Shown here: positions 1-64,000 of the stretch, one piece after another
Layout: each line of letters begins with the position of its first letter
How positions within the stretch are numbered: the first letter of the stretch is position 1
From: Acidobacteriota bacterium
Lineage (GTDB): Bacteria > Acidobacteriota > Vicinamibacteria > Vicinamibacterales > UBA2999
Assembly: GCA_030697165.1 (NCBI GenBank)
Contig: JAUYQQ010000009.1
Coordinates: forward strand, 124,001 to 188,000
Reading direction: 5' to 3'
Length of the DNA stretch: 64,000 nucleotides
Made by a program: the position numbers and the translations under genes
Notes under the pieces: generated by a model
What the model was told of the DNA's origin: nothing
What the model saw: the letters and a program-made list of their open reading frames with translations, nothing else
Database searches by the model: none

Positions 1-507
1 CAATGCGCGAATCTCGTCAATCCCCAAGAACCGGCCGTCAATCGGACTTTGAAAACCTCGGCCTTCGATTGGATCGAGCAGCACCCAGCGTCCGGCATCG
101 TCTGGCGTCTCGAACATGATGTGGCCGGCGCCCTGTTCGTCGACATTGGCCTGAAGTATTCGAAAGGGGCGTCCGCGGGAAACGAAGACCGCGCCGAGCG
201 CCCCGGCGGCCCTGCCGCAATCGCCGCCGGTAAGAAGGTAGTCGGCCTCGCTTCGCAGCGGCCACGCGGCGACTTCGCCAACGGCGCCATACTCCTCGAT
301 ATGGCGGAAGCGGGCGGCGACACGCCGGGTGAGCTCAAGTGCGTTGTCGAGCCGGATCTCGCTGGAGATGCCCTCGTTGATGGACGCCGACAGCACGGAT
401 GCCCGGTGCACACGCGCCGCAGCGATCCCGACCACGCACATCAAGCCGACCATCACGCCCAGGCACAGCCGACGGCGGGAGTCCCGATCCCATGCCAATG
501 TCCCCAT
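1..507 (-). CDS. Transglutaminase-like domain protein, C-terminus cut by window edge
   Basis: An open frame runs off the left edge, with ATG at 507 (a GTG at 513 is also possible). The N-terminus has a basic stretch then a hydrophobic segment (LCLGVMVGLMCVVGIAAA, about residues 13-30), so the protein is probably membrane-anchored or exported. Further on, a GGDCGRAAGAL segment, then AGHIMFE and WVLLDP, give a Cys-His-Asp order at the spacing expected of the transglutaminase/papain-like core. Codon use and GC match the neighbours. The C-terminal part is missing, so substrate and role cannot be judged. It lies downstream of the exbD genes on the same strand, but a strong hairpin separates them, so it is probably a separate transcription unit. 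Confidence 0.6.
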   Translation of the reverse strand, partial: MGTLAWDRDSRRRLCLGVMVGLMCVVGIAAARVHRASVLSASINEGISSEIRLDNALELTRRVAARFRHIEEYGAVGEVAAWPLRSEADYLLTGGDCGRAAGALGAVFVSRGRPFRILQANVDEQGAGHIMFETPDDAGRWVLLDPIEGRGFQSPIDGRFLGIDEIRAL

Positions 508-556
508 CTTCACAATCAGCAGTTCATCGTGTCCGTAGGCGCCTCGCGTGGCGTAC

Positions 557-595
557 ACGCACAAGGCCGCCGGGTTGCCCGGCGGCCTTGTGCGT
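557..595. terminator. Perfect 18-bp hairpin, likely terminator after the ton operon
   Basis: Arms 557-574 and 578-595 are exact inverse complements with a three-base loop. It lies 20 bases past the stop of the last exbD gene and before the transglutaminase-like gene. There is no clear U-tract, so termination is inferred from position and stem strength. Confidence 0.6.
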
Positions 596-614
596 ATGTT
601 CTGGCGAGCGGGAG

Positions 615-1094
615 CTAGTTTCCGCCCGTGCGGCCGGCACCGGCGGCAGCGCGGCGCATGCCCTCGGTGATGATGCCGACTTTTTCGACGCCTGCGCCCT
701 TGGCGGCGTCGATCACTTCGACGATCGCGCCGTAGCTGAGCGAGCCGTCGCCGGCGATGAACAGGGTTTTGTCCTTGCGTTCCTCGTAGATCTTACGGAG
801 CGAGTCTTCGAGGTCGGCGATCGTGACATCGCTCTTGTTGATCGAGATCTTCCGGTCGGCGGTGTATTCGATCACGATCTGCGAAACGTCGACCTGGGTC
901 TGCTCGGCGGTCTTGGTTTCGGCCGGCAGGTTGACGTCGAGCCCCTTCTGCGACAGCGGCAGGGCGGCCATGAAGATGACCAGGAGCACGAGCAGCACGT
1001 CGATCATCGGCGTGATGTTCATGTCGCCATTGGCTTCGAGCTTCTTGGCGGTGATGACGCGGTCGGCGCCGAGGTGCTGGTGTGCGTGTGCCAT
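615..1094 (-). CDS. exbD: ExbD/TolR biopolymer transport protein (second copy)
   Basis: This 159-residue protein has the ExbD layout: a short cytoplasmic N-terminus, one transmembrane helix (about residues 30-46) preceded by NITPMIDVLLVLLVIFM, which carries the essential Asp, and a periplasmic domain. Known role: with ExbB it uses the proton gradient to energise TonB and so outer-membrane receptors. It starts one base after the stop of the preceding exbD, indicating translational coupling. Two adjacent ExbDs are common in bacteria with many TonB-dependent receptors. The C-terminal tail (AAAGAGRTGGN) is low complexity. Confidence 0.93.
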   Translation of the reverse strand: MAHAHQHLGADRVITAKKLEANGDMNITPMIDVLLVLLVIFMAALPLSQKGLDVNLPAETKTAEQTQVDVSQIVIEYTADRKISINKSDVTIADLEDSLRKIYEERKDKTLFIAGDGSLSYGAIVEVIDAAKGAGVEKVGIITEGMRRAAAGAGRTGGN

Positions 1095-1095
1095 G

Positions 1096-1536
1096 TCAGT
1101 TACCTCCGCCGGCCAGCAGGGTGCGGTTCTTGGGGTCGGTGATCAGCCCCATGTCCTCAATCCCCATGGCGCGCAATTCGTCCATGAGATCCATGACGGC
1201 GGCATAGCGGGCTTCTTCATCGGCCTTGATGAGGATGATGCGCTCGGCCTTGGTCTCGAGAATCTCTTCGACTTTCTGCCGCAGGTCTTCTTTCCGAACG
1301 GGCAGGCCGTTGACGAAGTACCGGTCGGTCTTGTCGACGGCGACGACCGTCTGGTCCTGCGTTTCCGGCTTGTCCGCGGTATTTGCGGCGAGCGGCAGTT
1401 TGACGTCAGCACCCTTCTGGAGCAGCGGGGCCACGATCATCATGATGATGAGCAGGACCAGCATGACGTCCACGAGGGGCGTGACGTTGATGTCCGATTT
1501 GATTCCGCCTCGGGAACCGCCGACATCCATTGACAT
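1096..1536 (-). CDS. exbD: ExbD/TolR biopolymer transport protein (first copy)
   Basis: The 146-residue protein has a single transmembrane segment with the conserved Asp in INVTPLVDVMLVLLIIMMIV (about residues 17-36) and a periplasmic domain with the GADVKLPLA segment typical of ExbD. It belongs to the tonB-exbB-exbD-exbD operon and is followed at once by the second exbD. A palindromic REP-like repeat lies between it and exbB, which could affect mRNA stability or relative expression. Role: proton-conducting partner of ExbB in the Ton motor. Confidence 0.94.
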   Translation of the reverse strand: MSMDVGGSRGGIKSDINVTPLVDVMLVLLIIMMIVAPLLQKGADVKLPLAANTADKPETQDQTVVAVDKTDRYFVNGLPVRKEDLRQKVEEILETKAERIILIKADEEARYAAVMDLMDELRAMGIEDMGLITDPKNRTLLAGGGN

Positions 1537-1577
1537 AACAGATACTCCTTACCGAATTACCGGGAGGGCGCCTGGCT

Positions 1578-1602
1578 GGGCGGGACTGAAGTCCCGCCCT
1601 CC
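1578..1602. repeat. REP-like palindrome (GGAG foot) between exbB and exbD
   Basis: A 9-bp perfect stem (GGGCGGGAC/GTCCCGCCC) with loop TGAA. On the minus strand it begins with GGAG, one of the tetranucleotides found at the foot of REP elements. Confidence 0.6.
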
Positions 1603-1611
1603 TGGCACCAA

Positions 1612-2382
1612 TTACGCCGTCTTCTTGATGAAGTAGTCGACCATCTCCGACGACGAGTTGTCCATCTCGACGTTGAAGAATTCGAGCTTGCCCGACAGGT
1701 AGTTGTAGAACCACACGGCCGGGATGGCCACGAACAGACCGAGCGCGGTTTCGACGAGCGCTTCGGCGATACCGGCCGAGACGGCGCCGATGCCGCCCGA
1801 ACCCGAGGAGGCGATACCGACGAAGGCGTTGATAACGCCGATGACGGTGCCGAGCAGGCCGACGAACGGCGCGGTCGCGCCGATGGTGGCGAGGCCCGAG
1901 ATGCCCTTCTTGAGGTCGTTCGAGGTCAGCGCGGTGGCGCGCTGAATCGAGCGGCGGACGGTGTCGAGCAGGTCCTCACGCGACAGGTTGCTGCCGCTTT
2001 CCTGTTGAAACTGGTATTCCTGCAGCCCGGCGAGCACGACCTTGGCGAGGTGGCTGTAGCGGTATTCCTTCGCCGCCGACAGGGCGATGGCTTCCTTCAG
2101 CCGGCCTTCCTTGAGGTGCTTGGCGACGAGGGGGGCATACATCTTCGACTGCTTGGTGGCCTGGTTGAAGGTGTAGATGCGCTCGATCGCGACACCCACC
2201 GACCAGAACGACATGATGAACAGCACGATGGCGACGGCCCACGCCGCGGCGCCCATCTGCTCGAACATATCGACCCAGTCGATGCCGGCACCCTCCTGCG
2301 CAAAGGCAGGGGCGCTCGTCATCAGCAACATCGCGAAACCGGCACCAGCGATCCGACCAAACTGCATCTTCCGACCTTCCAT
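1612..2382 (-). CDS. exbB: ExbB/TolQ/MotA-family proton channel protein
   Basis: The 256-residue protein has a cleavable-looking signal peptide (ends AFAQ, about residue 29), then three transmembrane regions: about 42-64 (AVAIVLFIMSFWSVGVAIER), 160-185 and 205-230. The conserved MotA/TolQ/ExbB core is visible in LATIGATAPFVGLLGTVIGV followed by GIAEALVETALGLFVAIPAV. Known role: forms the pentameric channel of the Ton complex together with ExbD. A GGAGG ribosome-binding site lies 6 bases before the ATG. The signal-peptide-bearing form is common in Bacteroidota and Acidobacteriota. It sits between tonB and exbD in the operon. Confidence 0.95.
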   Translation of the reverse strand: MEGRKMQFGRIAGAGFAMLLMTSAPAFAQEGAGIDWVDMFEQMGAAAWAVAIVLFIMSFWSVGVAIERIYTFNQATKQSKMYAPLVAKHLKEGRLKEAIALSAAKEYRYSHLAKVVLAGLQEYQFQQESGSNLSREDLLDTVRRSIQRATALTSNDLKKGISGLATIGATAPFVGLLGTVIGVINAFVGIASSGSGGIGAVSAGIAEALVETALGLFVAIPAVWFYNYLSGKLEFFNVEMDNSSSEMVDYFIKKTA

Positions 2383-2435
2383 CGCTATCCTCCAGAAAAA
2401 AAACGGCTTACTACGTTTGAAAACCTTCGCTGAGC

Positions 2436-2461
2436 AGGCGGGTCTACAGACCCGCCTCTAC
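2436..2461. repeat. REP-like palindrome (GTAG foot) overlapping the tonB stop
   Basis: A 10-bp stem AGGCGGGTCT/AGACCCGCCT with a two-base loop, followed by CTAC (GTAG on the minus strand). The TAG stop codon of tonB (2458-2460) is part of this GTAG. The same stem family occurs at 32513-32538 and 39235-39259. Confidence 0.75.
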
Positions 2462-3171
2462 TGCAGCGTGAACTGCACCGTGACGGTCATGATGACCGGC
2501 ACCGGCACGCCGTTGAGCAAGGTCGGTGTAAACACCCACTGTCGCACCGCGTCGAGTGCCGCCTGATCCAGCAGCGGAATCGAGCGCAGCACCTTGGCAT
2601 CCTTCACCGCGCCGTCGGGGCCGATGGTGGCCTCGATGATCACGATGCCCTGGACGCGCGCCGACTGCGCGATCGGGGGATACGTCGGCCGCACGTCGCG
2701 GGTCTTCTGCGGCGGCTTGATATTGCCGCCGACGCGCACCGGCGCGGCGGGTGGCGGCGGGGGCGGCGGCGGTTCCGGGATGCCGCCGGTGATGCCACCG
2801 GCGACGCCGCCGATGATGCCGCCTTCGACGCCGGCTGACCGCTCGAAGCCGGCCTCGAGACCGGTCTCTGCCTTGATTTCCTTGGGCGCCTCGAGCGGCG
2901 CCGCATCAGGGCTCACATCCATGGGAGGTGGCGGCGCCTTCGCCTCCGGTGGCGGGGGCGGCGGGGGCGGAGGCGGTGGTGGGGGCGGAGCCGCCACAAA
3001 CGCCATCATCGAAGGCGTCGTCGGCAAGACCCCGGTCGCCATCAACGGAACGATGACCAACGCAGCAACGATCGTCGCCTGGATCAACATGGTCAGTGGC
3101 ACGGTGTACCACATCTTGTTGCCCATTTTGATTGATGGATCGACGACATCACCAAACATGTCGCGTGGCAC
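2458..3171 (-). CDS. tonB: TonB energy-transducing protein
   Basis: 237 residues: a cytoplasmic N-terminus, one transmembrane helix (about residues 25-47), a proline-rich periplasmic spacer with an uninterrupted run of 14 prolines and a second Pro run, a glycine-rich hinge, and a C-terminal TonB domain (about 155-237) with RPTYPPIAQSARVQGIVI and VRQWVFTPTLLNGVPV. Role: transmits the ExbB/ExbD proton-motor energy to outer-membrane receptors such as the one at 44984-47998. The start is GTG at 3171, supported by AGGAGG 4 bases upstream. First gene of its operon. The stop codon lies inside a REP element. Confidence 0.95.
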   Translation of the reverse strand: MPRDMFGDVVDPSIKMGNKMWYTVPLTMLIQATIVAALVIVPLMATGVLPTTPSMMAFVAAPPPPPPPPPPPPPPEAKAPPPPMDVSPDAAPLEAPKEIKAETGLEAGFERSAGVEGGIIGGVAGGITGGIPEPPPPPPPPAAPVRVGGNIKPPQKTRDVRPTYPPIAQSARVQGIVIIEATIGPDGAVKDAKVLRSIPLLDQAALDAVRQWVFTPTLLNGVPVPVIMTVTVQFTLQ

Positions 3172-3189
3172 TGTTCCTCCTGCTCTCGT

Positions 3190-3213
3190 CGAACAAGCCG
3201 ACCGGCTTGTTCG
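3190..3213. promoter_or_regulatory. 11-bp perfect palindrome in the tonB leader
   Basis: CGAACAAGCCG and its exact inverse complement flank a two-base centre, 19 bases upstream of the tonB start. On the minus strand it is preceded by TATTTTTTAGA, so it may be an operator or a leader hairpin. Function is inferred from position only. Confidence 0.45.
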
Positions 3214-3362
3214 TCTAAAAAATATGTCGCCTAATGAGCGACGCCAAAAGAGCGCCGATTATCCCAACGCCGAAAACGACTGTCAACGCCGGAACCCGGC
3301 CGAGTTAACGGCCTGTCTTCAATTAGACACCGGTTCCCGGCATCGGCTCCCTGAAAAAACGC
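3214..3362. other. Non-coding stretch upstream of tonB
   Basis: No supportable gene. It must hold the tonB operon promoter; AT-rich sequence around 3215-3235 (minus strand TATTTTTTAG) is the best -10 region, but no convincing -35 was identified. Confidence 0.4.
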
Positions 3363-3397
3363 CGAGGGGCCAGATATCGAAGGTATCTGACCCCTCG
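3363..3397. repeat. Hairpin repeat of the GGGGTCAGATACC type
   Basis: Arms CGAGGGGCCAGATA and TATCTGACCCCTCG pair with one mismatch around a GGTATC-like centre. I know this motif as a dispersed palindrome in several bacterial groups. It may also terminate transcripts from either side. Confidence 0.55.
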
Positions 3398-3497
3398 TGT
3401 GAATGCCCGGCGATTCTAGTCGTGCTCGGATCCCCGCGTCAACGGCTTGATGGGCTGAAAACCATGTAAATTCCGCATGATTACCAACAATTACAAC

Positions 3498-3545
3498 GTT
3501 CACAGGTGCACTGGTTCACAGGTGCACTAGTTCACGGGTGCACCG
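3498..3545. repeat. Three tandem copies of a 16-bp unit
   Basis: Units at 3498-3513, 3514-3529 and 3530-3545 share GTTCAC(A/G)GGTGCAC. They lie just past the hppA stop. A related TTCACGGG/TTCACTGG run is found at 27039-27090. The region 3398-3571 shows no gene. Confidence 0.75.
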
Positions 3546-3571
3546 GTCCCCAGTGCATCCGTTCACCTGAG

Positions 3572-6035
<2,464 letters not shown>

Positions 6036-6058
<23 letters not shown>

Positions 6059-6656
6059 CGTGTCCTGTCCTCGTACTGATCTGCGGGGGCAGCGCCATGC
6101 CGCCCGTTAAGAAAATCCGCACGCCGTCTTCCACCGACAAACTCGGGAACGTCGCCTGGTGCCGCGGGTAGACCAACACATCACCGAGATACAGGTGATT
6201 GGTCGGCACGTACACCGCCACCATCCGCTCCGGTCCCGCGCCGCGATCGAGCGTGAACTCGCGCGTCAGGAACCCCATCACCATGCCGCGCCGCTGATCG
6301 TCGACGATCACGACCTTCTTGAAGCCCGTCTCGCTGTCAGGCGAGAAGGCCGCCACCAACTGCTTCACCGGCGCATACACGGTCTTGAAGAGCGGCACGT
6401 TCAGCAGCCACATCTCCCCGCGCCGCAGGATCCGCCGGCCAATCACGTTGGTCGCCAGCGCCCCGGTCAACAGGATCGCCGCCGTCGTGACCAGCACGCC
6501 CAGCCCCGGCACCTCGCGGCCGAACAGGTTCGTCGACAGCGGCGTCGCCACCCCGTCGATGAAGCGGAACAGCCAGACGAGCGTGACGACCGTGATGAAC
6601 AACGGCACCGTCACGACCAAGCCGGCCAGGAAACTCCGGCGCAGCCACTGCATCAT
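6036..6656 (-). CDS. DUF502 family inner-membrane protein
   Basis: 206 residues with two N-terminal hydrophobic segments (about 8-31 and 54-72), followed by NVIGRRILRRGEMWLLNVPL and VYAPVKQLVAAFSP, hallmarks of the DUF502 family, and a soluble C-terminal part with MVAVYVPTNHLYLGDVLVYP. Molecular function is unknown. The gene is packed between uppP (3-base gap) and hppA (overlap), so it is co-transcribed with the Sec/UppP group and may act at the inner membrane. Confidence 0.85.
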
Positions 6657-6659
6657 TAC

Positions 6660-7475
6660 TCACACCGCCCGGCTGAGCAGCCACGCGAACGTGACCGCCG
6701 CCAGGGCAAAACGATAGTACGCAAACACCGCCAGCGAGTGCCCCGCAAGATACCGCACAAAGTACTTCACCGTGACGTAGCCCACGACCGCCGACGTCAC
6801 CAGGCCCACCAGCATCAGCGTGACCGGCAGACCCGCGGTGCCCACCTCGGACAGTGCCAGCGCTTCCTTGGCCGCGGCCGCGACGATGGCCGGCAGGCTC
6901 ATCAGGAACACAAACCGCGCCGCCGTATCGCGCCGCAACCCCAGCAGCAGGCCGACCGTGAGGGTCGCCCCCGATCGCGACATGCCGGGCGCCAGCGCCG
7001 ACGCCTGGGCCAGGCCAATCAGCATGGCCTCGCCGTAACCGAGCGACCGCGCGTCGCGCGTCTTGCGCCCGACCCACTCGGCCACCAGCAGGCCGACCCC
7101 GCCCACCACCAGCATCACCGCGACCACCACCGGCGAGCGCAACTGCGTTTCAATGACGTCGGCCCACAGGCCACCGACGATCACGATCGGGATGGTGCCG
7201 GCGATGATCAGCCGGCCGAGCCGTTCCCATTCGCCGTCGCGTCCGCCAAGCGCGCCCGGGGCCGCCATGATTAGCTGCGCAACGTCGGCGCGGAAAAACG
7301 CCACCACCGCCAGCAGCGTGCCGACGTGGCACGCCACGTCGAACGCAATTCCAAACCGGCCGGGATCCCAGCCGAAAAACGCCCGCGCCAGGATCAGGTG
7401 GCCCGAACTGGACACCGGCAGGAACTCGGTCAGTCCCTGGACGACGCCCAACAACGCGGCCGACAGTAAATCCAC
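6660..7475 (-). CDS. uppP: Undecaprenyl-diphosphatase (BacA family)
   Basis: 271 residues, polytopic. Two family motifs are clear: LGVVQGLTEFLPVSSSGHLI (about 8-27) and PGMSRSGATLTVGLLLGLRR (about 162-181). These carry the Glu, Ser, His and Arg residues of the active site. Known role: dephosphorylates undecaprenyl pyrophosphate to recycle the lipid carrier for peptidoglycan and O-antigen; overexpression gives bacitracin resistance. Length is usual for the family. It lies 30 bases after secF and 3 before the DUF502 gene. Confidence 0.95.
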   Translation of the reverse strand: MDLLSAALLGVVQGLTEFLPVSSSGHLILARAFFGWDPGRFGIAFDVACHVGTLLAVVAFFRADVAQLIMAAPGALGGRDGEWERLGRLIIAGTIPIVIVGGLWADVIETQLRSPVVVAVMLVVGGVGLLVAEWVGRKTRDARSLGYGEAMLIGLAQASALAPGMSRSGATLTVGLLLGLRRDTAARFVFLMSLPAIVAAAAKEALALSEVGTAGLPVTLMLVGLVTSAVVGYVTVKYFVRYLAGHSLAVFAYYRFALAAVTFAWLLSRAV

Positions 7476-7505
7476 CAGTGTCTCTTCGCCAGGCTCCGCG
7501 GCGGC

Positions 7506-8441
7506 TTACGACGCCTTGCGGGCGCCCGGCGTGCGGGCCTTGGCCTGCTTGGCGCCAAGGAGGGTCGCGATCGCAGCCGCAATAAAGATGGTCGAATAGG
7601 TGCCGCTGGCGATCCCCACCAGCATCGTGAACGCGAACCCCTCGAGCACTTCGCCACCGAACAGGAACAGCGACAACACCGCCATGAACGTGGTGCCGGC
7701 CGTGATCACCGTGCGGCTGAGGGTCTGGTTGACGCTCAGGTTGACGATGGTATCGAGCGAGTCGCGGCGCTTGCTCTTCAGGTTCTCGCGCACCCGGTCG
7801 AAAATGACGATCGTGTCATTCACTGAATAGCCGGTAATCGCCAGGATCGCTGCCACCACGTTGAGCGACAGGTCGTAACCGAAGAAGGCGAGGAACGCAA
7901 AGGTCACCAGCACGTCGTGCAGGGTCGCGGCGATCGCGCCAAGGGCAAAGGCGAAGCGGAACCGCAAGCCGATGTAGATGGTGATGCCGAACAGCGACGC
8001 CAGGGTCGCGTAAATGCCCTTGCGCTGGAGGTCGGCGCCGATCACCGGACCGACAATCTCCTGGCTGCGCACCTCGAACCCGCCGAGGTTGGCCTTGGTG
8101 ATCGAGTCGACGATGGCGCGCGCATTCTGCTCGAGCGCGGCGCCTTCCTCCTGCACCAGCTGCGGCACGCGAATCAGGATCTCGTTGTTCGCCTCGTCGC
8201 CATAGCTCTGGATGACGTTCTCACCCGACATGCCGGCCGCGAGCGCCGAGCGCACCTGGTCCACGGTGATGGGCTGTTCGAACTTCACCACCACGATGGT
8301 GCCGCCAGAGAAGTCGATGCCGAGCGGCAGGCCCCGCATGACCACGAAGCCAATGCCCCCGAGCACGATCAGCGTGGACAGGGCGATGGCGTGCCAGCGC
8401 CACTTGATGAAGTCGAAGTTGGAGTTATCGAAGATGCCCAT
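7506..8441 (-). CDS. secF: Protein translocase subunit SecF
   Basis: 311 residues, six predicted membrane helices, with the first periplasmic domain after helix 1. MRGLPLGIDFSGGTIVVV (about 35-52) is the SecD/SecF signature, and GYSVNDTIVIFDRVRENLK (about 208-226) is the conserved helix-4 motif with the Asp used in proton coupling. Role: with SecD and YajC it uses the proton gradient to pull exported proteins through SecYEG. It follows secD after a 4-base gap. The C-terminus is basic. Confidence 0.96.
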   Translation of the reverse strand: MGIFDNSNFDFIKWRWHAIALSTLIVLGGIGFVVMRGLPLGIDFSGGTIVVVKFEQPITVDQVRSALAAGMSGENVIQSYGDEANNEILIRVPQLVQEEGAALEQNARAIVDSITKANLGGFEVRSQEIVGPVIGADLQRKGIYATLASLFGITIYIGLRFRFAFALGAIAATLHDVLVTFAFLAFFGYDLSLNVVAAILAITGYSVNDTIVIFDRVRENLKSKRRDSLDTIVNLSVNQTLSRTVITAGTTFMAVLSLFLFGGEVLEGFAFTMLVGIASGTYSTIFIAAAIATLLGAKQAKARTPGARKAS

Positions 8442-8445
8442 ATGA

Positions 8446-10002
8446 CTAAATTGAAAGCTTCGCGACCGCCCGGCGGGACAGGCCCAACTCGAACAGGGTG
8501 CGCGAGACGAAGTATGCGGTGAAGACGTTGGTCAAAAGGCCGATGGTCAGCGTCATCGCAAACCCGCGGATCGGACCGGTACCGAACTGGAACAGAAAGG
8601 CCGCCGAAATCAGCGAGGCGACGTGCGTGTCGAGAATGGTCAGCAGCACGCGATCGAAGCCCGCCGCCACCGCCTGTTTCACGCCCTTGCCGGAGCGTAA
8701 CTCCTCCTTGATGCGCTCGAAGATCAGCACATTCGAGTCCACGCCCATGCCGATGGTCAGGATGAAGCCGGCAATGCCGGGCAGCGTCATGGTGGCCCCG
8801 ACATAGGCCATCAGGCCGAGCAGCAGGGTCAGGTTGATGCTGATCGAGATGAGCGCGTTGATGCCGGCCAGCTTGTAATAGAACAGCATGAACAGCGTCA
8901 CGATCATCAGGCCGCCAAGGGCGGCGGTCACGCCCGCGCGTACGGAGTCGGCACCAAGCGACGGCCCCACCGTGCGCTCTTCGAGGTAAGTCAGCGACGC
9001 CGGCAGCGCGCCGGAGCGCAGTTTCAGGGACAGATCCTGCGATTCCTGGTTCGTGAAGTTGCCGGTGATGCGGCCCTCATCGTCAATCCGCGACTGGATG
9101 ACCGGCGCCGACTGCACGCGGCCATCGAGCACAATCGCCAACTGGCGGCCAATGTTCGCCTGCGTGAACAGGCCGAACTTGCGCGCCCCCTCGTTGTTCA
9201 GCGAGAAGCTGACCGCCGGACGGTTGTTCTCGTCGAGCGTGGGCCGCGCGTTGCGAAGGTCGCGGCCGGTCACCGCCGCCACCCGTCGAATCACGTAGTA
9301 GCCGGTGCTGGCGGCCTGGCCCGGGGCGCCCTCGATCACGCCCGGCAGGACCTCCAGGTCGGCGGCGAGGTTGCCGCCAAACGCCTGGCGGGCCGCGGCT
9401 TCGTCAGGGAACGGCCCCTGCTCGACCTGCTTCAGCTCCAGCAGCGCCGTCGAGCGGATGATCTCCTTCGCGCGGTTCACGTCGGTGACGCCCGGCAACT
9501 GCACCAGGATCTGGTCAGCGCCACTGTGGCGCGCGATGATCGGCTCGGCGACACCCAGTTCGTTCACGCGGCGCTCGATCGTCTGCAGCGCCTGATTGAC
9601 GGTGTCTTCGCGCAAGTTGACGACCACGTTCGGCTTGAGGGTGAAGGTGTAGCCACCGGCCCCGGACGAACGGTCGTAGTTCACTTCCACTTCGGTCAGC
9701 GCGGCGCGAAACGCCGCATCCTGCTCGGCCGGCACGCCGGTCACGCTGAACGAATTGGCGTTGCCCACGGCCACGCCGCCGACGGGGATACTAGCCGTCT
9801 TCAGCTGCTCCGCCAGCCGGTCGGCGGTGGTCTGCGTCTCGAGCCTGAGCGCGTCATCGGTCTGGACGCGCATCACCAGGTGCACGCCGCCCTTCAGGTC
9901 CAACCCGAGGCGGACCTTTTCGCCCGGCGGGTAGAACGCGAAGATCGACAGCGCGGTAACGCCGAGAATGACAAGGACTTTCCAACGAAGGTTCTTCGAC
10001 AT
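8446..10002 (-). CDS. secD: Protein translocase subunit SecD
   Basis: 518 residues with a large periplasmic domain between helix 1 and helix 2. The motifs KVRLGLDLKGGVHLVMRV (near residue 30) and GMGVDSNVLIFERIKEELR (about 417-435) are diagnostic. TVGPSLGADSVRAGVTAAL marks the start of the membrane domain. Role: ancillary Sec translocase motor that promotes late translocation at the periplasmic face. It has the standard order yajC-secD-secF, with 3-base and 4-base gaps. Length is slightly shorter than the E. coli protein. Confidence 0.97.
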   Translation of the reverse strand: MSKNLRWKVLVILGVTALSIFAFYPPGEKVRLGLDLKGGVHLVMRVQTDDALRLETQTTADRLAEQLKTASIPVGGVAVGNANSFSVTGVPAEQDAAFRAALTEVEVNYDRSSGAGGYTFTLKPNVVVNLREDTVNQALQTIERRVNELGVAEPIIARHSGADQILVQLPGVTDVNRAKEIIRSTALLELKQVEQGPFPDEAAARQAFGGNLAADLEVLPGVIEGAPGQAASTGYYVIRRVAAVTGRDLRNARPTLDENNRPAVSFSLNNEGARKFGLFTQANIGRQLAIVLDGRVQSAPVIQSRIDDEGRITGNFTNQESQDLSLKLRSGALPASLTYLEERTVGPSLGADSVRAGVTAALGGLMIVTLFMLFYYKLAGINALISISINLTLLLGLMAYVGATMTLPGIAGFILTIGMGVDSNVLIFERIKEELRSGKGVKQAVAAGFDRVLLTILDTHVASLISAAFLFQFGTGPIRGFAMTLTIGLLTNVFTAYFVSRTLFELGLSRRAVAKLSI

Positions 10003-10005
10003 GGC

Positions 10006-11558
<1,553 letters not shown>

Positions 11559-11559
11559 T

Positions 11560-11565
11560 TATTAT
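11560..11565 (+). promoter_or_regulatory. Candidate -10 box of ddl
   Basis: TATTAT seven bases before the ATG at 11573, which would give a leaderless transcript. No clear -35 at standard distance because the palindrome occupies that space. Confidence 0.45.
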
Positions 11566-11572
11566 TCCAGTA

Positions 11573-12742
11573 ATGAAGAAGCTGCGCGTGGGTGTCATTT
11601 ACGGCGGCCGATCCGGCGAGCACGAAGTGTCGGTGACGTCGGCGGCCTCGATTTTCAAGTCGATCGATCGCACGCGCTACGAGCCGGTGCCGATTCGCAT
11701 CGACAAGGACGGCCGCTGGACGCTGGCCGACCGCGCGCCGGCAGCGTTGTCGGCGGCCGAGGTCATCCAGCAGGCGCGCCTGGCGCAAGCGCGCCCGGTG
11801 CGGGCGGGCCGCGATTCGCTGTTTGTCCCCTATCCGTCGGCCGACACGCTAATCACGGTCGAACGGCGAAACTCGGCGGATGGCACCACCCCGGCGGACG
11901 TCGAACGCGCGGTGGTCACCGGTCTCGGATTGGACGTGGTGTTTCCCGTGTTGCACGGCCCCTACGGCGAGGACGGCACGGTGCAGGGGCTGCTGGAACT
12001 CGCGAACGTGCCGTACGTGGGCCCGGGCGTGCTCGCCTCCGCCGCCGGCATGGACAAGGCCGTGATGAAGGTGTTGTTTGCCGCGGCCGGCCTGCCCGTG
12101 GTCGACTCGCGCGCCTTCGTGCGTGCCGAGTGGACGCGCAACCGCGACGGCGTCCTCGCCGGCATTGCGGCGCTCGGCTACCCGGTGTTCGTGAAGCCGG
12201 CCAACCTGGGCTCGAGCGTCGGCATCTCCAAGGTGAAAGTCCTCGCCGAGCTGGTGCCTGCCATCGAGGCCGCGCTCGAGTTCGACCGCAAGGTGATTGT
12301 CGAGGCCGGCGTCATCAACGCGCGCGAGATTGAATGCGCGGTGCTCGGCAACGACGACCCCGAGTCGTCCGTGCCTGGCGAGATCGTGCCGTCGCGCGAG
12401 TTCTACGATTACGAGGCCAAGTACCTGGACGAGGGCTCAAAGAGCCTGATCCCGGCCGACCTGCCCGAGGCCACCGTGGCCGAGGTGCGCCGGCTGAGCA
12501 TCGCGGCGTTTCGCGCCATCGACGCGGCCGGCCTGGCCCGGGTCGACTTCCTGCTGTCGCGCGACACCGGCGCCATCTACGTCAACGAGATCAACACCAT
12601 GCCCGGCTTCACGAGCATCAGCATGTACTCGAAGATGTGGGAGGCGAGCGGCATCGGCTACGCGGCGCTGGTCGATCGGTTGATCCAGCTGGCGATCGAG
12701 CGCCACGCCGAAAAGCAGAAGCTCCGCACCAGCGCGTTATGA
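11573..12742 (+). CDS. ddl: D-alanine--D-alanine ligase
   Basis: 389 residues, ATP-grasp fold. VGVIYGGRSGEHEVSVTSA (about 6-24) is the N-terminal signature, HGPYGEDGTVQGLLEL the substrate loop, VFVKPANLGSSVGISKVK the ATP-binding Lys region, and YVNEINTMPGFTSISMYSKM the C-terminal metal-binding segment. Role: joins two D-alanines for peptidoglycan precursors in the cytoplasm. Length fits the longer DdlA/Van-type subgroup. The frame ends with an ATGA overlap to the next gene, so the two are translationally coupled. A palindromic repeat lies directly upstream. Confidence 0.95.
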   Translation: MKKLRVGVIYGGRSGEHEVSVTSAASIFKSIDRTRYEPVPIRIDKDGRWTLADRAPAALSAAEVIQQARLAQARPVRAGRDSLFVPYPSADTLITVERRNSADGTTPADVERAVVTGLGLDVVFPVLHGPYGEDGTVQGLLELANVPYVGPGVLASAAGMDKAVMKVLFAAAGLPVVDSRAFVRAEWTRNRDGVLAGIAALGYPVFVKPANLGSSVGISKVKVLAELVPAIEAALEFDRKVIVEAGVINAREIECAVLGNDDPESSVPGEIVPSREFYDYEAKYLDEGSKSLIPADLPEATVAEVRRLSIAAFRAIDAAGLARVDFLLSRDTGAIYVNEINTMPGFTSISMYSKMWEASGIGYAALVDRLIQLAIERHAEKQKLRTSAL

Positions 12743-13848
12743 AGCTGCTGGCCGCCACGGTGATTGCGGGGGTCGCGATCATGAACGTGGCGTCCGGCTT
12801 TAGCCGGACCGTGCCACAGCCGGCCGCGGTCCGGCTAAAGCCGGACACTACAAGCGTCACCGGCATCACGGCCGCGCCGGTGGTGGCCAGAGCCTACGAC
12901 CTCATCCTCGATGCTGACTTCGATCGGTTGAAGGCAGAGCTGCCGGCGATCTGCGATCCGTCATCCCAAGGCTTCGCCGAGACAAGCCCGGCGCCGCGGG
13001 TGGCCTGCCTGGGCCTTGAAGCGCTCAGCCTGTGGTGGCAGATCCAGTTGGATCCGGAAAGCCGCGCGCTCGACCCGGCGTTCCTGGCCAAGGCCAACGA
13101 GGCCATCGCGGAAGCGGAGCGCATGACCAAGGCAGAGCCTAACCGCGCCGAGGCGTGGTTTTACCTGGGCGCCGGCTACGGCGTGCGAGCGCAGTGGCGG
13201 GTGCACCGGGTGGACCGCCTGGCGGCGGCGCGCGACGGCAAGCGGATCAAGGAATCGCTCGAGCGCGCCCTGGCGCTGGACCCGGCCATGCACGATGCCG
13301 AGTTCGGAATCGGAATGTACCGCTACTACGCCGACGTCGCACCCGCGGTGCTGCGGTTCCTGCGCTGGCTGCTGCTGCTGCCCGGCGGCAACCGCGTCGA
13401 GGGCCTGCAGCAGCTCGAGCGCGCGGCCACGCAGGGGCAGCTCGTGAGCGGCGAGGCGCAGTTCCAGATCCACGTGCTGTACCTCTGGTACGAAAACAAG
13501 TTCCGCGAGGCGCTGGAACTGGTCAAGGGGCTGCAGCGCCGCTACCCGCGCAACCCGCTGTTCCTTCAGATCGAAGCGGAGATCCTGGATGTCTACTTCC
13601 ACGATCCCGCGGCGAGCCTCGCCGCGTCGGAACGGTTGCTGGCACTGGCGCGCGGCGGCCAGGTGCACCGGCCGGGGCCGGCCGAGATCGTCGCGCGCCT
13701 CAACCTGGCGCGGCAGCTGCGCGCCCTGCGCCGCACCGACGCCGCCATCGCCGTGCTCGACGCGATCATCGCGGCGAAGCCGGCCGCTCCCGCCGGCGCA
13801 CTCGCACGGGCCGAGCGCATGCGGCGCGAGATCAAGACGCCGGGTTGA
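12739..13848 (+). CDS. Exported TPR-like protein of unknown function
   Basis: 369 residues from ATG 12739, which overlaps the ddl stop. It has a short hydrophobic N-terminus (MKLLAATVIAGVAIMNV) and is otherwise helical and Ala/Leu/Arg-rich, with repeats resembling TPRs (for example AEAWFYLGAGYGVRAQWR and RYPRNPLFLQIEAEILD). Such proteins usually act as scaffolds. Residues about 17-38 (SGFSRT to VRLKPDTTSV) are encoded by a pair of inverted REP-like palindromes inserted in frame, just after the hydrophobic segment. The stop codon lies in another palindrome. Function unknown; the coupling to ddl hints at an envelope role but is not proof. Confidence 0.75.
   Translation: MKLLAATVIAGVAIMNVASGFSRTVPQPAAVRLKPDTTSVTGITAAPVVARAYDLILDADFDRLKAELPAICDPSSQGFAETSPAPRVACLGLEALSLWWQIQLDPESRALDPAFLAKANEAIAEAERMTKAEPNRAEAWFYLGAGYGVRAQWRVHRVDRLAAARDGKRIKESLERALALDPAMHDAEFGIGMYRYYADVAPAVLRFLRWLLLLPGGNRVEGLQQLERAATQGQLVSGEAQFQIHVLYLWYENKFREALELVKGLQRRYPRNPLFLQIEAEILDVYFHDPAASLAASERLLALARGGQVHRPGPAEIVARLNLARQLRALRRTDAAIAVLDAIIAAKPAAPAGALARAERMRREIKTPG
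12787..12851. repeat. Inverted REP pair (BIME-like) inside a coding sequence
   Basis: Left element: GTGG foot (12787-12790) then stem GTCCGGCT/AGCCGGAC (12792-12809). Right element: the same stem (12829-12846) followed by CTAC (12848-12851), thus GTAG on the other strand. Opposite orientation of two REPs around a short spacer is the classical BIME layout. Confidence 0.8.
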
Positions 13849-13887
13849 AATTCCGAATCGGGCGCGAGGGAATTTCAACCCGGCGTC
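13836..13887. repeat. 19-bp-arm palindrome at the end of the TPR gene
   Basis: Arms 13836-13854 and 13869-13887 match exactly around a 14-base loop. The gene's TGA stop (13846-13848) is in the left arm. It may also terminate the ddl transcript. Same arm tips as the repeat at 11512-11558. Confidence 0.8.
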
Positions 13888-13990
13888 CTCGACCTACAGA
13901 TCTGTGCGCGAGCAGCCGAGACGTGTTCTTGAAGGTGTGATCGGATGAGGACGATCGGCCCCTTGTTTGACAATCACAAACGCTTTGTGC

Positions 13991-14018
13991 TTGACAAGGT
14001 GAATTTCTCATCCATAAT
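13991..14018 (+). promoter_or_regulatory. Sigma-70-type promoter of the micropeptide locus
   Basis: TTGACA (13991-13996), 16 bases, then CATAAT (14013-14018). This is the closest match to the housekeeping consensus noticed in the window. It points to the two Lys/Ala-rich mini-genes and leaves a leader of about 100 bases. Confidence 0.65.
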
Positions 14019-14123
14019 CTACATCTGGTATGAGGGAGTAAGGCTCAGGCCACTGATTGTGAACACGTAAAAACAATCAGCGGTCGCCATCAGGCAAGAG
14101 TCGCCCCCCATCAGGAGAGAACA

Positions 14124-14180
14124 ATGGCGAAGAAGGCAAAGAAGGCGGCCAAGAAGGCCAAGAAGGCCAAGAAGCGCTAG
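14124..14180 (+). CDS. 18-residue Lys/Ala-rich micropeptide A
   Basis: The frame reads MAKKAKKAAKKAKKAKKR then TAG. An AGGAG ribosome-binding site ends 8 bases before the ATG. Composition is only Met, Ala, Lys and a final Arg, like the basic tails of histone H1-like and HU-type proteins, so nucleic-acid binding is a reasonable guess. A second gene 189 bases downstream encodes nearly the same peptide with different codons, arguing for selection on the peptide. No other domain. It could alternatively be a leader or part of a small RNA transcript. Confidence 0.65.
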   Translation: MAKKAKKAAKKAKKAKKR

Positions 14181-14369
14181 GCCGCTACAGGGGTGGTTCT
14201 CAACCAGGACTGCCCCACCCTTTTCACCAAGACCGCGCGCGTGAATAACTCACGTCGCGTAACGAAGCGAAGAACGCCGGCATGGACAAGCCGAGTGCCA
14301 GGCGGCAGAGGCAAGTCGTGCAGCGGCAAGGTTCTTACGCATAACCCAACCTGAAGGGGGGGATTACAA
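14181..14369. other. Spacer between the two micropeptide genes
   Basis: No additional frame can be supported. GGGTGG near 14186 and CCACCC near 14215 could pair ahead of TTTT, giving only a weak terminator candidate. The downstream half may hold a second promoter, but none was clear. Confidence 0.35.
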
Positions 14370-14423
14370 ATGGCAAAGAAAGCAGCTAAGAAGAAGGCGG
14401 CGAAGAAGGCGAAGAAGCGCTAG
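14370..14423 (+). CDS. 17-residue Lys/Ala-rich micropeptide B
   Basis: The frame reads MAKKAAKKKAAKKAKKR then TAG. A GGGGGG-containing ribosome-binding site lies 8-13 bases upstream. It shares the MAKKA start and KKAKKR end with micropeptide A, but uses different Lys and Ala codons (AAA, GCA, GCT besides AAG, GCG). A strong terminator follows 23 bases after the stop. The pair, with its own promoter and terminator, looks like a real small-protein locus. Function unknown; nucleoid or RNA binding is inference from charge. Confidence 0.65.
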   Translation: MAKKAAKKKAAKKAKKR

Positions 14424-14446
14424 TCGCTTCGTCAGCCAGAAGATCG

Positions 14447-14473
14447 AGGGGAGCGCAGACGCTCCCCTTTTTT
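14447..14473 (+). terminator. Rho-independent terminator after the micropeptides
   Basis: Stem AGGGGAGCG/CGCTCCCCT with a four-base loop, followed by an uninterrupted T run. It is the best intrinsic terminator in the window. It faces the minus-strand cyclophilin gene end and may serve only the plus strand. Confidence 0.9.
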
Positions 14474-14509
14474 ATTGCTTCTGACTGCAAGATCACCAGA
14501 TCAAGACAT

Positions 14510-16594
14510 CTACTGCCCGATCCAGCTGACCCCGTCCCAAATCCGAATCCGCTCGATCGTGTCCCACTGCTGCAGGCGGTCGACCACGTCCATGCCGGAC
14601 AAGACCTGCCCGAACACCGTGTAGCGGCCGTCCAGGTGCGGCTGCGGCGAATGGGTGATGAAGAACTGGCTGCCGCCGGTGTCGGCCCAATCGAGCGCCA
14701 TGCCCACCGTGCCGCGCAGGTAGGGCCGCTGGTTGAGCTCGTCGCGGATGGTGTAGCCGGGCCCGCCCTCGCCGTCGCCGCGCGGGTCGCCGTCCTGCAC
14801 CACGAAGTCGGGCACCACGCGGTGCAGCTGCACCCCATTGAAGTAGTTCTTGCGCACCAGGGCAATGAAATTGGCGACCGTCCGAGGCGCATCGAGCACC
14901 GCCAGCTCGATCTGGATGGTGCCGCGGCTGGTGTCGATGTACGCAGACGGGGAGTACTGCGGCGACACGAGCGCGGCCACCGCCGCCAACTCGGGCACGA
15001 TCGGCGGCGGCGCCGGCCGCATGGCCGAGACGTCGGCCGCCGGGTCAATCTTGCGCAGGTGTTCGGCGGCCCGGAGCCGGACCGCCCAATCCCGATCGGC
15101 GAGCGCCGCCAACAACAGCGGCCGCGCCGCCGCCGGATCGACCGCGACCAGCGCGTCAAGGGTGGCGGTGCGGGCCACGTAGAGCCCGTCGCGTTGCGCC
15201 AGCGTCAGCGCCTCGGCCAGCGCGGCGGCCGCGCCGGGCGCCTTGAGCGTGACCAGCGCGCGCGCCGCGGCCGCGCGCACCACCGGGTCGTCGGCCTTCA
15301 GCCGCGCCAGGATCTCGGGAACCGCCGTCGTCGATCCGATCTTGGCCAGCGCGTCGAGCACCGACGGAATCACGCGCTGGTCGCCGTCGCGCAACTGGTT
15401 GGTCAGCGGCGCCTCGGCGCGCTCCTTGCCCAGCTCGCCGAGCGTGGTCGCCAGCGCCGCGCGAACCGACCAGTGCGGATCGGGATCGAGTCCTGAGATG
15501 GCGCTGATGAAGGTGTCGGTGTCGGTGCGGGCCAGGGCTTGTAGCGCCGCCGCCCGTGCCGACGGCCACGAGGCCGACACCAGGTCGATCAGCAGATCCA
15601 CCGCGCCGGCGTGACGCAGCTGGCCGAGCGCAACAATGGCTTCGAGCTGAAGGTTCTGGCTCACCTGGGGCGACGTGATCAGCCGCACCAGCACGGCGCC
15701 GCCGCGGGTGTCGCCAAGCAGGGCCAGCCCCCGCACGGCCTGGATGCGCACGGCCAGGGGCTCGCCCGCGTTGTCGGCCATGGCGAGCAACGCGGGCCCG
15801 GCTTTCTGCTCTTTCAGCACGCCCAGGCCGCGCGCCGCGAAGGCGCGGGTCAACTGGCCCTCGCCCGTCAGCAGGGCCAGCAGGGCCGGCGCCGCGCGCG
15901 GGTCGTTGATCCGCTGCAACGCAAACGCGATCGGCCACCAGCGGCTGCGCGCCTGCCCGGTGCCGTCAATGACCGCCGCCGCGAGCGCGTCGAACGAGCC
16001 CAGCCGCACCAGCGCGTAGACGCCGAGGCGAACGGCTTCAATCGGCGGCGCCTTGGGCGCTCCCATGTCGTCGGGGTTCAGGCCGTTCAGCACACCCGCG
16101 ACGGCATGGGCGGCGACCATCGCGCCAATCGCCTGCGCTGCCGGCCGGTGGCCGATCAGCCCCAGGGCTTCAGCCGCGCGCCCCTGAATCGTCGGGTCGG
16201 TGCCGGCGAGCGCGGTGGTCAGCGCCGGCGCCGCCGAGCCGTCGCCGACCAGGCCCAGGGCGAACGCCGCCATCTGGCGCACTTCGGCGTCCCGGTCGTT
16301 TTCGAGCAGCGTCACCAGGGGCGGCACCGCCTCGGGCAGTCGCACGCGGCCGGCCGCCAGCGCCGCGCGCCGCCGCACCCGCGCTTCGCCGTCCTGCATC
16401 AGGACCAGCAGGTCGCCGCCACCGCCGCGCAGCTGGCGCTCGTCCTCGAGCTGCAGGATCCACCGCATCTTCTGGTCGAAGGCGGTGAGCGGCGTGGTCG
16501 CCGTGACCTGCGGCGCCGCCGCGGGGGCGCACGCGCCGGCGGCGAGCAACGCGACAAGCGCGACGAGCGCGCGGGGAGACTGCAATCGCATCAT
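14510..16594 (-). CDS. HEAT-repeat lipoprotein fused to a cyclophilin peptidyl-prolyl isomerase
   Basis: 694 residues. The N-terminus has a lipoprotein signal (ALVALLAAGAC, Cys near residue 22). Residues about 60-500 are HEAT/PBS-lyase-type repeats (for example DAEVRQMAAFALGLVGDGSA). The C-terminal 160 residues are a cyclophilin domain: IDTSRGTIQIEL, NGVQLHRVVPDFVVQDGDP, and GTVGMALDWADTGGSQFFIT. Role: probably an envelope-anchored protein-folding factor whose HEAT superhelix holds clients or partners. The next gene upstream overlaps by 4 bases, so the two are coupled, though their functions look unrelated. Confidence 0.9.
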   Translation of the reverse strand: MMRLQSPRALVALVALLAAGACAPAAAPQVTATTPLTAFDQKMRWILQLEDERQLRGGGGDLLVLMQDGEARVRRRAALAAGRVRLPEAVPPLVTLLENDRDAEVRQMAAFALGLVGDGSAAPALTTALAGTDPTIQGRAAEALGLIGHRPAAQAIGAMVAAHAVAGVLNGLNPDDMGAPKAPPIEAVRLGVYALVRLGSFDALAAAVIDGTGQARSRWWPIAFALQRINDPRAAPALLALLTGEGQLTRAFAARGLGVLKEQKAGPALLAMADNAGEPLAVRIQAVRGLALLGDTRGGAVLVRLITSPQVSQNLQLEAIVALGQLRHAGAVDLLIDLVSASWPSARAAALQALARTDTDTFISAISGLDPDPHWSVRAALATTLGELGKERAEAPLTNQLRDGDQRVIPSVLDALAKIGSTTAVPEILARLKADDPVVRAAAARALVTLKAPGAAAALAEALTLAQRDGLYVARTATLDALVAVDPAAARPLLLAALADRDWAVRLRAAEHLRKIDPAADVSAMRPAPPPIVPELAAVAALVSPQYSPSAYIDTSRGTIQIELAVLDAPRTVANFIALVRKNYFNGVQLHRVVPDFVVQDGDPRGDGEGGPGYTIRDELNQRPYLRGTVGMALDWADTGGSQFFITHSPQPHLDGRYTVFGQVLSGMDVVDRLQQWDTIERIRIWDGVSWIGQ

Positions 16595-17706
16595 AGGGAT
16601 AAGTGCCGCAACGTCGCCTGGTCAATCCGATCGCGAACGATGTTCACGCCAATACCGGGTCCGGTCGGCACGGCGATGGTGCCGTCGGGGCCGATGTCGA
16701 TGGCCGGTTCAATGAGGTCCGCCTGGTAGTAACGCCTGCTGGCCGAGATATCGCCCGGCAGGGTGAAGTTCGGCAGGCTCGCGAGGTGGAGGTTGTGGGC
16801 GCGGCCGATGCCGCTTTCGAGCATGCCGCCGTGCCACACCGGGATGCCGTTGGCCGCGCACAAATCGTGCAACTCGATCGACGCGCGATGGCCGCCGACG
16901 CGGCCCGGCTTGATGTTGATGATCCGGCACGCCTTTGCCGCGATCGCGTCGCGGGCAATCCGCACGGTGTGAATGGACTCGTCGAGGCAGACCGGCGTCT
17001 TGATCTGCTGCTGCAGCACCGCGTGATCCATCACATCGTCGTAGTCGAGCGGCTGCTCGACGAGCAGCAGGTTGTACGGATCCAGGCGGGCCAGCAGGTC
17101 GGTGTCGGCCAGCGAGTATGCGGCGTTGGCATCGACCTGCAGCGGGATGTCGCCGAACCTGGTGCGAATGCGGTCCACGGCTTCGATGTCCCAGCCCGGC
17201 TTGATCTTGATCTTGATGCGTTGGTATCCCGCCGCGAGTTCGCGCTCGACCTTGTCGAGCAGCTGGTCGTAGGAATCCTGGATGCCGATGGAGACACCCG
17301 ACGCGATGCGATCGCGGGTGCCGCCCAGCACCTGCGAGAGCGGCTGCCCGATGCTGCGGGCGTAGAGGTCCCACGCCGCCATCTCGACGGCGGCCTTGGC
17401 CATGTTGTGGCCGCGAATGCGGTGCAGCGCCGGGAACACGTCGCGCGGGTGCGCGAAGGCCTGGCCGAGCATCAGCGGCGCGATGAAGCCTTCGATGATG
17501 TGCCAGACCGTTTCGGTGGTCTCGCTGCTGTAGTAGGGATTGGCCTCGGCCACCGATTCGCCCCAGCCTTCGTGCTGCTTTCCGCCGTGCTCGCCGGCAA
17601 CGCGGACCAGCACGAACGTGCGGTCGTAGGATCGGCCGAAGCTCGTCTCGAAGAAATGGACCAGCGGCAGGCGGCACAGGAACAACTCGATCTTCTCGAT
17701 CTTCAC
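16591..17706 (-). CDS. Enolase-superfamily enzyme: o-succinylbenzoate synthase / N-acylamino acid racemase type
   Basis: 371 residues. The muconate-lactonizing subgroup residues are visible: KIKIK in YQRIKIKIKPGWD (catalytic Lys pair, about 163-165), metal ligands in VDANAAYS, EQPLDYDD and CLDESIH, and the second-site Lys in INIKPGRVGG. The N-terminal capping segment (FFETSFGRSYDR) matches MenC type 2/NAAAR proteins. No other menaquinone genes are nearby, so the choice between OSBS for menaquinone and racemase for amino acids is open. Start is GTG at 17706, 8 bases after a TATAGT -10 box, hence probably leaderless. Confidence 0.85.
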   Translation of the reverse strand: MKIEKIELFLCRLPLVHFFETSFGRSYDRTFVLVRVAGEHGGKQHEGWGESVAEANPYYSSETTETVWHIIEGFIAPLMLGQAFAHPRDVFPALHRIRGHNMAKAAVEMAAWDLYARSIGQPLSQVLGGTRDRIASGVSIGIQDSYDQLLDKVERELAAGYQRIKIKIKPGWDIEAVDRIRTRFGDIPLQVDANAAYSLADTDLLARLDPYNLLLVEQPLDYDDVMDHAVLQQQIKTPVCLDESIHTVRIARDAIAAKACRIINIKPGRVGGHRASIELHDLCAANGIPVWHGGMLESGIGRAHNLHLASLPNFTLPGDISASRRYYQADLIEPAIDIGPDGTIAVPTGPGIGVNIVRDRIDQATLRHLSL

Positions 17707-17714
17707 GCCTACAA

Positions 17715-17722
17715 ACTATACT
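17715..17722. promoter_or_regulatory. Overlapping divergent -10 boxes
   Basis: ACTATACT contains TATACT for the plus-strand kinase gene (GTG 17733) and, on the other strand, TATAGT for the minus-strand enolase-family gene (GTG 17706). Both are 8-10 bases from their start codons, so both transcripts could be leaderless. Confidence 0.6.
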
Positions 17723-17732
17723 CGCCAGCGCA

Positions 17733-18374
17733 GTGGCCTTTCACTATCTCGCCATCGAAGGCCCAATCGGGGTAGGCAAGACGCGGCTGGCCGAGCGGCT
17801 GGCGGCCCGGCTCGAGGCCACGACCATTCTCGAGGACACCGAGAACCCGTTTCTTGCCGACTTCTATGCCGACCGGCCGGGCTCCGCGCTCCAGGCCCAG
17901 CTCTTCTATCTGCTGAACCGCCACCGCCAGCTGACCAGCAAGCGGCAGGCCGACCTGTTCCTGCAAACCATCGTCTGCGACTACGTCTTCGACAAGGACA
18001 AGATTTTCGCCTACCTGAACCTCGACGATAACGAGCTGTTCATCTACCAGCGGCTGTTCGACCTGCTGGCCAAAGACGTGCCGCCGCCCGACCTGGTGGT
18101 ATATCTCCAGGCACCCACCGAACTGCTGATGAAGCGCCTGCGGTCGCAGGAACCGGACCCCGACGGCGTCGCGGCGCCGGTGCCGGACGAGGGCTACATC
18201 CGGGAACTGAACGAGGCCTACCAGCACTTCTTCTTCCACTACTCGGCGACCCCGCTGCTCGTGGTGGAGACCTCCGAGTTCGACCCCGAATCAGACGATG
18301 CCGCGCTCGATGAGTTGGTGAGGCAGATCAAGGGGATGGGCAAGGGGACGCGCTACTACGTCGCCCGGAAGTGA
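17733..18374 (+). CDS. Deoxynucleoside kinase family protein
   Basis: 213 residues starting at GTG 17733. The P-loop AIEGPIGVGKTRLAERLA (about 8-25) and the dNK-type motif DLVVYLQAPTELLMKRLRSQ (about 121-140), the equivalent of the YLR/lid region, place it in the deoxyadenosine/deoxyguanosine kinase family. Role: phosphorylates deoxynucleosides for salvage with ATP. The YHFFFHYSATPLLVVETSEFD-like C-terminal region is typical. It precedes accD by 16 bases on the same strand, so it may lead an operon dNK-accD-folC. The substrate base cannot be fixed by eye. Confidence 0.85.
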   Translation: MAFHYLAIEGPIGVGKTRLAERLAARLEATTILEDTENPFLADFYADRPGSALQAQLFYLLNRHRQLTSKRQADLFLQTIVCDYVFDKDKIFAYLNLDDNELFIYQRLFDLLAKDVPPPDLVVYLQAPTELLMKRLRSQEPDPDGVAAPVPDEGYIRELNEAYQHFFFHYSATPLLVVETSEFDPESDDAALDELVRQIKGMGKGTRYYVARK

Positions 18375-18390
18375 GCTAAGCTGATCCGAT

Positions 18391-19287
18391 ATGGCTTGGT
18401 TCAAGAAGGCCCGCAAGCCCATTGCCACGCCCGAAAAGTCCAGCCGCGTCCCCGAAGGCCTGTGGGTGAAGTGTCCGGAATGCGACACCATCATCTACAC
18501 CAAGGACCTGGTCAAGAACCTCCACGTCTGCGGCAAGTGCGGGCACCACTTCCGGCTGTCGGCTACCGAACGCCTCAAGTCGCTGTTTGACGACGAGCGG
18601 TGGGAAGAGCTGGCGCCCAACCTGACCTCGAACGACCCGCTCAAGTTCACCGACACCAAGCCTTACAAGTCGCGGCTGGCCAACACTCAGAAGGCCACCG
18701 GCCAGAAGGACGCCGTGATCGTGGGCGTCGGCCGCATCAACGGCCTCGAAACGGTCGTCGCCTCGATGGAGTACAGCTTCATCGGCGGTTCGATGGGCGT
18801 GGTGGTCGGCGAGAAGATCGTGCGCGGCATCGAGATGGCGCTCGAGCGCCGCGCGCCGGTGATCATTGTCTCGTGCTCGGGCGGCGCGCGCATGATGGAA
18901 GGCGCGTTGTCGTTGATGCAGATGGCCAAGATCTCGGCGGCGCTGGCGCGGCTCGATCGCGCCGGGCTGCCCTACATCTCGCTGCTGACCGACCCGACGA
19001 CCGGCGGCGTGACCGCCAGCTTCGCCATGCTGGGCGATCTCAACATCGCCGAGCCCAAGGCGCTGATTGGCTTTGCCGGTCCGCGCGTGATCGAGCAGAC
19101 CATTCGCCAGAAGCTGCCCGACGGCTTCCAGCGCAGCGAGTTCCTGCTTGAACGGGGCATGCTCGACCTGGTCATCGATCGGCGCGAGCTGAAGGCGACG
19201 CTCGAGAAGACGCTGCGGTTCATGAGCTCGAGCATCCCCCAAATATCGAGCACTCCTGTCAGCCATAGCGCGAAGCGCGACGGCTGA
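18391..19287 (+). CDS. accD: Acetyl-CoA carboxylase carboxyltransferase subunit beta
   Basis: 298 residues. The N-terminal zinc ribbon has four cysteines (KCPECD and CGKCGHHF). The carboxyltransferase core shows GGSMGVVVGEKIVRG, SCSGGARMMEGALSLMQMAK and PTTGGVTASFAMLGD, the oxyanion-hole Gly-Gly segments. Role: with AccA it transfers carboxyl from biotin to acetyl-CoA, the first step of fatty acid synthesis. Its stop shares a base with the folC start (TGATG), a common accD-folC pairing. The last residues (PVSHSAKRDG) are variable. Confidence 0.96.
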   Translation: MAWFKKARKPIATPEKSSRVPEGLWVKCPECDTIIYTKDLVKNLHVCGKCGHHFRLSATERLKSLFDDERWEELAPNLTSNDPLKFTDTKPYKSRLANTQKATGQKDAVIVGVGRINGLETVVASMEYSFIGGSMGVVVGEKIVRGIEMALERRAPVIIVSCSGGARMMEGALSLMQMAKISAALARLDRAGLPYISLLTDPTTGGVTASFAMLGDLNIAEPKALIGFAGPRVIEQTIRQKLPDGFQRSEFLLERGMLDLVIDRRELKATLEKTLRFMSSSIPQISSTPVSHSAKRDG

Positions 19288-20534
19288 TGACCTCTCTCGA
19301 ACGGCTGTTTGCGCTCGAACAGTTCGGCATCAAGCTCGGCCTCGATAACATCCGCGCCATTCTCGCGGCGCTCGACCACCCGGAACGGGCGTGGCGGTCG
19401 GTGCATGTCGCCGGGACCAACGGCAAGGGCTCGGTGGTTGCGATGGTCGAGCGCGGCCTGCGCGCGGCCGGGCTGAAGACTGGCCGCTACACCTCACCAC
19501 ACCTGAACGTCGTCGAAGAACGGGTGGCCATCGACGGCGAGCCGGTCGATCGGCAGACCTTCGCGGCGGCGACGGCCGTGGTGTTCGACGCGGTGGACCG
19601 GGCCACGAGCGCCGGCACGCTGACCGTCGTACCCACCTTTTTCGAGGTCTCAACCGCGGTCGCCTTCGAGATTTTCCGCCAGTGCCGGGTGGACGTCGCC
19701 GTCGTCGAGGTCGGGCTGGGCGGCCGCTACGACGCCACCAACGTGTTGTCTCCCGAGGTGACGGCCATCACGTCGATTGCGTTCGATCACGAACGGCACC
19801 TGGGCTCCACGCTGTCGCAGATCGCGTTCGAGAAGGCCGGCATTGCCAAGCCCGACACGCCGCTGGTGATCGGCCGGTTGCCCGGCGAGGCGGCGCGCCG
19901 CATTGCGACCGACGCCGCTGCGGTGGGGGCTCCGCTGATCGACGCGCACGCCACCACCACCGATCGGACCTATCCCCCGCTCAAGCTCGCGCTGCCCGGC
20001 CGCCACCAGCTAGAGAATGCCGCGGTGGCGGTCGCCATTCTCGAAACCTGGTCGGCGCGGGTCTCGTTCGTCCCGACCGAGGCCGTCGTCACCGGCCTGA
20101 CCGATTGCCAGTGGCCGGCGCGCCTCGAGTGGCTGCGGCTGCCAGGCGGCGAGTTGCTGGTGGATGCGGCGCACAACCCGGCCGGTGCGACGGCGCTGGC
20201 CATGTATCTGAAGGACACGAACCTGGCACCGCTGCCGATCGTGCTGGCGGTCATGGAGGACAAGGATCTGACCGGCATGGTGCAGCCCTTGCTGGCCGTA
20301 GCCGAGTCGTTCGTCGCCACCACGGTGCCGTACTCGCGCGCGCGCACGGCCGACGGCCTGGCGTCGGCGCTGCGGGTGCTGGCGCCCAGGTTGAGCGTCG
20401 AGGCCGAGCCCGATGCCGAGGCCGCGGTAGCTCGCGCCCTGTCGCGGGCCAACCGTGCGGTGGCCGCCGGATCGATCTACCTGATCGGTCCATTGCGCGC
20501 GCGCCTGATCGCCAAGGGCGCAAGCTCGCGATAA
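19287..20534 (+). CDS. folC: Folylpolyglutamate synthase / dihydrofolate synthase
   Basis: 415 residues, Mur-ligase fold. VHVAGTNGKGSVVAMVERGL (about 38-57) is the ATP-binding loop, TGRYTSPHLNVVEERV the folate-binding segment, and GLGGRYDATNVL with ITSIAFDHERHLGSTL the central motifs including the Mg-binding His. LLVDAAHNPAGATAL marks the C-terminal domain. Role: adds glutamate to dihydropteroate and folates. Coupled to accD. A much longer frame in another phase spans this gene and lptD, but only the frame described here carries family motifs. Confidence 0.95.
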   Translation: MTSLERLFALEQFGIKLGLDNIRAILAALDHPERAWRSVHVAGTNGKGSVVAMVERGLRAAGLKTGRYTSPHLNVVEERVAIDGEPVDRQTFAAATAVVFDAVDRATSAGTLTVVPTFFEVSTAVAFEIFRQCRVDVAVVEVGLGGRYDATNVLSPEVTAITSIAFDHERHLGSTLSQIAFEKAGIAKPDTPLVIGRLPGEAARRIATDAAAVGAPLIDAHATTTDRTYPPLKLALPGRHQLENAAVAVAILETWSARVSFVPTEAVVTGLTDCQWPARLEWLRLPGGELLVDAAHNPAGATALAMYLKDTNLAPLPIVLAVMEDKDLTGMVQPLLAVAESFVATTVPYSRARTADGLASALRVLAPRLSVEAEPDAEAAVARALSRANRAVAAGSIYLIGPLRARLIAKGASSR

Positions 20535-20569
20535 GCGGGACGCTACATCTGGTATTCTCGACTTCACTC

Positions 20570-22852
20570 GTGCGGTTGCGCCTTCCCATCTTCCTCGTCT
20601 GCGCCGTCCTGCTGTTTCCACGCCTGGCTGCAGCCCAGATTCCCCTTCCCGGCTGGAGCACCAAGCAGGACTCGGCGGAACGGCTCGACGCCGACCGCTG
20701 GCGCTTGATGCGCGACGTCGAGATCGAGGGCGAGGCGGGCACCGCGAACGCCGGCCAGAAGTTCTTTGCCGACGAGCTCGAGGTCAACATCCGGACCGGC
20801 GAGTTCACCGCGCGCGGCAACGTCGTGCTGCAGACACCGACCTCGCGCATTGCCGGCGACTCGGCAGTCTTCAGCAGCCGGACCAAGCTCGGCACGTTCA
20901 CCAATGCCATGGGCATTGCCCAACTCGGCGAGCGCGGCCGGCAGAACCAGAGCATGTTCGGCACCATGGAGCCCGACGTGTACTTCTACGGCGCGGAAAT
21001 CGCGAAGGTCGGCGCCGACAAGTACCGGATCGTCAAGGGCGGCTTCACCACCTGCGTGCAGCCGACGCCGCGATGGGAAATCGTCAGCGGCCGCGCCACC
21101 GTCAACCTGAACGACTACGTGGTGATGAAGAACGCCGTGATCCGGGTCAAGGATGTCCCGGTGTTCTACCTGCCGATCATCTACTACCCGATCCAGGAAG
21201 ACGATCGCGCGACCGGGTTCCTGCTGCCGATGTACAGCTCGGCCACCTACACCGGTTCGTCGATCAGCAACGCCTTCTTCTGGGCAATTAATCGCAGCCA
21301 GGACCTGACGCTGTTCCACGACTTGTTCTTCACCGGCAGCACCGGTGTCGGGACCGAGTATCGCTACCTGCTGGGGCCGACGGCGCAGGGCAACTTTCGC
21401 GCCTACTGGCTCGACGAGAAAGAGGCGATCGTCAACGGCGTGAAACGGCCGGCGCGCCAGAGCCAGCTCTTCACCGGCGGCCTGAGCCAGGGGTTGCCGC
21501 TCGGCTTGTCGGCGCGCGCCAACATCAATTACTCGACCGACATCACCACCCAGCAACTGCACAGCAACAATTTCTACGATGCGACGACCAGCCGCCGCAC
21601 CGTGACCGGCGGCGTGACCGGGGCGTGGGGCGGGCTCAGCATGAACTCCGTGTACACCCGCAACGAGTACTTCTATAACGCCACCGATTCGCAGATCGAC
21701 GGCAGTGCGCCGGGCCTGGCCATCTCATACAGCGGCCGCAAGTTGCCGCTGCTGCCGGCCTATTTCTCGCTGACGGCGGATGCCGGGCACATCCTGTACA
21801 TCGGCAAGACACCGACCGTCACGGTTGACAAGAGTCTGAACAAGGTTGACGTGGTGCCGGCGCTGCGGGCGCCACTGAGCACGCTGCCGTTCCTGACCGT
21901 CAACGCCACCGCGGCCTACCGCACCACCTACTTCAGCGAGAGCCTCGCCGGCGATGGCCGGACCCAAATCGAAGAGGCGGTGACGCGGCAGTACGCCGAC
22001 TTGCGCGCCGACATCGTCGGGCCCGTGTTCTCGCGCGTGTTCAACCCCAACAACGCGTTTGCCGAGCGCCTGAAGCACATCATCGAGCCGAACTTTTCGA
22101 TCCAGCGGCGCACCAAGATCGCGGACCAGTCGCGCATCCCGCAAGTGGGCGGCGCCTACGACACCATCATCGGCGGCACCACGACGCTCACCTATGGCCT
22201 GGCCAACCGCCTGCTGGTGAGAAAGCCGGCGGTCGCGGGCGAGCAGGCGGGATCGCCGCAGGAGCTGCTGAACGTCGCGATCCGCCAGAGCTACTACAGC
22301 GACGACACGGCGAGCCAGTTCGACCCGGCCTACGGCAACAACCGGGGCCGTCCGCCCAGCCCGTTTTCGCCGATCACGCTGTCGGCCAGGGCCATGCCGA
22401 GCCTGCCGGCCTCGCTCGACTTCCGGCTCGACTACGACCCGCGCAGCGAGGCCGAGTTCAGGATCATGGGCTACGGCCTGAATGGCGTCTATCGCACGAA
22501 CCTGATCGAGACCACCGCCGGCTGGAGCAAGCAGAACTACGGCAACGCGCGCGACGGCCGTTCGAACAATAACCTCCAGCAAAGCACCCAGCTGCGCTTC
22601 GCCGGCGGCAAGTACGGCGGCACCGTGTCGTTCTACTACGACATCGCGCGGTCGATGCTCAACAACCACCGCTACATCGCGTTCTACAACGCCCAGTGCT
22701 GCGGCATTTCGTTCGAGTACATGGCCTACAACTACGCCCAGAGCACCAACCTGCCGATCAACCAGAACCGCCGGTTCAACATGTCGTTCACGCTGGCCGG
22801 CGTCGGCTCGTTTTCAAACTTCTTCGGGGCATTCGGCGGCGGAACGTATTAA
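20570..22852 (+). CDS. lptD: LPS-assembly protein LptD
   Basis: 760 residues from GTG 20570, chosen because it begins a good signal peptide (VRLRLPIFLVCAVLLFPRLAAA). An OstA-like periplasmic domain follows (EIEGEAGTANAGQKFFADEL, FTARGNVVLQTP), then a long beta-barrel with alternating aromatic residues. The LptD cysteines are present: one in FTTCVQPTP and an adjacent pair in QCCGISFEY, which in known LptD form interdomain disulfides. Role: inserts lipopolysaccharide into the outer leaflet. It proves the organism is a diderm that very probably makes LPS. TATTCT lies about 12 bases upstream. Confidence 0.93.
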   Translation: MRLRLPIFLVCAVLLFPRLAAAQIPLPGWSTKQDSAERLDADRWRLMRDVEIEGEAGTANAGQKFFADELEVNIRTGEFTARGNVVLQTPTSRIAGDSAVFSSRTKLGTFTNAMGIAQLGERGRQNQSMFGTMEPDVYFYGAEIAKVGADKYRIVKGGFTTCVQPTPRWEIVSGRATVNLNDYVVMKNAVIRVKDVPVFYLPIIYYPIQEDDRATGFLLPMYSSATYTGSSISNAFFWAINRSQDLTLFHDLFFTGSTGVGTEYRYLLGPTAQGNFRAYWLDEKEAIVNGVKRPARQSQLFTGGLSQGLPLGLSARANINYSTDITTQQLHSNNFYDATTSRRTVTGGVTGAWGGLSMNSVYTRNEYFYNATDSQIDGSAPGLAISYSGRKLPLLPAYFSLTADAGHILYIGKTPTVTVDKSLNKVDVVPALRAPLSTLPFLTVNATAAYRTTYFSESLAGDGRTQIEEAVTRQYADLRADIVGPVFSRVFNPNNAFAERLKHIIEPNFSIQRRTKIADQSRIPQVGGAYDTIIGGTTTLTYGLANRLLVRKPAVAGEQAGSPQELLNVAIRQSYYSDDTASQFDPAYGNNRGRPPSPFSPITLSARAMPSLPASLDFRLDYDPRSEAEFRIMGYGLNGVYRTNLIETTAGWSKQNYGNARDGRSNNNLQQSTQLRFAGGKYGGTVSFYYDIARSMLNNHRYIAFYNAQCCGISFEYMAYNYAQSTNLPINQNRRFNMSFTLAGVGSFSNFFGAFGGGTY

Positions 22853-22866
22853 GATCGTCGGCTGTC

Positions 22867-23880
22867 ATGGTTAAAGTCCTCGTCACCGGCGGCGCCGGGT
22901 TCATCGGCAGTAATTTCGTGCGCTACGCGTTGCAAACGCATGCGGACTGGCACGTTACCAATCTCGACAAGCTGACCTACGCCGGCCGCAGGGAAAACCT
23001 GCACGACGTGATGGATGACCCGCGGCACAGCTTCGTGCACGGCGACATCTGCGACGCCGCGGTGGCCGGCCCGCTGGTCGAGGCCGCCGACTACGTGGTG
23101 CATTTCGCCGCCGAGACGCACGTCGACCGCTCGATCATGGCAGCGGGCGACTTCATCAAGACCGACGTCGAAGGCTCGTTCGTGCTGCTCGAAGCCGCGC
23201 GCCGCAACCCCGGCCTGAAGCGCTTCATCCAGATTTCAACCGACGAGGTCTACGGCAGCGTGCCGGAAGGCTCGAGCACCGAGACCGACGAGTTGAAGCC
23301 GCGCAACCCATACGCGGCCAGCAAGGCCGGCGCGGATCGCCTGGCCTATAGCTACTGGGCCACCCACGACGTCCCGGTGATCGTGACCCGGGCCTCGAAC
23401 AACTACGGGCCGTACCAGTTTCCCGAAAAGATCCTGCCGCTGTTTGTGACCAACCTCGCCGACAACATCCCGGTGCCGCTCTACGGCGACGGCGGCAACA
23501 TCCGCGACTGGCTGCACGTGCTCGACCACTGCCGCGCGCTCGACCTGCTGCTGCACACCGGCACCAACGGCGAGGTCTACAACATTGGCGGCGGCAACGA
23601 GGTCAAGAACCTCGACCTCACGCACGCCGTGCTGAAGCTGATGGGCAAGGGCACGGAGCTGATCAAGCCGGTCGCCGACCGCAAGGGCCACGACCGCCGC
23701 TACAGCCTCGGGACGAAGAAGCTCGAGGGCATGGGCTGGCAGCCGCAAGTGCCGTTCGAGCAAGGGCTGGCCGAGACCGTCGCGTGGTACCAGGCCAACG
23801 AGTGGTGGTGGCGGCCGATCAAGGAACGCGATCCCGGCTACCAGGCGTATCTCGAAGCGCAGTACGGCAAGCGCGGCTGA
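22867..23880 (+). CDS. rfbB: dTDP-glucose 4,6-dehydratase
   Basis: 337 residues, short-chain dehydrogenase fold. VTGGAGFIGSNFVRY is the NAD-binding loop, STDEVYGS contains the catalytic Thr-Asp-Glu, and NPYAASKAGADRL the Tyr-x3-Lys pair. VTRASNNYGPYQFPEK and RDWLHVLDHCRA are diagnostic for RfbB. Role: makes dTDP-4-keto-6-deoxyglucose for rhamnose and other deoxysugars. ATG 22867 begins the MVKVLVTGG sequence expected of the family. It ends in a TGATG overlap with the next sugar-nucleotide gene. It lies 14 bases after lptD. Confidence 0.95.
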   Translation: MVKVLVTGGAGFIGSNFVRYALQTHADWHVTNLDKLTYAGRRENLHDVMDDPRHSFVHGDICDAAVAGPLVEAADYVVHFAAETHVDRSIMAAGDFIKTDVEGSFVLLEAARRNPGLKRFIQISTDEVYGSVPEGSSTETDELKPRNPYAASKAGADRLAYSYWATHDVPVIVTRASNNYGPYQFPEKILPLFVTNLADNIPVPLYGDGGNIRDWLHVLDHCRALDLLLHTGTNGEVYNIGGGNEVKNLDLTHAVLKLMGKGTELIKPVADRKGHDRRYSLGTKKLEGMGWQPQVPFEQGLAETVAWYQANEWWWRPIKERDPGYQAYLEAQYGKRG

Positions 23881-24830
23881 TGCCGGCACCAATCCTCGTC
23901 ACCGGCGCGGCGGGGTTTGTCGGCAGCCACCTGCTGGAGCTGCTCGGCCGCGAGGCCACCGAGATCGTCGCCTGGCAACGGCCGGGCACCGAACCTCTCG
24001 TCGCCGGCAACGGCGTGCGCTGGACCATGGTGGAGATGCTCGACCGGGACGCGGTTCGAGCGGCGCTGAGGACGACCCAGCCCGGCGCGATCTACCACCT
24101 CGCCGGCCTTCCCCATGTTGGCGATTCGTGGGCCAAGATCCGCGACACATTCGAAGGCAACGTGCTCGCCTCCCACTATTTGTTCGACGGCCTGCGGCGC
24201 GAGGGCCTGAAGCCGCGCGTGCTCATCACCAGTACCGCCTTCGTCTATCAGCCGGTCGATCGCGCGCTGCGGGAGTCCGACGCGGTCTGTCCAAACAGCC
24301 CATACGGTACCAGCAAGCTGGCCCAGGAAATGGTGGCGATGCGCGCCTGGCAGGACGATGGGATACCGGGACTGGTGGCCAGAGCCTTCAACCACATTGG
24401 CCCGCGCCAGTCTCCCTCGTTCGTGGCGCCAGGCATCGCGAAGCAGATTGCGGCGATCGAGGCCGGACACGCGGAACCCGTCCTCAAGATGGGCAACCTC
24501 GAGTCTCGCCGTGACCTGATGGACGTGCGCGATACCGTCAAGGCCTATCGAGCCATGATGGCGTCGGCGACGCCGGGCATTCCCTACAACGTGTCATCTG
24601 GCACGTCGGTGGTGATCAAGGACCTGGTTGATCTCTTCATCAGTCGCGCAAAGGTCCCGCTCCGCATCGAGCAGGACCCCGCGAAGTTTCGGCCGGTGGA
24701 CACGGCATTTCTCCAGGGCGACCACACCAGGCTGACGACTGATACAGGCTGGACTCCGCTGATCCCGTTCGCTCAGACGGTTGAGGATCTGCTGACCTAC
24801 TGGCGCGGCCAGGCCACGAAACAGGGTTGA
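23880..24830 (+). CDS. GDP-6-deoxy-D-mannose reductase-like epimerase
   Basis: 316 residues, extended SDR family. ILVTGAAGFVGSHLLEL is the nucleotide-binding loop; ITSTAFVYQPV and NSPYGTSKLAQEMVA supply catalytic Ser/Thr, Tyr and Lys. RAFNHIGPRQSPSFVAPGIA is strongly typical of the Rmd group that reduces GDP-4-keto-6-deoxymannose to GDP-D-rhamnose. A GDP-mannose dehydratase is not in the window, so the exact nucleotide sugar is inferred. Coupled to rfbB by overlapping stop and start. Confidence 0.85.
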   Translation: MPAPILVTGAAGFVGSHLLELLGREATEIVAWQRPGTEPLVAGNGVRWTMVEMLDRDAVRAALRTTQPGAIYHLAGLPHVGDSWAKIRDTFEGNVLASHYLFDGLRREGLKPRVLITSTAFVYQPVDRALRESDAVCPNSPYGTSKLAQEMVAMRAWQDDGIPGLVARAFNHIGPRQSPSFVAPGIAKQIAAIEAGHAEPVLKMGNLESRRDLMDVRDTVKAYRAMMASATPGIPYNVSSGTSVVIKDLVDLFISRAKVPLRIEQDPAKFRPVDTAFLQGDHTRLTTDTGWTPLIPFAQTVEDLLTYWRGQATKQG

Positions 24831-24854
24831 CAGGCGAATAAAAGGCGAAATAAT
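24827..24854 (+). promoter_or_regulatory. Promoter of the radical SAM gene
   Basis: TTGACA (24827-24832), 16 bases, AATAAT (24849-24854). The -35 overlaps the preceding gene's TGA. A start site about 7 bases downstream coincides with the ATG at 24862, implying a leaderless message and favouring that ATG over the one at 24853. Confidence 0.6.
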
Positions 24855-24861
24855 GGTCGCG

Positions 24862-25902
24862 ATGGCGACCTTTCCGCTGCTGTTCGACCTTGGTCGCTCC
24901 CCGACCACGCGGGACGTGGCGAAGCTGGTGAGGGACGGTGGCCTCGCCGCATTGCCCGACGCCAGGCGCCGTGGCGACGCGGCGACCTACCAGGAGATCC
25001 GCTGCCGCTCGGCGCTCAACCGCGTGAAGGGCATGCCTTTCTTCAAGTGGACGCTCAATCCCTATCGCGGCTGCACGCACGGCTGCCACTACTGCTTCGC
25101 GCGAAAGTACCAGACCCAGCTCGAACTGAACGCCGGCGACGACTTCGCCTCGGTCATCTTCGTGAAGACCAACTTCGTGGACGTGTTGCGGCGCGAGCTC
25201 GCCAAACCCACGTGGGTGAAGGACACCATCGGCTTCGGCACGGCGACCGACCCGTATCAGCCGATCGAGGGCACCTACAAACTGTCGCGCGGTGTGCTCG
25301 AGGCACTGCGCGACGCGGCCTCGCCGGTGGGCATCGTCACCAAGGGCCCGATGATTGTGCGCGACCTCGACGTGCTGCAGGACCTGTCGAAGCGCGCGCC
25401 GTGCCGCATCCACATCAGCGTACCGACGGTGGATGAAGAGGCCTGGGAGCAGCTGGAGCCCGGCGTCGCGCACCCCATGCAGCGGCTGCGTGCGGTGCGG
25501 CAGCTGGTGGATGCCGGCCTCGATTGCGGCGTGCTGATGGCGCCGATCGTCCCAGGTTTCTCGACGCAGCCGTCAAAGATCGAGCGGACCATCAAGGCGA
25601 TCGCGGACTCGGGCGCGCGGTCGGTGGGCGCGATGGTGATGCACCTGCAGGGCGGCACCCGCGATCACTTCATGGGCCTGCTGGCGCGGGAATATCCACA
25701 CCTCGTCGATCGCTACGAACACCTCTACGCGGGCAAGTATGCGCGCAAGGACTACCTCAGGCAGGTGGACGAAGTGGTGGGGATGATGCGGGCGCGATAC
25801 CTGCCTAGCGTCCGGAAGCGAGCCGTTGCCGCCTCCGCTCTACGAGCTTCCACCTTCGCCAAGGCTACGGCGGACAGGTCCGCGGGCCAGGCGCTCGATT
25901 AG
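24862..25902 (+). CDS. Radical SAM protein, SplB-like / Rv2578c-like family
   Basis: 346 residues from ATG 24862. NPYRGCTHGCHYCFARKYQ (about 63-81) holds the CxxxCxxC motif that binds the 4Fe-4S cluster and SAM. GFGTATDPYQPIEGTYKLSR and the final HLQGGTRDHFMGLL fit the family annotated as Rv2578c-type or DNA-photolyase-like radical SAM proteins; the reaction is unknown. Odd: the C-terminus (FAKATADRSAGQALD) is encoded by a dispersed repeat and overlaps the end of the convergent M20 gene by 63 bases, so the native end may be shorter. Confidence 0.85.
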   Translation: MATFPLLFDLGRSPTTRDVAKLVRDGGLAALPDARRRGDAATYQEIRCRSALNRVKGMPFFKWTLNPYRGCTHGCHYCFARKYQTQLELNAGDDFASVIFVKTNFVDVLRRELAKPTWVKDTIGFGTATDPYQPIEGTYKLSRGVLEALRDAASPVGIVTKGPMIVRDLDVLQDLSKRAPCRIHISVPTVDEEAWEQLEPGVAHPMQRLRAVRQLVDAGLDCGVLMAPIVPGFSTQPSKIERTIKAIADSGARSVGAMVMHLQGGTRDHFMGLLAREYPHLVDRYEHLYAGKYARKDYLRQVDEVVGMMRARYLPSVRKRAVAASALRASTFAKATADRSAGQALD

Positions 25903-27015
25903 GCCGGCGATTACGGCGGCTCGTGGCACGAGCGCGTCGATCTCGACGTGCTCGTGAAGCGCGTGCGCACCATCCCCAATGGCACCGAAGCCATCAAGGG
26001 TGGGCACCCCGAGTGCCGCGGTGAAGTTGCCGTCGGAGCCACCGCCGGCACTGCCTTCCTCGAGCGTCAGGCCGAGGTCTTTCGCCACATCCCGAGCCGC
26101 CTCGAACAGCTTCACGACGCCCTCGCTTCGCTCCAGGGGCGGACGATCGAAACCACCTGTGACGGTGACACGGGCACCGGTGAGGTGCGGCGCCAGCGCC
26201 GTCATGGCCCGCTCCACGCGCTCGGCATCGGCTCGCGTCACCGCCCTGGCGTCGATGGTGGCGCGCGCCTCGGCCGGCACCACGTTGGCGCGGGTGCCGC
26301 CTTCGATCACGCCCACCGTCACCGTGACACCTCGCGCCGGATCCTGCAGGTCGTCGATGGCGATGATCTGCCGCGCCAGTTCGCGAACAGCGCTAATGCC
26401 CTTGCCGGGGTCGAGCCCCGCGTGCGCCGACACGCCGTGCACGATCATTTCAAATTGGCCGACGCCCTTGCGGCTGGTCTTGAGCCCGCCGCCGGGCAGC
26501 GACGGCTCGAACACCAGCACGGCCTCGCTCTTGGCCGCCTCGGCCTCGATCAACGCGCGCGACGTGGTGCTGCCGATCTCTTCGTCGGCGGTCCACAGCA
26601 TCACCACCTGGCAATTGTTGAGCCCGCCCGCGTCGAGCACCGCGCGGGTGGCCAGCGTGGCCAGGCCGATGCCGGCTTTCATGTCGAAGATGCCGGGACC
26701 GTAGAGCCGGCCTTGCTCGCGCTTGAGCGGCATGCGTGCGAGCTGGCCGATCGGCCAGACGGTGTCGAAGTGCCCGAGCATCAGGACCTGGCGCGGACCA
26801 CTGCCAAAACTCACTCGCAAGTGGTCGCCCGCCGCGGCTGACGAAACCCGGGTCACCGTGCCGCCGAGCGCCTGCAGCCGCGTGGCCAGCTCAGCCCCAC
26901 AGCGATTCACGGCCACCGGATCGTCGCTCGGCGACTCGATGGCGACGAGCGTCTCGATGAACTCGAGCAGCCAGTCGCGCTGGGAGGCGCAGTAGTCGAG
27001 GAATTGGCGGGGCAC
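25840..27015 (-). CDS. M20 family metallopeptidase (glutamate carboxypeptidase-like)
   Basis: 391 residues from GTG 27015 (an in-frame ATG at 27042 would lie upstream of the -10 box). Zinc ligands are in LMLGHFDTVWP (His-x-Asp), DMKAGIG (bridging Asp), TADEEIGS (catalytic Glu pair), EPSLPG and a final His in HALHEHVEID. SAHAGLDPGKG marks the dimerisation domain. Role: probably cleaves C-terminal glutamate or other N-acyl amino acids; cytoplasmic since no signal is seen. The C-terminus GPVRRSLGEGGSS derives from a dispersed repeat shared with the convergent radical SAM gene. Confidence 0.9.
   Translation of the reverse strand: MPRQFLDYCASQRDWLLEFIETLVAIESPSDDPVAVNRCGAELATRLQALGGTVTRVSSAAAGDHLRVSFGSGPRQVLMLGHFDTVWPIGQLARMPLKREQGRLYGPGIFDMKAGIGLATLATRAVLDAGGLNNCQVVMLWTADEEIGSTTSRALIEAEAAKSEAVLVFEPSLPGGGLKTSRKGVGQFEMIVHGVSAHAGLDPGKGISAVRELARQIIAIDDLQDPARGVTVTVGVIEGGTRANVVPAEARATIDARAVTRADAERVERAMTALAPHLTGARVTVTGGFDRPPLERSEGVVKLFEAARDVAKDLGLTLEEGSAGGGSDGNFTAALGVPTLDGFGAIGDGAHALHEHVEIDALVPRAAVIAGLIERLARGPVRRSLGEGGSS
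25850..25878. repeat. Dispersed repeat at two convergent gene ends
   Basis: On the minus strand it reads CCTGTCCGCCGTAGC, four bases, GCGAAGGTGG. A clear relative (CCTGTCCGCCGAAGC and GCGAAGGCGGAA) lies inside the thiC leader at 29337-29380. It is translated in both directions at the C-termini of the radical SAM and M20 genes. Confidence 0.65.
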
Positions 27016-27021
27016 GGGTTC

Positions 27022-27028
27022 TATAATA
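27022..27028. promoter_or_regulatory. Overlapping divergent -10 boxes
   Basis: TATAATA gives TATAAT on the plus strand, 6 bases before GTG 27034, and TATTAT on the minus strand, 7 bases before GTG 27015. The whole intergenic space is only 18 bases, and both messages would be leaderless. Confidence 0.6.
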
Positions 27029-27033
27029 GACCC

Positions 27034-27618
27034 GTGGTTCAAAGGTTCACGGGGTCACGGGTACAGGGGTTCACTGGGTTCACTGGGTTCGCTGTCGCCT
27101 GTGCGCTGATCGGTGGGGGCGCACTGCAGGCGCAAACGCCGCAGCCGTTCCCGACCCCGAGGCCCCCGTCCACGCAAAAGCCCGCGGCACCGCCGGCAGC
27201 AGTGGGCCAACCCGCCCCACCCGCCCAACCCGCCCAACCCGCCCCACCCGCCCAACCTGGCGTGCCAAGCGAGGCGATGTTGGGCGCACCGATCTATCCG
27301 TCGGCGGTCTACCTCACGTCCTATGATGCCGGCCGCGGCCAGCGGTTCTACTTGTTCGGCTCGACTATCCCCTACGCCGAGCTCGTGGGGTATTACCGGA
27401 CTGTACTGAAGACCAGGGGGGACGAGCTATTCCAGTCACCGTCGACGCACCAGTTCGAGATCGCGCGCTACCGCGACGACAGCATGGCGTTTCCGCCGAG
27501 CGTCACGATTAAGGACTACACCTACGGCGGCGCGGCCGGCTTTCCAAATCCCAGGCCCGGCGCAGAACCGGCACGCTTTCCGACGATCATTCAGATCGTC
27601 CCGACGCCCAGGCCTTAA
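27034..27618 (+). CDS. Secreted proline-rich protein of unknown function
   Basis: 194 residues from GTG 27034. A signal-like segment (FTGFAVACALIGGGALQAQ) is followed by a Pro/Ala/Gln linker with PPAQPAQP repeats (about residues 35-85), then a folded domain of roughly 105 residues with IYPSAVYLTSYDAGRGQRFYL-like sequence and TIPYAELVGYYRTVL. The domain is not one I can name. The start codon and first 20 codons lie in a run of GGTTCAC-type short repeats related to those at 3498-3545, so the N-terminus may have been remodelled by repeat expansion. It ends just before an inverted repeat facing thiC. Confidence 0.65.
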   Translation: MVQRFTGSRVQGFTGFTGFAVACALIGGGALQAQTPQPFPTPRPPSTQKPAAPPAAVGQPAPPAQPAQPAPPAQPGVPSEAMLGAPIYPSAVYLTSYDAGRGQRFYLFGSTIPYAELVGYYRTVLKTRGDELFQSPSTHQFEIARYRDDSMAFPPSVTIKDYTYGGAAGFPNPRPGAEPARFPTIIQIVPTPRP

Positions 27619-27621
27619 CGC

Positions 27622-27684
27622 AACCACGAAGACACGAGACGCACGAAGCCTACTTTGGCTTCGCGTTCTTCGCGTCCATCGTGG

Positions 27685-27686
<2 letters not shown>
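27622..27686. repeat. Imperfect inverted repeat between convergent genes
   Basis: AACCACGAAGACACGAGAC...GCACGAAGCC pairs with GGCTTCGCG...ATCGTGGTT around TACTTT. It overlaps the thiC TAA and probably terminates transcription from both sides. Confidence 0.6.
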
Positions 27687-29445
<1,759 letters not shown>

Positions 29446-29502
29446 TTATCACGGGGCCGCCGATGAGCTTCGGGTAGAATGCCCGTGCCTTCCCCCAGAC
29501 CC

Positions 29503-32500
29503 ATGGAACTGACCGGCCGCTCGCTCGGGCACTACCGCGTCGAGGAAGAGATCAGCCGAGGCGGCATGGGTGTGGTCTACCGGGCCACCGACACGCGCCT
29601 CAACCGCGATGTCGCGCTGAAGGTCCTTCCGCAGGAACTCACTCACAGCGATGACGTGCGGCGACGTTTCCTGAAAGAGGCGCAGGCCGCTTCGGCGTTG
29701 GAACACCCGCACATCGCCGTGATTCATGGCGCCGACGAAGTCGACGGCGTGGCTTACATCGCGATGGAGCTGATCCGTGGCGAGAAGCTCAGCGACCTGC
29801 TGACCCGCAGCAAGTTGCCCGCGGCGCGGTCGCTGGAACTGGCGGCCGAGATCGCCGCCGGACTGGCGCGGGCCCACGAGAAGGGCATCGTCCATCGCGA
29901 CCTGAAGCCCGCCAACGTCATGGTCACCGACGAAGGCCACGCCAAGATCATCGACTTCGGTATCGCAAAGCTCATTGAGGTATCCGCCACGGCGGGGGCC
30001 CAAACGCAGACCGGCCGCGACACCGGCGTGGGCGTGGTGCTCGGCACCATGACCTACATGTCGCCCGAGCAGGCGCGCGGCGAAGTCGTTGACCACCGCA
30101 GCGATATCTTCTCGTTCGGCATTCTGCTGCACGAGATGCTGGCAGGACAGCCGCCGTTCCGCGGCAAGACCGGCATCGAAACGGCCAGCGCAATTCTGCA
30201 TGAGGCCGCGCCTCGCCTGCCCTCCCTCGGTCCGACCGTCATCGCCGAAGCCGGTGCGGACATTCAGCGCATTGTCGACAAGTGCCTCGCCAAGGACCCC
30301 GCCGATCGCTACCAGGGCATGAAGGATGCGGTGGTCGACATCCGCGCCGCCCGGCGGCGTCTCGACACGGGTCCGCAGGCTGCCGCGGCACCGGCGACGC
30401 CGGCACCAATGCGCGTGCCGACCTGGGGCTGGCTGGTTGCGGCCGTCGCCGTAGCCGCGGTTGCCGGGGTCGTGCTGTTCACCCGCGGCGAGGCCGAGAG
30501 CAGCTCCGACGTTGTCGGGGGATCAGGCAAGCCGTCAGTGGCGGTGTTGTATTTCGACAATACCACCGGCGACAAGGAACTTGACTGGATGCGCACCGGC
30601 ATCACCGAGATGGTGGTGACCGACCTGTCGCAGTCGCAGGGCATCGAGGTGGTGGGCACCGATCGCCTCTACGGCATCCTCTCGGAGCTCAATCGCCAGG
30701 ACGATCGTATGCTGTCGCCCGAGGCGATTAGCGAAGTCGCCGCGCGCACCGGCGTCACCAACGTCGTGGTGGGCAGCTACGTCCGCTCGGGCGATGCGAT
30801 TCGCATCAACGTTCGGCTGCAGGAGGCCAAGACCGGCCGCATCATCTCGTCGGAGCGCGTTGACGGCACCAGCACGTCGGCGCTGTTCTCGATGATCGAC
30901 GACCTGTCGCGCCGCATTCGAACAAAGTTCGAAGGGCTGCGGGCTGAGGCGGCCATGTTGACCGCTCCCGGCGTGGGCCTGTCAACCGGCGACCGCCGCG
31001 GCGTAGATGAGGTCACGACCACTTCGATCGACGCGTATCGGTTCTATGCCCAAGGCCTCGAACACAATAATCGTCGCCGCGATGCCGAGGCCGTCGCGAT
31101 GTTCGAGAAGGCCGTCGCCATCGACCCACAGTTCGCGATGGCCTACGGCAAATTGGCGATCGTGGAAGGGAACCGGGGAAATGCCGAGCGTCGGGATGAG
31201 TTCAGCGCCAAGGCATTCGCGCTTTCCGATCGTCTGACACCGCGGGACCGCGCCTACATCGAGGGCGTCCACTACGCGAGCTCTCCGGCCACTCGGGCAA
31301 AGTCCATGGCGGCCTACGAGCGCTGCCTGGCCATCGCCCCGCGCCACGAAGCGTGCCGAAACAACCTGGGCCTCGCTTACAACGGCCTCGAACGCTACGT
31401 GGAGGCGGTGCAGCACTTTGAAGTGCTGATTCAGGCCGGTACCACCATCGTCCAGCCCTACTCCAACATCGGAGTTGGCTACCGGGCGCTCGGCCAGCCC
31501 GAGAAGGCCCTGGCAGTCGTCGACGCGTTTGCGACACGTAACCCGGACAACGCCGCAGCACAGGTATTGCTCGGCGTCGCCTTGGTCGGTGTCAACCGGC
31601 TGGACGAGGCCATTCGGGTGCTGGACAAGGCCCGGCTATTGGATCCGCTTGATACAAGCGCGGCCAGCACGGCTGGCCTGACCCACCTCCTGCGCGAAGA
31701 CTGGAAGGCCGCAGCCTCGGCCGCAGCCGACCTGACCAGTGGCCCCACCGATGGGCACCGATTTTTTGGCGCGCAGATCCAGATGGGGCTGAGCGGATTC
31801 CTGGGCAGGAGCACCGACGCGGTGACGTGGGCGGAGCGTGTGGTCGCGGCCAACAGGGCTGCCGGACAGCGCCGCTCGGTCGGCCATATGTTGACGGGCT
31901 TGACCCTGCTTGCAAGGGGCCAGCACGCCCTCGCCGCGGCAGCGACGACCAAGGCCGTGGCCGATGCGAAGGGGACGGTCCAAGAGCCGGTGGCCCTCCT
32001 TTACCAGGCATGGGCGCTCTCTAAGGCCCGCCGGCCCGCCGAGGCTGAGGCGGCGGTCACCGCCCTGCTGTCGATGGCGGACCCCTTGTCAACCGTGCGC
32101 GACGGCAGGGCGGCGAACATGGCCCGAGGATTCGTGGCGCTTGGCCGCGGCGACGCCTCAGCCGCGATCAAGCCGCTGCAGGATGCGGCGGCAACCCTCA
32201 CCCCGCGGGGGCCGGGACCCAACACGCGGAGCTGGCATCTGCCGGTATGGTCGGCCCTTGGCCAGGCATTGTTCGACTCGGGCCGTCCCGGAGAAGCGCG
32301 ACCCTGGTTCGAGAAGGTCGCTGGCAGCGGCTACGAGCGCGCGGTTTGGCCGATTGAGTACGTGCGCAGCTTCTACTTCCTCGGCCGCATCTACGAACAG
32401 CAGGGCGACACGGCGAAGTCGCGCGAGGCCTATCACCGCTTCGTCGGCTACTGGAAAGACGGCGACCTCGATCGCGAGCGGATCGCGGAGGCGCGGAAGA

Positions 32501-32514
32501 AGATCGGGAGTTAG
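29503..32514 (+). CDS. Ser/Thr protein kinase with FlgO/TolB-like and TPR domains
   Basis: 1003 residues from ATG 29503 (alternatives ATG 29479 and GTG 29485 lie at or in a TAGAAT box). Kinase domain about 1-270: GGMGVVYRATDTRLNRDVALK, HRDLKPANVM, DFGIAK and MSPEQARGEVVD. A transmembrane helix (about 300-320, GWLVAAVAVAAVAGVVLF) leads to an extracytoplasmic region: first a FlgO/TolB-N-like domain (SVAVLYFDNTTGD to VVVGSYVRSGDAIRINVRL), then TPRs to the end. Role: membrane receptor kinase; the periplasmic half presumably senses a ligand or partner. The frame ends inside a REP palindrome. Confidence 0.92.
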   Translation: MELTGRSLGHYRVEEEISRGGMGVVYRATDTRLNRDVALKVLPQELTHSDDVRRRFLKEAQAASALEHPHIAVIHGADEVDGVAYIAMELIRGEKLSDLLTRSKLPAARSLELAAEIAAGLARAHEKGIVHRDLKPANVMVTDEGHAKIIDFGIAKLIEVSATAGAQTQTGRDTGVGVVLGTMTYMSPEQARGEVVDHRSDIFSFGILLHEMLAGQPPFRGKTGIETASAILHEAAPRLPSLGPTVIAEAGADIQRIVDKCLAKDPADRYQGMKDAVVDIRAARRRLDTGPQAAAAPATPAPMRVPTWGWLVAAVAVAAVAGVVLFTRGEAESSSDVVGGSGKPSVAVLYFDNTTGDKELDWMRTGITEMVVTDLSQSQGIEVVGTDRLYGILSELNRQDDRMLSPEAISEVAARTGVTNVVVGSYVRSGDAIRINVRLQEAKTGRIISSERVDGTSTSALFSMIDDLSRRIRTKFEGLRAEAAMLTAPGVGLSTGDRRGVDEVTTTSIDAYRFYAQGLEHNNRRRDAEAVAMFEKAVAIDPQFAMAYGKLAIVEGNRGNAERRDEFSAKAFALSDRLTPRDRAYIEGVHYASSPATRAKSMAAYERCLAIAPRHEACRNNLGLAYNGLERYVEAVQHFEVLIQAGTTIVQPYSNIGVGYRALGQPEKALAVVDAFATRNPDNAAAQVLLGVALVGVNRLDEAIRVLDKARLLDPLDTSAASTAGLTHLLREDWKAAASAAADLTSGPTDGHRFFGAQIQMGLSGFLGRSTDAVTWAERVVAANRAAGQRRSVGHMLTGLTLLARGQHALAAAATTKAVADAKGTVQEPVALLYQAWALSKARRPAEAEAAVTALLSMADPLSTVRDGRAANMARGFVALGRGDASAAIKPLQDAAATLTPRGPGPNTRSWHLPVWSALGQALFDSGRPGEARPWFEKVAGSGYERAVWPIEYVRSFYFLGRIYEQQGDTAKSREAYHRFVGYWKDGDLDRERIAEARKKIGS

Positions 32515-32538
32515 GCGGGTCTAAAGACCCGCCTCTAC
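32513..32538. repeat. REP-like palindrome carrying both convergent stop codons
   Basis: Stem AGGCGGGTCT/AGACCCGCCT (32513-32522 and 32525-32534), loop AA, then CTAC (GTAG on the other strand). The kinase TAG starts at 32512, and the M1 peptidase TAG is within the GTAG foot. Confidence 0.8.
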
Positions 32539-34232
32539 GGGCGGCCGCTCGCGTCCAAGACTGAGACGTTGATGTAGAACAGCTCCGTCGCCACCGCCAG
32601 CCCCTTTCCCAACTTGTTCGGCATCGTCTGCCACGCTGTCGTCGGCTTGATCACCTGCCAGTCGCCCCTGGCGCCCACCTTGATCGGCATCGCGAAGCCG
32701 CGCTCGTCGGCGTTCCAGCGGTACGACACGGTCTCGGCCTTCTCGTCGAACGTCAGCTCCAGCGTCGGCAGGTTGGCTCGGCGCAGGTACTGATCGAAGA
32801 TCGGCGTCAGATCCTGCTGCAACTCGGCGTTGAAGAAGCGAACCAGGTCTTCGGTCATGATGTTCTGGTACTTGAAGCGCTCGTAGGTGTCCCGAACTAG
32901 CTTCCACCAGCGGGCATCGTCATTGACGACGCTCCGCAGGGTGTGCAGGAACAGCGCGCACTTGAAGTACATGTCCTGGTTGGGTGTGCGGTGTATGCCA
33001 CGCTGCGTGATCACCGGCTCGCGGTTGCCGACCTTCTTCTTATAGCCATTCACGTACTTCAGCGCATCGTCATAGCCGAACAGCGCCTCGACGTAGACGC
33101 CTTCGAGATAGGTCGTCCAGCCCTCCTGGATCCACATATCCGACACGTCGGCCGCCGACACCGCGTTGCCGAACCACTCGTGGCCGCTCTCGTGGATGAT
33201 GATGAAGTCGAACTTCAGGCTGACGCCCACCTCGGTCCAGTCGCGCTCGAGGTAACCGTTGGCGTAGCGGTTGCCATAGGTCACGGCGCTCTGGTGCTCC
33301 ATGCCCGAATAGGGCACCTCGATCAGCTTGAATCCGTCCTTCGGGAACGGGTACTTGCCGACGTACTTCTCGAACGCCTCCATCATCGGCAGCGCCTGCG
33401 CGAACTGCTTCTTCGCCTTGTCCAGGTTCTCGGGCAGCACGAAGTAGTCCATCGACAGGTCGCCGAGCTTCTCGGCGAAATGCACGTAGTGGCCGATGTT
33501 GAGGGAGACGTTGTAGGAGTTGATCGGGTAGTGGACGCGGTAGTCCCAGCGCGTGTAGCCGTCGCCCAGGTCGGTCTTGCCCATGAAGCGGCCGTTCGAG
33601 ACGTTGGTCAGGCCGCTGGGCACGGCCACGCGGATGTCGGCGCCTTCCGGCTCGTCGCGCCACTGGTCCTTGCTCGGCCACCACACGCTCGACCCCTCGC
33701 CTTCATTCGCGGTGTTGATCCAGTGGCGGCCGGCGGGGTCCTTGCGGAACGCCAGGCCGCCAAAGCGGCCCTGTTCCTGCGGCAGGCCGGTGTAGTGGAA
33801 GTCGATGGTGTAGGTGCGGCCGGCACGCAGCGTCTCGGGGAAATCCACGTAGACGGTGTTGTGGTCGCGCGCGTACTTGAGCGTCGTGGCGCCCATCAGG
33901 ATCTGATCGACCGCCAGGTTGGCGTACAGCTCCAGTTGGATGCGGGTGTCGTCCGTGAGCATCTTGAAGCGGATGGCGTTCTTGCCGGTGATCGACCTCT
34001 TCTCGGGATCGACGCGGACGTCGAGGTCGTAGTGCAGCAGATCGTTGTTCGCGCGGTAGCGGCCGTATTCACCGCGTAGCACATCAAGCCTCGTCGGTGC
34101 TCTCAGCGTTGATGGGGGTTCACGACGCTGGGCTGCGGGCGCCGCGGTCTGTGCCGACAGATCAATGGGGCCACAGAGGACACAGAGGACACCGAGGAAA
34201 TTGATCAGGGTGCCACGGCGCACGATACTCAT
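32535..34232 (-). CDS. M1 family zinc aminopeptidase
   Basis: 565 residues, with a signal peptide (LINFLGVLCVLCGPIDLSAQ). The M1 exopeptidase motif appears as YSGMEHQSAV (GAMEN equivalent) and the zinc site as HESGHEWFGN with Glu 19 residues later in WIQEGWTTYLEG. Role: removes N-terminal residues from peptides, probably in the periplasm. The C-terminal ERAP-like domain of larger M1 enzymes is missing; 565 residues fits the short bacterial subgroup. The signal-peptide codons include three tandem 9-bp units. Divergent from hrpB with 20 bases between; a minus-strand TATGAT lies 8 bases before the ATG. Confidence 0.92.
   Translation of the reverse strand: MSIVRRGTLINFLGVLCVLCGPIDLSAQTAAPAAQRREPPSTLRAPTRLDVLRGEYGRYRANNDLLHYDLDVRVDPEKRSITGKNAIRFKMLTDDTRIQLELYANLAVDQILMGATTLKYARDHNTVYVDFPETLRAGRTYTIDFHYTGLPQEQGRFGGLAFRKDPAGRHWINTANEGEGSSVWWPSKDQWRDEPEGADIRVAVPSGLTNVSNGRFMGKTDLGDGYTRWDYRVHYPINSYNVSLNIGHYVHFAEKLGDLSMDYFVLPENLDKAKKQFAQALPMMEAFEKYVGKYPFPKDGFKLIEVPYSGMEHQSAVTYGNRYANGYLERDWTEVGVSLKFDFIIIHESGHEWFGNAVSAADVSDMWIQEGWTTYLEGVYVEALFGYDDALKYVNGYKKKVGNREPVITQRGIHRTPNQDMYFKCALFLHTLRSVVNDDARWWKLVRDTYERFKYQNIMTEDLVRFFNAELQQDLTPIFDQYLRRANLPTLELTFDEKAETVSYRWNADERGFAMPIKVGARGDWQVIKPTTAWQTMPNKLGKGLAVATELFYINVSVLDASGRP
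34172..34198. repeat. Three tandem 9-bp units in a signal-peptide region
   Basis: CACAGAGGA, CACAGAGGA, CACCGAGGA. They encode part of the hydrophobic core of the M1 peptidase signal peptide (GVLCVLCGP). Confidence 0.7.
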
Positions 34233-34252
34233 GGTCTGACATCATAAGGGAG

Positions 34253-36610
34253 GTGTCGCCGATCCCCCTCCCCGTCGATGCATTCATCGACCCCATTCGT
34301 GAGGCGCTCAACCGTCATCGGGCCGCGGTCCTGACGGCGGCGCCTGGAGCCGGCAAGACGACGAGGGTGCCGCCGGCGCTGGTGGACCAGGGCCGGGTGC
34401 TGTTGCTGCAGCCGCGACGGGTGGCGGCGCGGGCCATGGCGCGTCGCATTGCCGACGAGCGCGGCTGGACGCTGGGCCGGGAAGTGGGCTGGCACATCCG
34501 CTTCGAGAAGAAGGCCGCCTCCGACACACAGCTCCTGGTCGTGACCGAGGGCATTCTGACCGCCTACCTGCAGGACGACCCGTTGCTGAGCGATGTCACG
34601 ACGCTCGTCGTGGACGAGTTTCACGAGCGCAGCATTCACGCCGACCTCGGGCTCGCCCTGGCGCGACAGGCGTGGCTGGCGCGGCCGGAGCTGCGGATCC
34701 TGGTGATGTCGGCAACCCTCGACACGGCGCCGGTCGCGCGTTTCCTGGGCGGCTGCCCGGTGATCGACGTGCCCGGAACCTTGCATCCCCTCTCAATTTC
34801 GTACGCCTCAGGACAGTCTGTCGCCACGGCCCTCGATGAACTACTGCCGGTCACCCGCGGCAATGCGCTCTGCTTTCTGCCAGGCGCCGGCGAAATTGCC
34901 CGCGCGATACGCGAAACCGAGCCGGTGGCGGCCCGGCACGGCGTCGAACTGCTGTCGCTCCACGGCTCAATGGACGCCGCCGGGCAGGACGCTGCCTTGT
35001 CGCCCAGCTCGAAGCGGCGCGTGATTCTCGCGACCAACATCGCAGAGACCTCCCTGACCGTGCCCGACGTCTCGATCGTGATCGACACCGGGCTGCACAA
35101 GGTCGCCCGTTACAACGGCGAACGCGGGGTTGACAGCCTGACGCTGGAGCGGATCACGACCGATTCCGCGGATCAGCGCGCCGGCCGCGCCGGACGGCTC
35201 GGTCCGGGAACCGTGACGCGGCTCTGGGACCAGCGCGATCGCCTGCGGCCCCACCGGGAGCCCGAGGTGCAGCGCATCGACCTGGCGCAGCCGGTGCTGT
35301 CGATCCTGGGATGGGGCGGCGACCCCGCGACCTTCGAGTGGTTCGAGCGACCTTCGGACGATCGCCTGGCGGTTGCGGTCACGCTGCTCGAGCGGCTCGG
35401 TCTCGTGCGCGATGGCCGCGCCACCGAGGACGCGCGGTTGCTGCGGCGCCTGCCCTTGCACCCGCGACTGGCCCGCATCCTGGTCGATGGCCTCGGCTCG
35501 TTCGAGGCGGCGGCAGCCTGTGCGTGGCTCTCGGAGCCGGGTCGAACCGAGGGTGGCCACCAAACGACCTCTTGCGACCTGCTGCCCATTCTCGACGCCT
35601 GGGCCCGCATGCCGTTTCACCTGAAGCGCATCGCCGACAACCTGGAACGCAGTGCCGCCGGGGTGTTGGGCAACCGCCAAGCCAGGCACATCGACGAAAC
35701 CGCGTTCCGGCGAGCGGTGCTGGCGGGCTATCCCGACCGGGTGGCGAAGCGACGAAGTGCAGACCGTGTCACGCTCGCGACCGGCCATGGCGCGGTGATG
35801 GGCAGCGAGAGCGGTGTTCGTGAGGGCGACTGGCTGGTGGCGTTGGATGTCACTGCTGGCTCGGTCCGCCTAAAGGCGGACGCTACATTGACGACCGAAG
35901 CCACGGTTCGGTCCGCATGCCGGATCGAAGCCGAGTGGCTCGGCCCGACTCGAAGCGAAGTAATCCACAGCATTGACATCAGCGGTGTCGTCCGTGCTCA
36001 CGCCACCGACTGGTACGACGCGCTGGTGCTGCGAGAGCGTCACGTCGCCATCGACCCCGTGATCGCTTCGCAGATGCTGGCTCAGGCGTGGTGCAACCGC
36101 GAACACGATGCTGACACCGAGCGATTAGTCCGACGCGCCACTTTCGCGGGACACTCGCTGGACTTGTCAGGACTGGCGGTGCTGGCGGCAGCGGGAGCGA
36201 ACAACCTCAAGGGTCTGGACATCGCTGCCCAACTGCCATGGGCGACCAAACAGGCCATCGAGCGCGACGCGCCCGACAGTCTCGCGGTGCCAAGCGGACG
36301 CTCGATGCGGCTCGACTACGCCGCCGACGGCACCGTGTCGGTCGCGGTGAAACTACAGGAGCTATTCGGTCTCGCCGAAACACCCAAGCTTGGACCGAAG
36401 CGGATCCCGGTGACGTTTCATCTGCTCGCGCCGAACGCGCGGCCGGTGCAATCGACACAAGACCTCAAGAGCTTCTGGGCCACGACGTATCAGGAGGTCC
36501 GCAAGGAACTGCGCGGCCGGTATCCACGGCACCCCTGGCCGGAAGATCCCTGGACCGCAACCCCAACACACAGAACGACGAAGCGGTTGCGCCAAGGGAA
36601 CAGGAGCTAA
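34253..36610 (+). CDS. hrpB: ATP-dependent helicase HrpB
   Basis: 785 residues, DEAH-box family. TAAPGAGKTTRVPPAL is Walker A, VVDEFHERSIHADLGLAL the DEFH box, VMSATLDT motif III, and TNIAETSLTVPDVSIVIDTG plus DQRAGRAGRLGPG motifs V-VI. The HrpB C-terminal domain with FWATTYQEVRKELRGRYPRHPWPEDP is diagnostic. Start is GTG 34253 directly after an AAGGGAG sequence. Role: putative RNA helicase of uncertain substrate. Residues about 537-545 (SVRLKADAT) are encoded by an in-frame REP palindrome, placed between the helicase core and the C-terminal domain. Confidence 0.94.
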   Translation: MSPIPLPVDAFIDPIREALNRHRAAVLTAAPGAGKTTRVPPALVDQGRVLLLQPRRVAARAMARRIADERGWTLGREVGWHIRFEKKAASDTQLLVVTEGILTAYLQDDPLLSDVTTLVVDEFHERSIHADLGLALARQAWLARPELRILVMSATLDTAPVARFLGGCPVIDVPGTLHPLSISYASGQSVATALDELLPVTRGNALCFLPGAGEIARAIRETEPVAARHGVELLSLHGSMDAAGQDAALSPSSKRRVILATNIAETSLTVPDVSIVIDTGLHKVARYNGERGVDSLTLERITTDSADQRAGRAGRLGPGTVTRLWDQRDRLRPHREPEVQRIDLAQPVLSILGWGGDPATFEWFERPSDDRLAVAVTLLERLGLVRDGRATEDARLLRRLPLHPRLARILVDGLGSFEAAAACAWLSEPGRTEGGHQTTSCDLLPILDAWARMPFHLKRIADNLERSAAGVLGNRQARHIDETAFRRAVLAGYPDRVAKRRSADRVTLATGHGAVMGSESGVREGDWLVALDVTAGSVRLKADATLTTEATVRSACRIEAEWLGPTRSEVIHSIDISGVVRAHATDWYDALVLRERHVAIDPVIASQMLAQAWCNREHDADTERLVRRATFAGHSLDLSGLAVLAAAGANNLKGLDIAAQLPWATKQAIERDAPDSLAVPSGRSMRLDYAADGTVSVAVKLQELFGLAETPKLGPKRIPVTFHLLAPNARPVQSTQDLKSFWATTYQEVRKELRGRYPRHPWPEDPWTATPTHRTTKRLRQGNRS
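35864..35886. repeat. REP-like palindrome inside hrpB
   Basis: Stem GTCCGCCT/AGGCGGAC with loop AA, then CTAC (GTAG foot on the minus strand). Translated as part of HrpB. The twin stem is at 39272-39294. Confidence 0.75.
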
Positions 36611-36658
36611 GGAGTTCAGGAGAAATAATTGTTTCTCTTGACCTCTTGAACTCCTGTT
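36599..36658. repeat. Imperfect inverted repeat between hrpB and the M23 gene
   Basis: AACAGGAG...GGAGTTCAGGAGAAA pairs with TTTCTCTTGACC...GAACTCCTGTT. It begins at the hrpB stop and ends before the M23 promoter, so it likely terminates hrpB. Confidence 0.6.
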
Positions 36659-36664
36659 CATGGC

Positions 36665-36670
36665 TATGAT
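36665..36670 (+). promoter_or_regulatory. Candidate -10 box of the M23 peptidase gene
   Basis: TATGAT five bases before ATG 36676, which would make the message leaderless. TTGACC at 36639-36644 is a possible -35 with a 20-base spacer. Confidence 0.45.
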
Positions 36671-36675
36671 CGGTC

Positions 36676-38040
36676 ATGCGCTTTTTCCGCCTGACTGTTC
36701 TTGCCCTCGTCGTCATTGCCATCGCCGGCGCGGGCGCCGGTTGGTACCTCGCCGGTCGCGAAGCTGGACCGTCAATCACCATCAAGTCGCCCGATCAGTT
36801 CGTGGGTCGCGCCAGCGCACTTGATGTGGTGGCGGAGTCGGCGACGCCAGTGGTGGCGATGCACGCCACGCTCGAGCAGAACGGGCAGTCAACCATGGTG
36901 GCGTCGTACGGCAACGACGGCACGGGGCAAACGCAGGTCAGCCTGTCGGGCGCACTCGGCAAGACCACCATCCCCACCCTCGTCAGCGGGCCCGCCACCC
37001 TCACGGTGACCGCGTCGCGCCAGGCCTTCTTCGGACTGCGAACGGTTGAGTCGGCGATCACGCGCGAGTTGCAGGTACGGCTGGATCCGCCCAGGGTTGC
37101 GGTCATTTCCATCCACCACTTCATCAACCTCGGCGGCGCCGAGTTCGTTGTCATGCGAGCCACGCCAGACGATGTGGACGCGGGCGTCAAGGTGGGCGAT
37201 GCCGAGTATCCGGCCTATCCAGGCTCGGCGGTGGGCATTGCGGATCCTGCGGTCCGGGTGGCGTTCTTCGCGCTCAAGCACGACCAGGACGTCAACGTCC
37301 GCATGTCGGCATTTGCCCGCGATCTGGCCGGCAACGAAGTGACCACGCCGCTCGAGCACAAGCCAACGAACAAGAAGTTCCTGCAGTCGCGCATTCCCAT
37401 CGACCAGCGCTTTCTCGATCGGGTCGTTCCAGCCATTGCCTCGAACACGCCTGAGCTGAAGGTTGACACCAGCTCACCTGAAGGATTGCTGAAGGGGTTC
37501 CTGACCATCAACGGTGACCTGCGCAAGCAGAACGGGGACACCATCACGGCCCTCGCCGCGAAGACCCAGCCGAAGATGCTGTGGACCGAAGCGTTTGCGC
37601 AGATGGGCAACTCGCAGGTCGAGTCGCGCTTCGCCGATCGCCGGACCTACTTCTTCGGCGACGAGGAAATCGACCGGCAGGTGCACCTCGGCTTCGACCT
37701 GGCCTCGGTGCAGCGGGCGCCGGTCAACGCCTCGAACGCCGGCGTGGTCGTGTTTGCGGACTACCTGGGCATCTACGGCAACTGCGTGATCGTCGATCAC
37801 GGACTGGGCGTGCAGTCACTCTACGCGCACCTGTCTACGATTGGTACGAAGGTCGGCGACACCGTCGCCAAGGGCCAGGAACTGGGCCGCACCGGCGCCA
37901 CCGGCCTGGCCGGCGGCGACCACCTGCACTTCACGATCCTGCTGCAGGGCGTGCCGGTCAATCCGATCGAGTTCTGGGATCCCCAGTGGATGCGGGATCG
38001 GGTGTTGCGGAAGATCAACGAAGCAGGCGGAACGCGCTAG
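36676..38040 (+). CDS. M23 family (LytM-type) metallopeptidase
   Basis: 454 residues with an N-terminal membrane anchor (RLTVLALVVIAIAGAGAGWYLAG). The C-terminal domain (about 325-440) has the LytM signatures: the region around VNASNAGVVVFADYLGIYGNC, then SLYAHLSTIGTKVGDTV and GDHLHFTILLQGVPVNP with the HxH zinc pair. A first zinc-ligand His in the usual HxGxD is not obvious (LGFDLA is present, with HLGFDLA giving His-x3-Asp). Role: peptidoglycan endopeptidase or a regulatory relative. The long middle part (residues 40-300) is beta-rich and unassigned. Stop overlaps the convergent bL12-like gene. Confidence 0.88.
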   Translation: MRFFRLTVLALVVIAIAGAGAGWYLAGREAGPSITIKSPDQFVGRASALDVVAESATPVVAMHATLEQNGQSTMVASYGNDGTGQTQVSLSGALGKTTIPTLVSGPATLTVTASRQAFFGLRTVESAITRELQVRLDPPRVAVISIHHFINLGGAEFVVMRATPDDVDAGVKVGDAEYPAYPGSAVGIADPAVRVAFFALKHDQDVNVRMSAFARDLAGNEVTTPLEHKPTNKKFLQSRIPIDQRFLDRVVPAIASNTPELKVDTSSPEGLLKGFLTINGDLRKQNGDTITALAAKTQPKMLWTEAFAQMGNSQVESRFADRRTYFFGDEEIDRQVHLGFDLASVQRAPVNASNAGVVVFADYLGIYGNCVIVDHGLGVQSLYAHLSTIGTKVGDTVAKGQELGRTGATGLAGGDHLHFTILLQGVPVNPIEFWDPQWMRDRVLRKINEAGGTR

Positions 38041-38468
38041 GTCCGCGAGAGCCACCAGACGATCGCCGCGGCGACCACTATCAGCCCGCCGGTCACAAAC
38101 AGGCGGCTGTTGCCCCGGTTGAGGCGCGCGGCCGCCCGGTACTGTTCGTTGGTGTTGGCGTGCTTGGCCAGGTATTGCTCCACGGCCTCTTTCGAGTCCT
38201 TGAGCCCCAGGCCCGTGGCTTCCCGCGTGCGCTTGATCGCGTCGATCAAGCTGCCCTGGTGCAGAGCCGACACCGCCTGCAATGGGATCTGCACTTCGCC
38301 ACGGATACTGGTTGGGGTGGCCCCGGGCAAATACGCGTCAACAGCTTCCTTGGCCTCCTTGAGACCTAATGACGAGACCTGACGCGTGATCTTGATGGCC
38401 TCGATGAGCTCGCCGCGATCAGCTGCGGCCCGCGCATCTGGCGGGATTTCAGTCGACCGATCGCTCAT
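38037..38468 (-). CDS. Membrane protein with two ribosomal L7/L12 C-terminal-like domains
   Basis: 143 residues. Two tandem copies of the bL12 C-terminal helix motif are visible: ELIEAIKITRQVSSLGLKEAKEAVDAYL (given here in parts: LIEAIKITRQ, GLKEAKEAVD) and SLIDAIKRTREATGLGLKDSKEAVEQYL (LIDAIKRTRE, GLKDSKEAVE). A C-terminal transmembrane helix (LFVTGGLIVVAAAIVWWLSR) follows. Ribosomal bL12 itself has no membrane helix and only one such domain, so this is not the ribosomal protein. Function unknown; the domain normally recruits translation GTPases. It shares its CTAG stop region with the convergent M23 gene. Confidence 0.8.
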   Translation of the reverse strand: MSDRSTEIPPDARAAADRGELIEAIKITRQVSSLGLKEAKEAVDAYLPGATPTSIRGEVQIPLQAVSALHQGSLIDAIKRTREATGLGLKDSKEAVEQYLAKHANTNEQYRAAARLNRGNSRLFVTGGLIVVAAAIVWWLSRT

Positions 38469-38483
38469 GGCCAGGTCCCTCGT

Positions 38484-38963
38484 CTATCGGGGAAGCACGG
38501 CACCATAAAACGCATCCATCTCGCGGATCACATCGACCTCTTTTTCGCGATACAGATAGTGCGGACCGTTCATCATAACGACTCGGCCGCCGGCCACTTC
38601 CCGCCGAAACTTCTCGGCCGTTCGCTCGACGAGCGAATTCCATTCGGTCCGCCAATACTCGTCCAGCCGAGCGCGCATCGCGGTCGACGCTCCGGGCGGC
38701 GGGTAAGGATGACGGTCTTGGATGGCGAACAGGGCCAAGGCAGGCACCCGAACTGCCGCGAAGTCTGACGGGTGTGTGTTCCACCACCGGTCAATCTGCT
38801 CCGAAACAGATCCGACAGGCGACTTCGGAGGCCCCTGAGGATCCTTCATCATGACGCGCCAGGCCGCAGCGGGGTCGACCGCAGCGTCGATGAACACCAT
38901 CGACAACACCCGCGCTGGGTACAAACGGGCGAATTGCATCATCTCTGTGCCCGCCATCGAGTC
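38484..38963 (-). pseudogene. Alpha/beta hydrolase, N-terminal half missing
   Basis: The C-terminal 155 residues look like an alpha/beta hydrolase: DSMAGTEMMQFARLYPARV (nucleophile-elbow region, where GHS is expected but RDS is found), VFIDAAVDPAA, VPALALFAIQDRH and a late His in MNGPHYLYREKEV. Upstream of the elbow the frame stays open for about 110 codons but reads as low-complexity Arg/Gly/Ser sequence with repeat-derived parts and no hydrolase core strands. ATG 38957 is available but would start after the catalytic loop. Best read as a 5'-truncated gene beside a repeat cluster. Confidence 0.6.
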
Positions 38964-39093
38964 TCGTCGTCGGGCGGAGCGCCCGCGCAGCCGGCGGGAG
39001 TCGGGGCGGCCGGTCACTGTTTGGACAGAGGGAATCAACATCGCCCCGACGGGCAGGTTGCTTACAGACAACTCGCTGCGAGCGCAACGAGAT

Positions 39094-39120
39094 AGGCAAC
39101 CCCAAGAAGGGGTTGCCTCC
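39094..39120. repeat. REP-like palindrome, GGAG foot
   Basis: Stem AGGCAACCCC/GGGGTTGCCT, loop AAGAA, then CTCC overlapping the arm end (GGAG on the minus strand). Confidence 0.7.
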
Positions 39121-39201
39121 ACCTCCAGAGCGAGCGGCGAGTTGACAGCCGTTGCGGAGCGGGCGCGGAGTCCGATGGCGAGATGCCTGGACTGACCGAA
39201 C

Positions 39202-39227
39202 GGCGCCCCATAAAAGGGGCGCCCTAC
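39202..39227. repeat. REP-like palindrome, GTAG foot
   Basis: Stem GGCGCCCC/GGGGCGCC, loop ATAAAA, then CTAC. Confidence 0.7.
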
Positions 39228-39234
39228 AACGGGC

Positions 39235-39259
39235 GGCGGGTCTGAAGACCCACCTCTAC
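39235..39259. repeat. REP-like palindrome, GTAG foot
   Basis: Stem GGCGGGTCT/AGACCCACC with one mismatch, then TCTAC. Same family as 2436-2461 and 32513-32538. Confidence 0.7.
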
Positions 39260-39271
39260 GACCGCTTCCTG

Positions 39272-39294
39272 GTCCGCCTAAAGGCGGACGCCAC
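39272..39294. repeat. REP-like palindrome, GTGG foot
   Basis: Stem GTCCGCCT/AGGCGGAC, loop AA, then GCCAC. Same stem as the element in hrpB. Confidence 0.7.
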
Positions 39295-39309
39295 ATAACT
39301 AGGCGGAGT

Positions 39310-41481
39310 CTACTTCACCGCCTGCTGCAACGCCTTCGTCGCTTCTTCCACTTGCGCGGCCAGGGCGTTCACGGCTGACGACACGGTGCGCACGCCGCCT
39401 TGCGCCTCGGTAAAGCGGCCTTCTTCCAGTCCCTCACGAATCTGAGGCATGGTCTTCACACCGTAGCCGGTGTAGAAGCCCGGCGCGTAGATCTGGTGCT
39501 TGAACCACTCGCGACGGGGCAGGCCTTCGGTGTTTCCCAGTTTTCGCTCTGACGTGATCAGCAACTGGTTGAGCGCCTGCAGATCCTTGCGTGCCTGCAG
39601 CGCTTGCGTGTTGGCGCGACCGAGCGAACCGTAGGCCTTCTCGAACGCGCGGCCGGCATCGCGCAGCTTCTCCACCGCCGAACGCACCTGCCGCAGGTCC
39701 ACGTTCGACTCCTTCTTCGTCGCCGCCAGCGCTTCGAGCTCGACCACGTAGCGCATCAGCGTGTCGGCCGTGTCGGTGAACTGGAACGGCAGCACCGGCG
39801 CATCGGCCAGGCGCAGGATCAGCGTGCCGGTCAACTGCGCCAGCGTGCGGCCGTAGCTGTAGTCGGTGTCCGAATAGGTCTGGTACCACTTGATGGTGTC
39901 GTACGCGGAGTGGTACACGCCACCCGGGCTCTCGCCGCCGAAACTGACGTTGAGCGACGACAGCGTGAGGTGCTGCAGGAACGGCGTGAAGTCCGAGCCC
40001 GATCCGAGTGGGGCAATGCGGAACGACGGATCGGCCTCCGCTGCCTTGCGCTCGGACTCCGGGTGGCCCAGGATGGCGCGGCGGCGGCCCTCGTCGAACA
40101 CCGGCTTGCCGGTGCGCGGATCCATGATCTCTTTGGCCACTTCGCCGAGGAACTGCTGCAAGCCGTGCGAACCGCCGGCATTCAGCCAACCCTTACCCGT
40201 GCCGTCAGTGTTGATGTAGACCGCCGCCTTCTGCTTGAGCTCGGCGTTGTTCTTCTCGGCCCACTCGGTCGATCCGAGCAAGCCCCACTCTTCGCCATCC
40301 CACAACGCGATCTTGATCGTGCGCGAGGGCCGCCAGCCGGTCTTGAGCAATTCGCCAAGACCGCGGGCCGTCTCCATCAAAGACGAGGCGCCGCTGATCG
40401 GATCGTCGGCGCCCATCACCCACGCGTCGTGATGGTTGCCGAAGATCACCCATTCGTCGACGCGCGTGGTGCCGGGAATGGTCACCATCACGTTGTAGAG
40501 CGGACGGTTTTTCCACTCGAACGACAGCTTCATGTGCAGCTGCGCCGGGCCGGGGCCAAGGTGATACGTCACTGGCAGCGCGCCCCGCCATTCGACCGGG
40601 GCGACCGGCCCTTTCAACTGCTTCAGGATCGGCAGCGCGTCGCCGTAGCCGATTGGCAGCACCGGAATCTTCATGATGGTCTGCGATTCCTCCATCCGGA
40701 GCTTCTTGCCGCCGGCCTCGCTGCCCCAGCCGGGAGTGAGAGGATCGCCCGGGTGAATCGGCATGTCCATCACACTGCCGCGCTGCGCGCCGAACTCGGG
40801 GCGATAAGGACCGTTCGGATAGACCTCGCCCTGGAAGTAGCCATCGTCTCGAGGATCGGAATAGATCAGGCAACCGATGGCGCCATTCTCATACGCCACC
40901 TTGGGCTTGATGCCGCGCCAGCCGGCGCCGTAGCGTGCCAGCACGATCTTGCCCTTGACGCTGATGCCAAGCTCCTTCAGTCGCTCGTAATCGGCCGGCA
41001 TGCCGTAGTTCACGTAGACCACTTCGCCGGTCACGTCGCCATCGGCCGAATAGGCGTTGTAGACGGGCGTCTGGTCGCCAGAGTCGGGATCTTCCGGCAG
41101 CACCGGCTCCTTGAGCAGCAGCGAATGCTTGACCGGCGCCACCAGCTCAACGCTCGTTTCCACGGGCCACGGCATCATCGCCTCGAACTCTTCGATGCGC
41201 GCGTCGAGGCCGAACGACGTGAACCTGGCCAGCGCGTACTCGGCCACCTTCTTCGAAGACGGCTGACCGGCCACGTGCGACTCGCCGGCCATGGCCTCCA
41301 TGTACTCCTTGAGCCGCGCCGCGTCGGGGATCTTCCTGAACTGCGCCTCGCGCGCCCGCTGCGCGGCGACGGCATCGTCTGGAAATCCGCGAAGACCCGG
41401 CGACTGCGCGGTGACAGGCAGCTGAACAAGAACCAGGGCCAGGACGGCCACCAGTGCAAACGTGCGTAGGGAGCGGGGCAT
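39310..41481 (-). CDS. M28 family peptidase with PA domain (glutamate carboxypeptidase II-like)
   Basis: 723 residues from ATG 41481, selected because it starts a clean signal peptide (RTFALVAVLALVLVQLPVTAQ) 7 bases after a minus-strand TATAAA. A PA domain (about 125-290, GKIVLARYGAGWRGIKPKVA) interrupts the protease region. Zinc ligands: GNHHDAWVMGADDPISG (His and Asp), DGEEWGLLGSTEW (Glu pair), and YHSAYDT (late His). A C-terminal helical dimerisation domain closes the protein. This is the order of human PSMA/GCPII. Role: exported carboxypeptidase on acidic peptides, inferred. Divergent from the thioredoxin-like gene across a 37-bp palindrome. Confidence 0.93.
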   Translation of the reverse strand: MPRSLRTFALVAVLALVLVQLPVTAQSPGLRGFPDDAVAAQRAREAQFRKIPDAARLKEYMEAMAGESHVAGQPSSKKVAEYALARFTSFGLDARIEEFEAMMPWPVETSVELVAPVKHSLLLKEPVLPEDPDSGDQTPVYNAYSADGDVTGEVVYVNYGMPADYERLKELGISVKGKIVLARYGAGWRGIKPKVAYENGAIGCLIYSDPRDDGYFQGEVYPNGPYRPEFGAQRGSVMDMPIHPGDPLTPGWGSEAGGKKLRMEESQTIMKIPVLPIGYGDALPILKQLKGPVAPVEWRGALPVTYHLGPGPAQLHMKLSFEWKNRPLYNVMVTIPGTTRVDEWVIFGNHHDAWVMGADDPISGASSLMETARGLGELLKTGWRPSRTIKIALWDGEEWGLLGSTEWAEKNNAELKQKAAVYINTDGTGKGWLNAGGSHGLQQFLGEVAKEIMDPRTGKPVFDEGRRRAILGHPESERKAAEADPSFRIAPLGSGSDFTPFLQHLTLSSLNVSFGGESPGGVYHSAYDTIKWYQTYSDTDYSYGRTLAQLTGTLILRLADAPVLPFQFTDTADTLMRYVVELEALAATKKESNVDLRQVRSAVEKLRDAGRAFEKAYGSLGRANTQALQARKDLQALNQLLITSERKLGNTEGLPRREWFKHQIYAPGFYTGYGVKTMPQIREGLEEGRFTEAQGGVRTVSSAVNALAAQVEEATKALQQAVK

Positions 41482-41518
41482 CCGAGGTTTATATCGCAGT
41501 TTGCGATATCCTCGGCGG
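41482..41518. promoter_or_regulatory. Palindromic divergent promoter region
   Basis: The whole 37-base gap reads CCGAGG-TTT-ATATCGCA, GT, TGCGATAT-CCTCGG-CGG: a near-perfect palindrome with a 3-base indel. It holds a minus-strand TATAAA and a plus-strand TATCCT, each 6-7 bases from its ATG. It could be an operator shared by both genes. Confidence 0.55.
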
Positions 41519-42490
41519 ATGACCCGCATACTCCCGGCGCTGCTCTTGTCTCTGATTGTCGCCTCGTCTTCTTTCGCGCAAGACGCTGCGAAGCCTGCCG
41601 CGCCGCCGCAGACGATCGTCCAGAAAGTGCGCGCGGCCATCGGCGAGAACGACTTCGTCAAGGCCGAGAAGCTGGTGCTCGACGACATGGCCGCCAACGG
41701 CACGACGCCAATCGCCATCGAAGCTTTTTCGTGGCTCGGCCGCGGCGCGGTCGCCGCCAAGAACTACGACGCGGCCATGACCTATGCCGCCCGCACCTAC
41801 GAAATCGTCGAGGAGCAACTGAAGACGCGGAAACTGGACGATGAGGCGCGGTTGCCGATTGCCCTGGGCGCGGCCATCGAAGTGACCGCGCTCGCCTCGG
41901 CAGGACAGGGCCGCCGTTCCGAGGCCGTCCTCTACCTGCGCCGCGAACTCGACACCTACCAGGACACGTCGATCGTCGAACGCCTCAACAAGAACGTCAA
42001 CCTGCTGAGCCTCGAGGGCTCGACGGCGTTTCCCGTGGACAGCCCGAAGTGGATTGGCGCGGCGCCGCCGGCGATGGCGGCGCTCAAGGGCAAGCCGGTG
42101 ATCCTCTACCTGTGGGCGCACTGGTGCCCCGACTGCAAGGCCCAGGGGCCGGTCCTCGCAACACTGCTGGAGAAGTACAAGAGCACCGGCTTGACGCTGG
42201 TGGCGCCGACCAAGTTCTACGGCTACGTCGCCAAGCGCCAGCCGGCCGGTCCGGACGAGGAGCTGACCTATCTCACGGGTGTCCGCGACAGCGACTACCC
42301 GTGGATGAAGAACATCCCGGTGCCAATCAGCGAGCAGATTTTCGCGCAGTACGGCGTCTCGACGACGCCCACGCTGGTGCTGATTGATCGGGCGGGCAAC
42401 GTCTCGAAGTACAACCCGGGGCAGTTGACCATGGAGCAGTTGGAGCCGCTGGTTCAGAAGATTGTCGCGCCGATGGGATCCGCTCGCTGA
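41519..42490 (+). CDS. Exported thioredoxin-like (TlpA-type) protein
   Basis: 323 residues from ATG 41519. A signal peptide (ILPALLLSLIVASSSFAQ) is followed by a helical TPR-like region (about 30-170) and a C-terminal thioredoxin fold (about 185-320) with the active site WAHWCPDCKAQGP (CPDC) and the cis-Pro in STTPTLVLIDRAG. Role: periplasmic thiol-disulfide exchange; in this context it might serve cytochrome c maturation or the nearby haem-copper enzymes, which is inference. Neighbours: divergent M28 peptidase; convergent cytochrome-PHM gene, separated by a REP element. Confidence 0.87.
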   Translation: MTRILPALLLSLIVASSSFAQDAAKPAAPPQTIVQKVRAAIGENDFVKAEKLVLDDMAANGTTPIAIEAFSWLGRGAVAAKNYDAAMTYAARTYEIVEEQLKTRKLDDEARLPIALGAAIEVTALASAGQGRRSEAVLYLRRELDTYQDTSIVERLNKNVNLLSLEGSTAFPVDSPKWIGAAPPAMAALKGKPVILYLWAHWCPDCKAQGPVLATLLEKYKSTGLTLVAPTKFYGYVAKRQPAGPDEELTYLTGVRDSDYPWMKNIPVPISEQIFAQYGVSTTPTLVLIDRAGNVSKYNPGQLTMEQLEPLVQKIVAPMGSAR

Positions 42491-42497
42491 TAGCACG

Positions 42498-42520
42498 GTC
42501 CGGCTAAAGCCGGACGCCAC
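42498..42520. repeat. REP-like palindrome, GTGG foot, between convergent genes
   Basis: Stem GTCCGGCT/AGCCGGAC, loop AA, then GCCAC. Lies in the 35-base gap between two convergent stops, so it may act as a two-way terminator. Confidence 0.75.
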
Positions 42521-42525
42521 ATCAG

Positions 42526-44355
42526 TTATTGCGGCAGGCGCCTGAGATACTCGGCGCGCCTCGCCAGCACGCGCGGCGCCAGGGCCTCGGGCATGGGCAG
42601 CTTGATGGCTCGATCGATCATCTCAATCGCCAGGTCGAACGACCCGCTCATCGCGTAGGCTTCGGACAATCCAAACAGCGCCTGCGGGTTCGCCGGGTCG
42701 AGGCGAACCGCTTCCTGCAGATGCTTCAAGGCATAACCCGTCTTTCCCTGCGCGAGCAATACCTGCCCCAGGTTGTTGTGCGCCAGCGCGTAATCGGGAC
42801 GGCGAGCGAGAGCGGCACGGAAAGCGGCAGTCGCATCATCGAGGCGGCCGGCCTGGGCCAGGGCGGTGCCCAGGTTGAAGCGAGCCGCCGCCGAATCGGG
42901 CTTGAGCGTCACGGTCGCCTCGAAGTGCCGGATTGCCGGCGCCATCTGCCCGATCCCCATGTACAGCAACGCCACATCGTCGTGCAGCTCGACGTCACTG
43001 GGATCCACGCGCAGCATCGTTTCGTAGCCGGCAATGTCCTCGACGGTCATCTTGGTTGCGATTTGATCGCGCATCAGCTGGCGGTCGCGGTCGTTGGCCG
43101 CGAGCAACTGGAACCAGAGGTCGCCCATCTCGTCCTTCGAACGCTGGCCCCAGTAGACCTTGGCAGGCGGCAGCTCAGGATTGCGGATGTTGTCGGCCGA
43201 ATTGTCGTAGGTGTACTCCATCGACAGCCGCGTGCCCTTCGGCAGGCGAATCGGCGTAGCGTGGCGATAGACATGCTGCCAGCGGAAGTCCCAGTCGGTG
43301 ATGTGCATCACCACGCGCGACGTCCCGTCCGGCAGGTGCGCCGTGCCGCGGATCTTGCGGGCGCGGTAGTGGGCGTGCGGCTGCACCGCCAGCAGGTCGG
43401 CATCGACCGGCAGCGTGTAGGCATCGCGAATCACATAGCGCGGCTCGCCAGGCGGAATCTCGATGGCCTGGGAACCCAACCGCAGGATGGTCGGTGTCCG
43501 CGTGGGCGGCTGGTCGCTGAAGTACAAGCCGATCTCGGGCAACACCTGTTCCACCGCTCCGCTCGGCTGCAGGTGCAACTGCACCACCAAGTCGCTGCCC
43601 GGCTCGAGCGTCCACGCCAGATCGGGCGGCACGAGGGGCGCGACCTGGCCAGGGGTCCAGCCAAGGAAGTGGCCATCGGGGTACTCGGCCGATCGCGGCA
43701 TCAGGCCGTCGTACCCGGGCAGCGGATCCGCCTCGTCCAACTTGCGCGTGGCATCCGTGCGATCGATGCGGATGTTGGCGTGATGCACCACCCGCGGATT
43801 GCCGGGGTGAAACTCGATGCCGCGAACGTAGGTTCGCTTCGTCACGGGCAGGCGGATGGCGAAGATGCGAAACGCGTCGGTCGGCTGCGGCGCCAGCGTG
43901 TACGCGCGCGATGGCTTCACGATCAGGTCCGGTTGTCCCAGTAGCCAGCCGTCGGGCAGTTTCGGCAGCGCCGGCAGCGCACCCGGATCACCCTCCGGCG
44001 CGCCAGCGGCCGCCCACGTCTCGAGCCGGGCGATCTGCTCGTCGTTCAGCGGGTCCTGTCCCACGAAGTGGCCAACGCCGGGCTCCACCTTCCATGGCGG
44101 CATGAAGCGGCTCTTGGTGACCGTGGCAATCTGCGTCGCGCGTCGGCGCACCTCGTCGTACGTGGTGAGGGCAAACGGCGCCGGACCGCCCTTGCGATGA
44201 CACGATACGCACGACTTGAAGACGATCGGCGCGATGTCTGTTGTGAAAGTCACGTCCTGCGCGCTGGCAGACGCTTGGAGGGCGATGGCTTCAGCCATCG
44301 CCACGACTGTCACAGCGACGGCTAAAGCCGTCGCTCTCCGAACGGTAGGGGTCAC
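42526..44355 (-). CDS. Monohaem cytochrome c fused to a PHM-like copper monooxygenase, with C-terminal TPRs
   Basis: 609 residues from GTG 44355, chosen because it overlaps the upstream TGA (GTGA); ATG 44379 is the alternative. A signal peptide (VVAMAEAIALQASASAQ) is followed by a haem site CVSCH (about 49-53). The middle domain carries copper ligands in the order seen in peptidylglycine hydroxylating monooxygenase: VVHHANI (191-192), VQLHLQ (261), QPHAHYR (327, 329) and SKDEMGD (Met 410). TPRs (about 440-605) end the protein. Role: probably a periplasmic copper hydroxylase fed electrons by its own haem; substrate unknown. Its signal peptide is encoded by an inverted REP pair. Confidence 0.8.
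   Translation of the reverse strand: MTPTVRRATALAVAVTVVAMAEAIALQASASAQDVTFTTDIAPIVFKSCVSCHRKGGPAPFALTTYDEVRRRATQIATVTKSRFMPPWKVEPGVGHFVGQDPLNDEQIARLETWAAAGAPEGDPGALPALPKLPDGWLLGQPDLIVKPSRAYTLAPQPTDAFRIFAIRLPVTKRTYVRGIEFHPGNPRVVHHANIRIDRTDATRKLDEADPLPGYDGLMPRSAEYPDGHFLGWTPGQVAPLVPPDLAWTLEPGSDLVVQLHLQPSGAVEQVLPEIGLYFSDQPPTRTPTILRLGSQAIEIPPGEPRYVIRDAYTLPVDADLLAVQPHAHYRARKIRGTAHLPDGTSRVVMHITDWDFRWQHVYRHATPIRLPKGTRLSMEYTYDNSADNIRNPELPPAKVYWGQRSKDEMGDLWFQLLAANDRDRQLMRDQIATKMTVEDIAGYETMLRVDPSDVELHDDVALLYMGIGQMAPAIRHFEATVTLKPDSAAARFNLGTALAQAGRLDDATAAFRAALARRPDYALAHNNLGQVLLAQGKTGYALKHLQEAVRLDPANPQALFGLSEAYAMSGSFDLAIEMIDRAIKLPMPEALAPRVLARRAEYLRRLPQ
44277..44339. repeat. Inverted REP pair (BIME-like) encoding a signal peptide
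   Basis: Left: GGAG (44277-44280) then stem GCGATGGCT/AGCCATCGC (44282-44301). Right: stem GCGACGGCT/AGCCGTCGC (44315-44334) followed by CTCC (44336-44339). Opposite orientation. The minus-strand translation gives ATALAVAVTVVAMAEAIAL, the hydrophobic core of the signal. Confidence 0.8.
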
Positions 44356-44888
44356 TTGATTAGATCCCCCAGGAAACATCCCACAGCTTGTGTCTCGCGC
44401 ACGGCAACCGGCTTGCCTTGCACAACGGCCTCGAGCGCGCGTTCCAGCGTGCGTTCGGTGGGCTGCGGCCGGTCCTTGCCGAAATCAATGTAGCGGTCGT
44501 CGATCCGGCCCCGGTACAACACCTGTCCGCCGGCGCCGATGACGGCCACCTCCGGTGTCACCTTCACCCCGGTGTGCTTCACCAACTCCTGTGCGGTATC
44601 GCGCACGGCGGGGATGGCATAGCCAAACTTCTTCATGTGTTCGCCGATTACCGCGGGCGTATCGGTGGCCGCCGGATACACCAGCGTGAAGGCAAAGCCC
44701 CGCGTCGCGAACTTCGCCGCGAGGTCCTGGATCTCTGGCGCGTAGCGATTGGAGATCGGGCAGTCGGTGGTCACAAAGATCAGGACGCTGGCGCCCTGAC
44801 CGGCTGGCCGGACGAGTGGATCGACGGCCTTGCCCGTCAAATCGGCGACAGCCGCCAACTGTAGAGCCAGAGCGAGGTGGAGCAACAT
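44352..44888 (-). CDS. Exported redoxin-domain protein
   Basis: 178 residues. A weak N-terminal signal (LLHLALALQLAAVA) precedes a thioredoxin-like fold with VLIFVTTDCPISNRYAPEI, where a single Cys sits at the peroxidatic-like position, and VTPEVAVIGAGGQVLYRGRI with the cis-Pro. A late Cys occurs in AVGCFLGD. The DCPISNRY motif is common in redoxins encoded beside cytochrome c-type proteins. Role: possibly thiol peroxidase or metal/haem delivery in the periplasm. It is coupled to the downstream cytochrome-PHM gene by the GTGA overlap. Confidence 0.8.
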   Translation of the reverse strand: MLLHLALALQLAAVADLTGKAVDPLVRPAGQGASVLIFVTTDCPISNRYAPEIQDLAAKFATRGFAFTLVYPAATDTPAVIGEHMKKFGYAIPAVRDTAQELVKHTGVKVTPEVAVIGAGGQVLYRGRIDDRYIDFGKDRPQPTERTLERALEAVVQGKPVAVRETQAVGCFLGDLIK

Positions 44889-44910
44889 CGGGTGGCTTCA
44901 GTATAGGAAG

Positions 44911-44944
44911 AAAAAGAACGGCGGGGGTGTTTTAAGCCCCCGCC
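44911..44944 (-). terminator. Rho-independent-type terminator after the TonB receptor gene
   Basis: On the minus strand: GGCGGGGG, a 9-base loop, CCCCCGCC, then GTTCTTTTTCTT. It lies between the receptor gene and the redoxin gene and would separate their transcripts. Confidence 0.75.
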
Positions 44945-44951
44945 CTTCCCG

Positions 44952-44974
44952 GTCCGGCTAAAGCCGGACGCTAC
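44952..44974. repeat. REP-like palindrome, GTAG foot
   Basis: Stem GTCCGGCT/AGCCGGAC, loop AA, then GCTAC. Ten bases past the receptor stop codon. Confidence 0.75.
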
Positions 44975-44983
44975 ATCCGAGTC

Positions 44984-47900
44984 TTACCAGGTCATATCCA
45001 CACCAACGCGGATGATGCGGCCCTGGAGGATTACGGAAGGCCGCATGTAGGCGGCCGCGCCGAACTGCACCGACGAAACCGAGGAGTAGTCGTCCGAGTT
45101 CAGGGCGTTGAAGAGGTCAACCTTCGGCGTCATCCGGAACGCGCCGAACTCGACTCGCTTGCTGAACGAGAAGTCCACCTGGTTGATGCGGGGGGTGAAC
45201 TCGGTTTCGGGCGCCACGAGCGGCACCTGCAGGTTAGCCACGCCGCTGGCGGCGAGCGCGGGCAGCACCAGCCCACCCGGCGTGCAGGGACCCGTACAGT
45301 TGGCGGCGTAGCGCGTGGCCGAAGTCAGCTGCCAGAAAGTACCCTGGCCGTTGGGACGGTCGAACCCGGTGCCGGCCGTGAAGCCGCCGTAGGCCTGCGC
45401 GGCGGTGCCGGTGAGGTAGCCGTTCAGGTTCTGCCACGAGGCGCTGACCGACACGCCCCAGAACGGCAGCGGGTAGACCACGGTGGCCTTGACCTGCTTC
45501 TGCCACGGAATGCCGCTCTCCGACTGGTCGCAGTACAGCGACCGATTGGGGTCGCTCGCCGCTGCGGCACAGACATTGTTGAGGCTGCGCTCGAGGTTGA
45601 AGCCGCCGAACGCGCGGACCCCGCGGGCCATGCGCGCATTGAAGTTAATGTCCATGCCGTTGTAGCTGCGCTTCATGTCGCTGTTGGTACTGTCGATGTT
45701 TGCGACCTGGCCGCGGAACTCGGGCTTGATCACCCAGGCAGGGATCACGCTGCCGTCGAGGGGGCTGACCACTTCGAAGCGGTTGTAGCTGGCCTCGTTC
45801 AGCAGCGAGTTCGTGCGCATCGTGATGTTCCTGAACGAGATGTGGTAATACTCGGCCGCCACGGAGAACCCGGAGAATAGCTCGTGCGTCACCCCGACGT
45901 TAATCGGCAGCGAGTAGGGGCGCTTGAGCCCGGGATCCGGCGTCGACAGCGACCGCACGCCGAAATTCGGGGACAGGTTGGCGAAGTTGATCTCACATCC
46001 GGCGGTCAGGTAGACGCAGCCGCGTTCGCCCTGCGCGATGTCGTCACCATTCACGTCGGTCCACGGCAGCGTGGCGGTCGTCAGGGCCGTCGGGTTGTAA
46101 AGCTGCGAGAACCCCGTCGTCTGGGCGGTCACGAACTTGTTGAGGCCGGCCCGCACGGCGGTGCGACCGTCGCCCGACAAGTCGTAGACGAGCGAGAGCC
46201 GAGGCGAAAAATCCTGCCACGTCGGAACCGCCTGGAACGAACTGTACGCAGGGCTGTTGGCGAATCGGCCGACCTGGGCCTCCTGGCCCCGGATGGTCTG
46301 CTTGTTGTAGTCGAAGCGCAGGCCAAGATTCAAGGTCAGGCGATCGAGGTTCCACGTGTCCTGGGCGAAGAAGCCGAGACTGGCGTTCAGGTCTTCACCG
46401 GTTCGAAGCGGCGTGTTCAAGACCGTCACCTGCAGCGGATTGCCGTTGTTGTAGGTCTGGTAGAGATCCGCGTTGGCGTTGTTGTAGCGGATGTACTTGC
46501 CGGTTTGCCAGGCGCCGCCCACCTTGATGGTGTGTGCGCCGGTGACATACGAGACCGCGCCCTGGAGGTTGTAGCGGTCTGGATAGTTGCCCAGCTGCGC
46601 GCCCGAGGCTCCCCACAGCAGGCCGGTGCTGTTGTCGTTCTTGCGGACGTTTCGATACCAGTCGGCGGTGTTGCGCTCGGCCAGAATGCCGGGCTGATAC
46701 AGGTTGTCGTAGCGCTCCCGATTGCCGGAGTAGCCCAACTCGAGCAGCAGCTTCGACGACAACGTCGAGGTCCACTTGATCGAGCCCGTGGCGAAGGTCG
46801 GCGTGTTCCAGATCACCGACGCCGTGTTCTGATCGGTCAAGGCGCCCATGGCGTGGCCGCGCAACCGCAGCGCGCGGTCCATATAGACGGCCACCTTATT
46901 GCGCTCTGATGCCTGCCACGTCAGGCGCACGACCGGGTTGTCCATCTTCTCGTCCGAGACGCCCTGCTCACAACTGTCGGGATTGGCCCGGCAGGCGGCG
47001 AAGGCCGCGGGCACATTCTGGCCCGCCGGGATCGCAAACGTGTTGGCAATGGGCCGGTCGTAGCGAGCCTTGCGGAACGCGCCGAAGAACCACAGCTTGT
47101 TCCTGACGATGGGTCCGCCCTGTTCGACGTTCCACTCGTAGAAGTTCGAGATCTTGTCGACGCCGGTGACGCCGAGCGCCCGCAGGTCGTCGGTCAGGTT
47201 GTCGCCCTGCCACCCGGACGGTGACTTGAAGCCCTTGGCGCCGCCGCGAAACTGGTTGCCGCCGTCCTTGGGAATCAGGTTCATGTTGACGCCGCCGGTC
47301 AGGGTCTCGGCGTTGCCGCCGGCCGTCTGGTAGACCGCTTCCTGCGTCATCGATTCGTTGTGGTACGCCTGCACGGCGCCGTCGCCCATCAGGCCGTTGG
47401 TCATCATGCCGTCCACCAGCACCACCGTCTGCGCGCCGCCCTGGCCGCGCACGGCGAAATAGGTCTGCTGCATCGCGCGCGAGCCGCCCACGTCGGGCAC
47501 GTTCAGCGTGACGCCGACGACCAGTTGGCCCAGGCCCTGGATGGTGCCGGCGGTCGGCACCGCGCTCAGCACATCGCGCGTCAGCACCTGCTGCTTGGCG
47601 TTGCTCTGCACGTCCACCACCGGCGAGGCGCCGGAGACAGTGACCGATTCCTGCAGCGTGCCAACGGACAGGTCGATGTTGATGGTCGCGACGAAGTTGC
47701 CCTGCAGTTCGACGCCGTCGCGAATCACGGTGTTGAAGCCCGGCAGCGTGTAGGTGAGCTTGTAGGTGCCAGGACGCAGGTCGCTGATGCGATAGCTGCC
47801 GTTGGCATCGGTGATCGCCGAACGCACGCCCTCGATCAGGGCCGGGCTCGCGGCTTCCACCGTCACCCCAGGCATCACCGCGCCCGACGTGTCTTTCACT

Positions 47901-47998
47901 GTCCCCGTGAACACACTCTGCGCGCGCGCGATCGCCGGCACGAGTACGAGGCTTGCCAGTACAAGTACGAACGTTCTTGCAAGAAACCTGAGCGCCAT
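44984..47998 (-). CDS. TonB-dependent receptor with N-terminal carboxypeptidase-regulatory domain (Oar-like)
   Basis: 1004 residues. A signal peptide (residues 1-26) is followed by a carboxypeptidase-regulatory-like beta-sandwich (about 29-110: GTVKDTSGAVMPGVTVEAAS, DANGSYRISDLRPGTYKLTY), a plug domain (VRGQGGAQTVVLVDGMMTNG) and a long 22-strand-type barrel ending in an aromatic residue (MTW). Role: TonB-energised outer-membrane uptake or secretion; the ligand is unknown. RBS GGGGGA precedes ATG 47998 by 5 bases. It belongs to a minus-strand cluster with haem-copper enzymes and a secreted protein, suggesting that import and oxidation of one substrate class are linked. Confidence 0.93.
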   Translation of the reverse strand: MALRFLARTFVLVLASLVLVPAIARAQSVFTGTVKDTSGAVMPGVTVEAASPALIEGVRSAITDANGSYRISDLRPGTYKLTYTLPGFNTVIRDGVELQGNFVATINIDLSVGTLQESVTVSGASPVVDVQSNAKQQVLTRDVLSAVPTAGTIQGLGQLVVGVTLNVPDVGGSRAMQQTYFAVRGQGGAQTVVLVDGMMTNGLMGDGAVQAYHNESMTQEAVYQTAGGNAETLTGGVNMNLIPKDGGNQFRGGAKGFKSPSGWQGDNLTDDLRALGVTGVDKISNFYEWNVEQGGPIVRNKLWFFGAFRKARYDRPIANTFAIPAGQNVPAAFAACRANPDSCEQGVSDEKMDNPVVRLTWQASERNKVAVYMDRALRLRGHAMGALTDQNTASVIWNTPTFATGSIKWTSTLSSKLLLELGYSGNRERYDNLYQPGILAERNTADWYRNVRKNDNSTGLLWGASGAQLGNYPDRYNLQGAVSYVTGAHTIKVGGAWQTGKYIRYNNANADLYQTYNNGNPLQVTVLNTPLRTGEDLNASLGFFAQDTWNLDRLTLNLGLRFDYNKQTIRGQEAQVGRFANSPAYSSFQAVPTWQDFSPRLSLVYDLSGDGRTAVRAGLNKFVTAQTTGFSQLYNPTALTTATLPWTDVNGDDIAQGERGCVYLTAGCEINFANLSPNFGVRSLSTPDPGLKRPYSLPINVGVTHELFSGFSVAAEYYHISFRNITMRTNSLLNEASYNRFEVVSPLDGSVIPAWVIKPEFRGQVANIDSTNSDMKRSYNGMDINFNARMARGVRAFGGFNLERSLNNVCAAAASDPNRSLYCDQSESGIPWQKQVKATVVYPLPFWGVSVSASWQNLNGYLTGTAAQAYGGFTAGTGFDRPNGQGTFWQLTSATRYAANCTGPCTPGGLVLPALAASGVANLQVPLVAPETEFTPRINQVDFSFSKRVEFGAFRMTPKVDLFNALNSDDYSSVSSVQFGAAAYMRPSVILQGRIIRVGVDMTW

Positions 47999-48134
47999 CT
48001 ATTTCCCCCAATCAGCCGCTGGGTTCACCTGAGAGCCAGGCGATGCCTCGCGGCCAAGCCAACGCGAGAGTTTACTCGTGTGCATGTCTGGGGTTGTAAT
48101 CCAGTATTTTGTAATGCGTGCGGAAAATGAATAA
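47999..48134. other. Leader and promoter region of the TonB receptor gene
   Basis: No gene. Short direct-repeat-like AT-rich sequence (minus strand TACAAAATACTGGATTAC around 48095-48115) is the likely promoter area; no firm boxes assigned. Confidence 0.35.
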
Positions 48135-48163
48135 GCCGCGATCCGGTTATGGATCGCGGCTCC
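48135..48163. repeat. REP-like palindrome, GGAG foot
   Basis: Stem GCCGCGATCC/GGATCGCGGC, loop GGTTAT, then TCC, so the minus strand begins GGAG. Lies 50 bases past the stop of the 48214-49110 gene and may terminate it. Confidence 0.65.
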
Positions 48164-48213
48164 GGATAGTGCCGCTCTTCGCTGACGCGAAGGCAGTTCG
48201 CTGGGGCCGTTCG

Positions 48214-49110
48214 CTATTGGCCGCTGGTGCTGGCGGCCTTGACGTTCACTTTCACATACGCCGTCGACCAGCAGCACTGGAAGCCGCCGCCACCGACGCC
48301 GGACGAGTCGTTGCCTTCGAGGCGGATGACATACTCACCCGGCATCGAGAAAGTAGCGGTCGTCGAGATCTTGTCCTTCTCGACCGACGGCCGGGCGTTG
48401 GCGAAGGTGATGTCGCCGGGGCCCCGGTACTTGGTCAAGGTGGCGCTGATGCGCGGACGGCGGGGCGGCGCCGGCGCGCCGCCAGGGGCCGGGGCCACCG
48501 CGCCGCCGACAGCCGGCTCCTCGTGCCCGTCGTCGGTCAGCCAGGCGCTGATGGTCACGGGCTCGCCGACGACGCCGGCCAGGACGGGCGCGGCGGAGAG
48601 CGGCTTGGGCGGACCGGTCAGGGCTTCACCGTTTTCCGAGAACTTGAAGACCGGCGGCTTGTTGCCCATGGCGGCATCCAGGTACGGCTCGATCTGGTAG
48701 CCCTTGGTGATGCCGAACGGCACAGAGACGGTTTTGCCGTTGGTGGTCAGGGTCCAGGTCAGCTTCTTGTCGCCGAAGTCCTTGGGCACCTTGATGGCGA
48801 TGGTGCCCCAGCCGCGGCCGACCACGAAGTGCGTGGGCTGGCCCTGGTCGGGGCCGCCGGGCTCGATGCGGTTGGCCGGACCGATCGGCACGTCCAGCAC
48901 CTGCTTCTTGTTGCGGTTGTAGTACCCGATCAGCAGCGTGTACGTACCATCCTCGTTCTGGTACCAGCCTTCGAAGGCCGGATAGACGTTCAGCCCCGAA
49001 TCTTTCAGGGGCTCCATGACCAGTTCCTGCTGGGCAGCGGCGCCCGACACCATCAGGGTGCCGGCGATAGCTACCGCCGCCGCGACGCGCCTTAGGCTCA
49101 CGAATGACAT
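48214..49110 (-). CDS. Secreted beta-rich protein of unknown function
   Basis: 298 residues with a signal peptide (RVAAAVAIAGTLMVSGAAAQ). The first half has a recurring pattern (YPAFEGWYQNEDGTYTLLIG, YYNRNKKQVLDVPIGPANRI) that I recognise from other acidobacterial genomes but cannot name. A Pro/Ala/Gly linker leads to a PKD/Ig-like C-terminal domain (ISATLTKYRGPGDITF, TFSMPGEYVIRLEGND) ending with CCWSTAYVKVNV, an adjacent Cys pair. It starts 9 bases after the cytochrome-PHM gene's stop on the same strand, so it is probably co-transcribed with it and may work with it outside the cytoplasm. Confidence 0.75.
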   Translation of the reverse strand: MSFVSLRRVAAAVAIAGTLMVSGAAAQQELVMEPLKDSGLNVYPAFEGWYQNEDGTYTLLIGYYNRNKKQVLDVPIGPANRIEPGGPDQGQPTHFVVGRGWGTIAIKVPKDFGDKKLTWTLTTNGKTVSVPFGITKGYQIEPYLDAAMGNKPPVFKFSENGEALTGPPKPLSAAPVLAGVVGEPVTISAWLTDDGHEEPAVGGAVAPAPGGAPAPPRRPRISATLTKYRGPGDITFANARPSVEKDKISTTATFSMPGEYVIRLEGNDSSGVGGGGFQCCWSTAYVKVNVKAASTSGQ

Positions 49111-49119
49111 GATCCTGGT

Positions 49120-50478
49120 CTACTGCTGCTGGCGATCGGTCGCCGCGGCCAGCCGCGCCTTGCGCGCTTCGACTTCCTTGTTGAAGTCGTCATCGCCCAT
49201 GTAGGTGATGTTGATCCAGACGTGCGCCATTTCGTCGACCGTGCGGTCGCCCCAGCCAACCCACTGGTTGGGGTCGGGGTTGTTCTTGTTGGCGGCGGTG
49301 TTGTCGTGCCACGAGGTGATCTTGATGATCGTGCCCTTCGGCAGCAGGGGCGCGTAGTCATCGTCGAACACGTAGTTGTTCATCCAGTTGAACTCGAACC
49401 GGTTGACGTGGCCGAGCACCATCTGCTGGCCGTTGGGCAGGATGGCTTCGACCATCTGGGCCTTGCCGCGCAGGTGCATGTGGGGCTGGAAGTTCTCGAC
49501 GCGGCCGGCGCGGCGCATCACGTGGAAGTTCTGGCCGACGCTGATCGCGTTGGGCGCGATGTCGAGCTGGCGGTTGCCGCCGGTGACGCCGCTATAGAGC
49601 GAGAGCGCGGTCCGGTACTTCGGCTCCTGGCCTTTCGGGTAGAAGTAGATGCCGAGCTCGACGTTGTCGGTGATGTCTTCGCCACCGGCGCTGTAGTGGA
49701 TGTCCCAGCGGATCTTCGAGCCGGGCAGCATCAGCTTGCCGGTGTTCGCGCGCATCAACTCGCCCTGCTTGTTGACCGCCCACTCCATGAACAGGCCCGC
49801 GCCGCTGTCAGCATCGGGATCGCTCAGGAGCGCCTGGGCTTCCTTATCGTTCTGCATCAGGTAGGCCAGCGCGTGGTGCGTGATCTTGCGGCCCTTGATG
49901 GTGGTGGGACGCATCTCGATGGCACGCACCCAGCGGGGCTCGGTCAGGCCGGTGTCGCTGACCGGCTTGTACCAGGCGTCCATGGCCACGGCCTTCTGCG
50001 TGTACTTCGGCGACGAGATGATCAGGTCGGGCGGGCCGCCAAACTTGCTGGCGTAGTTCCAGCCGTTGGTTTCTTCCCACTTCTTGGGGGCGGGCATGTC
50101 CGTCATCTCGCCCTTCGGCGCGCCGTTGGACGCCCAGCGGACGATCGTGTCGATTTCCTTGTCGCTGAGCGACCGGTCGTCCTTGTAGTGCTGGATGCCG
50201 ACCGACTTGTCGATGTGCCAGGGCGGCATGTTGCGCGACGCCACGCGATCACGAATCGAACGCGCCCACGGACGCGTCTCCTCGTAGGTGATCAGCGAGA
50301 ACGGGGCAATCGAATCCGGACGGTGACACGACTCGCACTTGTTCTGGAAAATCGGCGCGACGTCCTTCGTGAACGTCGGCGTTGCGGTCGTCTGAGCTGC
50401 GAGTGTTGCAGGAAGAGCCAGAAGGCCCATCATGCCCACCGCTCCACTCATTACCCGGCCGAAGATACCGTTAGCCAT
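49120..50478 (-). CDS. Monohaem cytochrome c fused to a PHM-like copper monooxygenase
   Basis: 452 residues from ATG 50478, preceded by AAGGGG. A signal peptide (residues 1-29) is followed by a haem site CESCH (48-52), an MPPW segment with a candidate axial Met, and a copper domain: THHALAY (His 201, 202), WDIHYSAGG (His 261), FQPHMHLRG (His 333, 335) and VDEMAHVW (Met 417). These match the CuA and CuB ligands of peptidylglycine alpha-hydroxylating monooxygenase in order and local sequence (HH, VHYG, HTH, DEM). It lacks the TPRs of the 42526-44355 paralogue. Role: likely periplasmic copper-dependent hydroxylation; substrate unknown. Confidence 0.82.
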   Translation of the reverse strand: MANGIFGRVMSGAVGMMGLLALPATLAAQTTATPTFTKDVAPIFQNKCESCHRPDSIAPFSLITYEETRPWARSIRDRVASRNMPPWHIDKSVGIQHYKDDRSLSDKEIDTIVRWASNGAPKGEMTDMPAPKKWEETNGWNYASKFGGPPDLIISSPKYTQKAVAMDAWYKPVSDTGLTEPRWVRAIEMRPTTIKGRKITHHALAYLMQNDKEAQALLSDPDADSGAGLFMEWAVNKQGELMRANTGKLMLPGSKIRWDIHYSAGGEDITDNVELGIYFYPKGQEPKYRTALSLYSGVTGGNRQLDIAPNAISVGQNFHVMRRAGRVENFQPHMHLRGKAQMVEAILPNGQQMVLGHVNRFEFNWMNNYVFDDDYAPLLPKGTIIKITSWHDNTAANKNNPDPNQWVGWGDRTVDEMAHVWINITYMGDDDFNKEVEARKARLAAATDRQQQ

Positions 50479-50631
50479 CTTCTTCCCCTTCGAAAGATTT
50501 ATCAGACCTACAGTTCGCGGTTGGGGAGTGTACACGCTATGTACCCCCCTGTCATCCCTGCGGTAACCTCATGGCTGCCATCAGTTACGCGAATGCTGCC
50601 CGCAACGTTTATCCACCGCAGCACGCTTATT

Positions 50632-51798
50632 TTAGGCGAGTTTACGCAGGACGAGGCACTTCAAGTAGTAGGTCTCGGGAACGCCTAAAAGGACGGGGTG
50701 GTCACGTCCCTGCATGCGTTTTTCCACGACGGTTACGGGGATATGGGCATCGGCTGAGGCGGCGAACACGGCCTGGGCGAACATGCTTTCGTCGACGTTG
50801 TACGAACAGCTGCACGTGATCAAGTAGCCGCCCGGGGCCAGCAGCCGCAGGGCCCGGAGGTTGATTTCCTTGTAGCCGGCCAGCGCATTGGTCACCGACG
50901 CCTTGTTCTTCGCGAACGCCGGCGGGTCCAGGACGATGGTGTCGTAGCGGGCGCCGTCGCGCTCGAGGTGCCGCAGCTCGTCGAAGACGTTGGCTTCGCG
51001 CGCGGTCACGTTGGCGAGGCCGTTGGCGGCGGCGTTGGCCGTGATCCGGGCCACCGCGTCGGCCGAGACGTCGAGCGCCTCCACAGTCTGGCAGCGCGGG
51101 GCCAGCGCCAGCGCGAAGCCGCCGTGGTAGCTGAAACAATCGAGCAACGCGCCGTGCGCATAGCGCGCGGCGGCTTCCCGGTTCTCGCGCTGATCGAGAA
51201 ACAGCCCGGTTTTCTGCCCGCGCCACGGATCGACATCGTAATTCACCGCGCCCTCGCGCACACTGATGGTCTCGGGCACCGCGCCGTGTACGGCCGCCAC
51301 TTTCTGCTCGAGGCCCTCGAGCAGCCGCACTTTCGGGTCGTTGCGGGCGAGCACGCCCTTCGCCCCAGTCAGTTCCACCAGCAGTGGTACGAGGGTCGGC
51401 GTCAGCCGATCCATGCCTTGCGACAGCGTCTGGATCACCAGGTAGTCGTCGTAGCGATCGACGATCAGCGACGGCAGCAGATCCGCCTCGCCGTGCACCA
51501 GGCGGTACGCGGTCGCATCGATCTCGAGGATCTCGCGAAACCCGATCGCGTCCGAGAGGCGCTCGCGCCAGAACGCCTCGTCGATCACGCGATCGTCGCG
51601 CGAGATCATGCGCAGGGTGATCTGCGACTGGTCGCTGAACAGCGCATGACCCAGGTCCCGATCGCGCGGCCCGCGGACGTTGACAACAATGCCGGGCTCG
51701 ACGTGGGCGACGTCCATGACGTCGGAGCGGTAAATCCAGGGATGACCGCCGCGGATGCGATCCTCGCCCTTGGCGTTGACGATTGCAGTGGGCGGCAC
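50632..51798 (-). CDS. Class I rRNA (cytosine-C5) methyltransferase, RlmI-like
   Basis: 388 residues from GTG 51798. An N-terminal PUA domain (AIVNAKGEDRIRGGHPWIYR) is followed by the RlmI linker and a Rossmann methyltransferase: LLDCFSYHGGFALALA (SAM loop), VEALDVSADAV, VLDPPAFAKNK (motif IV) and LITCSCSYNVDESMF with a catalytic Cys. Role: methylates a cytosine of 23S rRNA, by analogy with E. coli RlmI. DPWRGQKTGLFLDQRENR is a strong family signature. A TATAGA box precedes the start by 3-4 bases, so the exact start could be a few codons further in. Confidence 0.9.
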   Translation of the reverse strand: MPPTAIVNAKGEDRIRGGHPWIYRSDVMDVAHVEPGIVVNVRGPRDRDLGHALFSDQSQITLRMISRDDRVIDEAFWRERLSDAIGFREILEIDATAYRLVHGEADLLPSLIVDRYDDYLVIQTLSQGMDRLTPTLVPLLVELTGAKGVLARNDPKVRLLEGLEQKVAAVHGAVPETISVREGAVNYDVDPWRGQKTGLFLDQRENREAAARYAHGALLDCFSYHGGFALALAPRCQTVEALDVSADAVARITANAAANGLANVTAREANVFDELRHLERDGARYDTIVLDPPAFAKNKASVTNALAGYKEINLRALRLLAPGGYLITCSCSYNVDESMFAQAVFAASADAHIPVTVVEKRMQGRDHPVLLGVPETYYLKCLVLRKLA

Positions 51799-51818
51799 GT
51801 CTCTATAGTGTCATGCGC

Positions 51819-51846
51819 CTAAGGTGCCTAGGGTGCCTAAGGTGCT
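51819..51846. repeat. Tandem CCTAAGGTG-type units downstream of rpiB
   Basis: GCCTAAGGTG, CCTAGGGTG, CCTAAGGTG in tandem. Inverse-complement copies lie upstream of rpiB at 52344-52365. Confidence 0.65.
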
Positions 51847-51850
51847 GCGG

Positions 51851-52288
51851 CTACTTCTCAATCTGGTGAATCTTGCCGACGCGGGTCGCGTGGCGGCCGC
51901 CCTCGAATGGCGTCGTGAGGAACACCTTGACGATCTCGCGGGCGCGGGCTTCGGGCGTGACGCGGGCACCGAGCGTCAGCACGTTCAGGTCGTTATGCTC
52001 ACGCGCCAGCTTCGCGGTGTCGATATCGACCACCGGCGCGGCGCGGACGCCGGCCACCTTGTTGGCGGCAATCGCCATCCCGACGCCGGTCCCGCACACC
52101 AGGATGCCGCGTCCGAACTTGCCGCTCGCAACCGCTCCAGCCACCGCCTGGGCATAATCCGGGTAGTCCACCGACTCCGCGGACGTCGTGCCGAAGTCCT
52201 CGTAGGTGACGCCCATTTCCTCGAGCATCCGTTTCAGCGAATCCTTGAGATGAAACCCTGCGTGATCGGCAGCGAGCGCGATGTGCAT
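51851..52288 (-). CDS. rpiB: Ribose-5-phosphate isomerase B
   Basis: 145 residues from ATG 52288 (a longer upstream frame is rejected because MHIALAADHAGFHLK is the family N-terminus). GILVCGTGVGMAIAANK holds the catalytic Cys and phosphate loop, and DFGTTSAESVDYPDYAQ the conserved Asp/Ser region. Role: interconverts ribose 5-phosphate and ribulose 5-phosphate. A minus-strand TAGAAT lies 5 bases before the ATG, consistent with a leaderless message. It is flanked by inverted copies of a short tandem repeat. Confidence 0.95.
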   Translation of the reverse strand: MHIALAADHAGFHLKDSLKRMLEEMGVTYEDFGTTSAESVDYPDYAQAVAGAVASGKFGRGILVCGTGVGMAIAANKVAGVRAAPVVDIDTAKLAREHNDLNVLTLGARVTPEARAREIVKVFLTTPFEGGRHATRVGKIHQIEK

Positions 52289-52343
52289 GCGCGATTCTAG
52301 CTTGCCGCGCCGCCACCCGGGCACCCCGGCACCCTGCTACCCT

Positions 52344-52365
52344 CTAGGCACCTTAGGCACCCTGC
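52344..52365. repeat. Inverse copy of the CCTAAGGTG-type units upstream of rpiB
   Basis: TAGGCACCTTAGGCACCCTGC is the inverse complement of the units at 51819-51846. Confidence 0.6.
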
Positions 52366-52398
52366 ACTGTTGTCACCTGTTAGAATCAGTATTCCCAC

Positions 52399-53664
52399 AT
52401 GACTCTTCCCTTGATGCAACGTACCCTCGCGCAGGCCGACCCCGAAATTGCCGCGGCCATCGCCCACGAAACCGACCGCCAGGCCGACGGCCTCGAGTTG
52501 ATCGCGTCGGAAAACTTCGTCAGCAGCGCCGTGCTCGAAGCCGCCGGCTCGGTGATGACGAACAAGTACGCCGAGGGCTATCCCGGCAAGCGCTACTACG
52601 GCGGGTGCGAGTTCGTCGATGTCGCCGAGACGCTGGCGATCGCCCGCGCCAAGGCGCTGTTCGGCGCCGATCACGCCAACGTGCAGCCGCACTCGGGCGC
52701 GCAGGCCAACATGGCGGTCTACTTCACGCTGCTGAAGCCCGGCGACGTGGTGCTCGGCATGAACCTCGCCCACGGCGGCCACCTCACGCACGGCCACCCG
52801 CTCAACTTCTCCGGCAAGCTCTACACCATCGTCCCCTACGGCGTGCGCCAGGACGACGAGCGGCTCGATTATGACGAGTTCGAGCGGCTCGCCCACGAGC
52901 ACAAGCCGAAAATGATCATCGCCGGCGCCAGCGCCTACCCGCGGGCGTTCGACTTCGAGCGCATGGGCAAGGTCGCCCGCGCCGTCGGCGCGCCGCTGAT
53001 GGTCGACATGGCTCACATCGCCGGCCTCGTCGCCGGCGGCCAGCACCCCAGCCCCGTGCCGCACGCCGACTTCGTCACCACCACCACCCACAAGACGCTG
53101 CGCGGGCCGCGCGGCGGCATGGTGCTCTGCCGCGAGCAGTACGCGAAGGACCTCGACCGCACGGTGTTCCCCGGCGTGCAGGGCGGACCCCTGATGCACA
53201 TCATCGCGGCCAAGGCGGTGTGCTTCCGCGAGGCCGCGACCCAGGAGTTCAAGGACTACCAAAAGCAGCTGGTGGCCAACGCCAGGCGACTGTCGGCGGC
53301 CATGACCGCGGCCGGCTTCCGCATTGTCAGCGGTGGCACCGACAACCACATCGTGCTGGTCGATACGTTCTCGAAGGGCATCACCGGCAAGGTCGCCGAA
53401 GCGGCGCTCGGCCAGGCCGGCATCACCGTCAACAAGAACGCCATCCCCTTCGACAAGAACCCGCCGATGGTGGCCAGCGGCGTGCGCCTGGGCACGCCGG
53501 CGGTGACCACGCGCGGCATGGGCGAAGCGCAGATGGACGAGGTCGCCGGCTTCATCTCGCGCGCGCTCGCCTCACCAGAGGACACGGCCGCGCTGACGAT
53601 GATCAAGACAGAAGTCGAGCAGTTGTGCCGGAAGTTCCCGCTGTACCCGGAACGCCGGGCCTAA
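52399..53664 (+). CDS. glyA: Serine hydroxymethyltransferase
   Basis: 421 residues. [20 protein letters not shown] and [20 protein letters not shown] form the substrate/folate site, and [20 protein letters not shown] carries the PLP-binding Lys. [16 protein letters not shown] is near the C-terminus. Role: converts serine and tetrahydrofolate to glycine and methylene-THF, feeding one-carbon metabolism. TAGAAT at 52381-52386 is a likely -10, leaving only a few leader bases. rpiB is divergent on the other side; that rpiB-glyA neighbourhood is common in bacteria. Confidence 0.97.
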
Positions 53665-53719
53665 TGGAGCGTATCAACCGATTACACAGTGTCAGGATCG
53701 TCGCTCAGCCAACGTGCTG

Positions 53720-53742
53720 GGGCCGTTCCTACGGAACGGCCC
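53720..53742. repeat. 10-bp palindrome before the DinG-type helicase gene
   Basis: GGGCCGTTCC, TAC, GGAACGGCCC ends 2 bases before ATG 53744. Could hide or expose the start, or be a REP relative without a clear foot. Confidence 0.55.
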
Positions 53743-53743
53743 G

Positions 53744-55735
53744 ATGCAAGATCGATCGGACATTCCACTAGTCTCCGCCGTCGAGGCGGCCTTCGCGGAC
53801 GAGGGCGTGCTGGCGCGGGCGGTGGATCAGTTCGAGCCGCGCGCCGGCCAGCGCGCCATGGCGCTGGCTGTCGCCGAAACGCTGAGCGAAGGTGGCGTCC
53901 TGCTGGCCGAGGCCGGTACCGGCACGGGCAAGACGCTCGCCTATCTCGTCCCCGCGATCCTGAGCCGGCAGCGCGTGCTGGTCTCGACCGGCACCAAGAA
54001 CCTCCAGGAACAGATCTACTTCAAGGACCTGCCGGTGCTGCGCGAGGCGCTGGGCGTGCCGTTCAAGGCCGCCTACATGAAGGGCCGCGCCAACTACCTG
54101 TGCCTGCACCGCCTCGATCAACTGCGCGCGTCACCCGCCGTGCCTCACGACTTCGTGTCGATGGTGGACGAGTGGCGTCACGTCACCGAGACCGGCGACC
54201 GCGCCGAGTTGCGTGACCTCCCCGAAGACTCGGCCACCTGGCACGACGTGTCGGCCACGGCCGAAACCTGCCTCGGCAACGACTGCCCGCAGTACTCCGA
54301 GTGCTACGTCACCCGGATGCGCCAGCGCGCCGCCGAGGCCGACGTGGTGATCGTCAACCACCACTTGCTGTGCGCCGACGCCTCGGTGCGGCAAAGCAGC
54401 TACGGCGAAGTGATCCCCGAGTGTCACTACGCGGTGCTCGACGAAGCCCACCAGCTCGAAGACGTGGCAACGCAGTACTTCGGCGTCGCCATCAGCAACT
54501 ACCGCGTTGACGACCTGGTCCGCGACGGCGAACGCGCGGTGAACCTGGGCATGGTCGAGGACACCAACTCAGACCTCCGCCGGTCGCTGCGCCGGGTCGA
54601 CGATCATGCGCGCGAGTTCTTCGGCCGGCTGGCCCTGGCGCGGCAATCCAGCCCTTCGACTTCGCTCAGGGCAGGAGGCGGCGGCGACGAGCGCTTGCGC
54701 ATCAACGGCGAATGGTTCGGCGACATCATCGACGATGGGCTGGGGCTGATTAGCGGGCTCGACGCCGTCGAGCACGACCTGACGCGGGCCGCCGGCTCGA
54801 GCGCCAACGGCAACGTCGTCAACGAAGAGGCCGCCACGCTGGCGCGCCGGGCCGCCGAAATGCGGCAAGGCCTGTCGTTCCTGCTCGAGGCCTCGAACCC
54901 GTCGTTCGTGTACTTCCTGGAGACGCGCAACCGCGGCGTGTTCCTGCGCGCGGCGCCAATTGATGTCTCGGCCATCATCCGCGAGCAGCTGCTCGATCGC
55001 ATGCGCGCCACTGTACTCACGTCGGCCACGCTGACCATCGCCGGCTCGTTCGAGTACGTGAAGCGGCGCCTCGGCGCCGATGACGCGAACCAGATGGTGG
55101 TGCCGTCGGAGTTCGACTTCACCGAGCAGACCATCCTGTACCTCCCGCGCCAAATGCCGGCACCCAAGTCTCCCGACTACGGCGAAGCGGTCGCCCGTGA
55201 GGTGCTCGAGCTGTTGCGGCGGAGCGAGGGCCGCGCCTTCGTCCTGTTCACGAGTTACGCCATGCTGCGCCTGGTGCGCGAGCGCGTCGAGTTGGAGCTT
55301 CCGTACCCGCTGATCGTCCAGGGCACGGCGCCGCGCAGCGTGCTGCTGTCGCAGTTCCGGACCACGCCCAACGCGGTGCTGCTGGCCACTTCGTCGTTCT
55401 GGCAGGGCGTGGACGTGGTGGGCGAGCAATTGAGCTGCGTGATCATCGACAAGCTGCCGTTCGCCTCGCCCGGCGACCCCATTACCGCCGCCCGCATCGA
55501 GGCGATCACGGCTGAAGGCGGCGATGCCTTCCAGGAGTACCAGGTACCGCTGGCGATCCTGGCCATGCTGCAGGGCCTCGGCCGGCTGATCCGCCATCGC
55601 AGCGACCGCGGCGTGCTGGCCGTGCTCGATCCGCGCCTGCGGACCATGGGCTACGGCCGGCGCTTTCTCGATTCATTTCCGCCGGCACCGGTCACCCAGA
55701 ACCTGGACGCGGTGTCTCGATTTTTCGCCGGGTGA
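53744..55735 (+). CDS. DinG/XPD-type ATP-dependent helicase
   Basis: 663 residues from ATG 53744 (GTG 53714 upstream would read through the palindrome). FEPRAGQRAMALAVAETL is the Q-motif region, LLAEAGTGTGKTLAYLVP Walker A, and AVLDEAHQLEDVA the DEAH box. Iron-sulfur cysteines: NYLCLHR and ETCLGNDCPQYSEC. VLLATSSFWQGVDVVGEQLS and LGRLIRHRSDRGVLAVLDPR are C-terminal helicase motifs. Role: 5'-3' DNA helicase in repair of structures such as R-loops. Residues about 302-311 (SSPSTSLRAG) come from a dispersed repeat inserted in frame. Confidence 0.93.
   Translation: MQDRSDIPLVSAVEAAFADEGVLARAVDQFEPRAGQRAMALAVAETLSEGGVLLAEAGTGTGKTLAYLVPAILSRQRVLVSTGTKNLQEQIYFKDLPVLREALGVPFKAAYMKGRANYLCLHRLDQLRASPAVPHDFVSMVDEWRHVTETGDRAELRDLPEDSATWHDVSATAETCLGNDCPQYSECYVTRMRQRAAEADVVIVNHHLLCADASVRQSSYGEVIPECHYAVLDEAHQLEDVATQYFGVAISNYRVDDLVRDGERAVNLGMVEDTNSDLRRSLRRVDDHAREFFGRLALARQSSPSTSLRAGGGGDERLRINGEWFGDIIDDGLGLISGLDAVEHDLTRAAGSSANGNVVNEEAATLARRAAEMRQGLSFLLEASNPSFVYFLETRNRGVFLRAAPIDVSAIIREQLLDRMRATVLTSATLTIAGSFEYVKRRLGADDANQMVVPSEFDFTEQTILYLPRQMPAPKSPDYGEAVAREVLELLRRSEGRAFVLFTSYAMLRLVRERVELELPYPLIVQGTAPRSVLLSQFRTTPNAVLLATSSFWQGVDVVGEQLSCVIIDKLPFASPGDPITAARIEAITAEGGDAFQEYQVPLAILAMLQGLGRLIRHRSDRGVLAVLDPRLRTMGYGRRFLDSFPPAPVTQNLDAVSRFFAG
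54649..54670. repeat. In-frame dispersed repeat within the helicase gene
   Basis: GCCCTTCGAC, TT, CGCTCAGGGC: arms GCCCT/AGGGC with inner partial pairing. I know this element from many unrelated bacterial genomes. Confidence 0.6.
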
Positions 55736-55765
55736 CGTACACTGAAGACCTGAGGCAGATCGCAT

Positions 55766-56701
55766 ATGACACACAATTTCACGGCCCGGATCGCTCCTAT
55801 CCTGTGCGCCCTCCTGGTGCTGGCGTTCGCGCCCGCCGCCGTCGCGCAGACGACGATGATTAAAGGCAAGGTGGTGGACGCCAAGAACCAGCCGATGGTC
55901 GGCGTCGCCATCCTCATTGAGTCGATGACGGGCGCGCGCAAGCTCACGACCAAGACCGACCGGCGGGGCGAGTTCATCCAGTTGCTGACCGAAGGCGGCC
56001 AGTACCGGGTGACCGCGACCGACGAGAAGGTCGGTACCGCGCAGTCTGAACTGGCCGTCAAGTTGGGCCAGATGCGTGAACTCAGCCTGGTACTCGCCGC
56101 CGCGACCACCGCCAACAACGACGCCAAGGCCGCCGAGCTGAAGAAGGCGTTCGAAGATGGCGTGATCGCCAGCCGCGCCGGCAACCACGACGAGTCGATT
56201 GCCAGGTTCCAGGCCGCCTTCGACCTGTCCCCCGGCTGCTTCGATTGCCTGTTCAACATCGGCGTCGCGCAGCTGGCCAAGAAGGACGAGAAGGCGGCCG
56301 AGGCGGCGTGGACCAAGGCGCTCACGGTCAAGGCCGACTACACCGAAGCCATGAACGCGCTGTCGACCCTGTACAACAACCAGAAGCGCTTCGACGAAGC
56401 CGCCGCGATGAGCGCCAAGGCCGCCGCGGCCGGCGGCGGCGGCAACGCCGACGCCAGCTTCAACCAGGGCATCATCCTGTGGAACCAGGGCAAGATCGCC
56501 GAGGCCAAGGCCAAGTTCGAAGAGACGATCAAGGCCAGCCCCGAGCACGCCGACGCGCACTACCAGCTCGGCATGGCGCTCTTGAACGAAGGCAAGCTGC
56601 CCGACGCGGTGGCCGCCTTCGAGACTTACGTGAAGCTCGCCCCCGACGGCCAGTACGCCACGCAGGCCAAGGGGATGATCGCGCAGCTGAAGAAGCTGTA
56701 A
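55766..56701 (+). CDS. Secreted TPR protein with N-terminal carboxypeptidase-regulatory domain
   Basis: 311 residues. A signal peptide (ILCALLVLAFAPAAVAQ) is followed by a carboxypeptidase-regulatory-like beta-sandwich (about 30-105: IKGKVVDAKNQPMVGVAILI, TKTDRRGEFIQLL), then five or so TPRs (about 115-311: FNIGVAQLAKKDEKAAEAAW, NADASFNQGIILWNQGKIAEA, YQLGMALLNEGKLPDAVAAF). CFDCLFN has a Cys pair. Role: a periplasmic scaffold, otherwise unknown. TACACT is 20 bases upstream. Confidence 0.8.
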   Translation: MTHNFTARIAPILCALLVLAFAPAAVAQTTMIKGKVVDAKNQPMVGVAILIESMTGARKLTTKTDRRGEFIQLLTEGGQYRVTATDEKVGTAQSELAVKLGQMRELSLVLAAATTANNDAKAAELKKAFEDGVIASRAGNHDESIARFQAAFDLSPGCFDCLFNIGVAQLAKKDEKAAEAAWTKALTVKADYTEAMNALSTLYNNQKRFDEAAAMSAKAAAAGGGGNADASFNQGIILWNQGKIAEAKAKFEETIKASPEHADAHYQLGMALLNEGKLPDAVAAFETYVKLAPDGQYATQAKGMIAQLKKL

Positions 56702-56715
56702 GAAGTTAGAAGCGC

Positions 56716-57417
56716 GTGTACGAGCACATTCCCGGGCGCCTGGCTGAAGTCCGCCATCGAATTGCGGACGCGGCCGGGCGTGCCGGCCGCGCGCCGGATT
56801 CCGTCCGGCTGATCGCCGTTTCCAAGACCCACCCGATTGACGCCGTCAGGGCCGCCGCCGAGGCGGGGCAGATGGACTTTGGCGAGAACAAAGTCCAGGA
56901 AGCCCTGCAGAAGATCACCCAATCTGCCGATACCAGACTGCGGTGGCATCTCATCGGCCACCTGCAGTCGAACAAGGCGAAGAAGGCCGCGCCGGCCGTT
57001 CACGCCATCCACGCGATCGATAGCGCGGAGTTACTGCAGAAAGTTGACCAGGCGGCCGCGGCCGCCGGCCACTCGCTCGACGTCATGGTCCAGGTGGATC
57101 TGGCGCTCGAAGAGACGAAACACGGCGTCACGGTGGATCTGGTCCCCGGGATTTTCGCCGCCGCCGACAATTGCCGGGCTGCCAGCCTGGTGGGGCTGAT
57201 GCTCCTGCCCCCGTTGGCCGACAACCCGGAAGACGCACGGCCCTGGTTCGCCAGGCTGCGGGCGTTACGCGACCAGTTGGGCGAGAGCGGCGTGCCGCCG
57301 GCCCGGTTGCGCGAGTTGTCCATGGGCATGAGCCACGATTTCGCGGTGGCCATCGAAGAGGGCGCGACGATGGTGCGGGTTGGCACCGCGATCTTCGGCG
57401 CCAGGGATTACACATGA
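56716..57417 (+). CDS. yggS: YggS family PLP homeostasis protein
   Basis: 233 residues from GTG 56716. The PLP Lys lies in LIAVSKTHPIDAV (about residue 36), followed by FGENKVQEALQKI, RWHLIGHLQSNKAKKA and LSMGMSHDFAVAIEEGATMVRVGTAIFG (given in parts: LSMGMSHDF, GATMVRVGTAIFG), all family hallmarks. Role: binds PLP and regulates vitamin B6 and amino-acid pools. It overlaps the divIVA-like gene by the ATGA quartet and is part of a yggS-divIVA-yggU set. Confidence 0.94.
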   Translation: MYEHIPGRLAEVRHRIADAAGRAGRAPDSVRLIAVSKTHPIDAVRAAAEAGQMDFGENKVQEALQKITQSADTRLRWHLIGHLQSNKAKKAAPAVHAIHAIDSAELLQKVDQAAAAAGHSLDVMVQVDLALEETKHGVTVDLVPGIFAAADNCRAASLVGLMLLPPLADNPEDARPWFARLRALRDQLGESGVPPARLRELSMGMSHDFAVAIEEGATMVRVGTAIFGARDYT

Positions 57418-57980
57418 AAGTGACACCACTCGACCTTCGGCAGCAGCAGTTCAAGACCGTGATGCGCGGCTACGATCGCGGCGAGGTGCAGGCCTTCCTG
57501 CTCGAGGTCGCCGACGACTACGAGAACGCGCTGCGCGACAACGACAAGCTGCGCCAGGACGTGGCCAAGCTCGACGCCGTGCTCGGCGAACACCGCGGGC
57601 AGGAACGCAACCTGCGCAACACGCTGCTCACCGCCCAGAAGATGGGCGACGAGATCAAGGAGCACGCGCAGGCGGAGGCGGCGCTGATCGTGCGGGAGGC
57701 CGAAGGCCGTGCCGACATGCTGCTGCAGAAGTCGCAGACGCGGGTGGAGGACATCCAGCGGGAAATCGACGGCTTGCGCATGAAGCGGCGCGAAGTCGAA
57801 AACGACATCGAAGCGCTGGTCCGCACGCTCAACAGCACGCTTGAATTCATTCGCGACCAGGATACGCGGTCGCGCGAAGAGCGCGTGCTGCTCCACCGCC
57901 CGCGCGCCGTCGAGGCGGCGCCGGCGCCCGCGCCGCGGCCGGCGGAGGTCACGCCCAAGACCGACAGCCAGGTCGGCTAG
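57414..57980 (+). CDS. DivIVA domain protein
   Basis: 188 residues. The N-terminal 40 residues (VTPLDLRQQQFKTVMRGYDR, EVQAFLLEVADDYENAL) match the DivIVA/GpsB membrane-binding domain. A long coiled coil follows (about 40-150), then a Pro/Ala tail. Role in other phyla: recognises negatively curved membrane and organises division or polar growth. In Gram-positive bacteria divIVA lies beside yggS- and yggU-like genes; the same order is seen here in a diderm. ATG overlaps the yggS stop. Confidence 0.85.
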   Translation: MKVTPLDLRQQQFKTVMRGYDRGEVQAFLLEVADDYENALRDNDKLRQDVAKLDAVLGEHRGQERNLRNTLLTAQKMGDEIKEHAQAEAALIVREAEGRADMLLQKSQTRVEDIQREIDGLRMKRREVENDIEALVRTLNSTLEFIRDQDTRSREERVLLHRPRAVEAAPAPAPRPAEVTPKTDSQVG

Positions 57981-57999
57981 GCCACAGATTAACGCCGAT

Positions 58000-58284
58000 T
58001 TGCGCGGACAGGCTCCTAGCGGCCAGCTGCTCGACGTGCGCGTCGCACCACGCGCAGGCCGGAGCGGCATTGCCGGCGTGCGCGACGGGGCACTGCTGGT
58101 GCGCCTGGCGGCCGCGCCCGTGGACGGCGCCGCTAACGCCGAACTGATCGCCGTCCTGGCCGGCGCTCTTGACCTGCCCAAACGAAGCATCCGGATTGTG
58201 AGCGGCGACCGCTCGCGCGCCAAGCGCGTACACGTCGATGGCATGGACGCGGCCGCGGTGTTCTCGGCACTCGGGCTGTCCTGA
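58000..58284 (+). CDS. DUF167 (YggU) family protein
   Basis: 94 residues if TTG 58000 is the start; GTG 58036 is also possible. LLDVRVAPRAGRSGIAGVRD, VRLAAAPVDGAANAELIAVL and IRIVSGDRSRAKRVHVDG match the DUF167 fold throughout. Molecular function is not established. It follows divIVA after 19 bases that include a CACAGATTAACGCCGATT sequence known to me as a dispersed repeat, which probably displaced the native start. Confidence 0.85.
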   Translation: MRGQAPSGQLLDVRVAPRAGRSGIAGVRDGALLVRLAAAPVDGAANAELIAVLAGALDLPKRSIRIVSGDRSRAKRVHVDGMDAAAVFSALGLS

Positions 58285-58290
58285 GCGACA

Positions 58291-59541
58291 ATGGCCTCAA
58301 TGACGGCCGACTTTCTCATCCACGATGCCGACCTCGTGGCGACCTGCGCCGGACCCGGTCCGCGCGTCGGCGCGGCCCAGAACGACATTTCCGGCATTGC
58401 CCGCGGGTCGGTCGCCGGATTCGCTGGGCGCATGGTCTTTGTCGGCCCCGCCGACGAGTGCGATCGGGTCGTGACCCTCACGCCAACTGCGCAGGTGCTC
58501 GACGCGCGCGGCTGCACGGTGGTTCCCGGTTTCGTTGATCCCCATACCCATCTCGTGTTCGGCGGCGACCGGCGGGAGGAACTGCGCCGGCGGCTTGGTG
58601 GCGCCACCTATGCCGAGATCGCCGCCGACGGCGGTGGCATCGTCAAGACCGTGGCCGCGACCCGCGCGGCGAGCGAGCACGAACTGATCGAAGGCGGGCG
58701 GGCCCGGCTGGCCGAGATGCTGGCATTCGGGACGACGACCGCCGAGGCCAAGAGCGGCTACGGTCTCGACCTCGAGACCGAACTGCGAATGCTGCGGGCC
58801 ATCCGCGCGCTGGCCGCCGGTCAACCCATCGAGCTGACCGCCACGTTCATGGGCGCCCACGAGGTGCCGGTGGAGTATCGCGGCCGGCGCGCGGACTACG
58901 TGCGCCATGTCATCGACGACATGGTTCCCGCGGTGGCGCGTGAGGAACTGGCCGAGTGGTGCGATGTCTTCTGCGAGACCGGCGTCTTCACGCCGGAAGA
59001 ATCACAGGCGATTCTCGAAGCGGGTGTTCGCCACGGGCTCAAGCCGCGCATTCATGCCGACGAACTGGGCCTGAGCGGCGGCGCCGCGGTGGCCGCGATC
59101 GTCGGGGCGCGATCAGCCGATCACCTCATCTTCGTGGACGAACCCCACGCCCGGCGCCTGGCCGAGCGCGGCGTGGTCGCCACCTTGCTGCCGGCGGCGG
59201 CGTTCTTCCTGAAACTGGGCCGCTTCGCGCCGGCGCGCATGCTGATCGATCAGGGAGTCGCCGTGGCCCTCGCCACCGACCTCAACCCGGGCGGCGGTTT
59301 CACCACGTCGATGCCGTTCGTGATGTCGCTCGCCTGCTTCGGGATGAACCTGACCCTCGAAGAGGCGCTGGTGGCAGCGACGATCAACGCCGCCGCCTCG
59401 ATCGATCGAGCCGACACCATCGGCAGCCTCGAGCCGGGCAAGCAGCTGGACGCCGTCATCGTGCAGGGCGCGCTGGCGGACCTGATCCGCGTCGGCGCGC
59501 CGGTGATCCGCCAGGTCGTCAAACGCGGGAGAATGGTCTGA
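58291..59541 (+). CDS. hutI: Imidazolonepropionase
   Basis: 416 residues, amidohydrolase fold. VPGFVDPHTHLVFGGDRREE (metal His pair), TTAEAKSGYGLDLETELRML, FMGAHEVPVEY, HADELGLSGGA and LATDLNPGGGFTTSMP are all HutI signatures. Role: opens imidazolone propionate to formiminoglutamate in histidine degradation. Stop and start overlap by one base with the next gene, a cyclodeaminase-like protein, consistent with the pathway. hutH and hutU are not in this window. Confidence 0.95.
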   Translation: MASMTADFLIHDADLVATCAGPGPRVGAAQNDISGIARGSVAGFAGRMVFVGPADECDRVVTLTPTAQVLDARGCTVVPGFVDPHTHLVFGGDRREELRRRLGGATYAEIAADGGGIVKTVAATRAASEHELIEGGRARLAEMLAFGTTTAEAKSGYGLDLETELRMLRAIRALAAGQPIELTATFMGAHEVPVEYRGRRADYVRHVIDDMVPAVAREELAEWCDVFCETGVFTPEESQAILEAGVRHGLKPRIHADELGLSGGAAVAAIVGARSADHLIFVDEPHARRLAERGVVATLLPAAAFFLKLGRFAPARMLIDQGVAVALATDLNPGGGFTTSMPFVMSLACFGMNLTLEEALVAATINAAASIDRADTIGSLEPGKQLDAVIVQGALADLIRVGAPVIRQVVKRGRMV

Positions 59542-60158
59542 TGAAGTTCGCTGAGATGACGATGGCGGGGTTCCTGGAGGCGTTGGCCAGTCCCGACCCG
59601 ACACCTGGCGGCGGCACGGCGGCGGCCATGGCCGGCGCCATGGGCACAGGGTTGCTCGTCATGGTGACCGGCCTCGCGAAGTCCAACACCAACAGCGACG
59701 CCGAGAAGGCCGCCCTGGCGGTGGCCAGGCAGGCACTGCAACCGCTCATTCCCGCGCTGACCGAACTGGCCGATGCTGACGCGGCCGCCTTCGATCTGGT
59801 GATGAATGCCTATCGGCTGCCCAAGGCCACTGACGATGACAAGGCCGCGCGATCGGCGGCGATCCAGGCAGCGCTGCAAGGCGCCACGACCGTGCCCCTG
59901 CAGACCTTGCGGGCGTGCGCCGCCGCGATGGCGCACGCTGACACGGTGGCCGCCAGCGGCAACCGCTCGGCAGTGAGCGACGTGGGCGTGGCGATTGGGT
60001 TACTCGAGGCGGCAGCCGCTGGCGCCGAGGCCAACGTGCGCATCAACCTTGCCAGCGTGCGCGACCTGAAGTTCACGTCGGCGGCCAGCGACGAAACCGG
60101 CCGGCTGATCTCGGAGGTCAACCGCCAGGCCGCGGCCGCGCGGCTCCGCCTGGTTTAG
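59541..60158 (+). CDS. Cyclodeaminase/cyclohydrolase family protein (FTCD C-terminal domain)
   Basis: 205 residues. SPDPTPGGGTAAAMAGAMGT (about 17-36) is the family motif, followed by an all-helical domain and SDVGVAIGLLEAAAAGAEAN with NVRINLASVRD near the end. Role: formimidoyl-THF cyclodeaminase or methenyl-THF cyclohydrolase (FchA). Being coupled to hutI, it probably handles the one-carbon unit released from formiminoglutamate. The formiminotransferase half is not fused or adjacent. Confidence 0.92.
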   Translation: MKFAEMTMAGFLEALASPDPTPGGGTAAAMAGAMGTGLLVMVTGLAKSNTNSDAEKAALAVARQALQPLIPALTELADADAAAFDLVMNAYRLPKATDDDKAARSAAIQAALQGATTVPLQTLRACAAAMAHADTVAASGNRSAVSDVGVAIGLLEAAAAGAEANVRINLASVRDLKFTSAASDETGRLISEVNRQAAAARLRLV

Positions 60159-60502
60159 CGTCGCCGCTGGGTCAGCAGCCGGACCGACGCGCTCGGCGAA
60201 AACGTGATCGGCTGCGTGATGATGCCGGGGAGAAACGCCACGTCCGTGCTGTAGGTGACGTCAACAATGCGGTCCGAGGCACGCTCGCTGATGGCGATGT
60301 TGTCGGCCTCCACCGGCAGGCCATACTCATCGGCGAGCGACATCACCTGCTGAACCAGCTCATCATCGGTGGCATTGGGCGCGAACAGCAGGGCCTGCTC
60401 CACGGCGTCCTGAAACTGGTAATTGGACAGGGTGGCGCGCGCGCCCTGGAACGCGGCGGTCAGCAGCGCGAAAGCCAGAACCAGCTTGATGATCGTTGTC
60501 AT
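60155..60502 (-). CDS. Small single-pass membrane protein, DUF4845-like by position
   Basis: 115 residues: an N-terminal transmembrane or signal segment (IIKLVLAFALLTAAFQGAR) and a small extracytoplasmic domain with DELVQQVMSLADEYGLPVEA and RIVDVTYSTDVAFLPGI. In other bacteria a DUF4845 gene sits beside lepB; this one lies downstream of lepA-lepB on the same strand, and the pattern is compatible, but I am not certain of family membership. The stop overlaps the convergent cyclodeaminase gene by 4 bases. Confidence 0.7.
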   Translation of the reverse strand: MTTIIKLVLAFALLTAAFQGARATLSNYQFQDAVEQALLFAPNATDDELVQQVMSLADEYGLPVEADNIAISERASDRIVDVTYSTDVAFLPGIITQPITFSPSASVRLLTQRRR

Positions 60503-60559
60503 TCAGCCATAGGGCGCGCGGGGGGACGTCCGGCGCCTGGGGACATCATACGCCTTCGG

Positions 60560-60686
60560 GAGTTGAAAGTTGAAGAGTTGAAAGTTGGTAGTTGCAGTTG
60601 CAAAGTTTAAGTTGCAGTTTCAGTCCTGAACTTGCAACTTTCAACTGCAACTACCAACTTTCAACTTCTCAACTTTCAACTTCTTT
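60560..60686. repeat. Long inverted repeat made of TTGAAAGTTG units
   Basis: Left arm from 60560 (AGTTGAAAGTTGAAGAGTTG onward) and right arm ending at 60686 are inverse complements over about 55 bases with small indels. Each arm is built from TTGAAAGTTG and GTAGTTGCAGTTG blocks. It fills the gap after lepB and abuts the lepB stop. Confidence 0.8.
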
Positions 60687-60687
60687 C

Positions 60688-61341
60688 CTAGTGGATCTGG
60701 TGCAACAACCGGTCCCAGCGCACGCCCAGAAACGACTCGGGCGCCGACCCATCGTCGGGGGTGTCGAACGACCAGTAGATGAACAGCGCGCGGCCCTTCA
60801 CGTACGACGCCGGCAGGAACCCCCAGAAGCGGCTGTCCTGCGAGTCGTCGCGGTTGTCGCCCATCATGAAGTAATGCCCCTGGGGTACCGTCACCGGGCC
60901 GTACTGGCGGCGCAGGTCAAAGCCGTCGACCTGCCCCTCGCCCATCGGCGCAAACAGGTAATGGGCGTAGGGCTCGATCAAGGGCATGCCGTTGATGTGA
61001 ATGGTCTGGTTCTTCAGCTCGAGGGCGTCGCCGGGCAAACCGACGACGCGCTTGATGAAGTCGCGCTCCGGCTCCTCCGGGAACTTGAAGACGACGACGT
61101 CGCCGCGCTCGATCGGCCGCATCGGCAGCAGGGCGCGTTCGAGCGGGCTGGCGGTGGGGGCGAAGATGAACTTGTTCACCAACAGGTGGTCGCCCACCAG
61201 CAGGTTGGGCTTCATGGACCCGGTCGGGATCTTGAAGGCCTGGAACACGAACGTGCGGACGAACAGCGCCAGGATGACAGCGACGACAATCGACTCGAAG
61301 TACTCGCGCGCCGTCGATTTCTGGAACGTCGCCTCGGCCAT
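60688..61341 (-). CDS. lepB: Signal peptidase I
   Basis: 217 residues from ATG 61341. A transmembrane helix (SIVVAVILALFVRTFVFQAF) leads to KIPTGSMKPNLLVGDHLLVN with the catalytic Ser, then RDFIKRVVGLPGDALEL with the catalytic Lys, and YFMMGDNRDDSQDSRFWGFL (box E). Role: removes signal peptides at the outer face of the inner membrane. It follows lepA by 2 bases, the standard lepA-lepB order. An ORF extension further upstream overlaps lepA and is rejected. Confidence 0.96.
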   Translation of the reverse strand: MAEATFQKSTAREYFESIVVAVILALFVRTFVFQAFKIPTGSMKPNLLVGDHLLVNKFIFAPTASPLERALLPMRPIERGDVVVFKFPEEPERDFIKRVVGLPGDALELKNQTIHINGMPLIEPYAHYLFAPMGEGQVDGFDLRRQYGPVTVPQGHYFMMGDNRDDSQDSRFWGFLPASYVKGRALFIYWSFDTPDDGSAPESFLGVRWDRLLHQIH

Positions 61342-61343
61342 GG

Positions 61344-63146
<1,803 letters not shown>

Positions 63147-63167
63147 GGACTATTTCGTTCCTGCGAT

Positions 63168-63190
63168 GTGGCGTCCGGCTTCAGCCGGAC
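63168..63190. repeat. REP-like palindrome, GTGG foot
   Basis: GTGG (63168-63171), C, stem GTCCGGCT/AGCCGGAC with loop TC. In the divergent lepA/protease gap, foot on the plus strand. Confidence 0.75.
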
Positions 63191-63213
63191 CATGAGCGGC
63201 AGGCAATCCTGAC

Positions 63214-63219
63214 TATTAT
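63214..63219 (+). promoter_or_regulatory. Candidate -10 box of the protease gene
   Basis: TATTAT five bases before ATG 63225, again consistent with a leaderless message. Confidence 0.45.
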
Positions 63220-63224
63220 GACCC

Positions 63225-64000
63225 ATGCCTGACCCCGGGCCGGGTTTGAGCCGGCTCTGCCCTGCGTGCGGCCGCCGCGTCCCCCGGTCGGTAGCTCTCT
63301 GCCGGTGCGGGGCGGGCCTGCCCGCCCTGGACGACGGCCCTCCCGAGGCCCAGGACCCGCCCACCAGGGGCCTGACGGCCATGAACCTGGCCGCCGGCCT
63401 GCTGCTTCTCGCCGCCGTGGCCGCGACCGGTTACTGGTCGTTCACGCGTCCACCCGCCGCCGCGCCGCAGGGGCCGGCAGCCCGGCGAGGCGTCGCCGAG
63501 GGTGGATTCCTGCCGCTCCCTGCGACCAACGGCCCACCCCTTCTGTTCGGCGAACGCGGGAACGTACCGGCGAATGCCGACAACCGCGCGCCCGAGGCCG
63601 ACCCATTGCCGCCTGTGGCCGAGCCTGAGGCGGCCACCCCGCTGGAGGATGTGGTCGGCCGGGTCCTGCCCGCCGTGGTGCTCGTCGAAACCTCGTCGGG
63701 GCGAGGCAGCGGATTCTACGTGCGACCCGACACCCTCATCACCAACCTCCACGTCGTCAAGAGCGATGGCTTTGTGAAGCTGCGGCGCACCGACGGCACC
63801 ACGGTCACGGCTCGCGTCGACCTGAGGTCGCCGGCGCACGATCTTGCCATCCTGAGGGTGACGGCACCGGCCGCCGACCAGGTGGTCATTGACATGGGCA
63901 CCGCCGACACGCTTCGCCCCGGGCAGGAGGTCATCAACATCGGCTCACCGTTCGGCACCCTCCGGAACAGCGTTACCCGGGGCATCGTGAGCGGGATCCG
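63225..64000 (+). CDS. Membrane-anchored trypsin-like (DegP-type) serine protease, C-terminus cut by window edge
   Basis: 258 residues are visible from ATG 63225. The N-terminus has a zinc-ribbon-like pair (LCPACGRRVPR, LCRCGAG), then a transmembrane helix (AAGLLLLAAVAATGYWSF, about 55-72), a Pro/Ala linker and a trypsin-like domain from about residue 140: SGRGSGFYVRPDTLITNLHVV with the catalytic His, and SPAHDLAILRV with the catalytic Asp. The Ser (GNSGGP) would lie past the window end. Role: probable periplasmic quality-control or signalling protease; the cytoplasmic ribbon is unusual for DegP and may report on cytoplasmic state. Confidence 0.85.
   Translation, partial: MPDPGPGLSRLCPACGRRVPRSVALCRCGAGLPALDDGPPEAQDPPTRGLTAMNLAAGLLLLAAVAATGYWSFTRPPAAAPQGPAARRGVAEGGFLPLPATNGPPLLFGERGNVPANADNRAPEADPLPPVAEPEAATPLEDVVGRVLPAVVLVETSSGRGSGFYVRPDTLITNLHVVKSDGFVKLRRTDGTTVTARVDLRSPAHDLAILRVTAPAADQVVIDMGTADTLRPGQEVINIGSPFGTLRNSVTRGIVSGI

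Follow-up and report, generated by a model that had tools for sequence, protein, structure and literature searches.

Twin lysine-alanine micropeptide genes conserved through most of an order of Acidobacteriota

Sequence comparison across the order Vicinamibacterales, a group of bacteria from soil and water, and its class indicates that twin tiny genes encode an unnamed family of near-pure lysine-alanine peptides, kept intact over deep evolutionary time. The genes were studied in a window of 64,000 nucleotides (the whole stretch of DNA that was analyzed), in which a transcription unit of ~450 nt would make two near-identical polycationic micropeptides. Routine annotation applies size limits that genes of 14 to 20 codons fail to reach, and filters for low complexity conceal such genes as well. 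Judged from their sequences, the ORF1-type and ORF2-type frames are almost certainly genuine translated genes, and the transcription unit is probably highly expressed.

Reading of positions 13501 to 15000 confirmed the two near-identical basic frames of 18 and 17 residues that a preliminary description had reported, as well as the ribosome-binding site that it had assigned to each, AGGAGAG (SD1) for ORF1 and GAAGGGGGGGAT (SD2) for ORF2 (Table 1). ORF1 and ORF2 are the sole K/A/R-rich micro-frames on either strand of the window, where such a frame starts with ATG, spans 12 to 60 codons, consists of K, A, or R to at least 85%, and contains at least 6 K. The near-consensus promoter claimed upstream is also borne out, because the sole promoter-like site in 13500 to 15000 matches the consensus at 11 of 12 positions (mean of 0.1 in shuffles). 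An intrinsic terminator with 10 stem pairs is present after the frames, as described; this class of site is hardly rarer in shuffled sequences, with three terminator-like sites around the unit versus a shuffle mean of 1.7 (sd 1.2). The presumed transcript, 14025 to 14475, folds 7 standard deviations better than shuffles.

Table 1. Features of the micropeptide unit and its neighbors, in window coordinates.
Feature	Position	Strand	Description	Basis
ORF1	14124-14180	+	18 codons, MAKKAKKAAKKAKKAKKR then stop	reading and comparison
ORF2	14370-14423	+	17 codons, MAKKAAKKKAAKKAKKR then stop	reading and comparison
Sigma-70 type promoter	13991-14018	+	-35 TTGACA 13991-13996, spacer 16, -10 CATAAT 14013-14018	
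5′ leader	14025-14123	+	P1 and H0 helices; transcription start ~14025 is an estimate	
SD1, ribosome-binding site of ORF1	14113-14119	+	AGGAGAG; AGGAG type, kept in relatives	
Terminator-like hairpin and T-run between ORF1 and ORF2	14190-14224	+	hairpin 14190-14216, then CACCCTTTT	
Spacer element GTGCCAGGCGGCA	14295-14307	+	upstream of ORF2; conserved in part of the loci	
SD2, G-run ribosome-binding site of ORF2	14353-14364	+	GAAGGGGGGGAT; kept in many relatives	
Intrinsic terminator after ORF2	14446-14475	+	hairpin 14446-14469 and T-run, 10 stem pairs	
HEAT-repeat/cyclophilin gene	14510-16594	-	convergent, 3′ of unit; PF13646, PF00160; syntenic marker	Pfam
TPR protein gene	12739-13848	+	upstream; in many, not all, relatives	Pfam

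ORF1 and ORF2 have a single promoter in common, and a hairpin resembling a terminator sits 3′ of ORF1, so that ORF2 needs either read-through or an unseen start. This inter-frame hairpin fails our terminator scan, since CACCC lies between its stem and the T-run. The ribosome-binding site of ORF2 is mostly a run of 6 to 8 G, kept in place of the canonical AGGAGG. Several candidate features of the locus were rejected: a leaderless ORF in the leader (ATGAGGG...), which, judged by eye, stops after three codons here and is missing from loci with GTGTG at the motif; an operator in the form of an inverted repeat over the -10, which amounts to a five-base match only; and a phage origin of the unit, for which a phage collection gave no match. 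A search for rRNA in the window's genome returned no match; the same search was positive in 9 of 14 control genomes.

The coding evidence comes from 121 nonredundant loci (108 scored and 13 read by hand), which derive from 115 of the 133 genomes hit by R1, a sequence-only model of the 75-column promoter-leader block, together with genome G006 and four named records. Loci sharing the promoter block and the first 400 bases were counted once, and the hand-read loci failed the ungapped score because their promoter block is truncated or contains an indel. MAKK-type frames are intact in 119 of the 121 promoter loci; the other two, L131 and L136 from genus g74, are extra promoter copies elsewhere. 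In the test that the preliminary description had proposed, relatives keep MAKK...KKR frames in the same gap, with the same neighbors in most loci, and the pattern that it named as contrary, RNA kept with frames broken, was not seen in the relatives' loci read.

Across 36 independent close pairs of the same length, we counted 104 synonymous versus 36 nonsynonymous changes (p ~4e-24), under a null that moves changes among equal bases and expects 68% of them to be nonsynonymous. The twins encode an identical peptide in 18 of 64 loci, with codons that lie 3 to 9 bases apart; across loci, ORF1 and ORF2 peptides coincide in 51 of 4032 comparisons, which are not independent. The original argument for translation, from peptides kept while codons diverged, is upheld by these counts. 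On this comparative evidence, the frames are under protein-level selection, and it is the twin arrangement, with matched peptides and diverged codons, that makes the selection visible. It is very improbable that the transcript is instead a noncoding or leader RNA with incidental frames, or that the frames are lysine-sensing attenuator leader peptides. Such an RNA would agree with the conserved leader helix, the spacer element conserved in part of the loci, the Lys-rich frames, and the hairpins often found behind each frame, but it is at odds with the intact frames, with the synonymous excess, and with single-frame loci that keep an ORF1-type or an ORF2-type unit.

The composition of the peptides is extreme. 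In 170 frames from 105 loci, a set that leaves out the 13 hand-read loci and L194 (whose peptide failed the composition filter), there are 1678 K and 955 A, followed by G, T, V, and R; the full alphabet is K, A, G, M, R, T, V, P, and S plus two C and one N. Frames without MAK, namely two spurious GTG frames in L024 and L109, were left out as well. The K+R fraction is 0.55 (sd 0.05), MAKK opens 164 of the 170 frames (MAK itself was required by picking), and KKR closes 153. Neither Asp nor Glu occurs in the 170 frames, which were picked with a composition filter. When 171 frames were chosen without that filter, on the ribosome-binding site and ATG[GC]C alone, acidic residues occurred in only one, from L095, which looks like a chance frame. 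AAA makes up 167 of the 1678 Lys codons, and a single transition converts Lys AAG to Glu GAG, yet Glu is absent from the 170 frames. The last Arg uses all six Arg codons, and all four Ala codons are used.

Frame lengths range from 14 to 60 codons, with 65 in L075, and are mostly 14 to 30. Ala is replaced by Gly in several lineages (MAKKGGGKKKGGKKR), which speaks against an amphipathic helix. A membrane-active or toxin-like cationic peptide, whether a bacteriocin or a type I toxin, would likewise be short and highly cationic; this reading is scarcely credible given that Leu, Ile, Phe, Trp, and Tyr are all absent from the 170 peptides, that the Gly-rich versions are ill-suited to an amphipathic helix, and that the unit occurs order-wide among common neighbors. 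A type I toxin was rejected in particular because the composition is not hydrophobic and no antisense promoter-like site lies in 13500 to 15000 (as scanned with a sigma-70 pattern only).

By sequence, the unit is conserved in its promoter, ribosome-binding sites, terminator, and neighborhood through most of the order, and it has a relative in the sampled rest of the class. A DNA search with the unit gave a match in 39 of 40 genomes, counting that of the window; many of the matches are weak. The best-conserved part is the promoter with the first transcribed bases, of which 75 columns are gap-free across the 27 loci selected to build the model. Within the order, R1 located the block in 133 of 162 genomes (window genome included) and in 89 of 100 good genomes; under strict filters, which lose weak matches, the other 11 of these 100 high-quality genomes gave none. 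In three of these 11, G133, G135, and G152, no frame passing our filters was found within 1.5 kb past the HEAT-cyclophilin gene either, which suggests that the unit may be dispensable or can be lost.

The block is present once per genome, except that four genomes of genus g74 carry it twice. In G126, the second promoter-leader copy (L136:1465-1582) lies between ftsA and ftsZ (Pfam) without a micropeptide, and the second copy in G122 (L131) has the same ftsZ-like start. The second copy in this genus is a natural promoter transplant.

Across 396 phylum-wide genomes, R1 gave 41 matches, all within the order, and with strict filters none in four class members outside the order and none in ~350 other phylum genomes (the 396 less 46 nearer kin). 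From the HEAT-cyclophilin gene in class members outside the order, we reached the convergent frames MAAKKKAKKAAKKKK, MPAKKKAAKKATKKKK, and MAAKKAAKKAAKKKK. A DNA query that runs from promoter to start codon, taken from a class member outside the order, matched 4 of the 4 such class genomes sampled; the fourth encodes MPAKKKASKKATKKKK, ~3 kb from its HEAT-cyclophilin gene. All four share a -35 of CTTGACA and the ribosome-binding site GAAAGGGGGGAT. The sole match of this class-derived query outside the class among the 396 genomes, in G369, is weak, has no frame behind it, and was set aside as chance; the promoter-type queries, R1 and class-derived, thus found the unit in none of the ~350 other phylum genomes. 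G223, which belongs to the class but not to the order, has a second lysine-rich frame, ending in KKKR, behind its own G-run (L224, ~1754-1804), so the twin frames may predate the order.

A scan of one genome per species by exact match returned at least 64 stretches, with acidobacterial titles except three. These three, JAIEMQ010000038.1, VFZG01000003.1, and CALQBJ020000003.1, are titled Cyanobacteria, Acidimicrobiia, and Bifidobacterium breve, appear to correspond to G007, G004, and G058 of the order, and are apparently mislabelled bins.

The recurring gene order, by Pfam, is TGT, D-Ala ligase, TPR, the unit, the convergent HEAT-cyclophilin gene, deoxynucleoside kinase, and an acetyl-CoA carboxylase-type carboxyl transferase. 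Among 204 fetched loci, a redundant set with many short flanks, 190 have the HEAT-cyclophilin gene, 136 the D-Ala ligase, and 121 the TPR gene. Two or more frames are present in 64 of 105 loci and a single frame in 41, a few of which may miss a second frame through a contig end or the filter. An ORF2-like unit with the spacer element and the G-run site stands alone in some families (L076, L080, and others), family f8 has an ORF1-type unit with a frame of 35 to 65 codons (L057, L083, L089, and L075), and locus L118 has three frames. The amount of peptide per locus varies, with one 16-codon frame in some families and one of 35 to 65 codons in others.

A terminator lies 3′ of the last frame in 98 of 103 testable loci (60 of 515 when shuffled) and 3′ of the first frame in 44 of 64 multi-ORF loci (36 of 320 when shuffled). 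The last frame has a terminator and a convergent gene behind it, which argues that the peptides themselves are the product of the unit. Attenuator leader peptides were rejected on the same architecture, as there is no co-directional gene and the gene that follows, wherever it was found, is convergent. The spacer element GTGCCAGGCGGCA is possibly an RNA motif; exact copies occur in 29 of 64 multi-ORF loci and in 15 of the 41 loci with a single ORF.

Helix P1 of the 5′ leader is well supported, and a leader pseudoknot is likely in many relatives. In the window, P1 joins GGCTC (14042-14046) with GAGTC (14098-14102), and H0 joins columns 14034 to 14039 with 14050 to 14055, a helix that is weak here and present in many relatives; the relatives' helices are GCUCAGC with GCUGAGC for P1 and GGGUGG with CCACCC for H0. 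P1 and H0 interleave, which implies a pseudoknot or a switch between alternative folds. Counted in 75 leaders, the two helices pair in 81.5% of cells versus 28 to 47% with slid partners, and 33 P1/H0 cells are altered on both sides; the helices had been named by hand from single folds, so some of the sequences counted also served to define them. Of five measures in a shuffle test, three exceed all 500 shuffles, and double-change pairs (107 of 500) and further pair types (93 of 500) do not exceed the control. H0 is the top-scoring five-pair helix in 32 ungapped bases when the 108 scored loci are reduced to their 81 distinct sequences. RNAalifold returned no structure from the gappy leader alignment, and single folds of L083 and L029 were not clearly more stable than shuffles (30 of 200 and 163 of 200 as good, respectively). 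A search of window positions 12000 to 17000 against Rfam 15 gave three matches at E up to 1, all of them outside the unit, and six relatives' loci gave no gathering-level match.

A folded leader before the ribosome-binding site is an arrangement known from ribosomal-protein operons. With the leader fold just 5′ of its ribosome-binding site, the unit could encode ribosome-associated micro-proteins that sit in a defined rRNA pocket and are autoregulated through that fold, and both the twins that are identical despite codon differences and the prevalent KKR end would suit such a partner. Weighed against this are the drift in length from 14 to 65 codons, the good genomes in which the unit was not found, and the lack of a Pfam match for three members (at E 0.001, with profiles weak on such peptides), and we consider a ribosomal role unlikely. 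The tiny ribosomal proteins bTHX, bS22, and eL41 are very short and very basic; the micropeptides, unlike them, are free in length and gave no sequence match to them in the scans made.

No Pfam, NCBIfam, or Rfam family was found for the unit in the sequences scanned; the profile scans covered members of at least 20 residues, and the window's 17 to 18 aa peptides are below that minimum. Pfam gave no match at E 0.001 for the three members of 23 to 32 aa, nor did NCBIfam at E up to 10 for those of 23 and 26 aa; profiles perform poorly on sequences so short and biased. Against long members, H1-like profiles reached 13.7 bits versus a cut-off of 40 in Pfam, and 12.6 versus 80 bits and 9.4 versus 135 bits in NCBIfam, with E 0.07 or worse. 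The top profile matches of two of the three long members are H1-like (HC2, Burkholderia H1-like), far below cut-off and mixed with unrelated noise, and the third gave noise matches only. A search of the open-access literature found no report of these peptides among the matches listed.

The actinobacterial HU protein HupS and topoisomerase I have lysine-repeat tails fused to a folded domain; the micropeptides share the lysine repeats but are free-standing. Topoisomerase I of the window's genome (Pfam) ends in a K/A tail, and no such tail was found in the four HU-family proteins of that genome. At L002:1474-2223 (G000:C10), ~2 kb from an HU gene, a 249-residue protein is encoded whose long N-terminal half is K/A-rich and H1-like and whose end matches DUF6335.

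Like Hc2 of Chlamydia and the H1-like proteins of Bordetella and Burkholderia (PF07382, NF038052, NF038053), the micropeptides are lysine-rich, of low complexity, and variable in length; those proteins bind DNA but are usually some ten times longer. The length of Hc2, 165 to 237 aa, varies by repeat number (PMC2848022). AlgP of Pseudomonas aeruginosa, a DNA-binding protein located on polyphosphate granules (PMC9239181), has the same H1-like tail composition; its KPAA-rich C-terminal domain has 154 residues, whereas the micropeptide is the basic tail alone, mostly 14 to 30 residues. By this likeness in kind of composition, the partner could be polyphosphate or another polyanion, with the peptides organizing granules as AlgP does; the locus holds no pointer in that direction, since its neighbors are TGT, D-Ala ligase, TPR, HEAT-cyclophilin, deoxynucleoside kinase, and carboxyl transferase, and we regard a polyphosphate role as distinctly unlikely.

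We favor a charge-based role on the grounds of composition, free length, and the absence of acidic residues, and the drift from 14 to 65 codons is as expected of a charge polymer. By analogy with H1-like proteins, general binding of nucleic acids by charge has about an even chance of being the mechanism. The lysine-rich peptides, presumably unstructured, would bind nucleic-acid backbones as free H1-like tails and may contribute to the compaction or shielding of nucleoid DNA or of structured RNA. The role suggested in the preliminary description, as free-standing histone-H1-like tails that could bind DNA, RNA, or phosphate, would fit this picture. The exactness of many twins, the good genomes in which the unit was not found, and the variable amount of peptide per locus count against a purely charge-based mechanism. 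Two copies would raise the peptide dose, and the leader fold and the G-run Shine-Dalgarno sequence of ORF2 would tune the output. Identical twins with differing codons hint at some sequence specificity, because a pure counter-ion would hardly require such exactness; twin identity may come from a specific partner such as the ribosome or from old gene conversion. The wider proposal, which we offer only tentatively and regard as rather unlikely, is that the class has free-standing micro-histones or ribosome-binding polycations, mostly of 14 to 30 residues, whose twin copies are kept matched in sequence and whose output is autoregulated through a pseudoknot in the 5′ leader.

Because the family can be traced through the order into the class with its promoter, leader fold, terminator, and neighbors, it is a clean test case for the extent to which annotation overlooks conserved genes. 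Should they prove to bind DNA or RNA, the peptides would rank as roughly the smallest chromatin-binding or ribosome-binding proteins that occur naturally in bacteria. Were the micro-histone or ribosome reading true, proteins among the smallest of bacterial chromatin or ribosomes would be invisible to gene callers.
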